Assembly (NCBI RefSeq): GCF_021044885.1
Contig: NZ_JAJNOD010000001.1
Span: 310,001 to 374,000, forward strand
Direction: 5' to 3'
DNA: 64,000 bases
Source: Microbacterium nymphoidis
Lineage (GTDB): Bacteria > Actinomycetota > Actinomycetes > Actinomycetales > Microbacteriaceae
In this document: positions 1 through 64,000 of the stretch, one piece after another
How positions within the stretch are numbered: position 1 is the first letter of the stretch
Layout of the letters: each line of letters starts with the position of its first letter
Program-made: the position numbers and the translations under genes
Notes under the pieces: model-generated
Database searches by the model: none
The model's input: the letters and a program-made list of their open reading frames with translations, nothing else
What the model was told of the DNA's origin: nothing

Positions 1-116
1 GATGCGGGAATCACGGAAGACATGGGATCTTTCTGTCGGGCGTTCTGCCACGCTACCGGCCCAGAAGTCCAGCAGGTGCAGCATGACGTTTTATCAAGCT
101 TCGGTAAAGGTCCGAT

Positions 117-194
117 GTTCGACTTGTGTCGACCATCGAACTCTGACATGGTGACTTTACACACAACTGCACCAGCTTGGTTCGATGACCGAAC
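117..194 (+). promoter_or_regulatory. Putative operator cluster upstream of sugar ABC operon
   Basis: The 224 bases before the first gene hold no convincing gene. GTTCGA at 117-122 faces TCGAAC at 136-141, and GTTCG at 180-184 faces CGAAC at 190-194 around a 5-base centre. Two inverted copies of the same half-site are what a dimeric sugar-responsive repressor would use. No regulator gene lies next to this operon, so the protein that binds is unknown. The motif is seen; the function is inferred. Confidence 0.35.
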
Positions 195-224
195 TAAGTG
201 TCCCGATCGCCGAGGAGGCATTCA

Positions 225-1499
225 ATGAAGAAGTTGCGCGTGGGCGCGGTGGCGGCAGCCGCCGGCATCGCTGTTGTGCTGACCGGGTGCTCCGGCGGCT
301 CCGACGGTTCGAACGCAGGCTCGGGCGGTTCGGGCGACAAGCCCACCATCGTCGTCGACATGTGGTCCGGCAGCGAGTCCGACACCAAGGCTCTTCAGGA
401 GCAGGTGAAGTTCGCCCAGGAGGCGAACCCCGACATCAACATCAAGCTGCAGACCGCTCCGTGGGGCGACTACTTCACCAAGCTCACCACGAACATGGCC
501 TCCGGGAACATGGCGTGCGTTTCGGGCATGAGCGGTGCCCAGCTCGGTGGGTACACCGCCGGCTTCCGCGAGCTGAGCGACGAGGACCTCAAGACCGCCG
601 GACTGGACCTTGCAGACTTCAACGTCGGCGCCGATGGCATCCTCGGGTTCGAGGGCAAGCTCTACGGCCTCCCGTTCGACGTCGCCACGATGCTCGTCTA
701 CTACAACCAGGACATGCTGACGGCGACGGGTGCTCCCACGCCGGAGATCGGCTGGACCTTCGACGACTTCGATAAGACCGCGGCGGCGGCCACCAAGGAC
801 GGCAAGTTCGGCTTCGGCATGGGCATGGGCGGATACCAGTGGGTGTCCCTTCCCATCTCGATGTCCGGCACCCAGCCGGCGAACGCCGAGGGCAAGCTCG
901 AGATCGACAACGCGGACTTCGTCAAGGCCGCCGAGTGGTACGCCGGCCTCGTGACGGACAAGAAGGTCGCCGCCCCCGTGGCCTCCGCATCCGACACCGG
1001 GTGGGGCGAGGACCAGTACTCCAGCGGAAACGCCGCGATGGCTGTCGACGGCACCTGGAACGCCGTGAGCTACCTCACGAACGAGTCGGGCTTCGCCGCG
1101 GGCATGGCGCCCCTCCCCGCCGGCGCCAAGGGCAGCGTCGGTCCGATCCTCGGCTCCGGCTACGGCATCGCCAAGACCTGCGACAACCCCGAGGCCGCAC
1201 TGAAGGTCATGGGTTCGCTGCTGGGCAAGGACGCGCAGGACTACATCGCATCCTCCGGCCGCTCCTACCCGGCGCGCACGGCTTCGCAGCCGCTGTATTT
1301 CGAGTCGATCGATGAGAAGTACCGCGACCAGGTCAAGTCGGTCTTCGAGGCAGCCTTCGCCAGCACCACGCCGCTGTACATGACGAAGAACTGGGACAAG
1401 CTCGACAACTACATCCAGCCCAACCTGGTGTCCGTCTACAGCGGCCAGATGACCATGGCTGACCTGCTGAAGAACGCGCAGTCGCAGTTCGGCAACTGA
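225..1499 (+). CDS. Sugar ABC transporter substrate-binding lipoprotein
   Basis: A 424-aa extracellular solute-binding protein of family 1 (MalE-like), which captures an oligosaccharide outside the cell and hands it to the two permeases that follow. The N-terminus is a lipoprotein signal: a basic MKKLR start, a hydrophobic stretch and a lipobox LTGC with the lipidated Cys at residue 22, followed by a Gly/Ser-rich linker. The ATG at 225 is chosen because GAGGAG lies 7-12 bases before it and the signal peptide starts there; an in-frame GTG at 198 would put ten extra residues before the signal. It is first in an operon with two permeases, a ROK kinase, an M81 protein and a fucosidase, which suggests a fucosylated glycan as ligand. 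The ligand itself cannot be read from the sequence. Confidence 0.93.
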
Positions 1500-1540
1500 C
1501 GTATCCGATACGTCTCCGCAGTGAACCGAGAGAAAGCAAG

Positions 1541-2452
1541 ATGACCAAGACGAAGAATCGTCGAGGGTCGCTCGCGCGGGTCGAGTCCCGCTGGGCGCTG
1601 GGCTTCGCAAGCCCAGCCCTGGTGGGGCTCGCCCTGTTCACGATTGTCCCGGTGGGACTCTCGATCGTGATGAGCGTCTTCGACTGGCCCGTGTTCGGCG
1701 ATCGCACCTTCAACGGCTTCGCCAACTACGCGAAGCTGTTCGACCCGAGCAAGAGCCCGGATTTCTGGCCGGCACTTCGTAACTCCGCGGTGTACACGAT
1801 CCTCTACGTCCCGCTGAGCATCGCGCTCTCGCTGGCACTGGCGCTCGGGCTCGGCCCGCGCATCCGCGGCCGTGGCGCACTGCGTGTCCTGTTCTTCATC
1901 CCGGTGGTCACCCCGATGGTGGCCAACGTGCTGGTGTGGAAGATGATGCTGCAGCCGCAGGGCCTGTTCAACGGCGTCTCGCAGTCGTTCTTCGGTATCA
2001 CCCTCCCCAACTTCCTCGCCGACCCGTTCTGGGCGATGATCATGGTCGTCGCCATGAGCGTCTGGCAGGGGCTGGGCTACAACATGCTGATCTTCTCCGC
2101 CGCACTCGAACAGCTGCCCGACAGCGTTCTCGAAGCCGCGGCGATCGACGGCGCGCAGGGCTTCCGCCGGGTGTGGAGCGTGATCCTTCCGATGATCTCG
2201 CCCTCGGTGTTCTTTGCGGCGATCATGACCATGATCACCTCCCTCCAGGTGTTCGCCCAGCCCCAGCTGCTCACCGGCGGCGGACCCGGCAACGCCACCA
2301 AGCCCCTCGTCATGTACATCTGGGAGCAGGGGTTCACCTTCGGCGATCTCGGCCTCGCGGCGGCCGGGGCATGGATCTTGTTCGCGATCATCATCGTCAT
2401 CACGGGTCTGCAGTTCACCGCGCAGAAGAAGTGGGTGCACTATGAGCACTGA
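1541..2452 (+). CDS. Sugar ABC transporter permease, MalF type
   Basis: A 303-aa inner-membrane permease of the CUT1 carbohydrate uptake family. The first membrane segment lies near residues 16-38, and about six segments are visible. The EAA loop that contacts the ATPase reads LEAAAIDGAQGFRRVW near residues 196-212. The gene follows the binding protein by 41 bases with an RBS GAGAGAAAG before the ATG. Its last codons overlap an ATG at 2442 that opens the first of two duplicated mini-ORFs, so the usual direct overlap with the next permease has been interrupted. No ATPase gene is present in the operon. Confidence 0.93.
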   Translation: MTKTKNRRGSLARVESRWALGFASPALVGLALFTIVPVGLSIVMSVFDWPVFGDRTFNGFANYAKLFDPSKSPDFWPALRNSAVYTILYVPLSIALSLALALGLGPRIRGRGALRVLFFIPVVTPMVANVLVWKMMLQPQGLFNGVSQSFFGITLPNFLADPFWAMIMVVAMSVWQGLGYNMLIFSAALEQLPDSVLEAAAIDGAQGFRRVWSVILPMISPSVFFAAIMTMITSLQVFAQPQLLTGGGPGNATKPLVMYIWEQGFTFGDLGLAAAGAWILFAIIIVITGLQFTAQKKWVHYEH

Positions 2453-2593
2453 AACTCGGTCACTGGTTCCTGGTTCGCGGTCCGTCCGCGTGGAAGAAGC
2501 GGGTGCACTGTGAGCACGGAAACTCGGTCACTGGTTCCTGGTTCGCGGTCCGTCCGCGTGGAAGAAGCGGGTGCACTGTGAGCACGGAAACTT
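2435..2593 (+). repeat. 68-bp tandem duplication at permease-permease junction
   Basis: A 68-bp unit runs 2435-2502 and again 2503-2570, with a partial third copy from 2571 to about 2593. The full copies differ at only two positions. The unit contains the end of malF and the start of malG. Each full copy encodes a 23-aa mini-ORF: ATG at 2442 to TGA at 2511-2513, and GTG at 2510 to TGA at 2579-2581. The second stop overlaps the GTG at 2578 that starts the real second permease. Because 68 is not a multiple of three, every copy moves to a new frame, yet the GTGA overlap restores coupling each time. Confidence 0.9.
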
Positions 2594-3468
2594 TGATTGC
2601 TCCTGCCCCGCGTCAGCGCAAGCGCGGCGTCGAGACGACACCCGCGGCCAAGGTGCGGCTCGTCCTTGCCCACGTGCTGATCTACGTCGCGGCATTGATC
2701 TTCGTCGCCCCGCTCATCTATGCGTTCTTCTCCGCCCTCAAGCCGAACGTCGAGATCTTCTCGATGCCGCCGACGCTGATCGGCTCGCAGGTGAAGTGGT
2801 CCAACTTCGTTGACGTTTTCCAGTACGGCCCGTTCGTCCGCTACATCGTGAACTCGTTCATCGTGGCGATCCTCGGCACCCTCGTGGTGATCATCGTGTC
2901 CACCGCGGCCGGATACGCATTCGGACGCCTGCGGTGGAAGGGGCGCGACGCCGTCTTCATCCTGTTCCTCGCCACCCTGATGGTGCCGGCTGAGGTCCTG
3001 GTCATCCCGATGTTCCAGCTCATGCAGAACTTCGGCTGGGTCAACACGATGCAGGCGCTGGTGCTGCCGTTCGCGTTCGGAGCGTTCGGCACGTTCCTGA
3101 TGCGACAGTTCTTCCGCGGCATTCCCTTCGAGCTCGAGGAGGCGGCGCGCGTCGACGGCGCCAACCCGCTGCGCTCCTTCTTCAGCATCATCCTTCCGCT
3201 GTCGAAGTCGGCTGTCGCTGTGCTCGCGGTCTTCACGTTCCTGTCCTTCTGGAACAGCTACCTGTGGCCGCTCATCGTCGTCAGCGACACGTCCGCGCTC
3301 GGAACCCTGCCGATCGGTCTGGCGAGCTTCGCCGGCCAGAACGGCACCCGATGGGACCTCCAGATGGCCGCGGCGATCATCTCGATGATCCCGACGACCG
3401 TGCTCGTGATCGTCCTGCAGAAGCACCTCGTCAAGGGGATCGCCATGGCCGGCATGGGTGGTCGTTGA
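2578..3468 (+). CDS. Sugar ABC transporter permease, MalG type
   Basis: A 296-aa permease, partner of the preceding MalF-type protein. About six membrane segments are visible, and the EAA loop ELEEAARVDGANPLRSFF lies near residues 184-202. The start is taken at GTG 2578, giving MSTETLIAP. An in-frame GTG at 2503 would add 25 residues (MHCEHGN...) that are only a by-product of the 68-bp duplication. Translation probably depends on termination-reinitiation through the two duplicated mini-ORFs upstream, since no clear RBS lies directly before 2578. The ROK gene follows within 10 bases. Confidence 0.9.
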   Translation: MSTETLIAPAPRQRKRGVETTPAAKVRLVLAHVLIYVAALIFVAPLIYAFFSALKPNVEIFSMPPTLIGSQVKWSNFVDVFQYGPFVRYIVNSFIVAILGTLVVIIVSTAAGYAFGRLRWKGRDAVFILFLATLMVPAEVLVIPMFQLMQNFGWVNTMQALVLPFAFGAFGTFLMRQFFRGIPFELEEAARVDGANPLRSFFSIILPLSKSAVAVLAVFTFLSFWNSYLWPLIVVSDTSALGTLPIGLASFAGQNGTRWDLQMAAAIISMIPTTVLVIVLQKHLVKGIAMAGMGGR

Positions 3469-3474
3469 TCCTTG

Positions 3475-4470
3475 ATGAGCAGTGACCTGTACGCCGCCGC
3501 CGCGGCGTCATCCGGCGAGTACCTCCTCGTGGCCGGAATCGACATCGGCGGAACCAAGATCGCCGTGCTGGTGACGGGAGAGGACGGCGCCGTACTCGCG
3601 CGCGGCGTCGTTCCGGCCCCGGCCCAGGACGGCGGGGCCGCCATGGCCGATGCCGCTGCGACCCTCACTCGCGATCTCGTCGCCCACCTCGGTGGCACCC
3701 TCCGCGCCGCCGGCGTTGGGGCCGCCGGGGTGGTGGATCCTGTCAGCGGAACCATCCTGGCTGCCTCGGCGATGTTCACCGACTGGGTCGGGTTCGCCCT
3801 CGCGGACGCGCTCGCAGAACGTCTCGGCGTGCCGGTGGCGGTGGAGAACGACGTGAACGCGTTTCTCCTCGGCGAGGTCGCCGCGGGTGCCGGGCACGGC
3901 GACGACGTGCTCGGGGTGATGCTGGGCACCGGGGTCGGAGGTGCACTCGTGATCGACGGCGCATTGCGACATGGGCCGAACGGCGCCGCGGGCGAGATCG
4001 GTCACACCCCGGGTTACAGCGATCTGGTGTGCACGTGCGGTCAGACCGGACACCTCGAGACGCTGGCCTCCGGCACCTCGATCGCCCTGCGCTACGGCGA
4101 ACGCAGCGGTGCGCACGGGCTCGGCGCCGCCGAGGTGGCCCAGCGTGCCCGGGCCGGGGACGCGGACGCGATCGCCGTGTTCCAGGACGCAGGGCGTGCG
4201 GTGGCGCTGGCCTGCGCCAGCGCTGCGACCCTGGTCGACCTGGACGTCGCGGTGATCGGCGGCGGAGTCTCCCACGCGTGGGATCTTCTGGAGCCGACGA
4301 TCATCGCCACGCTGCAGACCGACGCGCCTGTGTCCGGCGCGCCGCTGCGGATCATCCCGGCAGCGCTCGGATCCGACGCCGTCGCGCTGGGGGCTGCGGC
4401 TGCGGCGCGCTCGCGCACACCGTCACTCCTCGAAACCGCCCCACCCGTCGGCAGCCGGCCGACGCCCTGA
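3475..4470 (+). CDS. ROK family sugar kinase
   Basis: A 331-aa ROK protein. The ATP-binding motif DIGGTK begins at residue 23, and the catalytic Asp lies in VENDVNAF near residue 122. There is no N-terminal helix-turn-helix, so this is a kinase (glucokinase, fructokinase or N-acetylhexosamine kinase type) rather than a repressor. The zinc-site region has H177, C186 and C188, but the usual third Cys is His193 (CTCGQTGH). The start is ATG 3475; a TTG at 3472 is also possible. It sits inside the importer operon, so it probably phosphorylates a sugar released from the imported glycan in the cytoplasm. The substrate is not known. Confidence 0.88.
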   Translation: MSSDLYAAAAASSGEYLLVAGIDIGGTKIAVLVTGEDGAVLARGVVPAPAQDGGAAMADAAATLTRDLVAHLGGTLRAAGVGAAGVVDPVSGTILAASAMFTDWVGFALADALAERLGVPVAVENDVNAFLLGEVAAGAGHGDDVLGVMLGTGVGGALVIDGALRHGPNGAAGEIGHTPGYSDLVCTCGQTGHLETLASGTSIALRYGERSGAHGLGAAEVAQRARAGDADAIAVFQDAGRAVALACASAATLVDLDVAVIGGGVSHAWDLLEPTIIATLQTDAPVSGAPLRIIPAALGSDAVALGAAAAARSRTPSLLETAPPVGSRPTP

Positions 4471-4502
4471 TACTCTTCCCCCGCTTCAGAGAAGGAGCCC
4501 CC

Positions 4503-6110
4503 GTGACCGAACGACCGGAAGCCCACGAGATCTGGATGGGACCGCTGAGCCCCGTCGCGGAAGGCGGGCTTGCCCGTCCCCGCATCGGCATCGCCGGGAT
4601 CTCGATCGAATCGAGCACGTTCTCGCCGCACATCTCCGGTGACGAGGCTTTCACCATCCGTCAAGGCGACGACCTGCTGGCGTACTACCCCTTCCTCGAT
4701 GCGGGACGCGAGCTTCGCGAGGCGGCCGAGTGGACACCCATCTATCACGGCCGTTCCCTTCCGGGTGGTGCCGTCGCGCCGGAGACCTATCAGCGCATGA
4801 AGGCGGGAATCGTGGACGGCATCCGTGCCGCGATCGCCGATGGCGGTGCGTTCGACGGGTTCTTCTTCGACATCCACGGAGCCATGAGCGTGGTGGGGAT
4901 GCAGGACGCCGAGGGCGATCTCGCACAGGCCGTCCGGCGTGAGCTCGGTCCTGACACCCTGATCAGTACGTCGATGGACCTGCACGGCAATGTGTCACGC
5001 GTGCTGCTGGATGAGGTCGACCTCCTGACCTGCTACCGCATGGCACCGCACGAGGACTGGATGAACACCAAGGAGCGTGCCGTCTGGAATCTCCTGGCGC
5101 GCCTGCGGGGTGAGCACGGTGGTGACCCGCTCGAGCGACGCCCGCTGAAGGCGTGGGTACCTGTTCCCGTGCTGCTGCCCGGTGAGAAGACCAGCACGCG
5201 GCTGGAGCCGGCGAAGGGGATCTATGACGAGATCCCGGGGATCGAGTCCCTCCCCGGCGTGGTCGACGCCGCCGTCTGGGTCGGCTATGCGTGGGCAGAC
5301 GAGCCTCGCAACATGGCGATCGTCGTGGTGATGGGTGACGACGCGGAGCTCATCGCGCGCGAGGCCGAGCGCCTGGCTCGACGGTACTGGGACGCGCGCG
5401 CCGACTTCGTCTTCGTCGGCCCCACGGCTACGCTCGGCGAGGCGCTCGATCAGGCGCTCGCACCCGGCGCCGCGCGCCCCTTCCTGATCTCCGACTCGGG
5501 CGACAACCCCACCGCCGGCGGCGCCGGCGACGTCTCGTGGACGCTCGGGGAACTGCTTCAGCGAGCGGAGCTGCGCGAGGCGGGGCGCACGGTCATCCAC
5601 GCTTCCGTGTTCGACGCGGACGCGGTCTCGAAAGCGGTTGCCGCGGGTGTGGGCAGCAGCGTCACCCTCGAGGTCGGCGGCCGCGTGGATCCCGGCCCCC
5701 GCGGACCCGTCGAGATCACCGGCGAGGTGTTCTCGATCACGGAGGGAGACCCGGATGCTGGAACCCAGATCGTGATCCGTGCGGGAAGTGTGTTCTCGAT
5801 CATCACCGAGCGCCGAAAGCCCTTCCACCACCTGGAGGACTTCCGCATGCTCGGTCTCGAGCCGGAGAGCGCCGACGTGGTGATCGTGAAGATCGGCTAC
5901 CTGGAGCCGGAGCTGTACGACCTCGCCGCGGACTGGATCCTCGCGCTCACGCCTGGCGGCGTCGACCAGGATCTGCTGCGGCTCGGGCACCACCGTCTCC
6001 AGCCCGGCGTGTATCCGTTCGACGACTCCGGCGTCGTGCCGGTGCTGACCCCCGTGGTCACGCGGCGCGGTGCGGATCCTGTCGTCTCCGTCGGTGGAGG
6101 GGTCAACTGA
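4503..6110 (+). CDS. M81 family metallopeptidase (MlrC-like)
   Basis: A 535-aa protein of the M81/MlrC family (DUF1485 followed by the MlrC C-terminal domain), named after microcystinase C. Candidate zinc-binding motifs are FDIHGAM (D123, H125) and MDLHGNV (D159, H161). The start is GTG 4503, with GAGAAGGAG at 4489-4497. Family members often sit next to ABC importers and are thought to act on amide or peptide bonds, but few have a known substrate. Here it lies between a ROK kinase and an alpha-L-fucosidase, so it may remove an amide-linked group such as an N-acyl or aminoacyl part of the imported molecule. That role is inference. Confidence 0.85.
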   Translation: MTERPEAHEIWMGPLSPVAEGGLARPRIGIAGISIESSTFSPHISGDEAFTIRQGDDLLAYYPFLDAGRELREAAEWTPIYHGRSLPGGAVAPETYQRMKAGIVDGIRAAIADGGAFDGFFFDIHGAMSVVGMQDAEGDLAQAVRRELGPDTLISTSMDLHGNVSRVLLDEVDLLTCYRMAPHEDWMNTKERAVWNLLARLRGEHGGDPLERRPLKAWVPVPVLLPGEKTSTRLEPAKGIYDEIPGIESLPGVVDAAVWVGYAWADEPRNMAIVVVMGDDAELIAREAERLARRYWDARADFVFVGPTATLGEALDQALAPGAARPFLISDSGDNPTAGGAGDVSWTLGELLQRAELREAGRTVIHASVFDADAVSKAVAAGVGSSVTLEVGGRVDPGPRGPVEITGEVFSITEGDPDAGTQIVIRAGSVFSIITERRKPFHHLEDFRMLGLEPESADVVIVKIGYLEPELYDLAADWILALTPGGVDQDLLRLGHHRLQPGVYPFDDSGVVPVLTPVVTRRGADPVVSVGGGVN

Positions 6111-6111
6111 C

Positions 6112-7467
6112 ATGATGAACTTCGAAAAGCGCATCGGTCCCGACTTCGGTGGGGACGGCCCCGAGTACCCCGTGAGCGGAGCCGTGCCCGAGTGGTACCG
6201 GGACGCGAAGCTCGGCTTCTTCATCCACTGGGGGCTGTACTCGGTTCCCGCCTGGGCGATCCAGCACGGCCCCGGGGTCCACATCCCGACAGAGGACGCC
6301 TACGCCTATCACCAGTACGCGGAGTGGTACGGGAACACCGTCCGCATCGCGGGCAGTCCCACGTGGATCCGCCACCAGGAGGTCTACGGCACGGGCACCA
6401 GTTACGAGGATCTCGCAGACCTCTGGCGCGCAGAGGCGTTCGACGCGGACGCCCTCGTTTCCGAGCTGGTGGGCGCGGGAGCGAAGTACATCATCCCCAC
6501 CACCAAGCACCACGACGGCTTCGCCCTGTGGGACACCGTGACGAGCGGGTTCAACGCGGCTCGTCGGGGCCCGCGGCGCGACCTGATCGGCGAACTGCAT
6601 GACGCCACGCGGCGCCGCGGCGCACGGTTCGGCGTGTACTACTCGGGTGCGCTGGACTGGCACACGGGGGACTTCCCGGCGATCGAGAGCGACACGGACC
6701 TGTTCCGCTTCCGCCGCAATGACGAGCAGTACTCCCGCTATGCGGCAGCGCAGCTGGACGAACTGGTCGAGCGCTTCGCTCCGGACGTCCTGTGGAATGA
6801 CATCGACTGGCCCGACGGGGGCAAGGGGCACGACGAGTTCGCGGTGGCGGCTCTGCTGCGGCGCTACTTCGCGGCCGTGCCCGAGGGCGTCGTGAACGAC
6901 CGGTGGGGCGTGCCGTACCACGGCTTCCTCACCCGGGAGTACACGCACATTGAGGACGTGCAGGATGCCGTGTGGGAGTCCACGCGCGGTCTTGGCTACT
7001 CGTTCGGGTACAACCAGGCCGAGGGCCCCGAGCAGTCGCTCTCGGGCACCGATCTCATCCGCCTGTTCGTGGACGTGGTGAGCAAGAACGGCAACCTGCT
7101 GATCAACACCGGTCCGCGAGCGGACGGCACAATTCCCGACCTGCAGCTGGCTGCGATGCGTCAGCTCGGCGACTTCCTCCGGGTGAACGGTGGTGCGATT
7201 TACGCGACGCGTCCCTGGATCCGCGCCGGGGAGGGGCAGGGAACACCCCGTGCCTACACCTCGTCTGCCTCGGGCACCCACGTGCACGTGCTCGATCCTG
7301 TTACGGGCGTGGTGGAGCTCCCGGCGGAACTCGCCGCGGCCTCGGGCGCGCGCTGGGCCGGTACCGAAGCGGCGGAGATCGTCGCGGGCGCGGACGGCAC
7401 CGCGACGGTGGCTGTTCCGGAAGCCCTCCGCGGCGACGCGGTGGCCACGCTGACCGTGCCCGCCTGA
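6112..7467 (+). CDS. Alpha-L-fucosidase, GH29
   Basis: A 451-aa GH29 enzyme that releases alpha-linked L-fucose. The N-terminal part shows WYRDAKLGFFIHWG and later TKHHDGFALW, both typical of GH29. The catalytic nucleophile is Asp230 in LWNDIDWP. A C-terminal beta-sandwich follows from about residue 380. There is no signal peptide, so it acts in the cytoplasm on imported material. The start is ATG 6112, one base after the M81 stop, with GGTGGAGGGG upstream; ATG 6115 is an alternative. It is the last gene of the operon. A second GH29 gene of a different subtype lies at 38845. Confidence 0.93.
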   Translation: MMNFEKRIGPDFGGDGPEYPVSGAVPEWYRDAKLGFFIHWGLYSVPAWAIQHGPGVHIPTEDAYAYHQYAEWYGNTVRIAGSPTWIRHQEVYGTGTSYEDLADLWRAEAFDADALVSELVGAGAKYIIPTTKHHDGFALWDTVTSGFNAARRGPRRDLIGELHDATRRRGARFGVYYSGALDWHTGDFPAIESDTDLFRFRRNDEQYSRYAAAQLDELVERFAPDVLWNDIDWPDGGKGHDEFAVAALLRRYFAAVPEGVVNDRWGVPYHGFLTREYTHIEDVQDAVWESTRGLGYSFGYNQAEGPEQSLSGTDLIRLFVDVVSKNGNLLINTGPRADGTIPDLQLAAMRQLGDFLRVNGGAIYATRPWIRAGEGQGTPRAYTSSASGTHVHVLDPVTGVVELPAELAAASGARWAGTEAAEIVAGADGTATVAVPEALRGDAVATLTVPA

Positions 7468-7883
7468 GGCGTGCGAGCGCGGTGCCGTGGCGTGCGGGGA
7501 ATCGAACCCCCGTCTCGAGCACCTGCGGCGCATGATGGAGCCGGCGAGACCTGCTCGAGTTGATGATGCGACAGCGGGCGGCGACGGGCTTCGCGGGTGA
7601 TCTGCTCACGTTTCGGAGCGCGACTCGGGTCGGCTGCTGGTGAGCCGGAATCCGGTGCTGGTGAGCCGGAATCCGGTGCTGGTGCGGCGGTTCTGATGCT
7701 GGTGAGCCGGGATCTGGTCCTGACGAGTCGGGATTCGGCGCTGGTAAGACGGGATTCGGTGCTGGTGAGTCGGTCGGGGTCTGGTGGTGTGCCGGGACTC
7801 GGTGCTGCTGAGTCCGGACGTTGTTGGTGAGTCGGCACGTGTGCTGGCGAGTCGAGATGGATGCTGACAGTGGAGGCTGAGAG
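7468..7883. repeat. Degenerate ~21-bp G-rich tandem repeats in gene-free stretch
   Basis: This 416-base stretch has no gene. From about 7632 to 7860 it holds roughly nine degenerate copies of a 21-bp unit, GGTGAGCCGGAATCCGGTGCT; the first copies are nearly identical and later ones diverge. At 7491-7510 the reverse strand reads GGGGGTTCGATTCCCCGCACG, which looks like a tRNA T-arm, but no tRNA can be folded around it. An inverted repeat CTCGAGCA/TGCTCGAG lies at about 7515-7560. Confidence 0.75.
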
Positions 7884-8597
7884 ATGACGGTGTTGGAGAT
7901 CGTGGCACAGTCGCCGCGGGACGCTCGCGTGGCGATCGGGAACGGCGCGGATCGCGTGGAGTTGTGCCAGGCGCTGATCACCGGCGGGATCACGGCGTCA
8001 CACGCAGTGATGGCCGGTGCCGTCGATGCCGTCGGCGGGGATCGCGTGGCTGCGCTCATCCGGCCGCGGCCGGGCGGATACGTGTACGACGCGGACGAGA
8101 TCGCGGTGGTGGCAGCGGACATCCGCTCCGCCGTCGCGCTGGGCATCGGCGCGGTCGTCGTCGGCGCACTCCGGCCGGATCTGTCGGTGGACACCGATGC
8201 GGTCCGGCGGTGGAGGGAGGCGGCGGGCGACGCCGACCTGGTGTTCCACCGCGCGATCGACGTGCATCCGGATCCTGTCGCCGCGGTCGGTGAACTCGTC
8301 AACGTGGGCGCGACGCGCATCCTGACGTCGGGCGGTACCGTGCGAGCCGGCGACGGTACCGCCGTGCTCGGAGCAATGGTGGCGGAAGCCAGCGGGCGAC
8401 TGCAGATCCAGGCCGGGGGCGGAGTGACGATCGATGCCATCCCGGCGCTGCGTGCCGCCGGCGTCGACGCGATCCATCTGTCGGCGCGCGTGGCCATCAC
8501 CGACGGCACACCGGCGGGCCCCGGCGGCGGAGTGGACGAGTACGACGTGGTCTCCGAGGAACTGGTGCGTGCCGCCCGCGTCGCCGCCGACGCCTGA
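7884..8597 (+). CDS. cutC: Copper homeostasis protein CutC family
   Basis: A 237-aa TIM-barrel protein of the CutC family. N-terminal residues read LEIVAQSPRDA and then NGADRVELCQAL, with GGITAS and IRPRPGGYVYD following, which is the family pattern. The C-terminal part has LQIQAGGGV. Family members were first linked to copper tolerance in E. coli; the biochemical role is still unclear, and many actinobacterial copies lie next to sugar-use genes, as here. The start is ATG 7884 with GGAGG at 7872-7876. The stop-codon region CCGACGCCTGACG (8587-8599) is repeated exactly 58 bases further on. Confidence 0.88.
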   Translation: MTVLEIVAQSPRDARVAIGNGADRVELCQALITGGITASHAVMAGAVDAVGGDRVAALIRPRPGGYVYDADEIAVVAADIRSAVALGIGAVVVGALRPDLSVDTDAVRRWREAAGDADLVFHRAIDVHPDPVAAVGELVNVGATRILTSGGTVRAGDGTAVLGAMVAEASGRLQIQAGGGVTIDAIPALRAAGVDAIHLSARVAITDGTPAGPGGGVDEYDVVSEELVRAARVAADA

Positions 8598-8657
8598 CGT
8601 TCCCGGTGCTCGGATGCTCCGTTTGTGGCCCATCGCTGCGGATTCCGACGCCTGACG
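8587..8657 (+). repeat. Stop-codon region of cutC repeated downstream
   Basis: The 13-mer CCGACGCCTGACG at 8587-8599, which contains the cutC stop codon, is present again at 8645-8657 and is followed in both cases by a similar C-rich stretch. It is one of several places in this window where DNA around a stop codon has been copied downstream. Confidence 0.6.
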
Positions 8658-8748
8658 CCCGTTCCCCCGTATCTCCGTTGCCGGCGTCGTTCGTTGCCGG
8701 GGGGAGTGGGGAGGGTGCGGGGAGCGGAAGCGTCCGTAGACTGAGGGC

Positions 8749-9282
8749 ATGAGTTCCGAGCCGCAGGGCGCTCCCGATTCCGCACCCGAACACGGTGCCG
8801 CTGAGCCGACACTCGCGCGCGGCTGGCGTGCCGTAGGCAAGGGGGCGGACAGCGTGCACACCGAAGGTGAGCCCGTCACCGACCCGCCCGCCGCGACAGC
8901 CGATGACGACGACAGCGAGGCGAAGTCGTTCGCGGGCGATGAGGTCGTGCACGACGACCAGCCCGTGGAAGCCGGAAACGGCGCCCTGCTGGGCATCGGC
9001 ATCCTCGCGGGCGTCTATCTGCTCTACGTGATCGGCTGGTTCATCGGCGGCAATCGCCTCGACGTGGTGGGCGATCTCCTGCTGGCCAACGGCCCGATCT
9101 ACACGATCGTGAAGTGGACCGCCATCGCGGCTCCGGCGGTCTGGTTCGCCGTGGTGTTCGTGCTGACCCTGCGCAGTCGCACCTGGGTGCGCTTTGCCTG
9201 GCTGATCGCCGGCGTCGTACTCCTGGTGCCGTGGCCGTTCGTCATCAACTGGGAGAGCGCACTGATGGGAGGCGTCCAGTGA
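8749..9282 (+). CDS. Hypothetical membrane protein with acidic N-terminus
   Basis: A 177-aa protein of unknown function. Residues 1 to about 75 are hydrophilic and acidic, with little predicted structure. Three membrane segments follow: ALLGIGILAGVYLLYVIGWF, a second near AAPAVWFAVVFVLTL and a third near FAWLIAGVVLLVPWPF. The final GTGA overlaps the start of the next small membrane protein, so the two are translationally coupled and probably form one membrane unit. Linkage to serA is common in this family of bacteria but gives no clear function. Confidence 0.75.
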   Translation: MSSEPQGAPDSAPEHGAAEPTLARGWRAVGKGADSVHTEGEPVTDPPAATADDDDSEAKSFAGDEVVHDDQPVEAGNGALLGIGILAGVYLLYVIGWFIGGNRLDVVGDLLLANGPIYTIVKWTAIAAPAVWFAVVFVLTLRSRTWVRFAWLIAGVVLLVPWPFVINWESALMGGVQ

Positions 9283-9632
9283 GCGAGCAGACGGTGAAGC
9301 CGGCCACGCGCGGTGCCGGGTCGTGGTTGCGGTGGACGGTGGCCGCGGTGTTCGGCCTCGTCTACTCCTTCGCGATCTGGGTGGCGATCTTCGCGCTCGT
9401 GCTGGCGTCACAGGGCAACACGGGACTGACCCCCGCAGGCGTCGGAGTGGGCCTCATGCCCGTGCTCTTCCCGGTGCTGGTCTACGCGGGCATTGTCGTG
9501 GTGGGACGGCGACTCTGGGTCTGGAAGCAGGCGCTCCTGTTCCTGGCGGGCTTCGCGCTGGTCGGTGTGTTCTGGCTGGACGTGGTGATGCTGCAGGTGG
9601 CCGCGCAGTCCTCCCTCGTCGGCGCGGGCTGA
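9279..9632 (+). CDS. Hypothetical small membrane protein
   Basis: A 117-aa protein with about three hydrophobic segments (residues about 18-42, 52-72 and 83-103) and a short charged N-terminus. The start GTG 9279 overlaps the stop of the preceding gene by four bases. I do not recognise the family. Tight coupling with the gene before it suggests a two-component membrane complex. No catalytic motif is visible. Confidence 0.72.
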   Translation: MSEQTVKPATRGAGSWLRWTVAAVFGLVYSFAIWVAIFALVLASQGNTGLTPAGVGVGLMPVLFPVLVYAGIVVVGRRLWVWKQALLFLAGFALVGVFWLDVVMLQVAAQSSLVGAG

Positions 9633-9968
9633 GCGCAGGGCGGGTCCGCGTCCCCGTCAGGGGAGAGTGTTTCGGGACCTCCGAGGGACCCGGGGGCCTG
9701 GGGCGAGAAAAGTGATCCGGAATGCCGCATCGCGCACTCTGAGGCGCCGTGCTGGTGGGCCTTCAGCATTCTGCTCGCCTGAGCGCAGGTGCTGGATGCC
9801 GCGTGCTCGATTGCGCGCCCGCGCGGGTGCGTACTGAATGGTCCGGGAACGTCACGTGAACGAGAGCACCGGTGCCGAGACTGTAGGCTGACACCGATCG
9901 CGCCCCCGACGGCGTGCGGCGCATCGGCCCTCCCCATCACGCGAAAAACCGCATCGAAGGATACCTCT
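9633..9968 (+). promoter_or_regulatory. Gene-free stretch with likely serA promoter
   Basis: No gene is supported in these 336 bases. A TAGGCT hexamer at 9884-9889 is a plausible -10 box for serA, about 80 bases before its start, and GAAGGA at 9955-9960 is the serA ribosome binding site. I see no riboswitch or strong hairpin. The sequence before 9850 shows nothing I can name. Confidence 0.35.
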
Positions 9969-11561
9969 GTGACGAAGCCCGTCGTTCTTCTCGCCGAAAA
10001 GCTCTCGCCCGCCACGATCGACGCGCTCGGTCCCGACTTCGACGTCCGCGACGTCGACGGCACCGACCGGCCTGCACTGCTGTCGGCGCTGGCCGATGCG
10101 GACGCCGTGCTCATCCGATCGGCCACCCAGATCGACGCGGAGGCCCTCGCTGCTGCCCCGAAGCTCAAGGTGGTCGCCCGCGCGGGCGTGGGCCTGGACA
10201 ACGTCGACATCAAGGCGGCCACGACTGCGGGCGTCATGGTGGTCAACGCGCCCACGTCCAACATCATCTCCGCGGCGGAGCTGACGATCGGCCACATCCT
10301 CTCGCTCGCTCGTCGCATCCCGGCCGCCCACGCATCGCTGTCGGCCGGTGAGTGGAAGCGCAGCTCCTTCACGGGCACCGAGCTGTTCGAGAAGACGCTG
10401 GGCATCATCGGCCTGGGTCGCATCGGTGCGCTCATCACCGCGCGCATGCAGGCGTTCGGCATGCGCGTCGTGGCTTACGACCCCTACGTCACCAGTGCTC
10501 GCGCCCAGCAGCTGGGTGTGGAACTGCTGAGCCTGGACGACCTGCTGGAGCAGTCGGACTTCATCACCATCCACATGCCGAAGACGCCGGAGACCACCGG
10601 AATGATCTCCACGGCTCAGCTGGCGGCAATGAAGAAGTCGGCGTACATCGTGAACGTGGCCCGCGGCGGGCTCATCGACGAGGCCGCGCTGGAGGCGGCA
10701 CTCACATCGGGAGAGATCGCCGGTGCGGGCCTGGACGTGTTCAGCTCGGAGCCCCCGAAGGAGACGGGTCTGCTCGGACTGCCGAACGTCGTCGTCACCC
10801 CGCACCTGGGCGCGTCCACGGATGAAGCACAGGAGAAGGCCGGCATCTCGGTGGCCCGCTCGGTGCGTCTGGCACTCGGCGGCGAGCTGGTCCCGGACGC
10901 GGTGAACGTCGCCGGTGGCGCCATCGACCCCTATGTGCGTCCGGGCATCGCCCTGGTGGAGAAGCTCGGCCAGTTCTTCTCCGCGCTGGCGAAGTCGCCG
11001 CTGACGAGCCTGGACGTCGAGGTGCACGGCGAGCTCAGCGGCTACAACGTGGACGTCCTCAAGCTCGCGGCGCTCAAGGGCGTCTTCACCAACATCGTGA
11101 GCGAGTCGGTGTCGTACGTGAACGCGCCGCTGCTCGCAGACCAGCGCGGCATCGACGTGCGCCTGCTGGTGGATGACCAGTCCGACGAGTACCGCAACGT
11201 CATCACGCTCACGGGTGCCCTCTCCGACGGCACCCAGCTGTCGGTCTCCGGAACGCTCACCGGGCCGAAGCAGATCGAGAAGCTGGTCGGCATCAACGGC
11301 CTCGCCCTCGAGCTGCCCATCGAGAAGCACCACATCGTCATGGTCTACACCGACCGTCCCGGTATCGTCGCCGTCTACGGCCAGAAGTTCGGCGAGGCCG
11401 GCATCAACATCGCCGGCATGCAGATCGCACGCCAGTCCGCCGGTGGACGTGCGCTGTCAGTTCTGACGGTCGACTCCCCGGTCTCGGACGAACTGCTGGA
11501 AGAGGTGAGCTCGGCCATCGACGCCGACGTGTTCCGTCAGATCGAGATCACCGAGGCCTGA
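9969..11561 (+). CDS. serA: D-3-phosphoglycerate dehydrogenase
   Basis: A 530-aa enzyme that oxidises 3-phosphoglycerate to 3-phosphohydroxypyruvate with NAD, the first step of serine synthesis. The Rossmann motif LGIIGLGRIGAL lies near residue 145. Catalytic residues include Arg232 in VARGGLIDE and His279 in TPHLGAST. The long form is present: an intervening domain after residue 310 and a C-terminal ACT domain starting near DRPGIVAVYGQKFGEAGIN, the usual site of serine feedback in actinobacteria. The start is GTG 9969 with GAAGGA 8 bases upstream. It appears to be transcribed alone, ending in a strong hairpin. Confidence 0.97.
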   Translation: MTKPVVLLAEKLSPATIDALGPDFDVRDVDGTDRPALLSALADADAVLIRSATQIDAEALAAAPKLKVVARAGVGLDNVDIKAATTAGVMVVNAPTSNIISAAELTIGHILSLARRIPAAHASLSAGEWKRSSFTGTELFEKTLGIIGLGRIGALITARMQAFGMRVVAYDPYVTSARAQQLGVELLSLDDLLEQSDFITIHMPKTPETTGMISTAQLAAMKKSAYIVNVARGGLIDEAALEAALTSGEIAGAGLDVFSSEPPKETGLLGLPNVVVTPHLGASTDEAQEKAGISVARSVRLALGGELVPDAVNVAGGAIDPYVRPGIALVEKLGQFFSALAKSPLTSLDVEVHGELSGYNVDVLKLAALKGVFTNIVSESVSYVNAPLLADQRGIDVRLLVDDQSDEYRNVITLTGALSDGTQLSVSGTLTGPKQIEKLVGINGLALELPIEKHHIVMVYTDRPGIVAVYGQKFGEAGINIAGMQIARQSAGGRALSVLTVDSPVSDELLEEVSSAIDADVFRQIEITEA

Positions 11562-11576
11562 GCCACGCTGCGTGCA

Positions 11577-11612
11577 CGGCAGAGCCCGCCCCGGACGGGG
11601 CGGGCTCTGCCG
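11577..11612 (+). terminator. Transcription terminator after serA
   Basis: A perfect 16-bp stem (11577-11592 with 11597-11612) closes a 4-base GGAC loop, 15 bases after the serA stop. The stem is almost all G and C. No T-run follows, which is common for actinobacterial terminators. Confidence 0.8.
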
Positions 11613-11658
11613 CGTCTGCGGAAGCATCTCGGGGCGAGCTCGCCCATAGGGTGGAGTC

Positions 11659-12711
11659 ATGGCAACCCCGCACTTCCGGCCCGTTCCCCATGCCCGTCCG
11701 GGAGATCGGATCGCCGTGCTGTCGCCGGCGTTTGCCGCGCCGGCGATCTCCGTCGAGGTGCACGAGCAGGCGCTTCGCCGTGTGCAGGAACTGACCGGAC
11801 TGATCCCGGTCGAGTTCCCGACGACGCGGACGGCGGGGGTCAGCGCTCGCGCCCGGGCGCACGACGTGAATGCCGCTTTCGCTGATCCCGCGATCCGCGC
11901 CGTGATCGCGACGCTCGGCGGTGACGACCAGGTGACCGTCATCCCGCACCTCGACGCGGCCGTGATCGCCGCGGACCCGAAGCCATTCCTGGGGTACAGC
12001 GACAACACCAACCTCCACTCGTTCCTCTGGCGGCTCGGCGTGCGCAGCTTCTACGGCGGTTCCACCCAGGTGCACCTGGGGCCGGGCCCCGCCGTCGATC
12101 AGATCCACGCGCGGTCGCTCCGGGCGGCGCTGCTCGACGGCGGCGAGATCGAGCTGACGGAACCGGGGGAGTCGGAGGACTTCGGCCGGGAGTGGACCGA
12201 CCCTCGGGCGCTGACCGAGTACGGCGATCGTGAGCGGACCGAGCCGTGGGCGTGGGCGGGCCCGGCCCGGGTGTTGAGCGGTCCGACGTGGGGTGGGTGC
12301 ATCGAAGTGCTCGACCAGGTGGCACTGGCCGATCGGATGCCGTCCCTCGACGAACTGCGCGGGTCGATCCTCCTCCTGGAGACCAGTGAGACCCTGCCCG
12401 GCGCCGACGAGGTGCGCCGCTGGGTGCGTGGCCTCGGGGAGCGAGGTGTGCTGGAGGCTGTGAGCGGTGTGCTCGTGGCGCGCCCGGTGGTGACCGATCG
12501 GGGAGTTCCTCTCCCGTCCGCGGCGGAACGCGCGCGGCTCCGGGCTGCACAACGCGAGGTGATCGTCGAGCAGATCGAGCGGTACAACCCCGACGCGGTC
12601 GTCTGCGTGGGAGTTCCGTTCGGTCACACGCGGCCGCAGTGGATCATCCCGCACGGTGGCATGGTGCGTCTGGACGGTGTGGCGAGGACGGTCACGGCGT
12701 CCTACGACTGA
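11659..12711 (+). CDS. S66 family LD-carboxypeptidase (LdcA/MccF-like)
   Basis: A 350-aa serine peptidase of family S66, which includes muramoyl-tetrapeptide LD-carboxypeptidases and the microcin C7 self-immunity protein MccF. The nucleophile Ser114 lies in GYSDNTNLH, and the family motif IATLGGDD precedes it. The length, with a long central segment after residue 140, is closer to the MccF-like group than to short LdcA. No signal peptide is present, so it is cytoplasmic and may recycle cell-wall peptides or cleave peptide-nucleotide antibiotics. The last 50 or so bases of the gene are duplicated downstream in a 118-bp imperfect tandem repeat. Confidence 0.85.
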   Translation: MATPHFRPVPHARPGDRIAVLSPAFAAPAISVEVHEQALRRVQELTGLIPVEFPTTRTAGVSARARAHDVNAAFADPAIRAVIATLGGDDQVTVIPHLDAAVIAADPKPFLGYSDNTNLHSFLWRLGVRSFYGGSTQVHLGPGPAVDQIHARSLRAALLDGGEIELTEPGESEDFGREWTDPRALTEYGDRERTEPWAWAGPARVLSGPTWGGCIEVLDQVALADRMPSLDELRGSILLLETSETLPGADEVRRWVRGLGERGVLEAVSGVLVARPVVTDRGVPLPSAAERARLRAAQREVIVEQIERYNPDAVVCVGVPFGHTRPQWIIPHGGMVRLDGVARTVTASYD

Positions 12712-12960
12712 ATGGGCGACGAGTGTGACGAGATGACCAGCCGGATGTCCCGCTCTTGGCTCTGGCATTCCGTACGGTGGCATGCGGCTGGACGGTGTGG
12801 TGAGGACGGTCACGGGGTCCTCAGATTGAATGGGCGACGAGTGGCTCGAGATGACCAGTCGGATGTCCCGCTCTTGGCTCCGCCGTTCCGCACGGAGGCA
12901 CCGTGTGGCTGGACGCTGTGGCGAGGGCGGTGACGGCGTCGTGCGACCGAGCCGCGGTCA
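12661..12960. repeat. ~118-bp imperfect tandem repeat including a gene 3' end
   Basis: The unit starts inside the S66 peptidase gene at about 12661, recurs at about 12779 (for example TGGACGG at 12671 and 12789, 118 apart), and a decayed third copy begins near 12900. Each copy includes a degenerate version of the peptidase's last 16 codons followed by a GGGCGACGAGTG segment. The 258-base gap before the TetR gene is almost wholly made of it. No independent gene is supported inside it. Confidence 0.8.
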
Positions 12961-12969
12961 TCCGCGGGT

Positions 12970-13500
12970 TCAGTCGGCGAGTTTGCGGACGAGCGTGATC
13001 AGCGCGTCCATGTCGGCGATCTCCGCGACGGACCCGATCTCCAGCGCCTGATTGAAGTACACGCCGTCGGCCACCAGCATCACGAGGGTGAGCGCCGTGT
13101 CATCGGGCACGTGCGGGGCGAGGAAGGCGCGCCAGCTCTCGCGGAGGCGACGCAGCGCCTCCGTCGCGGTGGGGGAGCCCGACGTCGCCAGGCGTCCGAC
13201 GGAGACGATGGCTCGATCCAAGGGTGAGTTGATGGTGGCCGAACTGCGGATGAAGGCGTCGACCACGCCGCCCGCCGACGCGGCCATCGCGTCGAGATCC
13301 TCGATGACGAGACGGTCCATCCGCTCGACGAGTGCCTCCTCCATCGCGGACTTCGATCCGAAATGGTAGAGCAGGCCGCCCTTCGAGACACCCGCAGCGC
13401 GCGCGGTGGCATCCATCGTGGCGGCGCGCTCGCCGTCGTCGATGAGCAGCGACTCGAAGGCGTCGAGCACCTTCTCACGCGCGTGCGGGGGTCGTGCCAT
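12970..13500 (-). CDS. TetR family transcriptional regulator
   Basis: A 176-aa TetR-type repressor. The N-terminal helix-turn-helix reads ATMDATARAAGVSKGGLLYHF near residues 23-43; the C-terminal ligand-binding part resembles the TetR_C_6 type. The start is placed at 13500 (MARPPHAREK), with AGAGGA about 9 bases upstream; ATG 13509 is also possible but has no spacing to the RBS. It is divergent from an MFS drug exporter, with a palindromic operator lying in the promoter between them, so it most likely represses the exporter and itself until a toxic ligand binds. Confidence 0.92.
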   Translation of the reverse strand: MARPPHAREKVLDAFESLLIDDGERAATMDATARAAGVSKGGLLYHFGSKSAMEEALVERMDRLVIEDLDAMAASAGGVVDAFIRSSATINSPLDRAIVSVGRLATSGSPTATEALRRLRESWRAFLAPHVPDDTALTLVMLVADGVYFNQALEIGSVAEIADMDALITLVRKLAD

Positions 13501-13522
13501 GCCCAGCATCCTCTCATGCGGA

Positions 13523-13556
13523 TTGATTACTGTACCGTCTGGACGGTATAACAGTA
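13523..13556 (+). promoter_or_regulatory. TetR operator overlapping MFS promoter
   Basis: TTGATT (13523-13528) and TATAAC (13547-13552) form a -35/-10 pair with an 18-base spacer. A perfect inverted repeat TACCGTC-TG-GACGGTA (13533-13548) occupies the spacer, with outer TACTG and CAGTA arms at 13528-13532 and 13552-13556. A repressor bound here would block RNA polymerase directly. Boxes and palindrome are seen; binding by the adjacent TetR protein is inferred. Confidence 0.75.
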
Positions 13557-13627
13557 CCCACCGGATCGCCATCGCGCTCCGGTGCCGCTACAGAACAGGG
13601 GAGCCTGTTCACGAAACCGAGGAAGAA

Positions 13628-15178
13628 ATGTCTGTCGACACCCACGCCCTGCGTGCCGATATCGAGACGGGCCGGGTCACCTGGCGCGGATGGGTCGCGC
13701 TCGCGATCCTCATGCTGCCGGTACTGCTGGTCTCGGTCGACAACACCGTGCTGACCTTCGCGCTGCCTGACATCGCCATCTCGCTGCAGCCATCGGCCAT
13801 CGAGCAGCTGTGGATCATCGACGCGTACTCGCTCGTGCTCGCGGCGCTTCTGGTGACGATGGGAACGCTCGGCGACCGCTTCGGTCGCCGCCGGCTGCTG
13901 CTCATCGGAGCGATCGGGTTCACGGTCGTCTCCGCGCTGGCGGCTTTCGCGCCTTCCGCGGGGTGGCTGATCGCGGCGCGTGCGCTCATGGCCATCTTCG
14001 GTGCCATGCTGATGCCGTCGACGCTGTCGCTGATCCGCACCATCTTCACCGACGCGGTCCAGCGCCGGCTCGCGATCGCCATCTGGGCGGCGGGCTTCTC
14101 CGCAGGCGCCGCGCTCGGACCGATCGTCGGTGGTTTCCTCCTGGAGCACTTCTCCTGGGGCTCCGTGTTCCTCATGGCCGTGCCGGTCATGATCCCGCTG
14201 CTGATCCTTGCGCCGTTCCTCGTGCCCGAGACGCGAGACCCCAACCCGGGCCGTATCGACCCGATCAGCATCGCGCTGTCGATCGCGACAATGGTGCCGG
14301 TCGTGTACGGCATCAAGGAGCTCGCGGTCGAGGGACTGCTCTCGCCGGCGCCGATCCTGTTCGTGGTGGGTCTGGGCTTCGGGTGGCTGTTCGTTCGTCG
14401 GCAGCTGCGCGCGGATGTCCCCATGCTGGACATGAAGCTCTTCCAGACGCCCCGCTTCACGGGCGCCATCCTCGTGAACATGCTCAGCGTGTTCGCTCTG
14501 GTGGGCTTCCTGTACTTCGTTTCGCAGCACCTGCAGCTCATCCTCGGCCTCTCGCCGATGGCTGCAGGCTTCGCGCTGGTCCCGGGCCTGGTGGTCATGA
14601 TCGTGGCGGGTCTCGTCGTCGTTCCGATCGCGCAGCGCGTGGCGCCTCGCGTCATCGTGCCCGTGGCCCTGCTGTTCTCCATCGCGGGCTTCGTCCTGTC
14701 CGCACTCGCATCGCAGGAGGGTGCGCTGCTCACCCTGGTGATCGCGTTCGTCCTGCTCGGCATTGGCATCGGCATGGCCGAGACGGTGTCGAACGATCTC
14801 ATCCTGGCCAGCGCACCGCCGGCCAAGGCGGGTGCCGCCAGTGCCGTCTCGGAGACCGCATACGAACTGGGCGCCGTACTCGGAACCGCCGTGCTCGGAG
14901 GACTGCTCACCGCGCTCTACCGGACCAACCTCATCATCCCGGACGGCGTGGGGCAGGATGCCGCCGATGCCGCCCGGGAGACGCTCGCCGGTGCCATGGT
15001 GACCGCCGACGAGATCGGCGGGGCCGTCGGCGATCAGCTGCGCCTCGCCGCCGCTCACGCGTTCGACTCGGGTGTGCTCACGACGGGCCTCATCGGCGCA
15101 GGACTCGTGGTGATCGCCGCGGTCATCGCGGCCACTACGCTGGGAGGGAAGTCCGTCGCACACTCCGACGCGGAGTGA
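13628..15178 (+). CDS. MFS drug efflux transporter, DHA2 family
   Basis: A 516-aa proton-driven exporter with about 14 membrane segments, typical of the DHA2 group (EmrB/QacA-like). The motif-A loop [13 protein letters not shown] follows the second segment, and motif C appears near [16 protein letters not shown]. The substrate is probably a hydrophobic or cationic toxic compound. The start is ATG 13628 with GAGGAAGAA upstream. Divergence from the TetR gene and the shared operator suggest substrate-induced expression. leuB follows after only 19 bases, so read-through into leuB is possible. Confidence 0.92.
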
Positions 15179-15197
15179 TGCCGCCCTGAGGAGAGCA

Positions 15198-16250
15198 ATG
15201 TCGCGTGTCGTGAAGCTGGCCGTCATCCCCGGTGACGGGATCGGCCCCGAGGTGGTCGCCGAAGCCGAGAAGGTGCTGGATGCGGTCACGGCCGAGTCCG
15301 GCGTCACTTTCGAGAAGACCCGGTTCTCCCTCGGTGCCGCGCGCTATCTCGAGACGGGCGACACGCTCACCGACGAGGACCTTGCGGCGATCGCCGAGAA
15401 CGACGCGATCATCCTCGGTGCGGTCGGCGGGGTCCCCGGTGACCCGCGTCTGAAGGACGCCAACATCGAGCGCGGGCTGCTGCTCAAGCTGCGCTTCACG
15501 CTGGACCACTACGTCAACCTCCGCCCCTCGCGCCTGTACCCGAACTCGGCCAGCCCGCTGGCGAACCCGGGCGACATCGACTTCGTCGTGGTGCGCGAGG
15601 GCACGGAGGGGCCGTACGTCGGCAACGGCGGCTCGATCCGCCGCGGCACGCCGCAGGAGATCGCGAACGAGGTCAGCGTCAACACCGCCTTCGGTGTCGA
15701 GCGCGTGGTCCGTTACGCGTTCGAGCTGGCCGAGCGCCGCCGCCACAAGCTCACGCTGGTGCACAAGACCAACGTGCTGACCTTCGCCGGCGGCATCTGG
15801 CAGCGCATCGTCAACGAGGTGGCGTCGGAGCACCCCGACGTGGCCGTAGACTACTTGCACGTCGATGCGGCAACGATCTTTCTGGTCACGAACCCGTCCC
15901 GCTTCGACGTGATCGTCACCGACAACCTGTTCGGTGACATCCTGACCGATCTGGCAGGTGCCGTCACCGGAGGCATCGGCCTCGCCGCCTCGGGGAACAT
16001 CAATCCCGATGGCACCTTCCCGTCGATGTTCGAGCCCGTGCACGGTTCGGCGCCCGACATCGCGGGCCAGCAGAAGGCGGATCCCACCGCTGCGATCGGT
16101 TCCATCGCCCTCCTGCTCGACCACCTGGGGCTCGAGGACGAAGCACGTCGCGTGAACGACGCGATCGAGGCGGACGTCGCCGCACGCGGCGACCAGCCTC
16201 GCACCACGACTCAGATCGGCGATGCCATCGCCGAGCGCGTTCGGGCGTAG
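15198..16250 (+). CDS. leuB: 3-isopropylmalate dehydrogenase
   Basis: A 350-aa enzyme of leucine synthesis that oxidatively decarboxylates 3-isopropylmalate to 2-oxoisocaproate with NAD. Family motifs are [10 protein letters not shown] at the N-terminus, [14 protein letters not shown] near residues 132-146, the metal-binding [13 protein letters not shown] near residue 240 and [13 protein letters not shown] near 275. A GGAGAG box precedes ATG 15198. ilvE follows after 41 bases, giving a short branched-chain amino acid unit; leuCD lie 44 kb away in this window under their own attenuator. Confidence 0.97.
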
Positions 16251-16291
16251 CCTGAACCCGCGCAGAACGCTTCTTCGAACCAGGATGTGAC

Positions 16292-17371
16292 ATGACCACT
16301 TCTCCCACCCTCGAATTCCAGGTGACCCGCAACCTCGCGGCCAAGACCGACGCCCAGCGTGACGAGATCCTCGCCAACCCCGGCTTCGGGCAGCACTTCA
16401 CCGATCACATGCTCGACGTCTGCTGGTCGGAGACCGGGGGCTGGCACCGTCCCCGCGTGCAGCCCTACGGTCCGATCTCGCTCGACCCCGCGGCATCGGT
16501 GCTGCACTACGGCCAGGAGATCTTCGAGGGCATCAAGGCGTACCGCCATGCCGACGGCTCCATCCACACCTTCCGTCCGCTGGAAAATGCCCGTCGGCTG
16601 CAGCGCTCGGCTCGCCGCATGGCGCTGCCGGAACTGCCTGAGGAGATCTTCGTGCAGTCGCTGCGCGAACTGATCGCGGTCGACGGCTCGTGGGTGCCCT
16701 CCGGTGAGGACCAGTCGCTCTACTTCCGTCCGTTCATGTTCGCCAAGGAGGCCTTCCTCGGTGTCCGCCCGGCGAAGAAGGTGGCTTACTACCTGATCGC
16801 GAGCCCCGCCGGCGCTTACTTCTCTGGCGGCGTGAAGCCCGTCAAGATCTGGCTGAGCGAGGACTACGCCCGCGCCGGAAAGGGAGGCACGGGGGCCGCC
16901 AAGACAGGCGGGAACTACGCGTCGAGCCTGGTCGCCCAGGCGGAGGCCAGCGCCAACGGCTGCGACCAGGTGGTCTTCCTCCGCGACGGCAACGTCGAAG
17001 AGCTCGGCGGCATGAACGTCGTGTTCGTGATGAAGGACGGTACCGTCGTGACCCCCGAGTCCGACTCGATCCTCCAGGGCATCACGCGCGATTCCATCCT
17101 GCAGCTGGCGGAGGACCGCGGTCACACCGTCGAGCGGCGGGACGTGTCCCTGGACGAGTGGCGCGAGGGTGTGCGATCCGGCGACATCGTCGAGGTGTTC
17201 GCGTGCGGCACCGCCGCCGTGCTGAGCCCGATCGGACTGCTCAAGGGTGCCGGCTTCGAGGACGAGCAGCCGCTGGGCGAGCTCGCCACGAGCCTGCGTC
17301 AGGAGCTCACCGACATCCAGTACGGTCGCGCAGCCGACAAGCACGGCTGGCTCGTGCGCCTGGACGCCTGA
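16292..17371 (+). CDS. ilvE: Branched-chain amino acid aminotransferase
   Basis: A 359-aa class IV PLP-dependent aminotransferase that catalyses the last step of leucine, isoleucine and valine synthesis with glutamate as amino donor. The PLP Lys lies in KTGGNYASSL near residue 205. Other family motifs are YGQEIFEGIKAYR near residue 70 and FACGTAAVLSPIG near 305. Length and sequence fit the long actinobacterial type. The start is ATG 16292. After its stop, an 18-bp tandem array starts and ends at a terminator hairpin. Confidence 0.96.
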   Translation: MTTSPTLEFQVTRNLAAKTDAQRDEILANPGFGQHFTDHMLDVCWSETGGWHRPRVQPYGPISLDPAASVLHYGQEIFEGIKAYRHADGSIHTFRPLENARRLQRSARRMALPELPEEIFVQSLRELIAVDGSWVPSGEDQSLYFRPFMFAKEAFLGVRPAKKVAYYLIASPAGAYFSGGVKPVKIWLSEDYARAGKGGTGAAKTGGNYASSLVAQAEASANGCDQVVFLRDGNVEELGGMNVVFVMKDGTVVTPESDSILQGITRDSILQLAEDRGHTVERRDVSLDEWREGVRSGDIVEVFACGTAAVLSPIGLLKGAGFEDEQPLGELATSLRQELTDIQYGRAADKHGWLVRLDA

Positions 17372-17390
17372 GAGCCGGAACACCGCGGCG

Positions 17391-17533
17391 AAGCGCTGAG
17401 GACGGGCGTGGCGCTGAGGACAGCCGAGACGCTGAGGACAGCCGAGACGCTGAGGACAGGCGTGGCGCTGAGAGGACAGCCGAGACTCTGAGGACAGCCG
17501 AGGCGCTGAGGACAGCCGAGACGCTGAGGACAG
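17391..17533. repeat. 18-bp tandem array after ilvE
   Basis: About eight copies of the unit ACGCTGAGGACAGCCGAG, some reading GGCGTGG in place of AGCCGAG. The ilvE stop region (ACGCCTGAGAGCCGG) resembles the unit, so the array may have grown from the stop codon. No gene is supported here. Confidence 0.85.
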
Positions 17534-17538
17534 GTGGA

Positions 17539-17581
17539 ATGGGGCCCGTGCCTTCGTTTGAGACGGAGGCGCGGGCCCCAT
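17539..17581 (+). terminator. Transcription terminator after ilvE
   Basis: An 18-bp stem (17539-17556 with 17564-17581, two or three wobble pairs) closes a 7-base loop. It follows the repeat array and precedes the FAH hydrolase gene, so the latter probably has its own promoter. Confidence 0.75.
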
Positions 17582-17612
17582 CCCGTGTACGGCGGGGCGA
17601 TAGGCTGGCGAG

Positions 17613-18383
17613 GTGAGGATCGCACGTTTCAGCCACCAGGACGCCATCAAGTACGGCATCGTCGACGACACCGATCTCGTGGTGCTCGCCGGCGATCCGA
17701 TGTTCGCCGGATTCGACACGACGGGGGAGCGGGTGCCGCTGTCGGACGCGGCACTGCTGGCGCCGGTCATCCCGCGCTCGAAGGTGGTGGCCGTGGGCCG
17801 CAACTACGCCGACCACGCTGCGGAGTTCGGCAATGACGTGCCGGCCGAGCCGCTGCTCTTCCTGAAGCCGAATACCGCCGTCATCGGCCCGGGTGACGCG
17901 ATCGTGCGCCCGAACGCCCTGTCGGAGCGGGTGGAGTTCGAGGGAGAGCTCGCCGTGGTGATCGGCCGCATCGCGAAGAACGTGACGGCGGAGAACGCGC
18001 TGGATTACGTGTTCGGCTACACGATCGGTAACGATGTGACGGCCCGCGATCTGCAGCGCAGCGACGGCCAGTGGTCCCGCGCGAAGGGATTCGACACCTT
18101 CTGCCCGCTGGGTCCCGCGATCGAGACCGAGTTCGACCCGACGGCGGGCGTGCTCACCGCCAAGGTCAACGGTGACATCAAGCAGCAGGCTCCGCTGAGC
18201 GACATGGTGCACGGCGTGGCCGCGATCATCGCTCACGCGTCCGCGGCGTTCACGCTGCTGCCGGGGGACGTCATCCTCACGGGGACTCCCGCCGGCGTCG
18301 GTCCGCTCGTTGCGGGCGACGTGGTGGAGGTCGACATCACCGGTCTGGGGATCCTGCGCAACACCGTCCGCGACGCATCGTGA
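17613..18383 (+). CDS. Fumarylacetoacetate hydrolase family protein
   Basis: A 256-aa FAH-fold hydrolase or decarboxylase. Metal-binding Glu residues sit in EFEGELAVVIG near residue 110, and the Asp in NDVTARDLQ near 145; VAVGRNYADHAAEFG near 62 marks the start of the catalytic domain. Homologues cleave C-C bonds in acylpyruvates or open sugar-acid intermediates. In actinobacteria this gene usually sits between the leu/ilv genes and gltX and its substrate is not settled. The start is GTG 17613. An MFS gene begins 40 bases after its stop. Confidence 0.88.
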   Translation: MRIARFSHQDAIKYGIVDDTDLVVLAGDPMFAGFDTTGERVPLSDAALLAPVIPRSKVVAVGRNYADHAAEFGNDVPAEPLLFLKPNTAVIGPGDAIVRPNALSERVEFEGELAVVIGRIAKNVTAENALDYVFGYTIGNDVTARDLQRSDGQWSRAKGFDTFCPLGPAIETEFDPTAGVLTAKVNGDIKQQAPLSDMVHGVAAIIAHASAAFTLLPGDVILTGTPAGVGPLVAGDVVEVDITGLGILRNTVRDAS

Positions 18384-18423
18384 CGCGTCGTCCGGTACTT
18401 CGCCACGCGGCACCGGTCGCCCG

Positions 18424-19668
18424 ATGACCGCGCTTGCGTCGCTCGATGACGCGACGATCGCACGGATTCAGTCGCGGACCGTGCGCACGCTGGCCGTCGG
18501 GCAGGTCCTCGGCGGCATCGCGTTCGGCGCCACGGTCTCCCTCGGTGCGCTGCTGGCGAAGGACATCACCGGTCAGGACGCGCTGTCCGGTTTCGCCACG
18601 GCATCGGTCACGCTGGGTGCCGCACTCGCGGCGATCCCGCTGGCGCGACTCGCCGCCCGCCGCGGACGACGTATCGCGCTGACGCTCGGCAACCTGCTCG
18701 CCCTTGTCGGCATCGCGATCGTCATCTCTGCGGCGGCGTCGGCCACCTTCTGGCTCTTCCTCGTCGGTGTTGTCCTCATCGGCACCGGGAACGCGGGAAA
18801 CCTGCAGTCCCGCTTCGCCGCCACCGACCTCGCCACACCGGCCCGGCGTGGCCGCGAGCTGTCGGTCGTGGTCTGGGCGACCACCATCGGCGCCGTTGCA
18901 GGCCCCCTGCTCCTCGGGCCGGGGGAAGCCGTCGGGCGGATGCTCGGGATGCCGGTGCACACCGGTTCCTACCTCTTCTCCCTCGTCGCGCAGGTGGCAG
19001 CGTTCCTGCTCTACATCGTCGCGCTGCGGCCCGACCCGCTGCGGATTGCGCAGCAGCGCGACGCGGCCGCCCCTGCGGCCACCGGCGGGGCCTTCGTCGA
19101 CCGGCCCCGAGTTGCGCGATATGCCGTGTTCGCCGTGGCAGCCTCGCACACCGTGATGGCTTCGGTGATGGCCATGACGCCGGTGCACCTGCAGCACATG
19201 ACGATGGGCGACGCGACCGTGATCGTGGGGATCACGATCGCCGCGCACGTCGCGGGCATGTACGGTCTCTCGCCGGTCTTCGGCTGGTTGTCGGACCGGT
19301 TCGGGCGTATCGCGGTGATCCTTCTCGGCCAGCTGCTGCTCGCCGGCGCGCTGGTGGCCGCGTTCGTGGGCAGCGAGTCCCACGCCGGTGTGCTGGTCGC
19401 GCTCGTGCTGCTCGGGCTCGGCTGGAGTGCGGCGACGGTGGCGGGGAGCACGCTGCTCACCGAGGCGTCCTCCCTCGAACGGCGCCCGCGTCGGCAGGGT
19501 CTCAGCGACTCGCTCATGAGCCTCTGCGCGGCCGTTGGCGCGGTGCTCGCCGGGCTCGTGCTGCAGGCGGTGGAGTATCGGGGCCTCGCGGTGGTCGCGC
19601 TCGTGCTCGTGATCGCCGTGACCGTGGTGTCGCCCTTCGCGCTGCGCGTGCGCGACCCGCGGGCCTGA
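18424..19668 (+). CDS. MFS transporter
   Basis: A 414-aa transporter with about 12 membrane segments. The loop RLAARRGRRIALTLGN after the second segment is a motif-A variant, and a second copy, WLSDRFGRIAVILLGQ, begins the C-terminal half. The substrate cannot be predicted. The start is ATG 18424, 40 bases after the FAH gene, so the two may share a transcript. It converges with a CocE-type hydrolase; no clear terminator hairpin is visible between them. Confidence 0.85.
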   Translation: MTALASLDDATIARIQSRTVRTLAVGQVLGGIAFGATVSLGALLAKDITGQDALSGFATASVTLGAALAAIPLARLAARRGRRIALTLGNLLALVGIAIVISAAASATFWLFLVGVVLIGTGNAGNLQSRFAATDLATPARRGRELSVVVWATTIGAVAGPLLLGPGEAVGRMLGMPVHTGSYLFSLVAQVAAFLLYIVALRPDPLRIAQQRDAAAPAATGGAFVDRPRVARYAVFAVAASHTVMASVMAMTPVHLQHMTMGDATVIVGITIAAHVAGMYGLSPVFGWLSDRFGRIAVILLGQLLLAGALVAAFVGSESHAGVLVALVLLGLGWSAATVAGSTLLTEASSLERRPRRQGLSDSLMSLCAAVGAVLAGLVLQAVEYRGLAVVALVLVIAVTVVSPFALRVRDPRA

Positions 19669-19703
19669 CCGGGGGCCGGAGGGCGGCGGAGCGTGGAGCG
19701 CGC

Positions 19704-21347
19704 TCAGCTCATGGGGCGCAGCACGGCGCCGTCGACGGCGGGCAGGTGGAGCGCGAGTGCGTGCTCGCCGCCCACGTCGAACGTCTGCTCGCTCGGCAGC
19801 AGCCGGCTGTGATCGCGAATCGGGTCTGCGGTTCCGGGGTTTCGCAGGTACACCGGATGAGCACCGGATGACACCTGGAGACGCAGCCGGTGTCCGGCGG
19901 CGAAACGGTGGGCCAGGGAGGCGAGCTGCAGGACCGTGTGCGTACCCGCCTCGGGGTTTCGCCGGATGTAGCCATCGGTGACCGTGCGAGAGCGCCCCCG
20001 CTCGTCCACGTCGCAGAGCCGAACGAACAGATCGACGCGAGGGTTGGTGGAGGTCAGTGTGATCTCGACCCGCGGTTCGCCGATGATGAGAAGGTCGTCG
20101 TCGAGCGGGTCGGACGTGAACAGCACGACGTCCGATCGAGCCTCCCGGCGACGCTGGATCCGATAGCCCGAGGCGAACGGGCCGAGGGTGCGACCGCCTT
20201 CGCTCGGTGTGGGATCAGCCGGGTCGTAGCGGTACGACAGCGGTGTGGCCCGCTCATCGGGAGCGCCTGGGCGCAGACCGCCGGCTGCGGTCGCCGCCCA
20301 CACGCGGGACTCGGCGGGCGGCGGCCACGAATCCAGCTCCCGCCAGCCGATGCCGCCGGTGACCTCGATGCGCACGTCCGGGAGCCGATCCAGTGAGTCG
20401 AAGGAGACCAGCGCATCGCGCACGCCCATGACGGAGGTCTCGGGTGCACCGTGGAGCCAGTCGCCGATCGCCAGCTTCGCGGGGACGCCTCCCGCGACCA
20501 GGGCCGCATGATCCTTCAGCTGCTCCTGCAGGAACAGGTCACGCCACCCCGCCACGAGCGCCACGGGCGGAATGCTTGCGAGATCCTGGGCGAAGTGGAG
20601 CGGTTCCCACCAGGGGTCGTCACGCTGCGAATGCTCCACCCAGTCGCGGAAGAACCGGGGATCTGTCCCCACCGCCGCCTGGGCGGCTTCCGCAGGCGGA
20701 ACCGTGAGGGATCCGCGGCGGAGAGCGGACGCAGCGCGCAGAATCATCCCGATGCGCGCGAGAAGCGGACGCTCCTGCATGCGCAGCGCGAAACTCCACG
20801 CCACGGTGGTGTCGATCGCGAAGCCGCCTCCCGGATAGATGATCCCGTCGTCGAACCGGCGAGCCGACACAGCGATGCCCATCGCGTCGGGGCGGTCGGG
20901 TCCGTCGCAGAGGGCCCATTGCGTGACACCGAAGTAGCTTCCGCCCCAGGTGTGTACCCGCCCGGTGGCCCAGGGCTGGGCGCGCAGCCAGGTGAGCGTG
21001 CTCTGACCATCGGCGACCTCGTCGTGCAGCGGGCTGAATTCGCCCTCCGATCCGAACGTCCCGCGGCAGCTCTGGACGATCACGTGGTGTCCGCGTTCGG
21101 CGATGAACTTCGCGACCCCGGCGATGCCATCCCTCCCGTACGGGGTGCGGATGAGGAGAGTGCTGTCTGCGGCATCGGGGGCATGCCAGTGATCCGTGAG
21201 GAGCGCAGCGCCGTCGTGAGCGCGCACCGGGATGTCGCGGTCGCGCTGCACCTCCGGGTGGGTCGCCGGCGGCATGCCCTCGCTGCGGGCGAGGCGACGA
21301 TACTCCTGTGCAGCGACGCGCGTCAGCCGCGGGCCCCGGCCGCTCAA
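19704..21347 (-). CDS. CocE/NonD family alpha/beta hydrolase
   Basis: A 547-aa member of the X-Pro dipeptidyl-peptidase (S15)/cocaine esterase family. The nucleophile Ser137 lies in TWGGSYFG; the N-terminal sheet shows LLIRTPYGRDG, and the C-terminal half is the jelly-roll domain of S15 proteins. Members cleave acyl esters or N-terminal dipeptides, or acylate beta-lactam nuclei. The start is taken as TTG 21347, which overlaps the MFS stop by four bases; ATG 21275 is an alternative but would lose the coupling and has a poor RBS. Co-expression with the MFS suggests uptake or export of the ester or peptide that is hydrolysed. Confidence 0.88.
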   Translation of the reverse strand: MSGRGPRLTRVAAQEYRRLARSEGMPPATHPEVQRDRDIPVRAHDGAALLTDHWHAPDAADSTLLIRTPYGRDGIAGVAKFIAERGHHVIVQSCRGTFGSEGEFSPLHDEVADGQSTLTWLRAQPWATGRVHTWGGSYFGVTQWALCDGPDRPDAMGIAVSARRFDDGIIYPGGGFAIDTTVAWSFALRMQERPLLARIGMILRAASALRRGSLTVPPAEAAQAAVGTDPRFFRDWVEHSQRDDPWWEPLHFAQDLASIPPVALVAGWRDLFLQEQLKDHAALVAGGVPAKLAIGDWLHGAPETSVMGVRDALVSFDSLDRLPDVRIEVTGGIGWRELDSWPPPAESRVWAATAAGGLRPGAPDERATPLSYRYDPADPTPSEGGRTLGPFASGYRIQRRREARSDVVLFTSDPLDDDLLIIGEPRVEITLTSTNPRVDLFVRLCDVDERGRSRTVTDGYIRRNPEAGTHTVLQLASLAHRFAAGHRLRLQVSSGAHPVYLRNPGTADPIRDHSRLLPSEQTFDVGGEHALALHLPAVDGAVLRPMS

Positions 21348-22954
21348 CGCACGCTCCGTACGCGCGTGACGGCGAACGCGGCGATGAGTGCCATCAGGAA
21401 CGCCGCCACATAGAGAGCCGCGAAGTTCTCGCCGGTGTCCGAGCCGATGCGGGTGAGGAAGAATCCGAGCACAGGCACGACGATACCGGGAAGCAGATAT
21501 GCCAGCGCCACAATGCCGAGGTCCTTTCCGGCGTCCTCGATCGCGGGCAGTGTCTCCGTCATCAGAGCCACATCCGCGGCGATGTAGGCGCCCTGGCCCG
21601 CACCCACGATGGCGATTCCCACGAGGAACATCGCGATGTCACCGAACGCGATCGCCACGATCAAACCGGCGGCACTGGTCAGCGCCCCGATGATCACGGT
21701 GGGCTTGCGCCGCCCCGTGCGGTCGGAGATGACACCGAAGACGAAGGCGAGCAGCAGGTTGCAGAGGGTGAATGCGCCGGTGGCCTGAGCCTGGATCGCG
21801 GCGATCTGCGCCGGATCGTCAATGCCGAACCGGCTGGAGATCGTCAGGTAGAGGTAGTTGGTGACCGAGACGATCGAGGCGGTCATGAAGAAGCGGCAGA
21901 TCCATGCCCAGGCGAAGTCGGGGTGACGACGCGGGTTGAGCCAGAAGGTGTCCAGAACGGTCCGCCAGTTCAGAGCGGACGCGGGCTCCGTGCGGTGCAG
22001 GTCATCCAGCGTGAAGAACAGCGTCATCGCCAGGAGGACGGACACGCCGCCGGGAACGAGGAACATGGCCGCTTGCCCCCACGACGCCACGATGCCGGTG
22101 ACCGCGACGCCGGTCAGGATGCCGATGGTGGTGGCTGCGCCCGTCACCGCGGACATGATGGCCCGGATCCGCCGGCGGATCTGGTCGGCGAACAGGGTGT
22201 GGATGGTCATCGAGACGGCGCCCCACCCGGTGAGCACCAGGACCGCTCCGATGCTCAGCGTGACGAGGGAGGGAGCGAGTGCCTCGATCACGAAGCCCAG
22301 GAGCGCGATCACGGACCCGTACAGGATCCAGGGGCGCCGCAGGCCCCAGCGCGAGAGCGAACGGTCGCTCAGCCGGCCGAACAGCGGTGTGGTGATCAGG
22401 ATCGCGACCCCGCCGAGCGTCAGCACGAAGCTCAGGTCGCCGGTGGCGGTGTCCGGACTCCACTCCTTGAGCAGCTGCGGCACGGCCACCCCCGCCATGC
22501 CCTGTGCGAGTCCGCTCGCAAGCCAGGTGAGGACGAAGGCGATCCAGAACGCGGGGGACTGACGCGAGCCCGGAATCTCGTCGGCGGGCGGGGTGGCAAG
22601 GGGTGTTGATGTGCTGGTGCTGGTGCTGGTGCTGGTGCTGGTGCTGGTGCTGGTGCTGGTGCTGGGGGTGATCGCCGCGGTGGCTGTGGTTGTTGCGGGG
22701 TGTGGGGGAGTCGATGTCGCCGCGGGCGGTGCGGTGGGGTCCGTCGTCCTTTCGGGATGTGGGGGAGCCGAGCTCGCAGTGGGTGGTGCGGTGGGGTCCG
22801 TCGCCGTTGCAGTGGGGTCTGTCGTCGTTGCGGGATGCGGGGAAATCGATGGGGTGCGCCGGCGTACCCGGGTCGCCGCGGGTGGAGGGGCGGTGTCCGT
22901 GATCGCGTCTCGCTCGGGATCCGGCCGGTCGCGCTGCTCCGGTGGGAATGGCAT
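21344..22954 (-). CDS. MFS transporter with low-complexity Thr/Pro/Ser N-terminus
   Basis: A 536-aa transporter of the sugar-porter/GPH-like MFS group. Residues 1 to about 125 are not membrane: a Pro/Thr-rich segment with repeated DPTA and PPHP units and then a run of ten Ser-Thr pairs. About 12 membrane segments follow, beginning at FWIAFVLTWLASGLAQG. The start at 22954 has GAGGAGAAG in good position, so the low-complexity tail is really translated. It is coupled to the CocE hydrolase and divergent from a LacI regulator, which suggests control by a sugar-like effector. Confidence 0.87.
   Translation of the reverse strand: MPFPPEQRDRPDPERDAITDTAPPPAATRVRRRTPSISPHPATTTDPTATATDPTAPPTASSAPPHPERTTDPTAPPAATSTPPHPATTTATAAITPSTSTSTSTSTSTSTSTSTSTPLATPPADEIPGSRQSPAFWIAFVLTWLASGLAQGMAGVAVPQLLKEWSPDTATGDLSFVLTLGGVAILITTPLFGRLSDRSLSRWGLRRPWILYGSVIALLGFVIEALAPSLVTLSIGAVLVLTGWGAVSMTIHTLFADQIRRRIRAIMSAVTGAATTIGILTGVAVTGIVASWGQAAMFLVPGGVSVLLAMTLFFTLDDLHRTEPASALNWRTVLDTFWLNPRRHPDFAWAWICRFFMTASIVSVTNYLYLTISSRFGIDDPAQIAAIQAQATGAFTLCNLLLAFVFGVISDRTGRRKPTVIIGALTSAAGLIVAIAFGDIAMFLVGIAIVGAGQGAYIAADVALMTETLPAIEDAGKDLGIVALAYLLPGIVVPVLGFFLTRIGSDTGENFAALYVAAFLMALIAAFAVTRVRSVR
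22611..22664. repeat. Hexanucleotide repeat (GTGCTG)x9 inside MFS gene
   Basis: Nine perfect copies of GTGCTG on the plus strand; read on the minus strand they encode alternating Ser-Thr. The unit is six bases, so copy-number change would alter the linker by two residues per unit and keep the frame. Confidence 0.95.
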
Positions 22955-23025
22955 GTCTTCTCCTCATCGTCGGGGTCGAGGCCAGGCCGGATCGGAAGGC
23001 TGCCGCACGGTCGGGATCTGGTGAG

Positions 23026-23039
23026 TGTATGCGCGTACA
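23026..23039 (+). promoter_or_regulatory. Putative LacI-type operator
   Basis: TGTATGCGCGTACA is a 14-base near-palindrome with a central CG, as LacI-family operators have. It lies 51 bases before the LacI gene start and 72 bases before the divergent MFS start, so it could control both. Binding is inferred from position and symmetry. Confidence 0.45.
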
Positions 23040-23089
23040 TTTCCAGGCGTCAAGTGGCATAGAGTGGGACGACCCGAGAGAGGAGCCCG

Positions 23090-24223
23090 ATGCGATCCGC
23101 GAATGTGTACGACGTGGCAGGGGCCGCGGGCGTGTCCACGGCGACGGTCTCCCGGTACTTCCGCGCGCCGGACAAACTCAGCGCCTCGACGCGGGAACGG
23201 GTGCGACGAGCCGTCGCGGAACTCGGCTATCTTCCCAGCGGCAGCGCGCGTGCCCTCGCGGAGCGCCAGACCGGGGCCATCGGCGTGTACTCCTTCAGCG
23301 GACACGAACCCGACGAGGTGTGGGAGCCGTCGGCCGCGACGAATGGCCTGCAACCGGATCGCGCGGGCGAGGAGGAGGACATCGTCGTGCGTGTGGCTGG
23401 TCAGCGGCGGCGTCCTCGCCTGTTCCCGCTGTTCGCCGATGAGGTGCTCCGCGGTGCGGAGATCGAGTGCACGGTGCGACGCACACCGCTCGTGGTGGGC
23501 TGGCAGCCCGGCACGAGCGTCGGAGTCGAGCTGGAGGAGATCGCTCGGCGCGTCGACGGCGTCGTCGTGCTGCCGTCGACCGTCGACGACGAGGCGGTCG
23601 CGCAGCTCAGCCGGACGAAGGCGGTTGTGCTGGTCGCTCAGCCGGCACCGCGCGACGTCATCGCGGACGCGGTGGTCATCGACAACGAAGGTGCCATGCG
23701 GGCACTCGTCGAGCATCTCATCGAAGAACATGCGGTGGACTCCTTCTGGTACGCCGGATCGGATGTCGGGCACGAGCACGAGGCTCGCCGTCGAGGGTGG
23801 GAGGCGGCTCTGGATGCGCGGGGGCTCCGCGCCGACACGCCGGACATCACAGACGGAGGCTCGCGCGCGGCAGCGCGCGCGGTGATCGCGGACCTGCTCC
23901 GATCGCTGGTGCCCCCGCGCGCGATCGTCTGCGCGAGTGATCAGACCGCGCTCGGTGTCATGGAGGCGCTCCACGACGCCGGGTTGCAGGTTCCCGAGGA
24001 TGTCGTGGTCACCGGTTTCGACGGGATCGACGCCGGAGAGTTCGCGAGGCCGACGCTCACCACCATCCGGCAGCCCATGGAAGCGCTCGGGCGGACCGCG
24101 GTGAGCCTGCTGGCGTCGCGCCTGGAGGCCCCCGACACCGCCGCGCGTGTGGTGCGCCTGCCGGTGGAGCTGGTGCTTCGCGCGTCCTGCGGCTGTACTT
24201 CGGTGGATGGGGGTTCGTCCTGA
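23090..24223 (+). CDS. LacI family transcriptional regulator
   Basis: A 377-aa LacI-type regulator. The helix-turn-helix reads VYDVAGAAGVSTATVSRYF at residues 6-24, with the hinge near SGSARALAERQTGAIGVY. The effector domain is of the periplasmic-binding-protein type; IVCASDQTALGVMEALHDAG and VTGFDGIDAGEFARP are standard C-terminal family segments. An insertion of about 25 residues is present around residues 75-105. The start is ATG 23090 with GAGAGGAG upstream. It probably controls the divergent MFS-CocE operon. Confidence 0.92.
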   Translation: MRSANVYDVAGAAGVSTATVSRYFRAPDKLSASTRERVRRAVAELGYLPSGSARALAERQTGAIGVYSFSGHEPDEVWEPSAATNGLQPDRAGEEEDIVVRVAGQRRRPRLFPLFADEVLRGAEIECTVRRTPLVVGWQPGTSVGVELEEIARRVDGVVVLPSTVDDEAVAQLSRTKAVVLVAQPAPRDVIADAVVIDNEGAMRALVEHLIEEHAVDSFWYAGSDVGHEHEARRRGWEAALDARGLRADTPDITDGGSRAAARAVIADLLRSLVPPRAIVCASDQTALGVMEALHDAGLQVPEDVVVTGFDGIDAGEFARPTLTTIRQPMEALGRTAVSLLASRLEAPDTAARVVRLPVELVLRASCGCTSVDGGSS

Positions 24224-24263
24224 CCACGGGGCGTGAGCGGCGCGGCGGATAGAATGTGAGGTG

Positions 24264-25784
24264 ATGTCGACTTCACCTGATCCCCGCACCACGACCGCCT
24301 CCGGCGCGGACGTGCGCGTGCGCTTCTGCCCGTCACCCACCGGTCTGCCGCACGTCGGCATGGTGCGCACCGCCCTGTACAACTGGGCGTACGCCCGTCA
24401 CACCGGCGGCAAGCTCGTGTTCCGCATCGAGGACACCGACGCCGCCCGCGACAGCGAGGAGAGCTACCGCCAGCTCGTGGACGCGCTCACCTGGCTCAAG
24501 ATCGACTGGGACGAGGGGGTCGAGGTCGGCGGTCCGCACGCTCCCTATCGCCAGTCCGAGCGCAAGCACATCTACGCCGAGGTCCTGCAGAAGCTGATCG
24601 ACGCGGGTGTGGTGTATGAGAGCTACTCCAACGCGGAGGAGATCGACGCGCGCAATGAGGCGGCGGGGCGGGCCAAGCAGCTGGGCTACGACAACTACGA
24701 TCGCGATCTGACCGACGAGCAGAAGGCAGCCTTCCGTGCCGAGGGCCGCGAGCCCGCGTACCGCCTCCGGGTTCCCGACGGCGACTTCACCTATGTCGAC
24801 CTGATCCGCGGCGAGGTCACCTTCCCCGCCGGGTCGTTCCCCGACTTCGTGATCGTGCGGGCCGGAGGCCACGCGCTGTACACGTTCACCAATCCGGTCG
24901 ACGACGCCCTCATGGGCATCACCCATGTCATTCGCGGTGAGGACCTCATGCCTTCGACCGCGCGCCAGCTCGCCCTCTACGGCGCGCTGATCGATGCAGG
25001 CGTCACCGATTTCGTACCGCGCTTCGGGCACATGCCGCTGGTACTCGGAGAGACCGGCAACAAGAAGCTGTCCAAGCGCGACCCGCAGGCGGATCTCTTC
25101 CTCCAGCGCGACAAGGGCTTCATCCACGAGGGTCTGCTCAACTACCTGGCGCTGCTGGGATGGTCGATCGGGCCGGACCGCGACATCTTCTCCCTTGAGG
25201 AGTTCACCGCAGCGTTCGACATCGCCGACGTGAACCCGAACCCTGCCCGATTCGATCAGAAGAAGGCCGAATCGATCAACGGCGATCACATCCGCCGTCT
25301 CGATGTCGAGGACTTCACGGAGCGCTCGATCGCGTACATGACGGCCGCCGGCGTGTGGTCGGAGCCCACACCGGCGCAGCGCGCGCTGTTCGCGAAGGCG
25401 ACGCCGCTGGTGCACGAGCGCGTGCAGCTGCTCGGCGAGGTGCCCGGCATGCTCTCGTTCCTCTTCTCTGACTCGGTCACGTATGAGGCCGACGCGATGA
25501 AGGGGCTCCCCGCCGATGCGCCGATGGTGCTGACCGCGTGCATCGGGGCTCTCGAGGTCGTCCCGGAGGCGGACTTCGATGCCGCCCACATTCAGGAGGC
25601 GCTCGCCGCGGCCCTCGTCGACGAGCTCGGACTCAAGCCCCGCGTCGCATACGGACCGCCGCGCGTGGCCATCACGGGCCGGCGCGTCTCGCCCCCGTTG
25701 TTCGAGTCGATGGAGCTGCTCGGCAAGCCGGAGACGCTTCGCCGGCTGGACGCGCTGGCGAACGAGCTGACGCAGGCCGACTGA
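24264..25784 (+). CDS. gltX: Glutamate--tRNA ligase
   Basis: A 506-aa class I aminoacyl-tRNA synthetase that charges tRNA-Glu (and tRNA-Gln in species using the transamidation route). The HIGH-type motif is [14 protein letters not shown] near residue 30 and the KMSKS-type motif is [13 protein letters not shown] near residue 270. The start may be ATG 24264 or the in-frame GTG at 24261. Placing gltX just before tRNA-Gln is usual in this group. Four accessory genes (18424-24223) separate it from the FAH hydrolase gene it commonly follows. Confidence 0.96.
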
Positions 25785-25789
25785 CCGCC

Positions 25790-26638
25790 GTGGCGGACGG
25801 ACTCGACGAGATCGCGGCCGGGCTCTGCTCCGGTCCGCTCGCCGAGTTCGTCTCGTCACGCGCAGCGCGTGCTGCTCGCACCGAGGACCCGGAACTGGCG
25901 CGCCGAATCCGGGCGCTGCGCAAGCCGAGCGTGGGCGCGTGGGTGGTGAACGTGTTCGCGCGTCGGCGCGCCGCGCACCTAGCCGAGGCGCTGAGCCTCG
26001 CCGCGGATCTGCGCGAGGCGCAAGAACATCTCGATGCGGCGGCTCTCACCGAGCTCAGCCGTCAGCGTCGCGCTCTGACACGGCACCTGGCGCAGGAGGC
26101 GGTGAAGCTCGCCGAGTCGCAGGGGGAGCGGGTCACGGCAGCCACCGCCGAGTCTGTGCATCAGACGATCTCCGCGGCGTTCTTCGACCCGCAGGCTGCC
26201 GCGGCCGTGGCCTCCGGTCGGCTGATCCGCACCCTGGAGCCGAGCACAGGGCCTGCAGATCTGAGTGATGCCGTCGCCGGGGGCGCGCCCGACCTCACTG
26301 CGGCGAACCCGCCGCCGACGGATGAGCTCGCCGAGCGGCGACGCCGCCGTGCCGCCGAGGCCGCGGTGCGCGATGCTGAGAGAGCGCGGGAGCGGGCCGA
26401 CCGCGTCCTTGCCGATCTGATCAAGCACACGCAGGATGCACAGGCGCGCGCGGACGCTCTCGCCGACCGCGTGGCACAGCTCGAGGCCGACCTCGAGCGC
26501 ACCCGCGCCGCCCTCGACGCCGCGCGGTCCGTCGTCGAGGAGGCCGAACGTCAGCAGGGAGATCGAGCTCAGGAGGCGCGAAGGGCGCACGAACAGGAGG
26601 CGGCAGCGCGCGCTGCGCTGGAGCGTCCAGAGAGCTGA
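25790..26638 (+). CDS. Hypothetical Ala/Arg-rich coiled-coil protein
   Basis: A 282-aa protein of unknown function that begins 5 bases after the gltX stop. Residues 40-75 hold a conserved-looking LRKPSVGAWVVNVFARR segment. Residues from about 185 to the end are rich in Ala, Glu and Arg with a clear heptad pattern (RADALADRVAQLEADLERTR), predicting a long coiled coil. There is no signal or membrane segment, so it is cytoplasmic. The start is GTG 25790. Similar proteins often follow gltX in Microbacteriaceae; the function is not known to me. Confidence 0.75.
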   Translation: MADGLDEIAAGLCSGPLAEFVSSRAARAARTEDPELARRIRALRKPSVGAWVVNVFARRRAAHLAEALSLAADLREAQEHLDAAALTELSRQRRALTRHLAQEAVKLAESQGERVTAATAESVHQTISAAFFDPQAAAAVASGRLIRTLEPSTGPADLSDAVAGGAPDLTAANPPPTDELAERRRRRAAEAAVRDAERARERADRVLADLIKHTQDAQARADALADRVAQLEADLERTRAALDAARSVVEEAERQQGDRAQEARRAHEQEAAARAALERPES

Positions 26639-26640
26639 GG

Positions 26641-26670
26641 TATGCCGGGGATGCGCCGGGGGCCGGCATA
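26641..26670 (+). terminator. Hairpin after coiled-coil gene, possible terminator
   Basis: TATGCCGG (26641-26648) pairs with CCGGCATA (26663-26670) directly after the stop codon. The loop is 14 bases and no T-run follows, so this is a modest candidate. Confidence 0.4.
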
Positions 26671-26691
26671 TCCGGGCCACGCCACACATGA

Positions 26692-26719
26692 GAAGGCCCC
26701 CGGTTTCCCGGGGGCCTTC
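26692..26719 (-). terminator. Terminator downstream of tRNA-Gln
   Basis: GAAGGCCCCCGG (26692-26703) pairs perfectly with CCGGGGGCCTTC (26708-26719) around a TTTC loop. It starts 7 bases beyond the 3' end of the minus-strand tRNA gene and could also end transcription coming from gltX. Confidence 0.8.
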
Positions 26720-26725
26720 ATAACG

Positions 26726-26797
26726 CTGGGGTACCTGGACTCGAACCAAGAACAACTGAACCAGAATCAGCCGTGTTGCCAATTACACCATACCCCA
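26726..26797 (-). tRNA. tRNA-Gln (CTG)
   Basis: Read on the minus strand, a complete cloverleaf of 72 bases is visible. The acceptor stem is TGGGGTA with TACCCCA, and the D-arm contains TAATTGGCAAC. The anticodon loop TTCTGGT carries anticodon CTG, the stem above it is GCTGA/TCAGT, and the T-arm contains GGTTCGAGTCC. The 3' CCA is not encoded. A hairpin terminator follows. Confidence 0.95.
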
Positions 26798-26929
26798 CCG
26801 GTTATCGACCGGCGTCGCAACGTGTTCTAGCTTAGACCACGCGTGCGCACGGGCCAAACCGAGAGTGCATCCCGCGCGCGTCACAGCAGGGGGCACGTGC
26901 ACGTGCGGTCGCTGTGAAAGGATGACCGG

Positions 26930-27568
26930 GTGAGGCGCTCTGTTTCCCCCGCACTGGTCATCGCAGCATTGAGCGTGGTCGCGCTCACCGGATGCTCGGC
27001 ATCGCCTGTGCCGGCATCACCGGGGACCGCACCCACCGCGGAGGCGAACGCGCCCGCGGGCTCGGCGGCGACTGCATCGTCCGAGCCGAGCACGGGGGAG
27101 ACCCCCGGCACCGAGGCATCGGTCGCCGCGGCGATCACGTGCGCAGACATTGAGCCGCTCGCCGCGTCGATCACAGGCAACTTCACCCTCTCCGCGGCGG
27201 ACTCGGTGGAGGGGGCTGAGGGGACGACATGCGTGTGGACCAATGAGGCGATCACGTCCGGCTCCACGGATATCGCCGACTATGCGGCACTGTCGGTTGG
27301 TATCGACGATCTGGCGTGGACAGCAGAGGAACTCAGCACCCTGCCGGGCGCCACCGATGATCCGCGCGCGGGTGCGCTGGGGGGCCGGGTTCTGATCCTC
27401 GGCTCCGGTGAGACCTTGGGGGAGGTCGGTTCGGTTCAGGTTCTCTCCCCGCGCGGCTCGGTCACGATCGTCGCCACGGGCACTCTGCTGACGGCGGCTC
27501 CCGACACGGCCATCCCGGTGGACGCAGTGATCGACGTCGCTGCGGCCGTCGCGGCGTTGCGCGCTTAG
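26930..27568 (+). CDS. Hypothetical lipoprotein
   Basis: A 212-aa secreted lipoprotein with the signal MRRSVSPALVIAALSVVALTGC (lipid Cys at residue 22) and then a Ser/Pro/Ala-rich linker to about residue 65. The folded part has two Cys residues, in ITCADIEPLA and GTTCVWTN, which resembles the pattern of DUF3558-type actinobacterial lipoproteins, though I cannot confirm the family. The start is GTG 26930 with GAAAGGA upstream. It converges with a GH114-like lipoprotein gene 24 bases away. Confidence 0.8.
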   Translation: MRRSVSPALVIAALSVVALTGCSASPVPASPGTAPTAEANAPAGSAATASSEPSTGETPGTEASVAAAITCADIEPLAASITGNFTLSAADSVEGAEGTTCVWTNEAITSGSTDIADYAALSVGIDDLAWTAEELSTLPGATDDPRAGALGGRVLILGSGETLGEVGSVQVLSPRGSVTIVATGTLLTAAPDTAIPVDAVIDVAAAVAALRA

Positions 27569-27592
27569 CCGCGGCCGCCGGAGCACCACGCG

Positions 27593-28432
27593 TCATCCGC
27601 GGGGCGGGCACGCCTCGAACACGTACTCCGCGGAATCGGGGGTGTGAAGGTCCCGATCGCGCAGGATCATGAGCGTCGGAGAATCTGCGTCGGCGCACAT
27701 CTGCGCGAAGGACCGGGGCAGCTCGTCGGTGTACTCGATGTCCAGCACGGCATCGCCGTACACGTCGCGATAGGCCGCGCATTCCTCGTAGGCGGCGCAC
27801 TCCTCGGTCACCGCGAAGTCGAAGCCGGCATCCGCGCGCAGTCGGGCGGCATGCTCGGCGGTGTTCTTCTGGCCGACCGCGAGACCCGCGTCATGGGCCA
27901 CATCTGACAGCATCCGGGCCAGATCGATGTTGTCCTCCAGGCTCAGCGCCTCCGCTGACCGGGTGAAGCTGTCGAGGTTGTCGAACTCGACCGCCTGGAA
28001 CCCGTCATCGGCACATCCGCGCAGCCACGGCGCGACCACGGCGACGATCGCGGCGCGGCGGTCGGGGGTGGAGGTGTCCAGCAGCACCTCGTCGGGCCAG
28101 TCGGGATCGTGGACGAGGTCGCCCTCGTCATCGGTGAGAAGCACGGACGACGGCCAGGAGCCGGCCTCGCCCGGCTGGGTCTGGAACGCGTTCACGTAGC
28201 AGATCGTGTAGGCGTCCGGCGCGGGCGGTGCCGTGCGGTCCCGCGCCACGATACCGACGCCGGGGCCGAGCTCGTACGGACCGCCCAGCTGGTAATCGAA
28301 CGTCGTTGTCTCGGGCCACGGAGTTCCGGCGCCGGCAATGTCGCCGACGTCGGATCCCGTCGCAGCGCAGCCGGAGAGCAGCAGCACCGTTCCGAGCGCG
28401 GCGATGGTGATCACGGGGCGGAGGGCGGACAC
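27593..28432 (-). CDS. GH114-like endo-alpha-1,4-polygalactosaminidase lipoprotein
   Basis: A 279-aa lipoprotein with lipobox LLSGC (Cys at residue 22), followed by a TIM-barrel of the GH114 type. The barrel shows WQLGG-like YQLGGPYELG, TICYVNAF, the acidic FQAVEFDNLDSF near residue 150, GQKNTAEH and AVTEECAAY. GH114 enzymes cut galactosaminogalactan-type polymers. It would act outside the cell, bound to the membrane. An internal 15-bp duplication produces EECAAYEECAAY near residue 210. The start is GTG 28432. Confidence 0.85.
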   Translation of the reverse strand: MSALRPVITIAALGTVLLLSGCAATGSDVGDIAGAGTPWPETTTFDYQLGGPYELGPGVGIVARDRTAPPAPDAYTICYVNAFQTQPGEAGSWPSSVLLTDDEGDLVHDPDWPDEVLLDTSTPDRRAAIVAVVAPWLRGCADDGFQAVEFDNLDSFTRSAEALSLEDNIDLARMLSDVAHDAGLAVGQKNTAEHAARLRADAGFDFAVTEECAAYEECAAYRDVYGDAVLDIEYTDELPRSFAQMCADADSPTLMILRDRDLHTPDSAEYVFEACPPRG

Positions 28433-28662
28433 GGATCCAGCCTAGGCGCGGCGACGTACGCGCGCTTTGGCAGCCGCGGCGCGTGCTCGATCTCGGCGCG
28501 TGGTGTGTGGCAGGACCCCGTGATCTGCTGGTGGCTCGAACGGGGCGCGTCACGTGACGCTGCGTGACCGGTGATTGCGGCAGATGAAAAACACGCCGCC
28601 ACGCCCGCGCCGTCGGCGCTGTACTGGAGCTCTGCGAAGCCGTCCCCTCAGAGGAGCCCGTC

Positions 28663-29325
28663 ATGACACGTACCGCCCACGCCGCCCCAGCCCTGCTCGA
28701 CCACATCGTCATCGCGGGTCCCGACCTCGCCGGCGTGATCGCCTGGTTCGCAGAACGCACGGGAGTGACCGCCGCACCGGGCGGTGCCCACCCGACCGGC
28801 ACGGCGAACGCCCTGGTCGCGCTCACCGTCGACGGCCAGCGTGTTCCCCACTACATCGAGCTGATCGGTCCGAACCCGGAGGTCGAGCACGAGGGGCCGG
28901 TGACCACGTTCGGCATCGACGGGCTGGACGCACCCCGCATCGTCACGTACGCCGTGCACCCCGACGACATCGAGCAGGCTGTCGCGTCCTCGCGCGCCCG
29001 CGGCTACGACCCGGGCGAGATCTGGGACCTGTCGCGTCGTCGGCCCGACGGCGAACTGCTGGAGTGGCGCCTGACGCGCGGAAGCGGGGACTTCGCGGTT
29101 CCGTTCCTCATCGAGTGGGGGAACACCCCGCAGCCCGGTCTGAGCGATATCCCCACGATCGAACTGGTGAGCTTCGAGCGAGTGGTGGCCGACGACGCGG
29201 CGCTGTCCGCGGTGCATGACGCCCTCGGCCTCGGTGACGATGCGCTTGTTCCGCTCGTGACCGGCGATGCGGACCCCTACCGGCTCACGCTGCGGAACGC
29301 CCAGGGCGACGAGGTCGTGCTGTGA
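28663..29325 (+). CDS. VOC superfamily protein (glyoxalase-like)
   Basis: A 220-aa protein of the vicinal-oxygen-chelate fold, nearest to the glyoxalase-like PF13468 type. The first module begins LLDHIVIAGPDLAGVIAWF; the first metal-ligand His is in DHIV, and a Glu is in HYIELIGPNP. The function may be isomerase, dioxygenase or lyase and cannot be decided here. The start ATG 28663 has GAGGAGCCCGTC before it. The last four bases overlap the M20 amidohydrolase start, so both proteins are made together and probably act in one pathway. Confidence 0.82.
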   Translation: MTRTAHAAPALLDHIVIAGPDLAGVIAWFAERTGVTAAPGGAHPTGTANALVALTVDGQRVPHYIELIGPNPEVEHEGPVTTFGIDGLDAPRIVTYAVHPDDIEQAVASSRARGYDPGEIWDLSRRRPDGELLEWRLTRGSGDFAVPFLIEWGNTPQPGLSDIPTIELVSFERVVADDAALSAVHDALGLGDDALVPLVTGDADPYRLTLRNAQGDEVVL

Positions 29326-30719
29326 CCCTGCACGATACGGATCTGCTGGCACCCGCGGACGAGGTGACGGCGTCCGCCCGACGGGCCGGCACCTCGGAGC
29401 ACGCGCTGCAGACGGCCCTGGACTGGCACGTGCGCACCGCGCGACCGGTGGAGGCGGTCAGCGTCGTCGAGCAGTCGGCACACGCGGGCGCCGGGGACGG
29501 CGTCGTGGCGGAGCTGTCACGGCGGGTCGACGAGTCGGCACCGGTGTTGCAGCAACTCGCCATCGACCTGCATGATGATCCCGAGATCGGTTTCGCGGAA
29601 CGGCGCTCCGTCGCCCGTATCGCCGACGTGCTGCGTCAGCACGGCATCATCGCGGAGATCGGCGCATTCGGCCTGCCGACCGCGTTCCGGGCGAGCGTCG
29701 GCCCATCGGAGGGGCCACATTTCGCGCTGATCGCGGAATACGATGCACTTCCCGGCGTCGGGCACGCATGCGGGCACAACATCATCGCGGCGGCAGCCGT
29801 GGGCGCGTTCCTCGCTGCGGCGCCGGTGGCCGAGCGTCTCGGCGCCCGGCTCTCGCTGATCGGCACGCCGGCCGAGGAGAACGGCGGTGGCAAAGAGCTC
29901 ATCCTCCGCGCCGGCGGATTCGACGACGTCGATGCTGCCGGAATGGTGCATCCGGGAGCAGGATCGGCGGTCTCTCCCGTCCTGGCGCCCCGCACGACCG
30001 GTGTCCGTCGTGTCGCCGTCACCTACCGTGGCCGCGCCGCGCACGCGGCCGCTTCCCCATGGCTCGGCCGCAACGCCCTCGACGCCGTCGTGACCGCCTA
30101 TCAGAGCGTCGCGCAGCTCCGCCAGCACATCCTTCCGATCGACCGGGTGCACGGCATCATCACCGACGGCGGAGCAGTGCCCAACGTCGTGCCCGAGCAG
30201 GCCAGCGCATTGTTCTACGTGCGCTCGGCAGAGATCGAGACGCTGCGCGCCCTCACCGATCGCGTGGTCGACGCGCTGCAGGGCGCCGCGCTCGCGACCG
30301 GCACGATCGCCGAGATCGACGTTGACCCCGTGCCGCCGTACCTCCCGCTCCAGCACAACCGCGAGCTCACCCGGCGGTGGGTGCAGGCCGTACGCGGACG
30401 CGGCCGGGAGGTGCCGGTCTCCCCGGTGGTGCAGGCACAGGGTGGCGCGTCCACCGACATGGGCAACGTCAGCCACTATGTGCCGTCCCTCCACCCCTCC
30501 ATCGGACTGGGCGGCCCTGACGATGTGCATCCGCACAACGCTGCCTTCGCCGCCCACACCATTCGGCCGGCGTCCTTCGTCGCCCTGTCCGATGCGGCCG
30601 TGGCGCTCGCGGTGACGGCGGCGGACTTCCTCGCCGACCCTGAGCTGCGAGCCGAGGTGAACGCCGAGTTCGCCGCGCACGGCGGACGCTTTCGCTGGAC
30701 GGACGGCGCGCAGAGCTGA
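29322..30719 (+). CDS. M20D family amidohydrolase / peptidase
   Basis: A 465-aa zinc hydrolase of the M20D group (aminobenzoyl-glutamate, N-acyl-amino-acid or indole-acetyl-amino-acid hydrolases). The first metal-binding motif is GVGHACGHNI near residue 145, the catalytic Glu pair is in GTPAEENGGG near 185, and a later His lies in MVHPGAG. A dimerisation domain with TYRGRAAHAAASP follows. About 65 residues at the N-terminus precede the usual LHDDPEIGFAE start, which is long for the family. The start GTG 29322 overlaps the VOC stop. The protein is cytoplasmic. Confidence 0.88.
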   Translation: MTLHDTDLLAPADEVTASARRAGTSEHALQTALDWHVRTARPVEAVSVVEQSAHAGAGDGVVAELSRRVDESAPVLQQLAIDLHDDPEIGFAERRSVARIADVLRQHGIIAEIGAFGLPTAFRASVGPSEGPHFALIAEYDALPGVGHACGHNIIAAAAVGAFLAAAPVAERLGARLSLIGTPAEENGGGKELILRAGGFDDVDAAGMVHPGAGSAVSPVLAPRTTGVRRVAVTYRGRAAHAAASPWLGRNALDAVVTAYQSVAQLRQHILPIDRVHGIITDGGAVPNVVPEQASALFYVRSAEIETLRALTDRVVDALQGAALATGTIAEIDVDPVPPYLPLQHNRELTRRWVQAVRGRGREVPVSPVVQAQGGASTDMGNVSHYVPSLHPSIGLGGPDDVHPHNAAFAAHTIRPASFVALSDAAVALAVTAADFLADPELRAEVNAEFAAHGGRFRWTDGAQS

Positions 30720-30894
30720 GTGTGCCGGAGAGAAGCTCAGAGCTGTCAGGAAGTGACGTCGCGTCCGTTCGTCGGCGCATGCGTGACGGGATCCGGGGCG
30801 TCCAGCGCGGTGAGCCCGTCTGGAGGGGGCGCGCCCGAGTGAGGGCGCGGCGTCGTGATCTGCTTGTCGGCGCGATGGCGAGGACGCGTCCGAG

Positions 30895-31887
30895 TCAGGA
30901 CTTGTAGTCGTACATCCGCTCGTCGGCACGGCGGATGAGCGTATCCAGGTCGTCCTCCGGGGAGCGCTCGGCGATGCCATAGCTGAACGGGACCGGTGAC
31001 GTGCGGCGCACGCGGGCCATGATGCTGCGTGCCGTGCGTGCATCGGTCCCGGTCAGCATCACGACGAATTCGTCTCCGCCGAGCCGGCCGACCACGTCCG
31101 TATCGCGGATGGCAGCACCGAGATGGTGGGCCAGCGCCTGCAGCGCCGTGTCACCGGCGTGGTGGCCCGCGGCGTCGTTGACGGCCTTCAGACGGTCGGC
31201 GTCCACGAGCACCACCGTGAGCGATTCGTCGCGACGGTGTGCCCGGCGCACCTGGTCTCCGCCCACGCGATGCAGACCCCGCCGGTTGAGGACACCGGTG
31301 AGCTGGTCGCCGTCGACCCGACGGCGGTAGTACGCCGAACCACGGATGCCGAGCACAAGACACAGCACCGAGAAGATCGTGAATTCCGCGACGGCGATGG
31401 GGGTGAGCACGCCACCTTCCGGCGGGAGCCCGCGAGCCGCGGCTGCACCGACGGTCGCGGCCACCGCCGGATATACGATCAGGCGTGCGAGCCAGGGCGG
31501 CGAGAACCAGCCCAGGTAGAGCGCGACGAGCGGGAACTCCCGCAGGCAGAGCAGAGTGTGAGCGGTGTCGGTGCCGAAGACGGCGAACACAGCGAGCATG
31601 ACGGCGGGAATGAGAGCGGCGGTCATCCCCACCCAGGCGGGGAGGCGTTCACGGAGCACGACGGCGGCGATCACCACGACTGCGCCGAGGAGGATGCGGG
31701 CTCCGGTGTAGACGAGGAGGTCCAGCGTCGGCTGCGGCTCCTCCAGCACGATGTGCGCGAGGGCGCTCAGCACCAGCGCGCCGGCGAGAGCGCCGGTGGC
31801 GAAGGCGTAGGCGCGTTCTTCCCCGCTGAGCCGAGCGCGCAGCGAACGGCTCGCGCGCTGTGCGGCGGCCGATCGGTCACCCGTCAT
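30895..31887 (-). CDS. Membrane-bound diguanylate cyclase (GGDEF)
   Basis: A 330-aa c-di-GMP synthase. Residues 25 to about 180 hold five or six membrane segments forming a sensor of unknown ligand. The GGDEF domain covers residues about 190-330, with an intact GGDEF at 270-274 and an RxxD inhibitory I-site (R261, D264) exactly five residues before it, so both catalysis and product inhibition are expected. GAAAGGAGGAGAG precedes ATG 31887, a very strong RBS. It is divergent from a stand-alone EAL protein, followed by a GT2 synthase gene, which suggests local control of exopolysaccharide. Confidence 0.93.
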   Translation of the reverse strand: MTGDRSAAAQRASRSLRARLSGEERAYAFATGALAGALVLSALAHIVLEEPQPTLDLLVYTGARILLGAVVVIAAVVLRERLPAWVGMTAALIPAVMLAVFAVFGTDTAHTLLCLREFPLVALYLGWFSPPWLARLIVYPAVAATVGAAAARGLPPEGGVLTPIAVAEFTIFSVLCLVLGIRGSAYYRRRVDGDQLTGVLNRRGLHRVGGDQVRRAHRRDESLTVVLVDADRLKAVNDAAGHHAGDTALQALAHHLGAAIRDTDVVGRLGGDEFVVMLTGTDARTARSIMARVRRTSPVPFSYGIAERSPEDDLDTLIRRADERMYDYKS

Positions 31888-32079
31888 CTCTCCTCCTTTC
31901 GCGGCCTCGTCTTCCCGCCCGCACCGGGTGCTCGGTGCAGGGGCTCACCAGAGAGACGGGGGAGTGCGCGTTTTATGACGCGAGTTGCGACGCGGATGCC
32001 GAGGCCGGCGCCGTTGCGGATATGCAGCATGCAGTAGACGCAATAGAGTGAGCACGGCCAACAGAGGCGGGAGGCGCAC

Positions 32080-32715
32080 GTGGCGGTTGTGTTCCAGCCC
32101 ATCGTCGACCTCCGTGACGAGAGCGTGGCGGGCGTCGAGGCCCTGTCGCGCTTCGCGGATGGGCGCACGCCCGAGGAACATCTCGCGCAGGCGCGCGCAC
32201 GAGGAACCCTCGTGGAACTGGAGCTCTCGTTGCTGGCCGACATCCGGCGCGCAGCGGCGGCGATCCCCGACGGATGGCTGATCACCTGCAACGCGTCCGG
32301 ACCCACCTTCGATGCCCTGGAGAACGAGCGGGTGGCCTTCGACCGCCGCCTGCGCTGGGGGCTCGAGCTCAGCGAGCTGTCCGCCCCCGCCGCCTGTGCC
32401 GCCGCGCGCCGCATCAGCACCGCGCTCGGCTGTCTCCTGCTGCTGGACGACGCCGGTGCCGCACACTCGACGGTCGAGCGGATCCAGGAACTGCGCCCCG
32501 ACATCGTGAAGCTCGATCGGTTCATCGTGGCCACGTACGAGGACGACGTCGCCACGCAGGCGCTCGCGGCGCGCCTCTGCGATGCGGCACGCGCCGTCGG
32601 TGCCCGCCTCCTCGTGGAGGGTATCGAGACCCCGCGACAGGCAGCGCTGGCTCGCGATCTCGGGGCCGAGTACGCCCAGGGATATCTCTTCGGGCGACCG
32701 GCACCGATCGCCTGA
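32080..32715 (+). CDS. Stand-alone EAL-domain c-di-GMP phosphodiesterase
   Basis: A 211-aa protein that is only an EAL domain; it degrades c-di-GMP to pGpG if active. Seen motifs: FQPIVDL, EALSRF (EAL at 20-22), ITCNASG, LELSELS, KLDRF, LLVEGIET and AQGYLFGRP, so most metal and catalytic residues are kept. The DDFG loop is changed to DDAGAA, which may reduce activity or dimer signalling. The start is GTG 32080 with GGCGGGAGG upstream. The domain is shorter than usual (about 240 aa). It lies opposite the GGDEF gene and upstream of the glycosyltransferase. Confidence 0.9.
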   Translation: MAVVFQPIVDLRDESVAGVEALSRFADGRTPEEHLAQARARGTLVELELSLLADIRRAAAAIPDGWLITCNASGPTFDALENERVAFDRRLRWGLELSELSAPAACAAARRISTALGCLLLLDDAGAAHSTVERIQELRPDIVKLDRFIVATYEDDVATQALAARLCDAARAVGARLLVEGIETPRQAALARDLGAEYAQGYLFGRPAPIA

Positions 32716-32931
32716 GGACAGGCCTCTCCGGCGGCGTCCCAATGAGATTCACAGGACAGAGTGCCCGATCCGGCCCCGCAGCACCGTGTAATAGAAGATG
32801 CAGCAGTGACGTGACTGCCGGTGGGCCCCCGTCCTCCGGCACCGTTCACGAGCGAGTGGCCGGTGGTCCCGATCCACGTGGTGTCGTTCGTGGCCGGCAC
32901 GCGTCCTGAATCAGAGGAGGGGAGATTTGCT

Positions 32932-34401
32932 GTGTCCGGCCACAGATCTATCCGGCGTCCCGGACTGACGCGCACCGGGCGCCTTGCGGGCGTCATCGTG
33001 ATTGCGATCACCCTGCTGGCGGCGGCGCTCCTGATCGCGGTGATAGCCCTCACCGCGCCCCGCCCGGTGTGGGATCCCCGGGAGGGCAACCTGCTCGGAT
33101 TCGAGTTCCGGTACGACGCCGATGGCCCGGCCATCGGACTCCTGATCGGTGCCGTTCTCTTCGCATCTGCCGCGGCTGCAGCCGTCGTGCTCTACGAGCT
33201 GCACGTCACCCGCCGGTCCCGGCGTACGCCACCGGACATCGACGCGCGCCCGCTGGCGCCTCGGCGCATCATGGCCGCGACGCGTGGCGTCTTCGACGGT
33301 CCGGTCACCATCACCGCACTCATCCCGGCACACAACGAGGCCGACAACCTCCCGGCCACCCTCGCCTCGCTGCGCGCGCAGACCACGCCTCCCGAGCGGA
33401 TCATCGTCATCGCGGACAACTGCACCGATGACACGGTAGCTCTCGCCCGCGGTGCGGGAGTCGAGGTGTTCGAGACCGTCGGCAACACCCGGAAGAAGGC
33501 TGGAGCGCTGAACCAGGCGCTCGGTGAGCTCCTGCCCCAGCTCGGCAACAACGACGGCGTTCTCGTGATGGACGCCGACACCCGCTTCGCCACCACCCGG
33601 TTCCTGCGCGTGGCGCGACGGCGGATGACCGCGGACCGCGCGCTGATGGCTGTGGGTGGACTGTTCCTCGGAGAGCCGGGACATGGCCTGCTGGGACAAT
33701 TCCAGCGCAACGAGTTCACCCGATACTCCCGGGAGATCCGTCGCCGCCGCGGCAAGGTGTTCGTTCTCACCGGCACGGCCAGCGTGTTTCGGGCCCCCGC
33801 CCTGCGCGCCGTCGCCGATGCGCGCGGGGGGCTGATCCCGGGCAACGCGGGCGAGGTCTATGACACCGTGGCGCTCACCGAGGACAACGAGATCACCATC
33901 GCGATCAAGAGCCTCGGCGGGCTCATCGTCTCCCCGCCGGAGTGCGTCGTGGTGACGGAGCTGATGCCGACGTGGCGGATGCTGTGGAAGCAGCGGCTGC
34001 GGTGGCAGCGTGGAGCGCTGGAGAACCTGGGGGAGTACGGGCTGACGCCGACGACGGTGCGCTACTGGTCGCAGCAGATCGGAATCGGGTACTCGGTGAT
34101 CGCGCTCACCTCGTACTTCGCGCTGATCATCACGATGCTGCTCGCGCTGGATCAGTGGGTGTGGTTCACGTTCTGGATCGCCATCGGACTCGTGTTCATG
34201 ATCGAACGTGTGGTCACGGTGTGGAGCGGCGGCTGGCGTGCTCGCCTGCTTGCTGCGCTGGTGATCCCCGAGCTGGTGTACGACTTCTTCTGCGACGTGG
34301 TTTTCGTGAAAGGCGTGATCGACATGGCATTCGGACGGGAAGCGACCTGGTCGCATCTCCAGCAGCCCGCCGGCCGCGCCGATGCGGAGGCGACGGCATG
34401 A
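32932..34401 (+). CDS. Processive family 2 glycosyltransferase (PNAG-synthase-like)
   Basis: A 489-aa membrane glycosyltransferase. Two N-terminal membrane segments precede the GT-A domain, which begins near residue 124 (VTITALIPAHNEADNLP). DAD at 214-216, TED at 316-318 and QRLRW at 354-358 complete the D,D,D,QxxRW set of processive enzymes such as cellulose, hyaluronan and poly-N-acetylglucosamine synthases. Three C-terminal membrane segments follow. No PilZ domain is visible. The start GTG 32932 has GAGGAGGGGAG nine bases upstream. It is coupled to a 74-aa membrane protein and lies beside GGDEF and EAL genes, so c-di-GMP control is likely but not shown. Confidence 0.9.
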   Translation: MSGHRSIRRPGLTRTGRLAGVIVIAITLLAAALLIAVIALTAPRPVWDPREGNLLGFEFRYDADGPAIGLLIGAVLFASAAAAAVVLYELHVTRRSRRTPPDIDARPLAPRRIMAATRGVFDGPVTITALIPAHNEADNLPATLASLRAQTTPPERIIVIADNCTDDTVALARGAGVEVFETVGNTRKKAGALNQALGELLPQLGNNDGVLVMDADTRFATTRFLRVARRRMTADRALMAVGGLFLGEPGHGLLGQFQRNEFTRYSREIRRRRGKVFVLTGTASVFRAPALRAVADARGGLIPGNAGEVYDTVALTEDNEITIAIKSLGGLIVSPPECVVVTELMPTWRMLWKQRLRWQRGALENLGEYGLTPTTVRYWSQQIGIGYSVIALTSYFALIITMLLALDQWVWFTFWIAIGLVFMIERVVTVWSGGWRARLLAALVIPELVYDFFCDVVFVKGVIDMAFGREATWSHLQQPAGRADAEATA

Positions 34402-34622
34402 GCGTTTTCGCGGCGGGAGGAACCATGCCGGCGGGAGTCCTGCTTCCCGAAGCCGTGCTGAACAGCCCGTGGTTCGCGGTGCTCGCCGGATTCGTCGCTG
34501 TGAACACCGTCGTGTACGTCTGTCTGGCGGTGTTCAAGATGCTGCCGCCGCCGCGGTGGCGCTGGCGGGGTCGCTCCCGCCGATCGGAGACGCGCAGCAT
34601 CCATCCGGACGGACCCCTCTGA
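34398..34622 (+). CDS. Small single-span membrane protein coupled to GT2
   Basis: A 74-aa protein whose ATG at 34398 overlaps the GT2 stop by four bases. One membrane segment covers about residues 25-47 (FAVLAGFVAVNTVVYVCLAV); the C-terminus is strongly basic (RWRWRGRSRRSETR), placing it in the cytoplasm. Size, topology and coupling suggest an accessory subunit of the polysaccharide synthase, in the way PgaD supports PgaC, but I see no sequence link to PgaD. Confidence 0.75.
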   Translation: MSVFAAGGTMPAGVLLPEAVLNSPWFAVLAGFVAVNTVVYVCLAVFKMLPPPRWRWRGRSRRSETRSIHPDGPL

Positions 34623-34717
34623 CACGCGTCCGGACCGTGCGCGAGGTCGCCTAGCGCGTTCCGGGCCGTCGCGCCACCCCCGTGATCCGGCGGCGGCAGC
34701 CTGCCTACCGTGCCGGT

Positions 34718-35335
34718 ATGACTGAGCGAATGACCGTACTGGTACTCAACTGCACGCTGAAGCCCGCACCAGCGGAGTCGAGCACGGGGGCACTCGCCGG
34801 ACTCGTCTCCGGCGCCCTGTCCGACCTCGGGTGTGATGTCGACACGGTGCGCGTGGTGGATCACAGTGTGCAGGCCGGCGTCGAGCGTGACATGGGCCCC
34901 GGCGACGGGTGGCCGGCGCTGCTGCGGCAGGTGCTGGACGCGAGCATCCTCGTGTTCGCGACGCCGACCTGGGTGGGTCAGCACTCCAGCGTGGCACAGC
35001 GCGTGATCGAGCGCCTCGATGCCGAACTCTCGCAGACCGACGAACGGGGCCGGCCGAGCCTCTACGACCGTGTCGCCATCCCGGTGGTGGTCGGAAACGA
35101 GGACGGAGCGCATCACATCGTCGGAATCCTGGCCCAGACGCTGGGAGATGTCGGCTTCACGATTCCGGCCCAGAGCGGTGTCTACTGGAACGGCGAGGCC
35201 ATGGGCAAGACGGACTTCATCGCGCTCGACACCGTGCCGGAGAGTGTCCGTTCGGCGGCGCAGACCGCGGCGGCGAATGCGATGCATCTGGCCCGCCTCC
35301 TGCGCGGGCACCCGTATCCCGCACCCGCGGAGTGA
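34718..35335 (+). CDS. Flavodoxin-like NAD(P)H-dependent FMN reductase family protein
   Basis: A 205-aa flavodoxin-fold protein. The phosphate-binding loop is in LVLNCTLKPAPAESSTGALAG near residues 8-28; ILVFATPTWVGQHSS near residue 75 is the second FMN-contact loop. It probably reduces quinones or another small acceptor in the cytoplasm. ATG 34718 has no clear RBS, and a TACCGT hexamer lies 7 bases upstream, so the mRNA may be leaderless. It converges with a low-complexity protein gene across a short tandem array. Confidence 0.85.
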   Translation: MTERMTVLVLNCTLKPAPAESSTGALAGLVSGALSDLGCDVDTVRVVDHSVQAGVERDMGPGDGWPALLRQVLDASILVFATPTWVGQHSSVAQRVIERLDAELSQTDERGRPSLYDRVAIPVVVGNEDGAHHIVGILAQTLGDVGFTIPAQSGVYWNGEAMGKTDFIALDTVPESVRSAAQTAAANAMHLARLLRGHPYPAPAE

Positions 35336-35339
35336 ACCA

Positions 35340-35460
35340 GGGCGTCGGTTCCTGGAATCCTGGGTCGGGTCGGGGTGCCCTCGGGCGTGGCTTGCTGCGT
35401 CGGTTCGGGGTGCCCTCGGGCGTGGGTTCCTGGGTCACATCGGGGTGCCCTGGGGCCGTT
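35340..35460. repeat. Tandem repeats between convergent genes
   Basis: Three copies of CGGGGTGCCCTCGGGCGTGG-like sequence, separated by GTTCCTGG or TTGCTGCG segments. The third copy holds the last codons and stop of the minus-strand gene that ends at 35435, so the array looks like copies of that gene's 3' end. Confidence 0.75.
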
Positions 35461-36016
35461 GGGGGTCGCGGAAGTCGAACTCGGGGTCCGTGAGCGGCGG
35501 CACCTCCGGATCCTCTTCGGGAGCCGGCGCCCGCTCCGGTGCGGTCGGCGGCGCGATGTCGGGATCGCGCTCGGGGACCTCCTCCGGGTGGGTGGCGGGG
35601 CTACGCAGCGGATCACTCCGGCTGGGCTCGGCCTCCCGCTCACTGCCGGCCTCGCCGTGCAGGCCGTCGTCCGTGCCGGGCAGCTGATCATCGGTGTCCG
35701 CCTCGGGCGGGGGTGATTGCCCGCCGCCGCTGTCGTCGTCCGCCGTCCGATCGGTGCGTGAGGGCTTGACGTTCGGGGGGAGCAACCCCTGGTCTGCGAC
35801 ATCCCTCACGCTCCCGGTGTTGGTATCGGCCCCGGTGTTGGTGTTGGTTCCGGTGTTGGTGTCGGTCGCCGTGTCGGTGTTGGTGTTGGTGTTGGTGTTG
35901 GTGTTGGTCGCCGTGTCGGTGTCGGTGTCGGTGTCGGCCTCGCCGGCTTGTCTCCGGTCCGTGCGGGAGGGGTGAACGTTCGGAGGCAGCAGGCCTTCGT
36001 CGTAGATCTCGCTCAT
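35435..36016 (-). CDS. Hypothetical low-complexity protein with duplicated LLPPNV motif
   Basis: A 193-aa hydrophilic protein with no signal or membrane segment. It carries two copies of a short motif, [14 protein letters not shown] at about residues 8-21 and [14 protein letters not shown] at about 74-87. Between them lies a run of Asp-Thr and Asn-Thr pairs encoded by a near-perfect hexamer-like repeat. The C-terminal half is rich in Pro, Glu and Asp. The start 36016 has GGAAGGA upstream, supporting real translation. I do not recognise it. It may be an unstructured linker or scaffold. Confidence 0.7.
35814..35937. repeat. GTGTTG/GTGTCG hexamer array inside low-complexity gene
   Basis: About 20 units of GTGTTG or GTGTCG, with a few GCC or TCC interruptions. 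On the minus strand they encode alternating Asn/Asp and Thr. Unit length keeps the reading frame on expansion. Confidence 0.9.
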
Positions 36017-36111
36017 GATGTGCTTCCTTCCGTTCATCTCAGCGTCATGCCGCCACATGTGCGCCGCTACAGGGTTGACAAGGGCCCGCATCGCCGTCCG
36101 GATCGGCGACA

Positions 36112-37530
36112 TCACCGTCCCAGCACCAAGGAGACGATCCCGAAGGCGCCCGCCGCGCACATGATCACCGCCGTGCCCCAGCCGAGGATCCGGGCCGCCC
36201 ACCCGTTGCGATGCTCGCCCATCAGCCGCCGATCGCCGGTGATGAGCATCAGCACGATGATGAACGGACCCGCGGCGATGCCGTTGATGATGGCGGACAG
36301 CACAAGCAATCCAATGGGATCCACCCCGATCACCGAGAGCGCGACCGCGACGGTCAGACCCACCAGCAGAAGGGCGTAGAAGGTGCGCGCCTGGTGTGGC
36401 TTGCGGTCCAGGCTCCACGGCCTGCCGAGGAGCGCAGCGAAGCCCGCGGCGCCGGAAGCGGCCAGTACGGGGACGGCGAGCATCCCGGATCCGATGAAGC
36501 CGATCGCGAACAGGGCGAAGGCGAAGTCTCCCGCAATGGGCTGCAGCGCGCTGGCCGCGGCCTGGGCCGAGTCGACCTTCTGATGGTGCACGCCCAGCGT
36601 CGCGGCTGCCGAGACCACGATGGCGAACATGATGGCGACCGAGAAGAGCATGCCGATGATGACGTCGATCCGGCCGAGCCAGAGTGCCCGGCGTGCTCCG
36701 GCCGGTGACTGGTCGTCGAGGGTCAGCGGCTTCGCGGATCCCCTGCGCTGTCCGCGTCCGCGAGATCGTGCGTCCGAGCGCAGCATCTCTTCACGTTCCT
36801 CGGTCTGCCAGAAGAACATGTACGGGCTGATCGTGGTGCCGAGCACCGCCACCACAAGACCCAGATACCGGGGCTCCCACTCGAAGCCGCGACCGAGCAG
36901 CCCGCCGAGGACATCGTCCCAGTCGACCGACGCCACGATCACGACGCCGACATAGGCGAAGAGCACCAGGCACAGCCATCTGAAGATGCGCGAGATCCAC
37001 GCGAACGAGCCGCGCACCACCACGAAGCCGATCACCACCCCCGCGATCAGCGACCACAGCGGCGCCGGACCGGCGTGGAGCAGGCTCATGCCTTCGCCGA
37101 TGGCCACGAGATCCGCCGCCGCATTGACGCTGTTGGCCACCAGCAGTGCAGCCAGCAGCACGGCGATCCACGTGCGGGCACCGCGCTGGAACCGGCGACG
37201 GATCAGTGCTCCGAACGAATCCCCGGTGGCCAGCGTCATCCGCTCGCAGGCCTCCTGCACGACGATCATGAGGGGAAGGGTGAGCGGCACGGTCCACAGC
37301 AGGCCGGTGCCGTACAGGGCGCCGGACTGCGCGTACGTGGCGATTCCGGAAGGGTCGTCGTCGGCGGCCCCCGTGACGATGCCGGGCCCCACCGCCCGCA
37401 GAGCGCGGCGGACGCCGCCGCCGCTGTCGCCACCACGCCCTGCGGGCTGCTGATCACCCTCTGCAGACGAGGGATCCCGTTGCGGAGGGGGAGAGCTCAA
37501 TCGTCCTGGACCTCCCACCGTCCGCTCCAC
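36112..37530 (-). CDS. Nramp-like divalent cation transporter, atypical motifs
   Basis: A 472-aa membrane protein with about 11 segments and the overall Nramp (SLC11) layout. [19 protein letters not shown] near residue 50 is the first helix, where canonical Nramp has DPGN; here it is DPSG. The sixth helix has [11 protein letters not shown] where canonical proteins have MPHN. The metal-binding Asn and Met are therefore missing, as in divergent Nramp-related clades that include magnesium transporters, so the ion is uncertain. The N-terminal 40 residues are a polar extension. The ATG at 37530 overlaps the FHA-like gene by 34 bases. Confidence 0.85.
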
Positions 37531-38144
37531 TCCGGGTTGTCTCGGTCGCTGTAGTCGGGGCGCGCGGGCTGGGGTGGCTGGTCCGACAGCTCACCGCCTA
37601 CGCGACCTCCGAACGGCCGGCCGTGATCGGCGAACTCCGCCCGCATGAACACGAACCGCCAGGGCCCGGCCGTGAACCGGGCCCCGGTGCGGAGCACCTC
37701 GCTGCGTTCGCCCGGGGGTGAGCCCGCCACATCGGTGGCGGCTGCCGCGGGATTGGCGTTCATCTCGCCCGCGCCGTGGAGGACCAGGACATATTCGTCC
37801 CGGTCGTCGTGGGTGATCGTGGCGTGCAGTGCGTCGATCCCCGGAAGAACCAGGTCACATCCCGTCGCCGCTCCGATGCGCACCTCGTCCTTGGTGAGGG
37901 CGAACGTGAACCTCTCGGTCTCATCGGTGACGAGCAGGCGGGGCTCACCCGCACCCCACGTGGAATGCGTCGTGGTGGGCGTGGGATTGGCGTCCGCGTT
38001 CGCCGGCATCTCCCGCATTCCGGTGTAGGGGACGTGAGCCTGTTCCGGCTCGTCGGGAACGGCCGTCGCCGGGTCGGGGCGGGCCTCGCCGGATGTGTCC
38101 TCCATCGCCCCGCCCCCCTCGCGATCAGGCGTGCTGGCGCTCAT
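37497..38144 (-). CDS. FHA-like domain protein
   Basis: A 215-aa cytoplasmic protein. Residues 1 to about 60 are polar and acidic; then a beta-rich domain FALTKDEVRIGAATGCDLVL...DALHATITHDDRD follows, with the RIG and H-A-T-I positions of the forkhead-associated fold. The Ser/Asn that normally contacts phosphothreonine is not obvious (LHATI in place of SRxHA), so binding is uncertain. The start at 38144 has GGGGAGG upstream and overlaps the PfpI gene by 20 bases; the 3' end overlaps the Nramp-like gene. The three genes are one operon. Confidence 0.68.
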   Translation of the reverse strand: MSASTPDREGGGAMEDTSGEARPDPATAVPDEPEQAHVPYTGMREMPANADANPTPTTTHSTWGAGEPRLLVTDETERFTFALTKDEVRIGAATGCDLVLPGIDALHATITHDDRDEYVLVLHGAGEMNANPAAAATDVAGSPPGERSEVLRTGARFTAGPWRFVFMRAEFADHGRPFGGRVGGELSDQPPQPARPDYSDRDNPEWSGRWEVQDD

Positions 38145-38673
38145 GCTCACCCTCCCCGATCTCTTCGACGAGCTTCGCGTTGAACGCGGGAAGATCATCC
38201 GGCGTCCGGCTGGAGACCAGCCCCTGGTCCACCACGACCTCCTCGTCCACCCAGTCCGCACCCGCATTGCGCAGATCAGTCTGCAGACTCGGATAGCTCG
38301 TCATCCGCCGTCCGTCCACGACCCCGGCCTCGACGAGCAGCCAGCCACCGTGGCAGATGACGCCGGCCGGCTTGTGCTCGGCAAACATGTCGCGAGCGAA
38401 CGCCACCGCCTCGCTGTCCATGCGGAGGTGATCAGCGTTCACGACCCCTCCCGGAAGCACCAGTGCGTCGAAGGAATCCGCGCTCACCTGACCGAGCACA
38501 TGATCCACCGGCTGCTCGTGACCGTTCTTGCCGGTGATGGAACCTGCGGCCGGGGCGAGCATGACGGCGCTGGCACCCGCCGCGGTGACGGCCGCCCACG
38601 GGCTGGTGAGCTCACTGTCCTCGAACCCGTCGGTCGCGACGAACGCGATGCGCTTTCCCTGCAGTTTCGACAT
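38125..38673 (-). CDS. DJ-1/PfpI family protein
   Basis: A 182-aa protein of the PfpI/YhbO type. The nucleophile Cys lies in VICHGGWLL near residue 111, after the family's LVLPGGVVNADHLR segment, and a Glu in GFEDSEL near residue 18 completes the active-site pair. Relatives are stress proteins described as proteases, deglycases or glyoxalases. The start is 38673 with GAGGAGAAG upstream. It is first of an operon with the FHA-like and Nramp-like genes, suggesting an oxidative or carbonyl stress response. Confidence 0.9.
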   Translation of the reverse strand: MSKLQGKRIAFVATDGFEDSELTSPWAAVTAAGASAVMLAPAAGSITGKNGHEQPVDHVLGQVSADSFDALVLPGGVVNADHLRMDSEAVAFARDMFAEHKPAGVICHGGWLLVEAGVVDGRRMTSYPSLQTDLRNAGADWVDEEVVVDQGLVSSRTPDDLPAFNAKLVEEIGEGEHERQHA

Positions 38674-38844
38674 GACTTCTCCTCTCATTGGACTCGTCAT
38701 CCCTCCACGGTGCCGACGCGGGAAGCGAGCATGAAGGGGATGGCACCGCGCATCACGATGTGCTAAACCCGCGGCTTCACTCCCGGCATAAGCGAGGATG
38801 GAGGCAGGCGGCGTGGCCGCCGTGCAGATCAGCGCGGAGGAATC

Positions 38845-40131
38845 ATGACAACGGGATCTCCCCAGCACGACGTCGACATCCCGCGCCCCACGGCAGCCCA
38901 GCTGCGGTGGCAGCGCGCCGGGAGCGGCGTCTTCTTCCACTTCGGGGTCAACACCTTCGGAGACCGGGAATGGAGCGATGGCACACTGCCTGCGGCGTCC
39001 TTCGTGCCGGAGCAGCTGGATGTCGGCCAGTGGCTGGACGCTGCCCAGCTCGCCGGGGCGCGTTACGTCGTGCTCACGGCGAAGCACCACGACGGGTTCT
39101 GCCTCTGGCCCACCAGCACCACCGACTACTCCGTGGCATCCTCACCCTGGCGCGGCGGCGCCGGAGACGTGGTGGGTGAACTCGCGAATGCCTGCCGTGA
39201 GCGTGGGGTCGGCTTCGGCGTGTACCTCTCACCGTGGGATCGGCATGCGCCCGAGTATGCGGATCCTGATCGTTATGACGACCTGTATGCCGCCCAGCTG
39301 ACGGAACTGCTCACCGGCTACGGCGATCTCGTCGAGGTGTGGTTCGACGGTGCTGGGTCCGAGGGGCGCACGTATGACTGGCCGCGGTTCATGCGGCTGG
39401 TGGCGGAGCATCAGCCGGAAGCGATGGTGTTCAACATGGGTGCACCGACCATCCGCTGGGTGGGCAACGAGGACGGCCTGGCCACTGATCCCGTGAAGTA
39501 TGTGGCCGATGCCGTGCCGCTCAGCCAGTACGTGGCAGGCGAAGCCCCGCTCGCGGTGCCGCGATATCTCCCGCCCGAGTGCGACGTGTCGATCCGTCGC
39601 GGCTGGTTCTGGCATCCGGATGAGAGCCCGAAGTCGGTGGCGCACCTTCTCGCTATTCACCAGGCATCGGTGCAGCTCGGCGCGAACCTGCTCCTGAACC
39701 TGCCGCCGGATCGAAGCGGGCGTATCGACGCGGCGGATCTGGCTCGACTCGCGGAGTACCGCGCGGAGCTGGACTTGCGGTTCGGGCGGCCGGTACCGGC
39801 TCGCCTCCACCACCGAGGTGACGGGGTGTGGGAGGCGGAACTCGCCGAGAGCGTGGCGATCGGCCACGTCGAGTTGCGCGAGCGTCTGGAGGAGGGGCAG
39901 CGGGTGCTTCACCACCGCATCACGGTTGCGGGCGAGGTGCTGGCGTCGGGCCACACGATCGGCGTGCGGCGCGTTCATCGTGTGCCGGTGTGCGAGACGC
40001 GGACGCTCACGGTCACGCTCACCGGGGGTGGAGAGCTGGAGGCGGTGGTCGTGCACCCGGCTGCGGACACCCGTGCGGAGCCGATGCTTCCGCCGGACTA
40101 CGCGGCGTCCAGGGAGGTTCCCGATCACTAA
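38845..40131 (+). CDS. Alpha-L-fucosidase, GH29 (second copy)
   Basis: A 428-aa cytoplasmic GH29 enzyme with the GH29-B-like pattern FFHFGVNTF near residue 33, TAKHHDGFCLW near 80 and a nucleophile Asp168 in VEVWFDGAGSEG. GH29-B enzymes prefer alpha-1,3/1,4-linked fucose in branched glycans. It differs clearly from the GH29 protein at 6112, so the two probably have different linkages as targets. The start is ATG 38845 with GGAGGA upstream. A GntR gene follows; the fucose-oxidation and importer genes lie further downstream on the opposite strand. Confidence 0.92.
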   Translation: MTTGSPQHDVDIPRPTAAQLRWQRAGSGVFFHFGVNTFGDREWSDGTLPAASFVPEQLDVGQWLDAAQLAGARYVVLTAKHHDGFCLWPTSTTDYSVASSPWRGGAGDVVGELANACRERGVGFGVYLSPWDRHAPEYADPDRYDDLYAAQLTELLTGYGDLVEVWFDGAGSEGRTYDWPRFMRLVAEHQPEAMVFNMGAPTIRWVGNEDGLATDPVKYVADAVPLSQYVAGEAPLAVPRYLPPECDVSIRRGWFWHPDESPKSVAHLLAIHQASVQLGANLLLNLPPDRSGRIDAADLARLAEYRAELDLRFGRPVPARLHHRGDGVWEAELAESVAIGHVELRERLEEGQRVLHHRITVAGEVLASGHTIGVRRVHRVPVCETRTLTVTLTGGGELEAVVVHPAADTRAEPMLPPDYAASREVPDH

Positions 40132-40152
40132 ACTTCCGCAGACACCGCCGTA

Positions 40153-40206
40153 TTACCGATAATCGATTACACTGAGCCTGTTCGTTAGCGATTGTCGATT
40201 GCCGTA
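40153..40206 (+). promoter_or_regulatory. Putative GntR operators upstream of its own gene
   Basis: TTACCGATAATCGATTA at 40153-40169 contains the perfect palindrome TAATCGATTA (40160-40169). A second related site, GCGATTGTCGATTGC, lies at 40188-40202. The 17-bp motif occurs again in opposite orientation at 48715-48731, before the ABC importer operon, with one mismatch. Autoregulation by the GntR protein is inferred. Confidence 0.65.
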
Positions 40207-40219
40207 ATAGGATCACGCC

Positions 40220-40903
40220 ATGCCCGATGCCCTGGATGCCGTACCCGAGATTCGTCGTGGTCTGCTCTCCGACCAGATCTACGACTTGCTCAAGCAGATG
40301 ATCAAGGGTGGAACGCTGGCGCCCGGGGAGCAGCTGGTCGAATCCGGTCTCGCGAAGAAGCTGCAGGTGAGCCAGGCGCCGGTGCGCGAGGCTCTGAAGC
40401 GACTGACTCACGACGGCCTCGTCTCCCACGTACGCCACCAGGGATCGTTCGTTGCGACGTACTCGGACGAGGAGATCGAGCAGGCGCGCGTCGCCCGCGC
40501 CGAACTGGAGACGCTTGCCGGACGCCTCACGGCGGGACGGCTGAGTTCTGAGACCCGCGAGCACCTATCGGGGCTGATCGCGCAGATGCACGACGCCGCA
40601 GAGGCACGGGAGCTCGGCCGATTCCGCGAGCTCGACTTCACCTTCCACCGCGCGGTGATCGAGGCCAGCCGTAATGTGTACCTGCCACGGATGTGGGACA
40701 TCATCGAACCGAGCCTGCGCTCGCTGCATCTGCTGGGCGATCCGGATTTCGTCGGCGACTGGGGAATGGTCGCCGACTGGCACGACGAGCTGCTCGCGGT
40801 GCTCGACGCCGGCGACCCTGACGCGGCGGCCGCGCTGTTTCGGGCGCACGCCGCGGGGACGCTGCGCGACATGATCGCCGGAGGGCCCGATCCGCAGGAC
40901 TGA
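40220..40903 (+). CDS. GntR family transcriptional regulator (FadR/FCD type)
   Basis: A 227-aa regulator. The winged helix covers residues about 12-78 with ESGLAKKLQVSQAPVREALKRL as the recognition part. The C-terminal FCD domain has the metal-ligand pattern with His in FTFHRAVIE near residue 138 and later His in ADWHDELL and FRAHAAG. FCD regulators usually sense small organic or sugar acids, fitting a product of L-fucose oxidation such as fuconate. The start is ATG 40220. Palindromic sites directly upstream, and one before the importer, are its probable operators. Confidence 0.92.
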   Translation: MPDALDAVPEIRRGLLSDQIYDLLKQMIKGGTLAPGEQLVESGLAKKLQVSQAPVREALKRLTHDGLVSHVRHQGSFVATYSDEEIEQARVARAELETLAGRLTAGRLSSETREHLSGLIAQMHDAAEARELGRFRELDFTFHRAVIEASRNVYLPRMWDIIEPSLRSLHLLGDPDFVGDWGMVADWHDELLAVLDAGDPDAAAALFRAHAAGTLRDMIAGGPDPQD

Positions 40904-40953
40904 CCGAAGCGGTCGGGCCCGTCGTTACACTGCGTGGTCGCGGGAGCGCCGCC

Positions 40954-41793
40954 TCAGAACCCGTAGAGCATCCGGGCGGTAGCGCCCCAGAACCCGTCGG
41001 CGTCCGCAGCGTCCTCACCCCAGGCCCGCGCCGTCACGGCGACGATCACCTCGTGCGGAGCGACCCGGGCGGACATGGGCCAGTCGCTGCCGAACAGCAG
41101 ACGGTGATCTCCGAAGCACCGTCGCGCGTGCGTGACGATTCCGCGCAGCCGTTCGTCGGCCGTGTGCCCGGCTCCGACGTGCCGGATCACCCCAGAAACC
41201 TTCGCATGCGCGTTCGGGTGGGAGGCGTAGTCGGCGAGGGCCCGATTCCAGTTCGTGTCCGCCTCACCGAAGCCGAGCCCCACGTGGCAGAGGATCGTCG
41301 GCAGCTCGGGGTGACGCGCGACGAGCGCGGCGGCCGCGGGAAGCTGATCCGGTCGAAGCAGGAGCTCCAGCACGAGACCATGTTCTGCCAGGCCCTCTGC
41401 GAGTGGCTCGACGCCGGGCACATCGGACAGATCGCTGCGCGCCGAAGTCGCCGCGAGCCGTACGCCGGCGAGCCGGCGCCATCGCGGCTGCAGGACCCCC
41501 GCCCAGCCGTCCGGGCCGGGTTCGTACTGGCCGACGAGGCGCATCGGGCGCGTGGCGGTCGCGGCCTCGTCCTCCAGCCAGGTGAACTCCCGCAGGGTGT
41601 TGGCCGCCTGGACCGCCACCGCCCCCGTGCCGGTGACGTCGGCGCGTTCGAGATCCGCGGCGAGGACCCGGCGCGCAAGCCCCAGTTCTGCCCGGAACCA
41701 GGGAAGGGGCACCTCATCGACATCCCAGAGATGGACGTGCGCATCCAGGTGCGCTGCAGGGGAATGGCGAGGGGGCACGGCGGCGTCAGACAC
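40954..41793 (-). CDS. Amidohydrolase family 2 protein, L-fuconolactonase-like
   Basis: A 279-aa metal-dependent hydrolase of the COG3618 type. DAHVHLWD near residue 15 carries the first ligand pair, CHVGLGF near 175 the next His, and GSDWPMS near 240 the final Asp. This family includes L-fucono-1,5-lactonase and other sugar lactonases, matching the adjacent aldo/keto reductase that would make the lactone. The start is GTG 41793, which overlaps the reductase stop by eight bases. It is the last gene of the minus-strand operon. Confidence 0.87.
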   Translation of the reverse strand: MSDAAVPPRHSPAAHLDAHVHLWDVDEVPLPWFRAELGLARRVLAADLERADVTGTGAVAVQAANTLREFTWLEDEAATATRPMRLVGQYEPGPDGWAGVLQPRWRRLAGVRLAATSARSDLSDVPGVEPLAEGLAEHGLVLELLLRPDQLPAAAALVARHPELPTILCHVGLGFGEADTNWNRALADYASHPNAHAKVSGVIRHVGAGHTADERLRGIVTHARRCFGDHRLLFGSDWPMSARVAPHEVIVAVTARAWGEDAADADGFWGATARMLYGF

Positions 41794-42727
41794 GGGAGAG
41801 CTGCTCCCAGAGCGGATCCGGCACAGCGGCTTCGCTGTTGCGGACGAAGGCGTCCACCTCGTGCGGGGTCCGCGCCCCCACGACCACCGCGTCGACGCCG
41901 TCGAGGCGCAGGGCGTACTGCACCGCTGCATCGGCGATGCTCACGCCGGCGTCCGCGGCGAGCGCGGCCATCCGGCGCGCCCGCTCCTGCATCGGTGCGG
42001 GAGCCTCCCGGTAGTCGAAGTACGGTGAGCCGACCGGATCGACCAGGATCCCGGAGTTGAACACCCCCGCCGCGATCACACCGATCCCGCGCTCACGCGC
42101 AGCGGGCAGCAGCTCGCGCTGCCCGCTGTGGTCGAGCAGCGTCGTCCGGCCGGCGATCATGATCACGTCCGGATCGCTCTCGCGGACGAACCGGGTGAGC
42201 GGGTCCGGCCACACCATGCCCACACCGATCGCGCGGACCACGCCCTCCGCACGAAGCCGGTCCAGCACGGGCATGGCCGTGCGCAGAGCCGCGTCGACGT
42301 CCGCGGGGTCATGGAGGTACAGCAGGTCGATCCGGTCAGTGCCGAGCCGGCGGAGGCTGCCCTCGAGGCTGCGCAGGATGCCGTCGCCACTGAGATCCGG
42401 GCCCGTCGACGCGCCGACGGTGCCCAGGGGTGCCGGTTCGCCATCGGCGGTGAGGATCTCGCGGCCCACTTTCGTGGCGATGCAGACCCGATCGCGGGGA
42501 ACTCCTGCGAGCGCGTGCCCGAGGCGGCGCTCGCTCTCCCCGGCACCGTAGTGTGGCGCGGTGTCGAAGAACCGGACTCCGCGATCGAGCGCGCGCGCCA
42601 CGGTGGCGTCGCACTGCTGGTCATCCACCGTGGAGAAGAGGTTGCCGAACGGCGCGCAGCCGAGGCCGACGACGGTGGCGTCGTCGGCCTCGGTGCGCAG
42701 CGGCATCAGCGCTGGGCGGAACGCCAT
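41786..42727 (-). CDS. Aldo/keto reductase, L-fucose dehydrogenase-like
   Basis: A 313-aa AKR-fold oxidoreductase. The catalytic tetrad is visible: Asp in FFDTAPHYG, Tyr in HYGAGESERRLG, Lys in IATKVGRE and His in LLYLHDPADVD. Sequence features match the D-threo-aldose 1-dehydrogenase group, which oxidises L-fucose to L-fuconolactone with NAD(P). The neighbouring lactonase and fucosidase support this. The start is 42727, overlapping the RraA-type gene by 22 bases. Confidence 0.87.
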   Translation of the reverse strand: MAFRPALMPLRTEADDATVVGLGCAPFGNLFSTVDDQQCDATVARALDRGVRFFDTAPHYGAGESERRLGHALAGVPRDRVCIATKVGREILTADGEPAPLGTVGASTGPDLSGDGILRSLEGSLRRLGTDRIDLLYLHDPADVDAALRTAMPVLDRLRAEGVVRAIGVGMVWPDPLTRFVRESDPDVIMIAGRTTLLDHSGQRELLPAARERGIGVIAAGVFNSGILVDPVGSPYFDYREAPAPMQERARRMAALAADAGVSIADAAVQYALRLDGVDAVVVGARTPHEVDAFVRNSEAAVPDPLWEQLSRV

Positions 42728-43491
42728 GTCTCGTACTCCTGACGGCTGTCGGGGGTGAGGGGGTAGTAGTCACTCAGGCGCGCACCCTCGTCGAGGCGCA
42801 TGCGGCTGAAGCTCTCCCACTCCTCGTGATCCACCGCGTCCTCGGCGACGGCGGACACCATCGCCTGCGGCACGATCACTGCGCCGTCGTCGTCGGCGAC
42901 CACGACGTCGCCGGGCAGGCACAGCACCCCGCCGACGGCCACGGGCACATCGAACGCCCACGGGAACAGCTCCGACTGGGAGGCGTAGTGGGGGGTGACA
43001 CCCGTTGACCACACGGGAAGTCCGATGTCGGCGATCTTCCCGGAGTCCCGGATACGCCCGTCCACCACCATTCCCACGCCTCCCCGGCGCTGGAAGTAGC
43101 GCGCCAGGATGTCGCCCACGCACCCGGAGTGCGCGCTGCCGTAGGCCTGGACCACGAGCACATCGTCAGGCTGGATGCTCTCCAGCACCTTCCACAGCGC
43201 GGTGTGCTTCTCGACGTACTCCTGACCGAGGCCCGAGGCGAGATCCTCGCGCTGGGGCATGAACTGGAGCGTCACGGCGTTGCCGACGATCCGCTGACCG
43301 GTGCGCAGCGGGCGGGGCCCTTCGACGAACGAGTGCCGGATGCCGAGACCGTGCAGCTTTGCGCATGCGGTGGCGGCCGAGACCCGCTCCAGGGACGCCA
43401 GAGTGTCGGCATCCGCGCGCTGGAACTCGGGCCCGCGAACGGGAAGCTGGAACTCGGGGCGGATGAGGGCGGCGGTGTCGGTCATGATCAT
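42706..43491 (-). CDS. RraA-like protein (dimethylmenaquinone methyltransferase fold)
   Basis: A 261-aa protein of the RraA/HMG-aldolase family. YGSAHSGCVGDILARYF followed by VVDGRIRDSGKI gives the G-x20-R-D signature of family members that act as metal-dependent aldolases or decarboxylases. In a fucose-oxidation cluster it could cleave a 2-keto-3-deoxy sugar acid to pyruvate and lactaldehyde; that is inference, and no separate aldolase gene is present. The start is ATG 43491, overlapping the previous stop (ATGA); ATG 43485 is possible. Confidence 0.82.
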   Translation of the reverse strand: MIMTDTAALIRPEFQLPVRGPEFQRADADTLASLERVSAATACAKLHGLGIRHSFVEGPRPLRTGQRIVGNAVTLQFMPQREDLASGLGQEYVEKHTALWKVLESIQPDDVLVVQAYGSAHSGCVGDILARYFQRRGGVGMVVDGRIRDSGKIADIGLPVWSTGVTPHYASQSELFPWAFDVPVAVGGVLCLPGDVVVADDDGAVIVPQAMVSAVAEDAVDHEEWESFSRMRLDEGARLSDYYPLTPDSRQEYETWRSAQR

Positions 43492-45413
43492 TCCTTTGTT
43501 GCGGGCGCGTCGGCGCGCCCGTCGTGGTGGGGGCGAACCGTCTCCGGTTCGACGGTGAGGGTGAGGCGGGCGGCGTGTGCGGGTGGGAGCTCCACCACGA
43601 CGGTTCCGTCGCTGACCTCGCTGGAGCGTGTGATGCTCGGGTCCCTCGGGGACGCGTATGCCTCGCTCCGGCCCGGGTACGTGCCGTGGGCCACGCCCTC
43701 CGAACGCACGGCGGTGATCCGCTGAAGGGCGAACGACGAGGCGATGACGCGCACGCGGCGCGTAGCGATCTGCGAGAGGTTGACCAGCTCCACATCCACC
43801 TCGCCGTCACCCAGACGTGTGACCAGCGCGGCGACATCGGCGGGAAGCCCGGGCCGGTGCCGATCCTCGTCCCGGTAACGCAGCGCCGTCAGCGGAAGTC
43901 CGCCGTTGTAGAGGATCTGCGGAGCACCCGAAACCAGGTGCGAGAGCACCTCGGTCACCACCGGGTTCACCCGCTGCCAGAAGTGCAGATGCACGGTTCT
44001 CGGGTCCACATCGGCGTCCGTCATCAGGGCGACTCGTCGGGCGACCTGGCCCAGTGCCATCTCCAGTGCGTGCACGGGATAGTCCGGTGCCTCACCGAGC
44101 AGGAAGCTCACCCAGGCGGCTTCGTGTCCGGCTTCGGCCTTGTCGCGGAACGCGATCACCTCGGCCGGGTCGTGGGGGAGCCCGTCCAGCAGGGTGCGCA
44201 GTCGCGCGAGATCGGACTCGTCGCGGCTGAACCACCACAGCCAGAGGGGCAGATCCAGCCGGGGAGGACCGTAGTCGAACCATCCGTCCCGGCCGTAGCG
44301 GTGCGGGACGAGCATGCCGGGACGATCGGCGTACTCGCCGTATCGCTCGCTCCAGCCGCCGGCGAGGCTGAAACCGGACTCTTCCACTGGGCCGGAGGCC
44401 GCGTGCGACATCGGGGCGTCGAGGCTCGCACGGGCGAGGTCGAGGGCGTCGGTGGACCCGGAGACGATGGCGTGGTTGATCGCGGCGATCACGGTGGCCA
44501 TGCCGATCGTCTCGAGTCCGTGCGGCCAGGTCCAGCCGTAGTGGCCGCCGTGCCAGGCGCCGTCGTGCAGACCGCCGACGCGACCATCGGGGGCGACGTT
44601 GTCCGGGATAAGGCCGTCGTTGTCAGCGGCACGGCGACGCCAGCCGTCGATGTAGCCGATCACCCACCGCGCGGTGGCCTCGTCCCCGTCGTACAGCCAC
44701 CGGTTCACCGCGAGGGTGGTCGCAGCCAGGTTCACTGCGACATCGCCCGCCGCGCGCCGCTGCATCTCCTGACCCATCCGCCGGGCGTTCTCCTCGTCGG
44801 CGAGGTCGTCCCAGGAACGGATGCCGGGCAGCGAATCCAGCGGAAGACCGTACTTGCGCATCTCGGGTTGATCCGCGCGGTACGCCTGCCATTGCGGCCC
44901 GAGCCCCGGCAGGGGGCCGAGCGACCCGTTGTGCGGCGCGCGGATGATGTTGAGCTCCGGGTCCCAGTTGCCGTGGCTCGGATCGGTGTACAGCTGCGCA
45001 AACCTCCGGGCGCGTTCGGCGAAGGCGGCATCGTCAGGGTCCGCAGCGCACAGCGCGTAGAGGAAGATGAGCGATTCACCCTGGTGGAACCAGTCATAGC
45101 CGTTCTCGTACTCATCGGTGAGCATGCCGCCTTCGGTGAGCTGGGCGGTCACCCCCTCCCAGTGGCGCTTGGCGGACGCCAGGATCTCGTCGCTGCCGCC
45201 GAGGGCGTAGAAGGTGGGCCAGTTGAAGAACGGCTCGTACAGATCGTCCACGCCGTCACGCGAGTCGAACTCCGGAGTGCGCAGCACTCGTCCGTCGGCG
45301 TCGCAGAAACGCGCGTCGAACACCCGCCACGCTTCTTCGACGGCATCGAACAGCCGCCGCTCCAGCACCGCCCAGGCGGGAATCCGCGCGAGCGGGAAGG
45401 TGAGGACGCTCAT
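43488..45413 (-). CDS. Unrecognised large glycosidase-like protein
   Basis: A 641-aa cytoplasmic protein with no signal peptide. The central part is helix-rich with many Trp and acidic motifs (NGYDWFHQGESLIF, NGSLGPLPGLGPQW, GAWHGGHYGWTWPHG, LDLPLWLWWFSRDESD), which looks like an (alpha/alpha)6 glycosidase or lyase barrel. The last 100 residues look like a beta-sandwich. I cannot assign a GH family. The start is placed at 45413, where AGGAGAAG lies 8 bases upstream; in-frame ATGs at 45437 and 45458 are alternatives. It follows the importer permeases, so it probably acts on imported oligosaccharide. Confidence 0.72.
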   Translation of the reverse strand: MSVLTFPLARIPAWAVLERRLFDAVEEAWRVFDARFCDADGRVLRTPEFDSRDGVDDLYEPFFNWPTFYALGGSDEILASAKRHWEGVTAQLTEGGMLTDEYENGYDWFHQGESLIFLYALCAADPDDAAFAERARRFAQLYTDPSHGNWDPELNIIRAPHNGSLGPLPGLGPQWQAYRADQPEMRKYGLPLDSLPGIRSWDDLADEENARRMGQEMQRRAAGDVAVNLAATTLAVNRWLYDGDEATARWVIGYIDGWRRRAADNDGLIPDNVAPDGRVGGLHDGAWHGGHYGWTWPHGLETIGMATVIAAINHAIVSGSTDALDLARASLDAPMSHAASGPVEESGFSLAGGWSERYGEYADRPGMLVPHRYGRDGWFDYGPPRLDLPLWLWWFSRDESDLARLRTLLDGLPHDPAEVIAFRDKAEAGHEAAWVSFLLGEAPDYPVHALEMALGQVARRVALMTDADVDPRTVHLHFWQRVNPVVTEVLSHLVSGAPQILYNGGLPLTALRYRDEDRHRPGLPADVAALVTRLGDGEVDVELVNLSQIATRRVRVIASSFALQRITAVRSEGVAHGTYPGRSEAYASPRDPSITRSSEVSDGTVVVELPPAHAARLTLTVEPETVRPHHDGRADAPATKE

Positions 45414-45465
45414 CGTGGGCTTCTCCTGATCCGGCATCGTGTTTGTCTCGGGGCTCATCGAGGCG

Positions 45466-46410
45466 TCATCCCTTCGTGGCACCGGCGACGAGGCCGCCGA
45501 TGATGTGGCGCTGCATGACGATGAAGAAGATCACCGCGGGTGCGATGGCCAGCAGCAGCGTCGGGAACACCGTGGTGTACGAGGTGCTGTACTGACTGAC
45601 CGCGGAGTAGACGCCCGTGGTCACCGTGTACAGCCCCGAGCTCGGCCCCAGAATGATCTGCGGGCTGACGAAGTCGTTCCATACGCTGATCGAGTTGAGC
45701 ACCATGATCGTGGCCACCACGGGGCGCATGATGGGGAAGATGCAGAGCCAGAAGGCGCGCATGCGGCCGGCGCCGTCCAGTGCTGCCGCTTCGTCGATGT
45801 CGCGCGGCACGGTTCGCAGATACGCCGCGAACAGGAAGATCGTGATGGGCAGCGTCGCGGCGGTCTCGAAAAGCAGGAATCCCGGGATCGTGTTGATCAG
45901 TCCGAGCACCCGCAGCACGAAGACCACGGGGATCAGGGTGACCTGACCGGGGATGAACATACCGGAGACGAACAGCAGGAGCAGACCCAGGTGCCATTTC
46001 GACCGTCCGCGAGCGATGACGTACGCCACCGGAGCGGACAGCAGGATACCGAAGAGGTTGACCAGCACGACGAACAACAGCGTGATCCCGTAGGCGGCCA
46101 CCACATTGAAGCGCTCGGAGGTGATCGCCGCCCAGAGGTACTCGAAAGTGAGCGTGTCGAGGGAGAACCCGAGGGGGTTGCGGATGATCTCCTGCTGCGG
46201 CTTGAACGCGTTGATGATCATGATGTACATCGGCACGAGCATCACCAGTGCGAGCACGGAGAGCACGATCCCGGTGAGCACGGTGAGCAGGCGCGGGCGA
46301 CGGATCCGTCGCGGGCCGGAACGGCCACGCCGGCGCGGGGGAGTCGTGAGCGTGCGGGTGTCCGCCGGCTCCTCGACGAGCGGCAGGGTTCCGTCAGTGA
46401 TCAGGGCCAT
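45466..46410 (-). CDS. Sugar ABC transporter permease, MalG type
   Basis: A 314-aa CUT1 permease with about six membrane segments. The EAA loop DIDEAAALDGAGRMRAFWLC lies near residue 205. A 40-residue basic N-terminus precedes the first segment, LLTVLTGIVLSVLALVM. The ATG at 46410 overlaps the stop of the MalF-type gene by one base. No ATPase gene is in this cluster. Confidence 0.92.
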   Translation of the reverse strand: MALITDGTLPLVEEPADTRTLTTPPRRRGRSGPRRIRRPRLLTVLTGIVLSVLALVMLVPMYIMIINAFKPQQEIIRNPLGFSLDTLTFEYLWAAITSERFNVVAAYGITLLFVVLVNLFGILLSAPVAYVIARGRSKWHLGLLLLFVSGMFIPGQVTLIPVVFVLRVLGLINTIPGFLLFETAATLPITIFLFAAYLRTVPRDIDEAAALDGAGRMRAFWLCIFPIMRPVVATIMVLNSISVWNDFVSPQIILGPSSGLYTVTTGVYSAVSQYSTSYTTVFPTLLLAIAPAVIFFIVMQRHIIGGLVAGATKG

Positions 46411-47336
46411 CAGTCGGCCACCTTCTTCTCGGCGCCACGGCGGGCGAGGGTGACGCCGAGCCCGAGCACGGCGGTGATGATGAGCAGGACGACGGACTGG
46501 GCAGCGCCGAGTCCCAGCTTGGCGTTCGCGAACGAGTCCTTGAGGATCTGGAACACGATGGTCTGCGTTCCAGCGGCCGGACCTCCGTCTGTGAGGGCGA
46601 GCACCACGTCGTAGACCTTCAGCAGGCCGACGAGGGTGAGCACGAGATTCACCGTGAGCACGGGAGCGATCAGCGGCACGGTCACGTTCCGGAACTGCTG
46701 CCAGGGGCTGGCTCCATCGACGGTGGCCGCCTCGTAGTACTCCGTCGGCACCGACTTGATGCCGGCGATGTAGAGGATCATGTTGAACCCGAAGTGCGAC
46801 CACACGATGGTGGCGATCACACTCGCCTTGGCGAACCCGATGTCGGTGAGGAACGGCAGCGGGCCGAGGCCGACGGCACCGAGCACGCTGTTGACCGCAC
46901 CCTGCGGGCTGAGCATCGCGGCCCAGAGGAAGCCGATGATCAGCGCGCTGATGATGTACGGGTAGAAGAAGATCGTCCGGAACACGGTGTTGGCCCGTCC
47001 CGGGCCGGAGATCAGCGCCGCGACGGCGAGTCCGAGCACGTTGCAGGCGATCGTGCCGAAGAACGCCACCACCGCGGTGAAGACGGCCGCATCGATGGTG
47101 CGCGGGTTGCGGAACGCGTGCGTGTAGTTGTCGAACCCGATGAAGGTGAAGTTGAGGCTGTAGCCGTTCCAGTTGGTGAGGCTGAGCACGAAGGCCAGGA
47201 TCATCGGCACGATGAACATCGCGAGGAAGACGAGCACGGCGGGCGCGCTCATCAGGAACCCGGGAACACGCGCGCGCCAGCGCATGGCGGGGGAGGACCG
47301 GCGCGGCGGCGCGGCGGGGCGGTCGAGTGTGACCAT
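46410..47336 (-). CDS. Sugar ABC transporter permease, MalF type
   Basis: A 308-aa CUT1 permease with about six membrane segments, starting near VPGFLMSAPAVLVFLAMF. The EAA loop EYYEAATVDGASPWQQFRNV is near residue 210. The start is 47336, with GGAG six bases upstream. It lies 52 bases after the binding-protein gene and is coupled to the MalG-type gene. Confidence 0.92.
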   Translation of the reverse strand: MVTLDRPAAPPRRSSPAMRWRARVPGFLMSAPAVLVFLAMFIVPMILAFVLSLTNWNGYSLNFTFIGFDNYTHAFRNPRTIDAAVFTAVVAFFGTIACNVLGLAVAALISGPGRANTVFRTIFFYPYIISALIIGFLWAAMLSPQGAVNSVLGAVGLGPLPFLTDIGFAKASVIATIVWSHFGFNMILYIAGIKSVPTEYYEAATVDGASPWQQFRNVTVPLIAPVLTVNLVLTLVGLLKVYDVVLALTDGGPAAGTQTIVFQILKDSFANAKLGLGAAQSVVLLIITAVLGLGVTLARRGAEKKVAD

Positions 47337-47388
47337 GGGAGGCTCCATCACGTGAGCGGGGCGCCCGGAACGCCGGGCGCCCCGAGGG

Positions 47389-48663
47389 TCATTGCGCGTT
47401 GGCGGCGAACCAGGAGTCCAGCGCACTGTTGACGTCGGCGGCGGGAGTGCCTCCGAGCAGCGCCTGGACCTGCGTGTTCAGCTCGTCCGCGTAGCCGGCG
47501 GGCATGGTGCGCTCGCCGTAGCCGTTTCCGGTGGGTGTGTAGCTGGATGCGGGAGTGTCGGACACGATCTGCAGCAGTTCCGTGGCCAGGTCGTTCATCT
47601 CGTACTCGTAGCCGTCGCGGTAGTTGCCGTCGACCTGGAGCTGGTCGACCACCGCCGCCTTGTCGGTCGCGAGGTACTCCACGACCTTGAGCGCGGCCTC
47701 CTGGTGGTCGCTGGACTTCAGGATCGAATACGGGCTGGCGATGTTCGCTCCCATCGCCGGGTTCTTCACCGACGCGTCGGCCGGCCCCGCGAAGACCCCG
47801 ATGCTGGGCGGGTTGTCCGCGTTCGCCTCGGCTGCGGCGAACCAGCTGCCCATCGGGTAGAGCGCGCTCTTGCCCGCGAGGAAGCTCTGCTCCGCATCGG
47901 GATACTTGATCCCCAGCGCGTCGGAGTTGAGGTATCCCTTCGCCACCCAGTCGGCGTACATCTCGGTGTACGCGCCGGCGGTCTTGCTGAAGGTGAGGTC
48001 ACCGGAGCTCATCTTCTGGAACCAGTCGTCGTTCTGCGCCACCACCGACGGCAGCGCCAGCGCCTGGTAGGACATCTGCGACATCCAGTCGCCGCCGGTC
48101 TGGATCGGCGTCCACCCCGCGTCCTTCAGCTTCGCGAGGTCGGCGGTGAACTCCTCGAGGTCCTTCGGCGTCTCGGTGATGCCCGCCTCCTCGAAAGCCG
48201 TCTTGTTGTAGAACCACAGACTCTGCAGCTGGATCCCGACACCCGCCATGTACTGCTTGCCATCGATCGCGTACTGCTCGGCCAGTGGGCCATTCGCGGC
48301 CCAGTCGTACGAGGACAGATCCACGAATTCCTGGGCGAGCTCCGGTGTCGGGGCCAGGGACTGGACGATATCGGGAGCGTCACCGGAGGCGAGGAGCCGG
48401 GGCAGGGCTTTTTGCACGCCATCTGCGCCGGGGCTCTGGATGATGACGTCGATGTCGGGGTTCGCGTCTTCGAACGGCTTCACCAGCGTGTTCCACCATT
48501 CCTCGGTGAGGTTGGGGGTGATGTTCACGAGCACGCGCACTTCGGTGGTGCCGCCGGCGCCCGCGTCACCGCCCTCACCGGAGGCGCCCGTGCTGCATCC
48601 GGTCAGTGCGGCCACGGCGAGCAGGGCGATGCTCGTCGTCGCCAGGGAACGTTTCTTGATCAT
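47389..48663 (-). CDS. Sugar ABC transporter substrate-binding lipoprotein (second importer)
   Basis: A 424-aa family 1 solute-binding lipoprotein. The signal is MIKKRSLATTSIALLAVAALTGC, with the lipid Cys at residue 23, followed by a Gly/Ala linker. It begins the minus-strand operon of importer, glycosidase-like protein, RraA-type protein, reductase and lactonase. The 17-bp GntR-type motif lies 52-68 bases before its start, so expression probably responds to a fucose-derived acid. The ligand is likely a fucosylated or acetylated oligosaccharide; this is inferred from neighbours. Confidence 0.93.
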   Translation of the reverse strand: MIKKRSLATTSIALLAVAALTGCSTGASGEGGDAGAGGTTEVRVLVNITPNLTEEWWNTLVKPFEDANPDIDVIIQSPGADGVQKALPRLLASGDAPDIVQSLAPTPELAQEFVDLSSYDWAANGPLAEQYAIDGKQYMAGVGIQLQSLWFYNKTAFEEAGITETPKDLEEFTADLAKLKDAGWTPIQTGGDWMSQMSYQALALPSVVAQNDDWFQKMSSGDLTFSKTAGAYTEMYADWVAKGYLNSDALGIKYPDAEQSFLAGKSALYPMGSWFAAAEANADNPPSIGVFAGPADASVKNPAMGANIASPYSILKSSDHQEAALKVVEYLATDKAAVVDQLQVDGNYRDGYEYEMNDLATELLQIVSDTPASSYTPTGNGYGERTMPAGYADELNTQVQALLGGTPAADVNSALDSWFAANAQ

Positions 48664-48714
48664 CGTCGATCCTCTCGTCTTCGAAAGCTCCGGGGGAGGA
48701 GATGAGCACGACGA

Positions 48715-48731
48715 TAATCGATAATCGGTAA
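48715..48731 (-). promoter_or_regulatory. Second copy of GntR-type operator motif
   Basis: On the minus strand the sequence reads TTACCGATTATCGATTA, identical at 16 of 17 positions to 40153-40169. It sits between the divergent importer operon and the SGNH esterase gene and could control both. The overlapping direct repeat GATAATCGATAATCG adds a second half-site. Confidence 0.65.
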
Positions 48732-48827
48732 CTGACGCAAGCATGCGTCGGAAACATCGGATCTTCGTTGCCCTCGGAGGGGGCGGAGCCGATCCGTGCC
48801 CTAGCCTGAACCCACGAAAGGACTCCC

Positions 48828-49424
48828 ATGCTCCGCATTCACTTCACCGGCGACTCGATCACCGATGCCGGGCGCGACCGCACTGATCCCGCCTCGCTGG
48901 GGGACGGCTACGTATCCCTTCTGGCGCAGGCTCCCGAGCTGGCGGATGCCCGGATCAGCAACTCCGGCATCGCGGGCAACCGGGCGATCGATCTGGTCGG
49001 TCGGTGGGAGGCGGATGTGATGTCGTCCCAGCCCGACGTGCTGTCGATCTACGTCGGCATCAACGACGTCTGGCGGCGATTCGACAGCGACGACCCCACC
49101 ACAGACGAGGAGTTCGAAGCCCACCTGCGACACCTACTCGAACGCGTGCCGGCCGGCGTGCGGGTGCTGCTGGTCGAGCCGTTCCTGCTTCCGGTGCGGG
49201 CGGAGCAGCAGGGGTGGCTGACCGAGCTCAGGGGAAAGCAGCGCGTGGTAGCGGATCTGGCGGGTCGCTTCGGCGCCCAGTGGGTGCCGTTGCAGCAGCG
49301 CCTGAGTGAGGCGGCGGGCGAGGATGCGGCCGCATGGGCACCGGACGGCGTGCACCCGTTCCCGCGCGCCTCGCGTCTCATCGCCGACGCCTGGCTGGAC
49401 GCGTACCGCCGCCTCCCGGCCTGA
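48828..49424 (+). CDS. SGNH/GDSL hydrolase (carbohydrate esterase-like)
   Basis: A 198-aa SGNH-fold esterase with all four blocks visible: GDSI (Ser10), Gly in SGIAGNR, Asn in VGINDVW near residue 86 and DGVHP with Asp173 and His176. There is no signal peptide, so it works in the cytoplasm, probably removing acetyl groups from imported oligosaccharides, in the manner of the rhamnogalacturonan- and xylan-acetylesterase branch. The start is ATG 48828 with GAAAGGAC upstream. It is divergent from the importer operon across the shared operator. A 17-bp tandem array begins at its stop codon. Confidence 0.88.
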   Translation: MLRIHFTGDSITDAGRDRTDPASLGDGYVSLLAQAPELADARISNSGIAGNRAIDLVGRWEADVMSSQPDVLSIYVGINDVWRRFDSDDPTTDEEFEAHLRHLLERVPAGVRVLLVEPFLLPVRAEQQGWLTELRGKQRVVADLAGRFGAQWVPLQQRLSEAAGEDAAAWAPDGVHPFPRASRLIADAWLDAYRRLPA

Positions 49425-49437
49425 ACTCGCTCCCGGT

Positions 49438-49522
49438 CTGGAGCTGGTCCCAGTCTGGAGCTGGTCCCGGTCTGGAGCTGGTCCCGGTCTGGAGCTGGTC
49501 CCGGTCTGGAGCCGGTCCCGGG
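49438..49522. repeat. 17-bp tandem array after SGNH esterase gene
   Basis: Five copies of CTGGAGCTGGTCCCGGT (starts at 49438, 49455, 49472, 49489 and 49506), then decaying copies to about 49545. The preceding CCTGAACTCGCTCCCGGT, which contains the esterase stop codon, aligns with the unit, so the stop region appears to be the founding copy. Confidence 0.9.
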
Positions 49523-49652
49523 CGGGAGCCGGTAACGCTGGGTGTGCTCTGCGACGGGGTGACGTGACGGCGCTTCGGCGGGGTGTGAGCGGTCTGGAGC
49601 GGTAACGCTGGCTTCCGGGCTGAATCAGGGCCGCCGGTATTACGGTGGGGGC

Positions 49653-50366
49653 ATGAGTGGGCTGGAGGAGGCGGATCTCGCCGAGCTGCACCGGCTCCAG
49701 CGCGCCGTGTACGGTCCCGGGGCCGGCGCCGACGCCGCGGATGCGCAGCAGCGGCTGCGTGAGTTGCAGTCGCCGACGTGGGAGGCGGCCCGGGCGCATG
49801 TGCGGGGTCGGGCCGCGGGCGACCTGCCCTCCACCGATCCCGGCCCCGGGGTTCTTCCCGATGGCCCGGGAGCAGAGGCGGTCGCTGTGACGCGTCGGGG
49901 CTCCCGGGCGCTGTCGCGAACAGAGCGGGTGCTCTGGGCGGGACTCGGTGCGCTGGCGGTGGCCCTGCTCACCGTCGTCGGGTTCTTCCTCGGCGCCCTC
50001 ACGGCGCCGCATCCCGACCGGGTGCTGATCCCCGTGGTCGAGGCGGCATCCGGCAGGGTGGCCCACGAAGAGGTCACCGACTATCGCGAATATGCAGCGG
50101 ATCGCATGAAGATCGGCATCGGCACGATGGCCTTCGACGGTCCGGGATTGGTGCGATGCCTGTATGTCGGAGGCCCCGACGCCGACCTGCGCACCGAGAC
50201 TCTCCTCGGCGCATGCGCGCCGGAGAGCGCCTTCGGCACGACGTGGGAGGTGGCGGGGGATCTGGGCACCGGCAGCGCGCTGTTCGGCCTGACGGTGCAG
50301 GATTCGGTTCGATTCATCGAGCGGGACTCCGGGCTTGAGGTCTGGCTGTCCGAGGCGCCGGCATGA
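49653..50366 (+). CDS. Hypothetical membrane protein, paralogue of next gene
   Basis: A 237-aa protein. Residues 1-85 are cytoplasmic and begin with a helical segment LEEADLAELHRLQRAVYG. One membrane segment follows (VLWAGLGALAVALLTVVGFFLGAL, about residues 90-113), and the rest is outside. The outer domain has RCLYVGG, LGACAPE and a final VRFIERDSGLEVWLSE, which line up with CLWFVDSG, PLCTGVRE and RISIEGDRLELWEQ in the next protein. The two probably arose by duplication. Function is unknown. GTGGGGGC precedes ATG 49653. Confidence 0.75.
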   Translation: MSGLEEADLAELHRLQRAVYGPGAGADAADAQQRLRELQSPTWEAARAHVRGRAAGDLPSTDPGPGVLPDGPGAEAVAVTRRGSRALSRTERVLWAGLGALAVALLTVVGFFLGALTAPHPDRVLIPVVEAASGRVAHEEVTDYREYAADRMKIGIGTMAFDGPGLVRCLYVGGPDADLRTETLLGACAPESAFGTTWEVAGDLGTGSALFGLTVQDSVRFIERDSGLEVWLSEAPA

Positions 50367-51355
50367 GCGCGCCGTCGCCGGAGGCGACCGGGGCAGCCTC
50401 CGCGGATGGTGCGGGGCGCGAAGGCGATGGTGCGGGGCGCGAGGGCGACGGTGCGGGGCGCCCAGGCGACGGTGCGGGGCGCCCAGGCGACGGTGCGGGG
50501 CGCGAGGGCGACGGTGCGGGGCGCCCAGGCTACGGCGGCGCATCGAGGGGTCCGGGGCGTGGCGAGGGTGGGCCCGCCCCGATCCCCGTGCGCTCGGCTG
50601 CGGGCGTTCGCGATCTCGAGCCGGACAGCGCACTCCTGCGCCGCGCGTTCGGTCCCCGGTCTGGACCCTTGGACCCCCAGGAGACGGAGGCGCTGAGGGA
50701 TGCCCTTCGTCGGCGCACGCTCGAGAGATGCGGGGTCCGCCATGACCCTCTGCGGACTCGGGAGGCTCCCGCGGCGGATCGCCCGGCCTCGGGCAGCCGC
50801 GGAGAGGCGGAGACGGTGCCCCCTCGCGCGGCACGCATGTCGTCACGCTCCGCATCGGGGGCACTGATCCGGCAGCGACTGCGAGTAGCGGCCCTCGGTG
50901 CCGTCGCCGCTGCTGCCGTCCTCGGCGTGGGCGCCGGCATCTGGGCTGCCACGCAACCACGGCCGGCGCTGGCGCTTCAAGGCACGCCGGTCGCGACCTC
51001 GGAGATCGAAGATATCCTCGATGCGCAGCCGACCGTGTTCGAGGGGTTCTCGATGACGGATGGGATGTCGTACGGGGAGGCCTACGGTCTTCGCGTGATC
51101 GGTGCGAGACTCACCAGCGCGCAGCAGCACGCCTCGCTCGATTGTCTCTGGTTCGTGGATTCCGGCGAGTTCGTGATGCCGCTGTGCACCGGCGTGCGCG
51201 AGCGCCCCGGCTATCCGCGCCTGCTCGATATCTGGCGCGACGGCGATGCGCTGGTCTGGAACCCCGCTCCGTCGGATGATCTGCGCCAGATCCGGATCTC
51301 GATCGAGGGGGACCGACTGGAACTGTGGGAACAGGCGGTCAGCGTCGCACCGTGA
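50363..51355 (+). CDS. Hypothetical membrane protein with Gly-rich heptad repeats
   Basis: A 330-aa protein whose ATG overlaps the previous stop by four bases. Residues about 15-57 are six copies of a seven-residue unit, DGAGREG or DGAGRPG. A helical DPQETEALRDALRRRTLER segment follows, then one membrane span near residue 180 (LGAVAAAAVLGVGAGIWAA) and an outer domain with CLWFVDSGEF and PLCTGVRE, likely a disulphide pair. It resembles the previous protein in layout and in the outer domain. Function is unknown. Confidence 0.75.
   Translation: MSAPSPEATGAASADGAGREGDGAGREGDGAGRPGDGAGRPGDGAGREGDGAGRPGYGGASRGPGRGEGGPAPIPVRSAAGVRDLEPDSALLRRAFGPRSGPLDPQETEALRDALRRRTLERCGVRHDPLRTREAPAADRPASGSRGEAETVPPRAARMSSRSASGALIRQRLRVAALGAVAAAAVLGVGAGIWAATQPRPALALQGTPVATSEIEDILDAQPTVFEGFSMTDGMSYGEAYGLRVIGARLTSAQQHASLDCLWFVDSGEFVMPLCTGVRERPGYPRLLDIWRDGDALVWNPAPSDDLRQIRISIEGDRLELWEQAVSVAP
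50405..50530 (+). repeat. 21-bp in-frame repeat coding DGAGR(E/P)G
   Basis: Six copies of a 21-base unit, GATGGTGCGGGGCGCGAAGGC with small variants. The length is a multiple of three, so copy changes would keep the frame. Confidence 0.9.
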
Positions 51356-51407
51356 AGAGGGCCGGCATCGGCGCACCGTGGCACGGGGTCGCAGCGCGTG
51401 ACGCGAA

Positions 51408-52043
51408 TCAGATCGTGATCGTGTCTCCCGGGTCCAGCTCGTGGAACGTGCCGCCGCCCTGTTCGGTCGCCCAGGCCAGGCGTCCGCGGTGCATGGCGCG
51501 GCCGACGGTGGACAGCGTCATGTCGTGGGTCCCGAACGCCTGGCTCGGCGCGACCTCCAGGACGAAGTCGATCGCGTCCGAGATCTTCAGCCACGGAGCC
51601 CCGAGCGGCGCGGCCAGGAGCTTCACCGGAACGCCCGGTGCCGCATAGGAATCGCCCGGGTAGTAGAAGGCATCGTCGACGAGCACCCCCACGTTGTCGA
51701 TGAGCGGGATCGAACGATGGATCTCGGCGTGCACCCCGCCGAAGAAGCGGAGCGCGAAGGGGCCCGCCTGCACCGTGTCGCCGGGTGCGACGACGGTGAT
51801 GTCGTAGCCCGCGGCCGCCGCGGCGACGCCGGCGGGGCCGAAGATCGGGATGCCGGGGTTGGTCGCGAGGATCTGGTCGAGCGTTCGCGGGCTCCAGTGA
51901 TCCTCGTGCTGATGCGTGAGCACGATCGCGGCGGTGCGCGGGATCTCCGTGAGGCTGGCGAGGAAGCTCCCCGGATCGATGATCAGCGATTCACCGTCCT
52001 TTTCGAGGGTGACCGTGGCGTGCTCGTACTTCGTGATGCGCAT
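51408..52043 (-). CDS. MBL-fold metallo-hydrolase (UlaG-like)
   Basis: A 211-aa metallo-beta-lactamase-fold hydrolase. The zinc motif THQHEDH (HxHxDH at 44-49) is complete; later ligands are His in FFGGVHAEIH, Asp in YYPGDSY and His in GTHDM. The short, compact form matches the UlaG/YtkL-like L-ascorbate-6-phosphate lactonase group and other small-molecule hydrolases, so the substrate is open. The start is 52043; a TTG at 52055 is also in frame but touches the RBS. Confidence 0.85.
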   Translation of the reverse strand: MRITKYEHATVTLEKDGESLIIDPGSFLASLTEIPRTAAIVLTHQHEDHWSPRTLDQILATNPGIPIFGPAGVAAAAAGYDITVVAPGDTVQAGPFALRFFGGVHAEIHRSIPLIDNVGVLVDDAFYYPGDSYAAPGVPVKLLAAPLGAPWLKISDAIDFVLEVAPSQAFGTHDMTLSTVGRAMHRGRLAWATEQGGGTFHELDPGDTITI

Positions 52044-52361
52044 GGCACGAGTCAACTCCCTTTCGTCGCTGACGCCAAGTGTGGGTGACCGTCAGAGTTG
52101 CTCCGGGGAATGCGCCCGGATCGGCGAATGGGGGATCGTTGCTGTCGCCAGGCGCAAGTGGCCGCCGGCGTGTTCAGGTGAAATCACGAGGGAGCGACGA
52201 ATGCGCGGGGCGTCGCACACGCGACGTCCGGGTGACCGGCGGGGGTCACTGCGGTGAACACGCCCGGGATCGACGAATGAGGGGGCCGATTTGCAGAGCG
52301 GTCCTCATCTCATGCATACTAAATGAGTCGCAAGCGAGCCGGAAGGCCGCGAGAGACACTC
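52044..52361 (+). promoter_or_regulatory. Gene-free stretch with tRNA-Glu promoter
   Basis: No gene is supported. TTGCAG (52291-52296) and CATACT (52315-52320) with an 18-base spacer form a likely promoter about 42 bases before tRNA-Glu. Two related segments, CGCCCGGATCGGCGAATGGGG near 52112 and CGCCCGGGATCGACGAATGAGG near 52261, are an imperfect direct repeat, with a shorter third copy (GAGCGACGAATGCGCGGGG) near 52193. Confidence 0.5.
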
Positions 52362-52434
52362 GGCCCCATCGTATAGCGGCCTAGTACGTCGCCCTCTCAC
52401 GGCGGTAACGCGGGTTCGAATCCCGCTGGGGTCA
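52362..52434 (+). tRNA. tRNA-Glu (CTC)
   Basis: A 73-base cloverleaf. The acceptor stem is GGCCCCA with TGGGGTC, and the D-arm is ATCGTATAGCGGCCTAGTAC. The anticodon loop CTCTCAC carries CTC, the stem is TCGCC/GGCGG, and the T-arm is GCGGGTTCGAATCCCGC. A CC follows the discriminator A. A strong terminator lies just downstream. Confidence 0.96.
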
Positions 52435-52440
52435 CCGAGT

Positions 52441-52476
52441 GACGAAGCCCCCGGACAAACGTCCGGGGGCTTCGTC
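52441..52476 (+). terminator. Terminator after tRNA-Glu
   Basis: A perfect 16-bp stem (52441-52456 with 52461-52476) around an AAAC loop, followed by GTTTTCC. It is a classic intrinsic terminator. Confidence 0.93.
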
Positions 52477-52679
52477 GTTTTCCTGGTTATGCACGGCCCG
52501 GGTGGGCTCCGGACGGAAGATCCAGAATGCTCCGGACATCGAATCCGGCGGTGCGTTTTCCCGCTCCCACCCCGCGTGAGAGCTCCCACCCCCGTCCTCG
52601 GCCGGCGGAACCCGGCCGGCGACAGACGTGATCCCGGCCGCCAGGAGGCGAACCGGGATCACCGGAGTGGTGATTGTCG

Positions 52680-53849
52680 TCAGCCCTTCAGCGCCTCGTC
52701 GAGGGCCGCGTCGTCGGCTTCCGCCTCTGCCTCACCGCTGGCCTCCCGTCGGGCACGGCGCCGGTTCTGCACCGCACGGATGATCGGCAGGACGATGAGC
52801 AGGATCACTCCGATCACCACGAGCCACGGAACCGCGAACCCGAGGGCGATCAACAGCGCGTTGCCTGCCGCGATGAGACCGTTCCAGCCGCTCCAGAAAC
52901 CGTCCCCGAAGCCGGCGGGATCCGCCGCCACGGACGTGGACTTCAGGCTCAGGTTCACGGAGAGAGTGGACATCGCGACCTGATCCTGCAGGCTCGCGAG
53001 CTGCTGCTGCAGCGACTCGAGCTCCGCCTGACGCTCCGCCAGTGCGCTCTCCGCCGCGACCAGATCGGCGACCGATCCCGAGGCCTTCATCAGATCCTGT
53101 AGCCGTGCAACCGAGGTGGACAGCGAGTCCACGCGTGCTTGCAGATCCACGGACTGCGCCGTGACATCGGTGCGGTTGACCGATTGCGAGACGACAGTAC
53201 CGAGATCGGCGAGATCCGCGATGGCTGCATCGATATCGGACTCCGGAATGCGCAGCGAGATGTATCCGTAGTCCACCCGCACGTCGGCCGCCAGGGGCTC
53301 GGTCATTCCGCCACCGCTGCCCACGCTCTGGGAGGCCACATAGCCGTCGTGATTCTGGGCGAAGATCGTGAGCTGCGCGGTGGCTGCGGTGATGTCCTCG
53401 ACCTGCAGGCCCACGTCCGCCGTGGTGATGATCTGAGGTTCGACGGGAGTGACGGCGGCGTTCGCGCCCCCTGCGGCACTGGCGTCGCTGCGCAGCGAGG
53501 ACGCCTCCGGCGCGCCCTCGAACGCCTTGCCCGCGTCGACCGCGGCGAGGTCCGGGACGGCGTTTCCGGCCGGCTCGCTCCACGCGGACGAGCCCGCCGA
53601 ACTGTCCTGCGCCACCGTCGAGGCGATCAGCTGAGGACCGACGACAGCGCCGGCGGCGACAACCGCGACGGTGGCCGCGGCGGTCGTCCATCCTGCCGTC
53701 AGCCGACGGCGATGGCGACGTGCGGCGGCGGCGCGCTCCTTCTGCGTCTGCGTCGCGATGCGGGCGAAGACGGCGTCCTCCATCCGGTCGATGGTGGATG
53801 CGTCGAGCTCGGGAAGTTCGGGCTTCGCGAGCGGCGGTGTGGCCTTCAT
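52680..53849 (-). CDS. DUF4349 domain membrane protein, likely sigma-linked
   Basis: A 389-aa protein coded directly after an ECF sigma gene (TGATG overlap of one base). Residues 1-40 are cytoplasmic and helical (IDRMEDAVFARIATQTQKERAA), then one membrane span lies near residues 50-70. A long outer domain with the DUF4349 pattern follows (TADVGLQVEDITAATAQL, a coiled-coil LAERQAELESLQQQLASLQDQV) and then a C-terminal span near residue 340 with a charged tail. The position suggests that the N-terminal part binds the sigma factor, but no ZAS anti-sigma motif is seen. Confidence 0.83.
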   Translation of the reverse strand: MKATPPLAKPELPELDASTIDRMEDAVFARIATQTQKERAAAARRHRRRLTAGWTTAAATVAVVAAGAVVGPQLIASTVAQDSSAGSSAWSEPAGNAVPDLAAVDAGKAFEGAPEASSLRSDASAAGGANAAVTPVEPQIITTADVGLQVEDITAATAQLTIFAQNHDGYVASQSVGSGGGMTEPLAADVRVDYGYISLRIPESDIDAAIADLADLGTVVSQSVNRTDVTAQSVDLQARVDSLSTSVARLQDLMKASGSVADLVAAESALAERQAELESLQQQLASLQDQVAMSTLSVNLSLKSTSVAADPAGFGDGFWSGWNGLIAAGNALLIALGFAVPWLVVIGVILLIVLPIIRAVQNRRRARREASGEAEAEADDAALDEALKG

Positions 53850-54403
53850 CAGCTCTCCGATTCGGTCAGGGTGGTCCGCAGGCGGGTGCGAATGCGGGAG
53901 AGACGGTTTCGGACGACGCCATGGCCGACCGACAGCGAGTCGGCCGCAGCCTGGTAGCCGTAGCCCTCGACGACGCAGAGGCGGAAGATCGCACGGTCGA
54001 TCTCGCTCATCGAGGCGATCTCCTCGGTGATGCGCTCTGCCAGGTCGGCGCCGATCACCTGGTCCTCCACGTCCACGGTGTCGGGCACCGCCTCGTCGAT
54101 CAGCTCGGAGCGGTTCGCGAGGTCCCGCCGACGGGAGCGGAGGCGGTTCGCGGACTGGAAGCGGCAGATGGTTGCTAACCAGGGAAGCAGGGACGAACCC
54201 TGCAGTTCCAGGCCGGCGAGCTTCCGCCACGCCACCACGAACGTCTCCTGGGTGACGTCTTCCGCGTCAGCCGCGTTGGACAGCAGCCCGTAGGCGATCC
54301 AGTAGACCGGCCTGACGTACTGCCGGTACAGCCGCTGAAAGGCGTGTTCGCTGCCTCCCGCGGCCGCAGCCACGAGGTCGGCATCGTCGAGTACTGCCTC
54401 CAC
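53849..54403 (-). CDS. ECF RNA polymerase sigma factor
   Basis: A 184-aa group 4 sigma factor. Region 2 spans about residues 20-85 (AFQRLYRQYVRPVYWIAYGL, then AEDVTQETFVVAWRKL), and region 4 about 125-175 (MSEIDRAIFRLCVVEGYGYQAAADSL). The start is 54403. It is coupled to the DUF4349 protein, giving an envelope-sensing pair. The regulon cannot be predicted from this window. Confidence 0.93.
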   Translation of the reverse strand: MEAVLDDADLVAAAAGGSEHAFQRLYRQYVRPVYWIAYGLLSNAADAEDVTQETFVVAWRKLAGLELQGSSLLPWLATICRFQSANRLRSRRRDLANRSELIDEAVPDTVDVEDQVIGADLAERITEEIASMSEIDRAIFRLCVVEGYGYQAAADSLSVGHGVVRNRLSRIRTRLRTTLTESES

Positions 54404-54514
54404 GCGCCCTCCTTCTGTTGTCTCTCACCTGACAGTGTGCCGGTGGCAGATATCGTCTCAGACTCCGCTGTCCCGATCCGTGCACTGCGTCGCGGCGGCA
54501 CGCGGATCACACGC

Positions 54515-54643
54515 TAGAATCGACGAAGCGAGGGGGAGTATCCCGTAAACGCGCCATCGTCATCACGAGCTCCGGCTCCGGTTGCGCACCGCTCATCGAG
54601 CGGGGGAGAGACTTTCGGTCATTTCGTCAACCTCCGAAAGGCC
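54515..54643 (+). ncRNA. yybP-ykoY-type (manganese) riboswitch before terC
   Basis: TAGAAT (54515-54520) is a good -10 box. The transcript from about 54527 contains GAGGGGGAGTA, CGTCATCACG, CTCATCGAGCGGGGGAGAGAC and a CTTTCGG/CCGAAAGG hairpin just before the start codon. The GGGGAGTA element, the position before a TerC gene and the terminal hairpin fit the yybP-ykoY family, which binds Mn2+ and turns on exporters. The secondary structure was judged by eye only. Confidence 0.68.
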
Positions 54644-54646
54644 TCC

Positions 54647-55690
54647 GTGATCTCCACGACCTTCCTTCCCCTGCAGAATGTTCTGCTCGAACTGCCGCCG
54701 CTCTTCGAGATCGGATCACTCGTCGTCCTGGTGCTGATCCTCGTGGCGGATCTCCTGCTGGTCCTCAAGCGCCCGCACATCCCCTCGACGAAGGAGTCGA
54801 CCCTGTGGGTCGTCTTCTATGTGACCTTGGCGCTGATCTTCGCGGTGCTGATCTGGATCTTCGCCGACGGCGAGCACGCGGGTCAGTTCATCGCCGGCTG
54901 GCTCACCGAGTACAGCCTCTCGATCGACAACCTCTTCGTCTTCGTGCTCATCATGACGCAGTTCAAGGTGCCGCGCCGCTATCAGCAGGAGGTGCTGATG
55001 GTGGGCATCATCATCGCGCTGATCCTGCGCGCAGCCTTCATCCTGCTCGGCTCCGCCGTGATCGAGCGCTGGTCGTGGATCTTCTACATCTTCGGCGCCT
55101 TCCTCCTCTACACGGCCATCAAGCAGGCGCTGGAGAACTCCTCCGACGACGAGGAGGAAAAGGAGAGCTTCGTGGTGCGCCTCGTGCGCCGGGTCATCCC
55201 CGTCACCGACGAGTTCGACGGTGCGAAGATCACCACCCGCATCGACGGCCGTCGGTACTTCACGCCGATGATCATCGTCTTCATCGCGATCGGCGTGACG
55301 GACCTGCTGTTCGCGATCGACTCCATCCCTGCGATCTTCGGTATCACCACGAGCCCGTTCATCGTCTTCACGGCCAACCTGTTCGCGCTCATGGGCCTGC
55401 GCCAGCTCTACTTCCTGCTGGGCGATCTCCTCGAGCGCCTGCGTTACCTGCACTACGGCATCGCGGCCATCCTGGCGTTCATCGGCGTGAAGCTCGTCTT
55501 CCACGCGATGCACGAGAACACGGTTCCGTTCCTCAATGGCGGACAGCCCTTCGAATGGGCGCCGGAGATCAGCACGTGGACGTCGCTCATCGTGATCGTC
55601 GCATCGATGGCCATCGCCACGATCGCCAGCCTGATCGCGTCGGGCCGTGAGCGTCGTGTCGCGGCGCGTAACGTCGAATCGCTGGACTGA
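54647..55690 (+). CDS. TerC family integral membrane protein
   Basis: A 347-aa membrane protein with about eight segments. TerC signature residues are seen in GWLTEYSLSIDNLFVFVLI near residue 85 and FAIDSIPAIFGIT near residue 225, each with a buried Asp. Family members include Alx/MntX-type manganese exporters and proteins that metallate exported enzymes. The putative Mn riboswitch in the leader supports a manganese role. The start is GTG 54647, right after the riboswitch hairpin. A palindromic terminator follows. Confidence 0.9.
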   Translation: MISTTFLPLQNVLLELPPLFEIGSLVVLVLILVADLLLVLKRPHIPSTKESTLWVVFYVTLALIFAVLIWIFADGEHAGQFIAGWLTEYSLSIDNLFVFVLIMTQFKVPRRYQQEVLMVGIIIALILRAAFILLGSAVIERWSWIFYIFGAFLLYTAIKQALENSSDDEEEKESFVVRLVRRVIPVTDEFDGAKITTRIDGRRYFTPMIIVFIAIGVTDLLFAIDSIPAIFGITTSPFIVFTANLFALMGLRQLYFLLGDLLERLRYLHYGIAAILAFIGVKLVFHAMHENTVPFLNGGQPFEWAPEISTWTSLIVIVASMAIATIASLIASGRERRVAARNVESLD

Positions 55691-55705
55691 CCCGCGGTTC
55701 TTTCA

Positions 55706-55739
55706 CACCAGGGCACTCGCCGCGGCGAGTGCCCTGGTG
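55706..55739 (+). terminator. Terminator after terC
   Basis: A perfect 34-base palindrome (17-base arms 55706-55722 and 55723-55739). As RNA it forms a long GC-rich hairpin with a small CGCG-centred loop, separating terC from the osmoprotectant operon. Confidence 0.82.
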
Positions 55740-55769
55740 CGTGTCGGTGGTCCGTGATTGGCTTTAGCG

Positions 55770-56606
55770 GTGATCGAATACCGCGCAGTCCACAAGGAGT
55801 ATCCCGACGGCACCGTGGCAGTCGTCGACTTCTCTCTGGTGATCCCGGCACGTCGCACCACCGTCTTCGTGGGCTCGTCCGGGTGTGGCAAGACCACTCT
55901 GCTGCGCATGATCAACCGGATGGTGGATCCTGAATCGGGCACCATCCTCATCGACGGCGAGGACGTCCGGCAGACCGATCCGGTGCGCCTGCGCCGCAGC
56001 ATCGGGTACGTCATGCAGAACGGCGGGCTGATGCCGCACCTCACCGTGCGAGACAACGTGGCCACCGTGCCGATCCTGAACGGGACGTCCCGCGCGCAGG
56101 CGCGGCTTCGGGCGGGCGAGCTGCTGGAACTGGTCGGGCTCGACCCGGATCTCGGTTCCCGTTACCCGGCCCAGCTCTCCGGAGGGCAGCAGCAGCGCGT
56201 CGGGGTGGCGCGCGCCCTGGCCTCGGATCCCAACATCCTGCTGATGGACGAGCCGTTCGCCGCCGTCGACCCGATCGTGCGCGCCGACCTGCAACGCGAG
56301 ACCATGCGCCTGCAGCAGGAACTGGACAAGACCGTGGTGTTCGTCACTCATGACATCGACGAGGCGTTCCTCCTGGGTGACCAGGTCGTGATCCTGCGTC
56401 AGGGCGCCGACGTGGCACAGCTGGGGTCGCCGAGCGAGATCATCGAGGCGCCCGCCGATGACTTCGTCCGTCAGTTCGTCGGCCTCGACGGCGGACGCCG
56501 GAGCCTGCGCGCCAAACACACCCCCGACGGCACCGTGCTGGTGGATGAAGCGGGACGCGCTCACGCCCGCCTCATCGATGACGAGGCGGGCCGGGTGACA
56601 CCATGA
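55770..56606 (+). CDS. Osmoprotectant ABC transporter ATP-binding protein
   Basis: A 278-aa ATPase of the OpuCA/ProV type for import of betaine, choline or related compounds. Walker A is GSSGCGKTT, the signature LSGGQQQRVG, Walker B ILLMDEPF and the switch His is in FVTHDIDEAF. There is no C-terminal CBS pair, as in the short actinobacterial form. GTG 55770 is chosen; a TTG at 55758 is in frame. It starts a four-gene operon with ATGA overlaps. Confidence 0.92.
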   Translation: MIEYRAVHKEYPDGTVAVVDFSLVIPARRTTVFVGSSGCGKTTLLRMINRMVDPESGTILIDGEDVRQTDPVRLRRSIGYVMQNGGLMPHLTVRDNVATVPILNGTSRAQARLRAGELLELVGLDPDLGSRYPAQLSGGQQQRVGVARALASDPNILLMDEPFAAVDPIVRADLQRETMRLQQELDKTVVFVTHDIDEAFLLGDQVVILRQGADVAQLGSPSEIIEAPADDFVRQFVGLDGGRRSLRAKHTPDGTVLVDEAGRAHARLIDDEAGRVTP

Positions 56607-57277
56607 CATGGGTTCTCGACAATCTCGGTCTCATCTGGTCTCTCACGCTCAAGCACGTTGCCCAGTGTGCGCCACCGATCATCCTGGGCTTCCTGCTCGC
56701 CCTTCCCGTTGGCTGGGTGGCGCACCGGTACACGCGAATCCGCGGCGTCGTGCTCAGCGTGGTCGGCGTCCTCTACGCGATCCCGTCCTTCGGGCTCTTC
56801 GCCGTTCTCGCCAGCCTGTTCGGGATCGAGTACCTGTCGCCCACCAACCTGGTGGTCGCGCTGACCATCTACGCCGTCGCGCTCATGACACGGTCGGTGG
56901 CCGACGCGTTCGACTCGGTCGACGATGACGCGCGCCAGGCGGCCACGGCCATCGGCTATAGCCGCGTTCGCCGCTTCTTCACCGTCGAGCTGCCACTGGC
57001 CGGCCCGGTCCTCCTCGCCGGGCTCCGCGTCGCCACGGTCTCCACCGTTGCCCTTGCCACCGTGGGGATCCTGATCGGCGTGGAGAATCTCGGGTATCTG
57101 TTCACCAACGGATCCCAGCGCCGCATCATCGCCGAAGTACTCGCCGGCGTGGTGGCGGTGGGGGTGATGGCCTGGGTGTTCGACCTCCTCCTCGTCGCCC
57201 TCGGCCGCCTCCTGCTGCCGTGGAACAGGCCCGCGCCACGGACGGCGCGTACCCGGCGGGTGGTGGCAGCGGCATGA
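56603..57277 (+). CDS. Osmoprotectant ABC transporter permease 1
   Basis: A 224-aa permease of the OpuCB/ProW type with about five membrane segments. The EAA loop DDDARQAATAIGYSRVRRF lies near residue 110. The start overlaps the ATPase stop by four bases. It pairs with the next permease to form the membrane channel. Confidence 0.92.
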   Translation: MTWVLDNLGLIWSLTLKHVAQCAPPIILGFLLALPVGWVAHRYTRIRGVVLSVVGVLYAIPSFGLFAVLASLFGIEYLSPTNLVVALTIYAVALMTRSVADAFDSVDDDARQAATAIGYSRVRRFFTVELPLAGPVLLAGLRVATVSTVALATVGILIGVENLGYLFTNGSQRRIIAEVLAGVVAVGVMAWVFDLLLVALGRLLLPWNRPAPRTARTRRVVAAA

Positions 57278-57984
57278 ACCTGTTCCTGGAGGCCTTCGCC
57301 TGGATCTTCTCGCCGGATCGCCTGGACGGCGGGGCGCTGTCGCTGCCCGCCAACATCGGGCTGCACCTCTGGTACACGCTGGTGAGCGTGGTGATCGCCG
57401 CGATCATCGCCGTCCCGCTGGGCTGGTGGATCGGCCATACCGGGCGTGGACGCAATGTCGCCGTCGTCATCTCGGGGATGGCGCGGGCGATCCCGTCCCT
57501 CGGACTGGTGATCCTGCTCGTCATGCTGATGGGTGTCGCACTGAAGGGGCCCGCCGCCATCGTCGCCTTCGTTGTTCTCGCGATACCGTCGATCCTGGCG
57601 GGCGCGTACTCCGGAATCGACGCGATCGACCGTCGCACCCTCGATGCGGCACGCGCCGTGGGAATGAACACCTGGCAGGTGCTGTTCCGAGTCGAAGTGC
57701 CCCTCAGCCTTCCCCTGTTGATCGGCGGCCTGCGCGCCGCTGCACTGCAGGTCGTCGCCACGGTCGCCATCGCCGCCTACGTGGGTCTCGGGGGCGTGGG
57801 CTTCTTCATCCTGCAGGGAATCCAGACCCGCCGGTTCGATCAGATCCTGGGTGCGTCCATCGTCGTGGTCGTGCTCGCCCTTGCCATCGACGCGCTGCTG
57901 GCCCTGCTGCAGCGTGTCGTCACCCCCGCGGGTGTTCGCATCCGCCTGACCCAGGCACGCGCCGCAGCCGTGGCCACCGCCTGA
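57274..57984 (+). CDS. Osmoprotectant ABC transporter permease 2
   Basis: A 236-aa permease, OpuCD type, with about six membrane segments. The EAA loop RRTLDAARAVGMNTWQVLF is near residue 120. The ATG at 57274 overlaps the previous stop by four bases. It forms a heterodimer with the previous permease. Confidence 0.92.
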   Translation: MNLFLEAFAWIFSPDRLDGGALSLPANIGLHLWYTLVSVVIAAIIAVPLGWWIGHTGRGRNVAVVISGMARAIPSLGLVILLVMLMGVALKGPAAIVAFVVLAIPSILAGAYSGIDAIDRRTLDAARAVGMNTWQVLFRVEVPLSLPLLIGGLRAAALQVVATVAIAAYVGLGGVGFFILQGIQTRRFDQILGASIVVVVLALAIDALLALLQRVVTPAGVRIRLTQARAAAVATA

Positions 57985-58039
57985 CGCACGTCCCGTCCAC
58001 CAGTAGTTTCGAGAAATCGTCCAACAGATCGGAGCGATC

Positions 58040-58963
58040 ATGAACCTCACACGACGATTCGCCCTCGCCGCCCTCACCGCGGCAGCTCTCGCCCTCGCGG
58101 GCTGCGCCTCCTCAGACCCGCTCGGCGGGTCATCGTCCACGGCGGGAAGCGACCCCTCGGGTTCTGCCGCACCGTCCGGCGCGATCGTGGTCGGCTCGCA
58201 GGCCTACTATTCGAACGAGATCATCGCGGAGATCTACGCGCAGGCGCTGGAAGGCGCAGGCAATACCGTGGAGCGCAAGTTCAACATCGGCCAGCGCGAC
58301 GCCTACATGCCGGCTCTGGAAAGCGGAGAGGTGACACTCTTCCCCGAGTACACCGGAAACCTGCTCCAGTGGCTCGACAAGGACACGACGGCCACCGGTG
58401 ACGACGACGTGTATGCCGCTCTCCAGGCCGCCATGCCGGATTCGCTGACCGTGCTGGATCAGGCGCCGGCCACCGACCAGGACTCCTACACGGTGACGGC
58501 CGCGTTCGCTGCTGAGCACGGGCTCAGCAGCATCGAGGATCTCGCGAAGGTGCCGAACCTCACCCTCGGCGGCCCGCCGGAGCTGCAGGAGCGTCCTTAC
58601 GGCCCGACCGGTCTCAAGTCGATCTACGGTGTGGACGTCACGTTCTCGCCGACCGCCGACACCACGGTCGACGAGCTCGTCGCCGGCGGTATCCAGGTGG
58701 GCAACGTCTACACCGCCGACCCGCGGATCGCGACCGACGACCTCGTGGCGCTGAAGGACACGAAGAACATCTTCCTCGCGTCTCATGTCGTTCCCGTCGT
58801 GAACAAGGACGTGGCTGACAAGGTCGCCGACACCATCAACGCCGTGAGCGCGAAGCTGACGGCGGACGCTCTGCGCGAGCTGAACAAGGAGAGCACGGTG
58901 GACCAGAAGTCCGCTCCGGACATCGCGAAGGCGTGGCTCACCGACCAGGGTCTCGCCGGCTGA
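58040..58963 (+). CDS. Osmoprotectant-binding lipoprotein (OpuAC/OpuCC type)
   Basis: A 307-aa binding lipoprotein: signal MNLTRRFALAALTAAALALAGC with lipid Cys at residue 22 and a Ser/Gly linker. IVVGSQAYYSNEIIAEIYAQAL, FPEYTGNLLQWL and GPTGLKSIYGVDV are family segments of the glycine betaine/carnitine/choline-binding type. It completes the importer operon. The preceding gap of 55 bases carries an RBS-like GGAGCG. Confidence 0.92.
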   Translation: MNLTRRFALAALTAAALALAGCASSDPLGGSSSTAGSDPSGSAAPSGAIVVGSQAYYSNEIIAEIYAQALEGAGNTVERKFNIGQRDAYMPALESGEVTLFPEYTGNLLQWLDKDTTATGDDDVYAALQAAMPDSLTVLDQAPATDQDSYTVTAAFAAEHGLSSIEDLAKVPNLTLGGPPELQERPYGPTGLKSIYGVDVTFSPTADTTVDELVAGGIQVGNVYTADPRIATDDLVALKDTKNIFLASHVVPVVNKDVADKVADTINAVSAKLTADALRELNKESTVDQKSAPDIAKAWLTDQGLAG

Positions 58964-59057
58964 GTTCGCGTGTGGGCTCAACGGCAGCACGGTGGACCTG
59001 ATGTCTGCGGTCTGTCGTCGTCCCGGCATGGCTCGCCGCTGACGCCATGACCGATAA

Positions 59058-59092
59058 CGAACCGCCCCGGTGCCTGGCACCGGGGCGGTTCG
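59058..59092. terminator. Bidirectional terminator between convergent genes
   Basis: Arms 59058-59074 and 59076-59092 are perfectly complementary (17 bases). It lies between the osmoprotectant operon and the convergent PLP enzyme gene and can serve both strands; TGTTCTCT follows on the plus strand. Confidence 0.88.
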
Positions 59093-59112
59093 TGTTCTCT
59101 CGGTGCGAGAGG

Positions 59113-60390
59113 TCAGAGGCCGGCGAGCGCCTGCTCGAGGTCGGCGATGATGTCCCCGACCTCCTCGAGCCCGATCGAGAGGCGGAGGGTACCGTCGAAC
59201 ACGCCCACGGCCGCGCGTTCCTCGGCGGTGCTGTGCACGTGGCTGGTGGTCGCGGGGTGAAGCACCAGGGTCCGGACATCTCCGAGGTGGGTCATGTGCG
59301 TGATCACTCCGACGGAGTTGACGACGTGCTCTGCCGCTGAGCGACCGCCGTGCAGCGTGATCGTGAACACGGAACCGGCGCCACGGGGGAGGATGCGCTG
59401 TCCGAGTTCGTAGTCGGGGTGGGAGGGAAGGCCCACGTAGTCGACGCGCTCCACGGCGGGGTGGGCGTCGAGCCATGCGGCCACTTCTGCCGCCGCCGCA
59501 CTGTGGGCGCGGACGCGCACCGAGAGCGTCTCGGCGCCCTGGCCGATGAGGAACGCGTTGAGGGGGGAGATCGTGGGGCCGAGTCGAGACGAGACGACCT
59601 CGCGGGCATACGTGATCCGGGCGCTGCCGCCGGCGCGCTCCGCGATGCTCGGCTCGCCATGACGGCCCGCGGCGACGAGGTGCGGGGAGCGTGCACCGTC
59701 GCGTGCGGCGTCGAAGTGCCCGCCATCGACCACCACGCCGCCGAGCACCGAGCCCTGTCCGGAGAGGAACTTGCTCGCGGAGTGGATCACGAGGTCGGCG
59801 CCTTCTTCCAGCGGCCGCGACAGGTACGGGGTGGAGAAGGTGCTGTCCACGATGAGAGCGATGCCGTATTCGCGGGCGACCGAGGAGACCAGTGGGACAT
59901 CGAGCAGGAGGTTCGCCGCGTTGGAGATGCTCTCGCCGATGAACGCCACCGTGTTGGGCTGCACGGCATCGCGCCAGGTCTGTGCGTCACGGATGTCGGA
60001 GACGAACGTGGTGGAGATTCCGAGGCGGGCCAGGAAGTCGAGGAACAGGCCGCGCGATCCCTCGTAGATGTGATCCGAACAGACCACGTGATCGCCGGCG
60101 CCGGCCACCGAGAGCACCGCGGTGGACATCGCCGCCTGTCCGGAGGAGACCAGCAGCGCCTGGGTGCCCCCGTCGAGAGCGGCGAGCTTGCGTTCCACCG
60201 CGTCGATGGTCGGGTTGCCGATGCGCGTGTATCCGAACCCCGCGCCCGTGGAGAAGTGGTGCTCGGCCTGCGCGAAGGAGTCGAAGGGGAAGCCGGCGGT
60301 GAGATGGATCGGTACGGCGCGCGGCGTGGCCGTGGCGACGTCGGATCCGGCGTGTACCTGGCGGGTCGAGAACCCGTGCTGATCGCTCAC
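59113..60390 (-). CDS. O-acetylhomoserine sulfhydrylase-like Cys/Met metabolism PLP enzyme
   Basis: A 425-aa enzyme of the Cys/Met metabolism PLP family. The PLP Lys is in HSASKFLSGQG near residue 210; FGYTRIGNPT near 52 and SSGQAAMSTAVL near 82 are the phosphate and stacking regions. Length and the GFSTRQVHAG start fit O-acetylhomoserine aminocarboxypropyltransferase, which makes homocysteine or methionine from O-acetylhomoserine and a sulphur donor. The start is GTG 60390, with GAGAAGGAG upstream. It is divergent from the leu leader; a CCAGA-CGTCA-TCTGG palindrome lies between. Confidence 0.88.
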   Translation of the reverse strand: MSDQHGFSTRQVHAGSDVATATPRAVPIHLTAGFPFDSFAQAEHHFSTGAGFGYTRIGNPTIDAVERKLAALDGGTQALLVSSGQAAMSTAVLSVAGAGDHVVCSDHIYEGSRGLFLDFLARLGISTTFVSDIRDAQTWRDAVQPNTVAFIGESISNAANLLLDVPLVSSVAREYGIALIVDSTFSTPYLSRPLEEGADLVIHSASKFLSGQGSVLGGVVVDGGHFDAARDGARSPHLVAAGRHGEPSIAERAGGSARITYAREVVSSRLGPTISPLNAFLIGQGAETLSVRVRAHSAAAAEVAAWLDAHPAVERVDYVGLPSHPDYELGQRILPRGAGSVFTITLHGGRSAAEHVVNSVGVITHMTHLGDVRTLVLHPATTSHVHSTAEERAAVGVFDGTLRLSIGLEEVGDIIADLEQALAGL

Positions 60391-60495
60391 TGGCGCTCCT
60401 TCTCATCGATCGTGTCTCATCGCACGCACGCCCAGGATTCCAGGTGGGACGCGCAAACCGATCATCGTGTGACAGCGCGTGACAGGAAGTGACGG

Positions 60496-60510
60496 CCAGA
60501 CGTCATCTGG
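60496..60510. promoter_or_regulatory. Palindrome in metabolic intergenic region
   Basis: CCAGA (60496-60500) and TCTGG (60506-60510) flank CGTCA. Nearby, GTGACA-like units recur at 10-11 base intervals (60471-60491). The place, upstream of a sulphur amino acid gene, fits a regulator site, but the protein is unknown. Confidence 0.3.
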
Positions 60511-60584
60511 GCAGCCCGGTTCTGCGTTACGCACGGAGCACGGGCGCGGTCCGTGGTGCTTCACGGCGGTGGTAGCCTCAAAAG

Positions 60585-60635
60585 ATGCGCGCGGGACTGC
60601 TTCTCCTTCTCCGCCGCGACGAGCCCTCGTTCTAG
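60585..60635 (+). CDS. Leucine-rich leader peptide of leuCD attenuator
   Basis: A 16-codon ORF, MRAGLLLLLRRDEPSF, with five consecutive Leu codons (CTG CTT CTC CTT CTC at 60597-60611). TAGCCT at 60573-60578 is a likely -10 box, so the message may be leaderless and begin at or just before the ATG. The next feature is a 10-bp hairpin whose 5' arm lies in the codons just after the Leu run. This is the layout of ribosome-mediated attenuation of leucine synthesis genes. It is too short for ordinary gene finding. Confidence 0.82.
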   Translation: MRAGLLLLLRRDEPSF

Positions 60636-60650
60636 GCCTGCTCGTCGCGG
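60614..60650 (+). promoter_or_regulatory. Attenuator hairpin in leuC leader
   Basis: CCGCGACGAG (60614-60623) pairs perfectly with CTCGTCGCGG (60641-60650). A ribosome stalled on the Leu codons would cover the 5' arm and stop pairing; a ribosome that reads through to the TAG at 60633 and leaves would let it form. A T-run is not seen directly after it, so whether it ends transcription or acts otherwise is open. Confidence 0.65.
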
Positions 60651-60692
60651 AGCCGTTTCGTTGGGCCATCCGCCGATTCTGGAGAGACTGCA

Positions 60693-62135
60693 ATGACCAC
60701 CACTGACACCGCCCGTCCGCGGACCCTGGCCGAGAAGGTCTGGGACAACCACCTCGTCGTCGAGGGGGAGGGCGACGAGCCGGACCTCATCTACATCGAC
60801 CTGCATCTGGTGCACGAGGTGACGAGCCCGCAGGCCTTCGACGGCCTCCGCTCGGAGGGCCGCCCGTTGCGCCGGCTGGATCTCACGATCGCGACCGAGG
60901 ATCACAACACCCCGACGCTGGACATCGACAAGCCGATCGCCGACCTCACCAGCCGCACGCAGATCGAGACGCTGCGCCGCAACGCGGCCGAGTTCGGCGT
61001 TCGCATCCACTCGCTCGGAGACGCGGAGCAGGGCATCGTGCACGTCGTCGGCCCGCAGCTGGGCCTGACCATGCCCGGCATCACGGTGGTGTGCGGAGAT
61101 TCCCACACCTCGACCCACGGTGCATTCGGCGCCATGGCCTTCGGCATCGGCACCAGCGAGGTCGAGCACGTCATGGCGACGCAGACGCTGCCGCTCAAGC
61201 CGTTCAAGACCATGGCGATCAACGTGGACGGCGCGCTGAAGCCGGGGGTCACCGCCAAGGACATCATCCTCGCCGTGATCGCCAAGATCGGCACCGGCGG
61301 CGGCCAGGGCTACGTGCTGGAATACCGTGGCTCCGCGATTCGCTCCCTCTCCATGGAGGGACGCATGACGATCTGCAACATGTCCATCGAGGCCGGTGCC
61401 CGCGCCGGCATGGTGGCACCCGATGAGACGACGTTCGCGTACCTCGAAGGGCGCCCGCACGCCCCGAAGGGCCAGGACTGGGAGGACGCGGTCGCATACT
61501 GGCGCACGCTCCCCACGGATGAGGGCGCGACCTTCGACGCGGAGGTCTTCATCGACGCCGACACGCTCGAGCCTTTCGTCACCTGGGGCACCAACCCCGG
61601 TCAGGGCGTATCGCTGTCCGATGTGGTGCCCTCGCCGGAGGACTACACCGACCCGAACGAGCGCGCCGCCGCCGAGCGCGCGCTGGAGTACATGGACCTG
61701 GTCCCGGGCACGAAGCTGAAGGACGTCCCCGTGGACGCCGTGTTCATGGGCTCCTGCACCAACAGCCGCATCGAGGATCTGCGCGCGTTCGCCTCCATCA
61801 TCCAGGGGCAGAAGAAGGCGGACGGCGTCCGCGTCATGGTGGTTCCCGGGTCCGCGCGGGTGCGCCTGGAGGCCGAGGCCGAGGGCATCGACAAGATCGT
61901 GACAGACTTCGGCGCCGAGTGGCGATTCGCGGGCTGCTCGATGTGCCTGGGGATGAACCCGGATCAGCTGGCACCGGGGGAGCGCTGTGCGTCGACCTCG
62001 AACCGCAACTTCGAGGGCCGTCAGGGCAAGGGCGGTCGCACCCACCTGGTGTCGCCGCTCGTCGCCGCAGCCACCGCGATCCGCGGCACGCTGTCCAGCC
62101 CGAGCGATCTGCAGACCGCAGGAGAGGTGGCCTGA
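60693..62135 (+). CDS. leuC: 3-isopropylmalate dehydratase large subunit
   Basis: A 480-aa aconitase-fold subunit that, with LeuD, converts 2-isopropylmalate to 3-isopropylmalate. The three cluster Cys residues are in [16 protein letters not shown]-type positions further on: FMGSCTNSR near residue 350 and GCSMCLGMN near 412-415, so a [4Fe-4S] cluster is expected. The start is ATG 60693 with GGAGAG upstream. Expression is probably controlled by the leucine leader peptide. leuD starts one base after the stop. Confidence 0.97.
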
Positions 62136-62136
62136 C

Positions 62137-62748
62137 ATGGAGAAGTTCACGACCCACACCGGTATCGCCGCGCCTCTGAAGCGCTCGAACGTCGACACCG
62201 ACCAGATCATCCCCGCGGTCTATCTGAAGCGCGTCACCAAGACCGGCTTCGAGGACGCGCTGTTCGCCGGCTGGCGCCAGGACCCCGATTTCGTCCTCAA
62301 CCAGCCCGAGTTCCAGGGCGCATCGGTGCTGGTGGCAGGTCCGGACTTCGGCACCGGATCCAGCCGTGAACACGCCGTCTGGGCCCTGCGGGACTTCGGC
62401 TTCCGTGTCGTGCTTTCGCCGCGTTTCGCCGACATCTTCCGCGGCAACTCCGGCAAGCAGGGACTGCTCACCGGCATCATCTCCGAGGCTGACCTGGAAC
62501 GGCTGTGGGCGGCCATCGACGCGGAGCCGGGTGTGTCCATCACCGTCGACCTGCCGGCGCGCACAGCGACACTGGGCGAGCTCACGGTTCCGTTCGAGAT
62601 CGACGACTACACTGGTTGGCGGCTCTTGGAGGGGCTGGACGACATCGGTCTGACCCTCCGGAACGAAGACAAGATCGCCGCCTACGAGGCGCGTCGCGAA
62701 TCCTGGAAGCCGCGCACCCTACCGGTGCAGACGTCCACTGCAGAGTAA
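62137..62748 (+). CDS. leuD: 3-isopropylmalate dehydratase small subunit
   Basis: A 203-aa swivelling-domain partner of LeuC. Typical segments are [16 protein letters not shown] near residue 17 and [17 protein letters not shown] near residue 68. The ATG at 62137 follows the leuC stop by one base, and GGAGAGG lies upstream within leuC. It is joined to the leuC message under the same attenuator. Confidence 0.97.
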
Positions 62749-62757
62749 GGCCACCGC

Positions 62758-64000
62758 ATGAGCATCACCCTGAACGACATCACCGGCACCGGCGGAATCG
62801 CACCAGGGGCGGGGGAGATCCTGTCCATCCGCGGCGGTCGTCCGCTGTCCGGTCGCGTGTCCGTGAAGGGCGCCAAGAACCTGGTCACCAAGGCGATGGT
62901 GGCGGCACTGCTCGGCAACACCGCCAGCACCCTGCGCGACGTTCCCGACATCAGCGACGTGGCCGTGGTGCGCTCGCTGCTCGAGGTGCACGGCGTGCGC
63001 GTCGTCGAGGGCGACGAGCCCGGCTCGCTGCTCATGGACCCGCGCGATGTCGAGTCGGCGCACATGGAGGAGATCGACGCCTACGCCGGATCCTCTCGCA
63101 TCCCGATCCTGTTCTGCGGTCCGCTGCTGCACCGCCTGGGCGAGGCCTTCATCCCCGACCTCGGCGGCTGCCGCATCGGCGACCGCCCGATCGACTTCCA
63201 CCTGGACGCCCTCCGCAAGTTCGGTGCCGTGGTGGAGAAGCTGCCCAGCGGCATCCGCCTCTCCGCACCGAACGGTCTCCACGGCGCGAACATCCACCTG
63301 CCGTACCCGAGCGTGGGCGCCACCGAGCAGGTGCTGCTGACGGCGGTCCGTGCCGATGGACAGACCGAGCTGAAGAACGCGGCCATCGAGCCGGAGATCA
63401 TGGATCTGATCGCCGTGCTTCAGAAGATGGGCGCGATCATCTCCTACGAGCCCAACCGCGTCATCCTCATCGAGGGGGTCGCGGAGCTCAAGGGCTACGA
63501 TCACCGTGCGATCTTCGACCGCAATGAGGCCGCGAGCTGGGCGGCCGCCGCGCTCGCGACCGACGGTGAGATCTATGTCGAGGGTGCCCGCCAGCAGGAG
63601 ATGCTCACGTTCCTCAACGTGGTTCGCCGTATGAACGGCGACTTCGATGTGCACGAGGACGGCATCGTCTTCCGCCGCGGCGCCGGCGCGATGCGCGGCG
63701 TGACGGTCGAGACCGACGTCCACCCCGGCTTCATGACCGACTGGCAGCAGCCGCTGATCGTGGCGCTCACGCAGGCCGAGGGACAGTCGATCGTGCACGA
63801 GACCGTGTACGAGAACCGCTTCGGCTTCACCGATGCACTGGTGAAGATGGGCGCCGACATCGTGGTGCACCCGCATGGTCTGCAGAACGGCCCGCGCCGC
63901 GTGCCGCGTCGTCAGCTGGAGCAGGCGGCGGTCATCAACGGTCCGACCCACCTCACCGGTGCCGACATCGTGGTGCCCGACCTGCGCGGCGGCTACAGCC
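62758..64000 (+). CDS. murA: UDP-N-acetylglucosamine 1-carboxyvinyltransferase (partial, runs off end)
   Basis: The first 414 codons of MurA, which transfers enolpyruvate from PEP to UDP-GlcNAc, the first committed step of peptidoglycan synthesis. RGGRPLSGRVSVKGAKNLVT opens domain one; the catalytic Cys138 is in LGGCRIGDRPIDFH. Since Cys (not Asp) is present, fosfomycin could in principle bind. The reading frame stays open to the last base of the window; about 40 residues are probably missing. The start is ATG 62758, nine bases after leuD. Confidence 0.96.
   Translation, partial: MSITLNDITGTGGIAPGAGEILSIRGGRPLSGRVSVKGAKNLVTKAMVAALLGNTASTLRDVPDISDVAVVRSLLEVHGVRVVEGDEPGSLLMDPRDVESAHMEEIDAYAGSSRIPILFCGPLLHRLGEAFIPDLGGCRIGDRPIDFHLDALRKFGAVVEKLPSGIRLSAPNGLHGANIHLPYPSVGATEQVLLTAVRADGQTELKNAAIEPEIMDLIAVLQKMGAIISYEPNRVILIEGVAELKGYDHRAIFDRNEAASWAAAALATDGEIYVEGARQQEMLTFLNVVRRMNGDFDVHEDGIVFRRGAGAMRGVTVETDVHPGFMTDWQQPLIVALTQAEGQSIVHETVYENRFGFTDALVKMGADIVVHPHGLQNGPRRVPRRQLEQAAVINGPTHLTGADIVVPDLRGGYS

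Follow-up and report, generated by a model that had tools for sequence, protein, structure and literature searches.

How polysaccharide synthases that lack a PilZ domain sense c-di-GMP is an open question; the mechanism of PgaCD activation was still to be worked out according to a 2021 review (PMC8461298). A locus of Microbacterium nymphoidis bears on this question. Within a 64,000-nucleotide stretch of DNA (the window), genes for a GGDEF protein and an EAL protein adjoin a two-gene synthase made up of a family-2 glycosyltransferase (GT2) and a small membrane protein, termed SMALL (Table 1). The reading favored here, held with slightly better than even confidence, is that the locus is a dedicated c-di-GMP switch of one exopolysaccharide synthase, with GT2-SMALL as the receptor, a pair that resembles PgaC/PgaD without being a member of that system.

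Table 1. Features of the locus, in window coordinates
Feature	Position	Strand	Basis or remark
Membrane GGDEF protein, putative diguanylate cyclase (I-site RxxD)	30895..31887	-	Pfam match and motifs
Divergent intergenic region between the GGDEF and EAL genes	31888..32079	.	No Rfam match at the gathering threshold
Stand-alone EAL protein, putative c-di-GMP phosphodiesterase, loop 6 DDAG	32080..32715	+	Pfam match and motifs
Processive-type family-2 glycosyltransferase (GT2), D,D,D,QRLRW	32932..34401	+	Motifs and model
SMALL, 74-aa single-pass membrane protein, undescribed family	34398..34622	+	ATGA-coupled to GT2
SMALL transmembrane helix, residues 24-48	34467..34541	+	V33, N36 and T37 in 43/43 distinct motif-bearing sequences
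SMALL C-terminal motif R62-S-E-T-R66-S-I-H-P70	34581..34607	+	Predicted cytosolic; proposed sensor role

The two signaling proteins have the features that a sequence-only reading had ascribed to them, namely a full I-site in a membrane GGDEF protein and DDAG for DDFG in a stand-alone EAL protein. The GGDEF domain scores 109 bits against a Pfam family cut-off of 23.8 (E = 2.6e-31), its GGDEF motif is intact at residue 270, and the RxxD inhibitory site stands shortly before it (RDTDVVGRL-GGDEF). The N-terminal half of the protein is hydrophobic (residues about 26–181) and without a Pfam match, and a ribosome-binding-like AAAGGAGGAG lies immediately 5ʹ of the ATG. By these features, the protein is probably a membrane diguanylate cyclase. 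The EAL domain (111.7 bits against a cut-off of 31.3; E = 4.5e-32) keeps the catalytic residues usual in such domains (E, N, E, DD, K, E and Q), consistent with a putative c-di-GMP phosphodiesterase. Its loop 6, DDAGAAHS, departs from the canonical DDFG(T/A)GYSS. This is not peculiar to the window copy, as every one of the 18 rows compared for this EAL type (the window copy and 17 more, including a duplicate) has DDAG or DDVG at this place; two stand-alone EALs that belong to other types, at loci L070 and L079, have DDFG. The altered loop could mean that the EAL protein is itself a receptor or trigger enzyme, binding c-di-GMP and contacting the synthase rather than chiefly degrading the signal. 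This is very unlikely given the retained catalytic residues, the canonical DDFG EALs at other loci and the 18 of 47 GT2-SMALL loci that have neither EAL nor GGDEF nearby.

In the genome itself, the locus copies are the sole GGDEF match and the sole EAL match. That the only such genes found adjoin GT2 and SMALL suggests that c-di-GMP acts mainly as a switch of this one enzyme, through an unfamiliar sensor.

GT2 bears the processive signature that the same reading had picked out (D,D,D,QxxRW): D162, D214/D216 (DxD), D318 (TED) and QRLRW at 354, together with membrane helices, two N-terminal and three C-terminal in the structure model. It may thus polymerize a sugar into an exopolysaccharide. No solved relative was found by sequence at E ≤ 1e-8. 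By fold, the top Foldseek match is an archaeal mannosyltransferase, with hyaluronan synthases next among the top matches. A hyaluronan synthase both makes and exports its polymer as a single GT2; these enzymes are not known to have c-di-GMP control or an accessory SMALL protein, and their identity to GT2 is 13–15% with TM-scores of about 0.4. BcsA, a processive GT2 under c-di-GMP control according to the review (PMC8461298), is likewise a Foldseek match, at 14–20% identity and TM-scores of about 0.3–0.4 in structural alignments. However, BcsA has its own C-terminal PilZ domain, and none is found in GT2. The absence of PilZ that had been noted for the locus extends to the whole genome in a search with model PF07238, and PilZ occurs in just 2 of 48 other GT2 carriers.

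The constant partner of GT2 is SMALL, which lies 3ʹ of it, adjoining and on the same strand, in all 47 readable GT2-SMALL loci; in the window, the GT2 stop is overlapped by the SMALL start via ATGA. SMALL matches no Pfam or NCBIfam family, 13 members searched against Pfam at E ≤ 1 matched no PgaD model, and a search for solved relatives gave four weak matches (E 0.21–2.1), none convincing. Structure prediction gives a single helix and a low-confidence unstructured tail, which is probably cytosolic because residues 49–74 hold seven Arg or Lys versus none in residues 1–23. In 44 of the 47 loci, the C-terminal end matches R-x-x-T-R-S-I-(Y/H)-P exactly or nearly. Across the 43 distinct sequences that bear the motif, T65 and R66 are each kept in 42 and E64 and S67 each in 39, and residues 51–60 are variable; the invariance of R62, I68 and P70 is partly by construction, since the motif-less L012, L013 and L116 were excluded from the alignment. 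L116 encodes a GT2-SMALL fusion, and L012, from a metagenome-assembled genome, a SMALL-GGDEF fusion with RxxD and an SGDEF motif. GT2 residues that change with motif loss fall in 24 scattered columns and mark no clear contact site. The earlier suggestion that the small coupled protein might be the receptor gains from this strongly conserved and probably cytosolic motif, and R62–P70 is proposed to be part of a c-di-GMP sensor. Against this, the likeness of the motif to the PilZ RxxxR is loose, and an Arg-rich tail yields such spacing easily.

In the mechanism proposed, the membrane GGDEF protein would synthesize c-di-GMP upon an input, and the EAL protein would remove it. GT2 would be activated posttranslationally, the receptor being a PilZ-free complex of GT2 and SMALL. 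The single helix of SMALL would pack onto GT2, and its Arg-rich cytosolic tail (RxETRSI[Y/H]P) would bind c-di-GMP, the GT2 domain or both, such that the ligand might be held jointly by the two proteins, as it is by PgaC and PgaD. Active GT2 would then polymerize a UDP-sugar and extrude the chain.

In PgaC/PgaD, c-di-GMP binds both subunits and activates the enzyme in the absence of a known c-di-GMP motif, as described in the review (PMC8461298). GT2-SMALL is alike in pairing a GT2 with a small membrane protein from an adjacent gene, likewise without a known c-di-GMP motif. Moreover, the 2+3 helix plan of the GT2 model matches that of PgaC, which has two plus three membrane helices. The two systems are nonetheless distinct: GT2 reaches 63.1 bits against the PgaC/IcaA (TIGR03937) cut-off of 422.3, SMALL is predicted to have a single helix, matches no PgaD model and carries its own tail motif, and no candidate PgaA or PgaB gene is widely recurrent near GT2-SMALL.

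Gram-positive bacteria provide a second comparison. Bacillus ydaJKLMN encodes a PilZ-less GT2 synthase controlled by c-di-GMP through YdaK, a GGDEF-type I-site receptor. Listeria pssA-E is likewise a PilZ-less GT2 synthase under c-di-GMP with an I-site receptor of the GGDEF type, according to PMC4125290. The synthase described here, for which c-di-GMP control is proposed, is also a gram-positive GT2 without PilZ. However, a Pss/YdaK-type receptor combines an I-site with a degenerate GGDEF motif, and the genome's sole GGDEF gene found has an intact motif; in addition, the only constant partner of GT2 here is SMALL. The receptor could still be the GGDEF I-site, with c-di-GMP bound at RxxD altering a direct contact between the membrane GGDEF protein and GT2-SMALL, in the manner of Listeria PssE. 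Besides the Listeria precedent (PMC4125290), the intact I-site in the window and the natural SMALL-GGDEF fusion of L012 speak for this alternative. It is nevertheless unlikely, as the active-site motif is intact in the window and in most locus copies compared (a comparison in which rows L008, L121, L113 and L114 were misread by the motif pattern), unlike in a dedicated receptor. Furthermore, several locus copies, such as those of L078 and L079, lack a clear RxxD, and most of the 18 loci without a c-di-GMP gene within 6 kb have SMALL with its motif.

The link between c-di-GMP and the synthase, which the sequence-only reading had left conditional, is strengthened by co-occurrence and recurrent adjacency. 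GT2 is patchily distributed across the samples and was found in at least 11 of the 198 genomes sampled from the genus, carriers having been scored from the best 4–8 first-look candidates per genome, which makes all carrier counts lower bounds. A strong GGDEF match (best E ≤ 1e-14, a cut set after 30 genomes showed weak matches only) is present in 11/11 of these carriers versus 34/187 non-carriers (45/198 overall; p = 2.9e-8), and an EAL match in 11/11 versus 43/198 overall (p = 1.7e-8), by Fisher tests that treat genomes as independent and ignore shared ancestry. Without the stricter cut, 75 of 198 genomes are GGDEF-positive, and p is 1.4e-5. In the family sample, 15/15 GT2 carriers over 640 bits are GGDEF-positive versus 108/199 overall; these genome-wide counts cover the genus and family samples, and nine further carriers were seen solely in the order sample.

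The genes are also physically close. In all 11 genus carriers, GT2 has the sole EAL gene beside it and a GGDEF domain encoded within 2 kb; seven have no GGDEF gene besides the locus copy. Random placement would put a GGDEF within 5 kb in about 0.05 genus carriers, taking genomes as independent, and the adjacency is therefore beyond chance. Across the 47 GT2-SMALL loci (near copies L008 and L121 each counted), c-di-GMP genes occur within 6 kb in 29, in several architectures. The other 18 have none, which counts against the dedicated switch, with nearby absence uncertain where flanks are shorter than 6 kb (e.g., L098, L078 and L108). On the GT2 tree, the nearby-c-di-GMP label changes 10 times, by gain or loss, at least six changes being forced by starred branches, and thus the pairing has recurred. 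In this tree, L077, whose contig ends after GT2, is unlabeled, L080–L082, which lack SMALL and lie outside the 47 loci, are labeled "none", and L102, on the same contig as L003, was dropped, as it was from the locus count. Other gene families are shared by at most 9 of the 29 loci compared. A GH114 glycoside hydrolase gene of the window (27593-28432, minus strand) was considered as a part of the system and rejected, being in no group common to at least three of these 29.

It is conceivable that the c-di-GMP genes and the synthase adjoin by chance or through joint transfer on a genomic island. The patchy GT2 distribution fits horizontal transfer, and in three genomes of the genus (G1060, G703 and G930), same-type EAL and GGDEF genes occur without a GT2 match; these enzymes can therefore serve something else, which also weighs against a dedicated switch. 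A mere accident of position is nevertheless highly improbable in view of the adjacency in every genus carrier, its return in differing architectures in other genera and the lack of any other widely conserved neighbor.

A functional link might instead be transcriptional. In actinobacteria, c-di-GMP acts through transcription regulators such as BldD, and the receptor could be a factor of this kind encoded elsewhere that controls GT2-SMALL expression, with SMALL merely a structural subunit. The 216-bp gap between the EAL gene and GT2 leaves room for a promoter, and SMALL exists without the motif in L013 and L116. Control at this level is, however, rather unlikely: no c-di-GMP riboswitch was matched in the window (Rfam, gathering threshold; two tRNA matches only), and the conserved cytosolic motif would be left without a task, though GT2 binding alone would also explain it. 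Sensing by GT2-SMALL has its own difficulty in genome G560, which keeps the SMALL motif with T for E64, yet has no GGDEF found at 96% completeness.

A bolder version of the GT2-SMALL reading, which is possible but doubtful, holds that SMALL founds a new class of c-di-GMP receptor. Its tail, disordered alone, would form together with a GT2 surface the site that gates polymerization, a PilZ-free minimal sensor found across Actinomycetota and in some perhaps the only c-di-GMP output. The strongly conserved nine-residue tail is an immediate mutational target, and genomes in which just one cyclase gene and one EAL gene were found offer a clean background for cause and effect. Because titles and abstract openings retrieved for c-di-GMP with Microbacteriaceae or Microbacterium contain nothing on c-di-GMP signaling in the family, the locus may be regarded as a first candidate c-di-GMP output for Microbacteriaceae. 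Beyond chromosomes, a plasmid search (PLSDB, E ≤ 1e-60) returned one record, from Embleya, in which 71% of the query is aligned at 46% identity.

The locus is organized around a processive-type family-2 glycosyltransferase (GT2), the proposed exopolysaccharide synthase, and a 74-aa single-pass membrane protein, here termed SMALL. When the genes and motifs were read again, all four genes matched the description in the sequence-only reading. In the host genome (3.77 Mb, 99.94% complete), a search for the GGDEF, EAL and PilZ (PF07238) domains returned one GGDEF and one EAL gene, both at this locus. No PilZ match was found genome-wide, in keeping with the earlier remark that no such domain is seen at the locus. 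Most likely, c-di-GMP levels are under the control of the GGDEF and EAL proteins, and a GT2–SMALL complex would sense this signal and make the polymer; binding, activation and polymer are all putative.

Features of the locus, its surroundings and compared loci
Feature	Position	Strand	Remarks
tRNA gene	26726-26797	-	
GH114 glycoside hydrolase family protein	27593-28432	-	Pfam 1.6e-49
Membrane GGDEF protein	30895-31887	-	GGDEF motif intact, RDTD before it
EAL protein	32080-32715	+	usual catalytic motifs kept
GT2	32932-34401	+	D, DxD, TED, QRLRW set
SMALL, 74 aa	34398-34622	+	ATG overlaps GT2 stop
NADPH-dependent FMN-reductase-like gene	34682-35335	+	directly 3ʹ of SMALL
Open frame	35435-36418	-	long Thr/Asp/Asn low-complexity stretch (TDTDTD...TNTNTN)
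tRNA gene	52362-52434	+	
SMALL helix with multi-helix GGDEF protein	L012:2066-3304		tail motif absent
GT2 with SMALL-like helix as C-terminus	L116:8244-9995		584-aa frame, tail motif absent
EAL-like domain, Sinomonas	L007:4167-5996		catalytic motif broken
EAL-like domain, Sinomonas	L014:4151-5161		catalytic motif broken

The closest known mechanism is that of PgaC/PgaD, in which, according to PMC8461298, both proteins bind c-di-GMP and synthesis is activated. However, the GT2 scores far under the threshold for PgaC, and SMALL had no match to a PgaD model, so the pair is not a member of this system. The main rival explanation is sensing by an I-site receptor, as described for Listeria PssE in PMC4125290; the RDTD preceding the GGDEF motif is an RxxD I-site. 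Loop 6 of the EAL protein reads DDAGAAHS. Synthase-dependent operons, including those of Gram-positive bacteria, are described in PMC7112194, the accessible portion of which makes no mention of a GT2–SMALL-type system. Nor did searches combining c-di-GMP with Microbacteriaceae, Microbacterium, Actinobacteria, or a small membrane protein plus glycosyltransferase return a recognizable description among titles and opening lines of abstracts, subscription journals lying mostly outside their scope.

The structural model of GT2 (mean pLDDT 62; ten-residue blocks 54-93 within residues 121-350) places two membrane helices at the N-terminus and three at the C-terminus. By fold, the best matches were to an archaeal mannosyltransferase (18% identity), to hyaluronan synthases (13-15%) and to cellulose synthase (14-20%); TM-scores over the model reached only about 0.3-0.4. 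SMALL, modeled as one helix with an unstructured, low-confidence tail, has no match in Pfam or NCBIfam and no convincing one among PDB sequences; 13 members scanned singly against Pfam gave only stray matches, each in one member.

GT2 is an uncommon gene with a patchy distribution. A single scan of the GTDB contig collection yielded 35 loci, 13 of them (L003-L015) close relatives whose best segments are 57-70% identical; the remaining 22, short or weak matches, were set aside. When aligned, 12 of the 13 were 48-70% identical to the window. In overlapping genome samples, GT2 occurs in 11/198 genomes of the genus and 13/396 of the order (both E <= 1e-150), 18/199 of the family (E <= 1e-60) and 11/396 of the phylum (E <= 1e-80; five above 640 bits). 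Fifteen of the family matches exceed 640 bits, and three cover only the catalytic part and lack SMALL. The GT2 of G1043, a genome of the same genus, is almost identical to that of Microbacterium locus L008.

Genomes with a match to GT2 (carriers) are enriched in c-di-GMP genes. Both GGDEF and EAL are present in all 11 genus carriers, compared with 75/198 genomes for any GGDEF match, 45/198 for strong GGDEF (best E <= 1e-14) and 43/198 for EAL (Fisher tests 1.4e-5, 2.9e-8 and 1.7e-8, respectively). In the family sample, GGDEF was found in 15/15 carriers above 640 bits, two of which also belong to the genus set, versus 108/199 overall (p = 6.5e-5). These tests take genomes as independent, and the genomes share ancestry. 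Among 16 further carriers, at least one of which (G590) appears identical in assembly to a genus carrier, 14 have GGDEF, and G560 and G600 have no match. The genes are also close together: in 11/11 genus carriers a GGDEF domain lies <2 kb from GT2 and the genome's sole EAL match adjoins it, whereas random placement would put GGDEF within 5 kb in 0.05 genomes. Seven of the 11 have no second GGDEF gene; in G1073, one GGDEF gene holds two such domains. In thirty genomes of the genus sample every GGDEF match is weak (20-39 bits); the frames, most of them about 400-700 aa long, may belong to another family whose fold resembles GGDEF.

Among 47 readable loci with both GT2 and SMALL, window counted, SMALL lies 3ʹ of GT2 on the same strand in every one, and 29 have c-di-GMP genes no more than 6 kb away. 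Most genus members have EAL and GGDEF downstream; a divergent pair lies upstream in the window and L079, composite GGDEF-EAL proteins occur on either side, and EAL alone is within reach in L070 and in L098, a short stretch. The adjacency label requires 10 changes on the GT2 tree, at least six of them forced by starred branches, so the pairing has been gained or lost repeatedly; 0-1 of 500 shuffles gave as low a count.

Several results stand against the c-di-GMP reading. Eighteen of the 47 loci have no nearby c-di-GMP genes, PilZ matches occur in 2/48 carriers, and G560 keeps a slightly altered tail motif with no GGDEF match. In three genus genomes (G1060, G703, G930), EAL and GGDEF genes of this type occur and GT2 has no match; in G703 these two genes adjoin genes resembling, by eye, sugar uptake and beta-galactosidase.

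The C-terminal pattern R..[TS][RM][SGN]I[YHDF]P, defined after the sequences were viewed, is found in 44/47 SMALLs (43/46 relatives and the window). In 43 distinct sequences, the three motif-less ones excluded, R62, I68 and P70 never change, partly through that selection; T65 and R66 are kept in 42/43, and E64 and S67 in 39/43. Residues 51-60 vary, and P50 and the helix residues V33, N36 and T37 are invariant. Because the window protein has seven Arg/Lys in residues 49-74 and none in 1-23, the tail should face the cytosol, like the GT2 catalytic domain. Its R-x-x-x-R spacing resembles the PilZ receptor motif given in PMC8461298, a weak likeness since the tail is Arg-rich, and SMALL matched no PilZ model. 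Three single cases depart from this form: in L012, a Coriobacteriia MAG, the SMALL helix opens a protein ending in a GGDEF domain (438-aa open frame); in L116 a SMALL-like helix ends the GT2 frame; and in L013, also a MAG, SMALL has no tail motif and the genome no GGDEF match.

An open-frame comparison of 29 loci, window included, placed in 24-29 loci only GT2, its overlapping frames and GGDEF/EAL-joined frames. One further family follows (9 loci), and all other groups reach at most 6, including the FMN-reductase-like gene (5/29; relatives in L071, L072, L075 and L083). The GH114 gene, which the GGDEF gene follows at a distance of about 2.5 kb, is not conserved near GT2 elsewhere among these loci. 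The low-complexity frame either encodes a protein rich in repeats or is an artefact of overlap, and the two tRNA genes are the sole Rfam matches in the window. L003, L004 and L104 carry two tandem GGDEF units within one frame of about 670-900 aa, and L004 and L104 each have two such genes. The two broken EAL-like domains of Sinomonas (DHYG in L007, DCYG in L014) adjoin intact ones.
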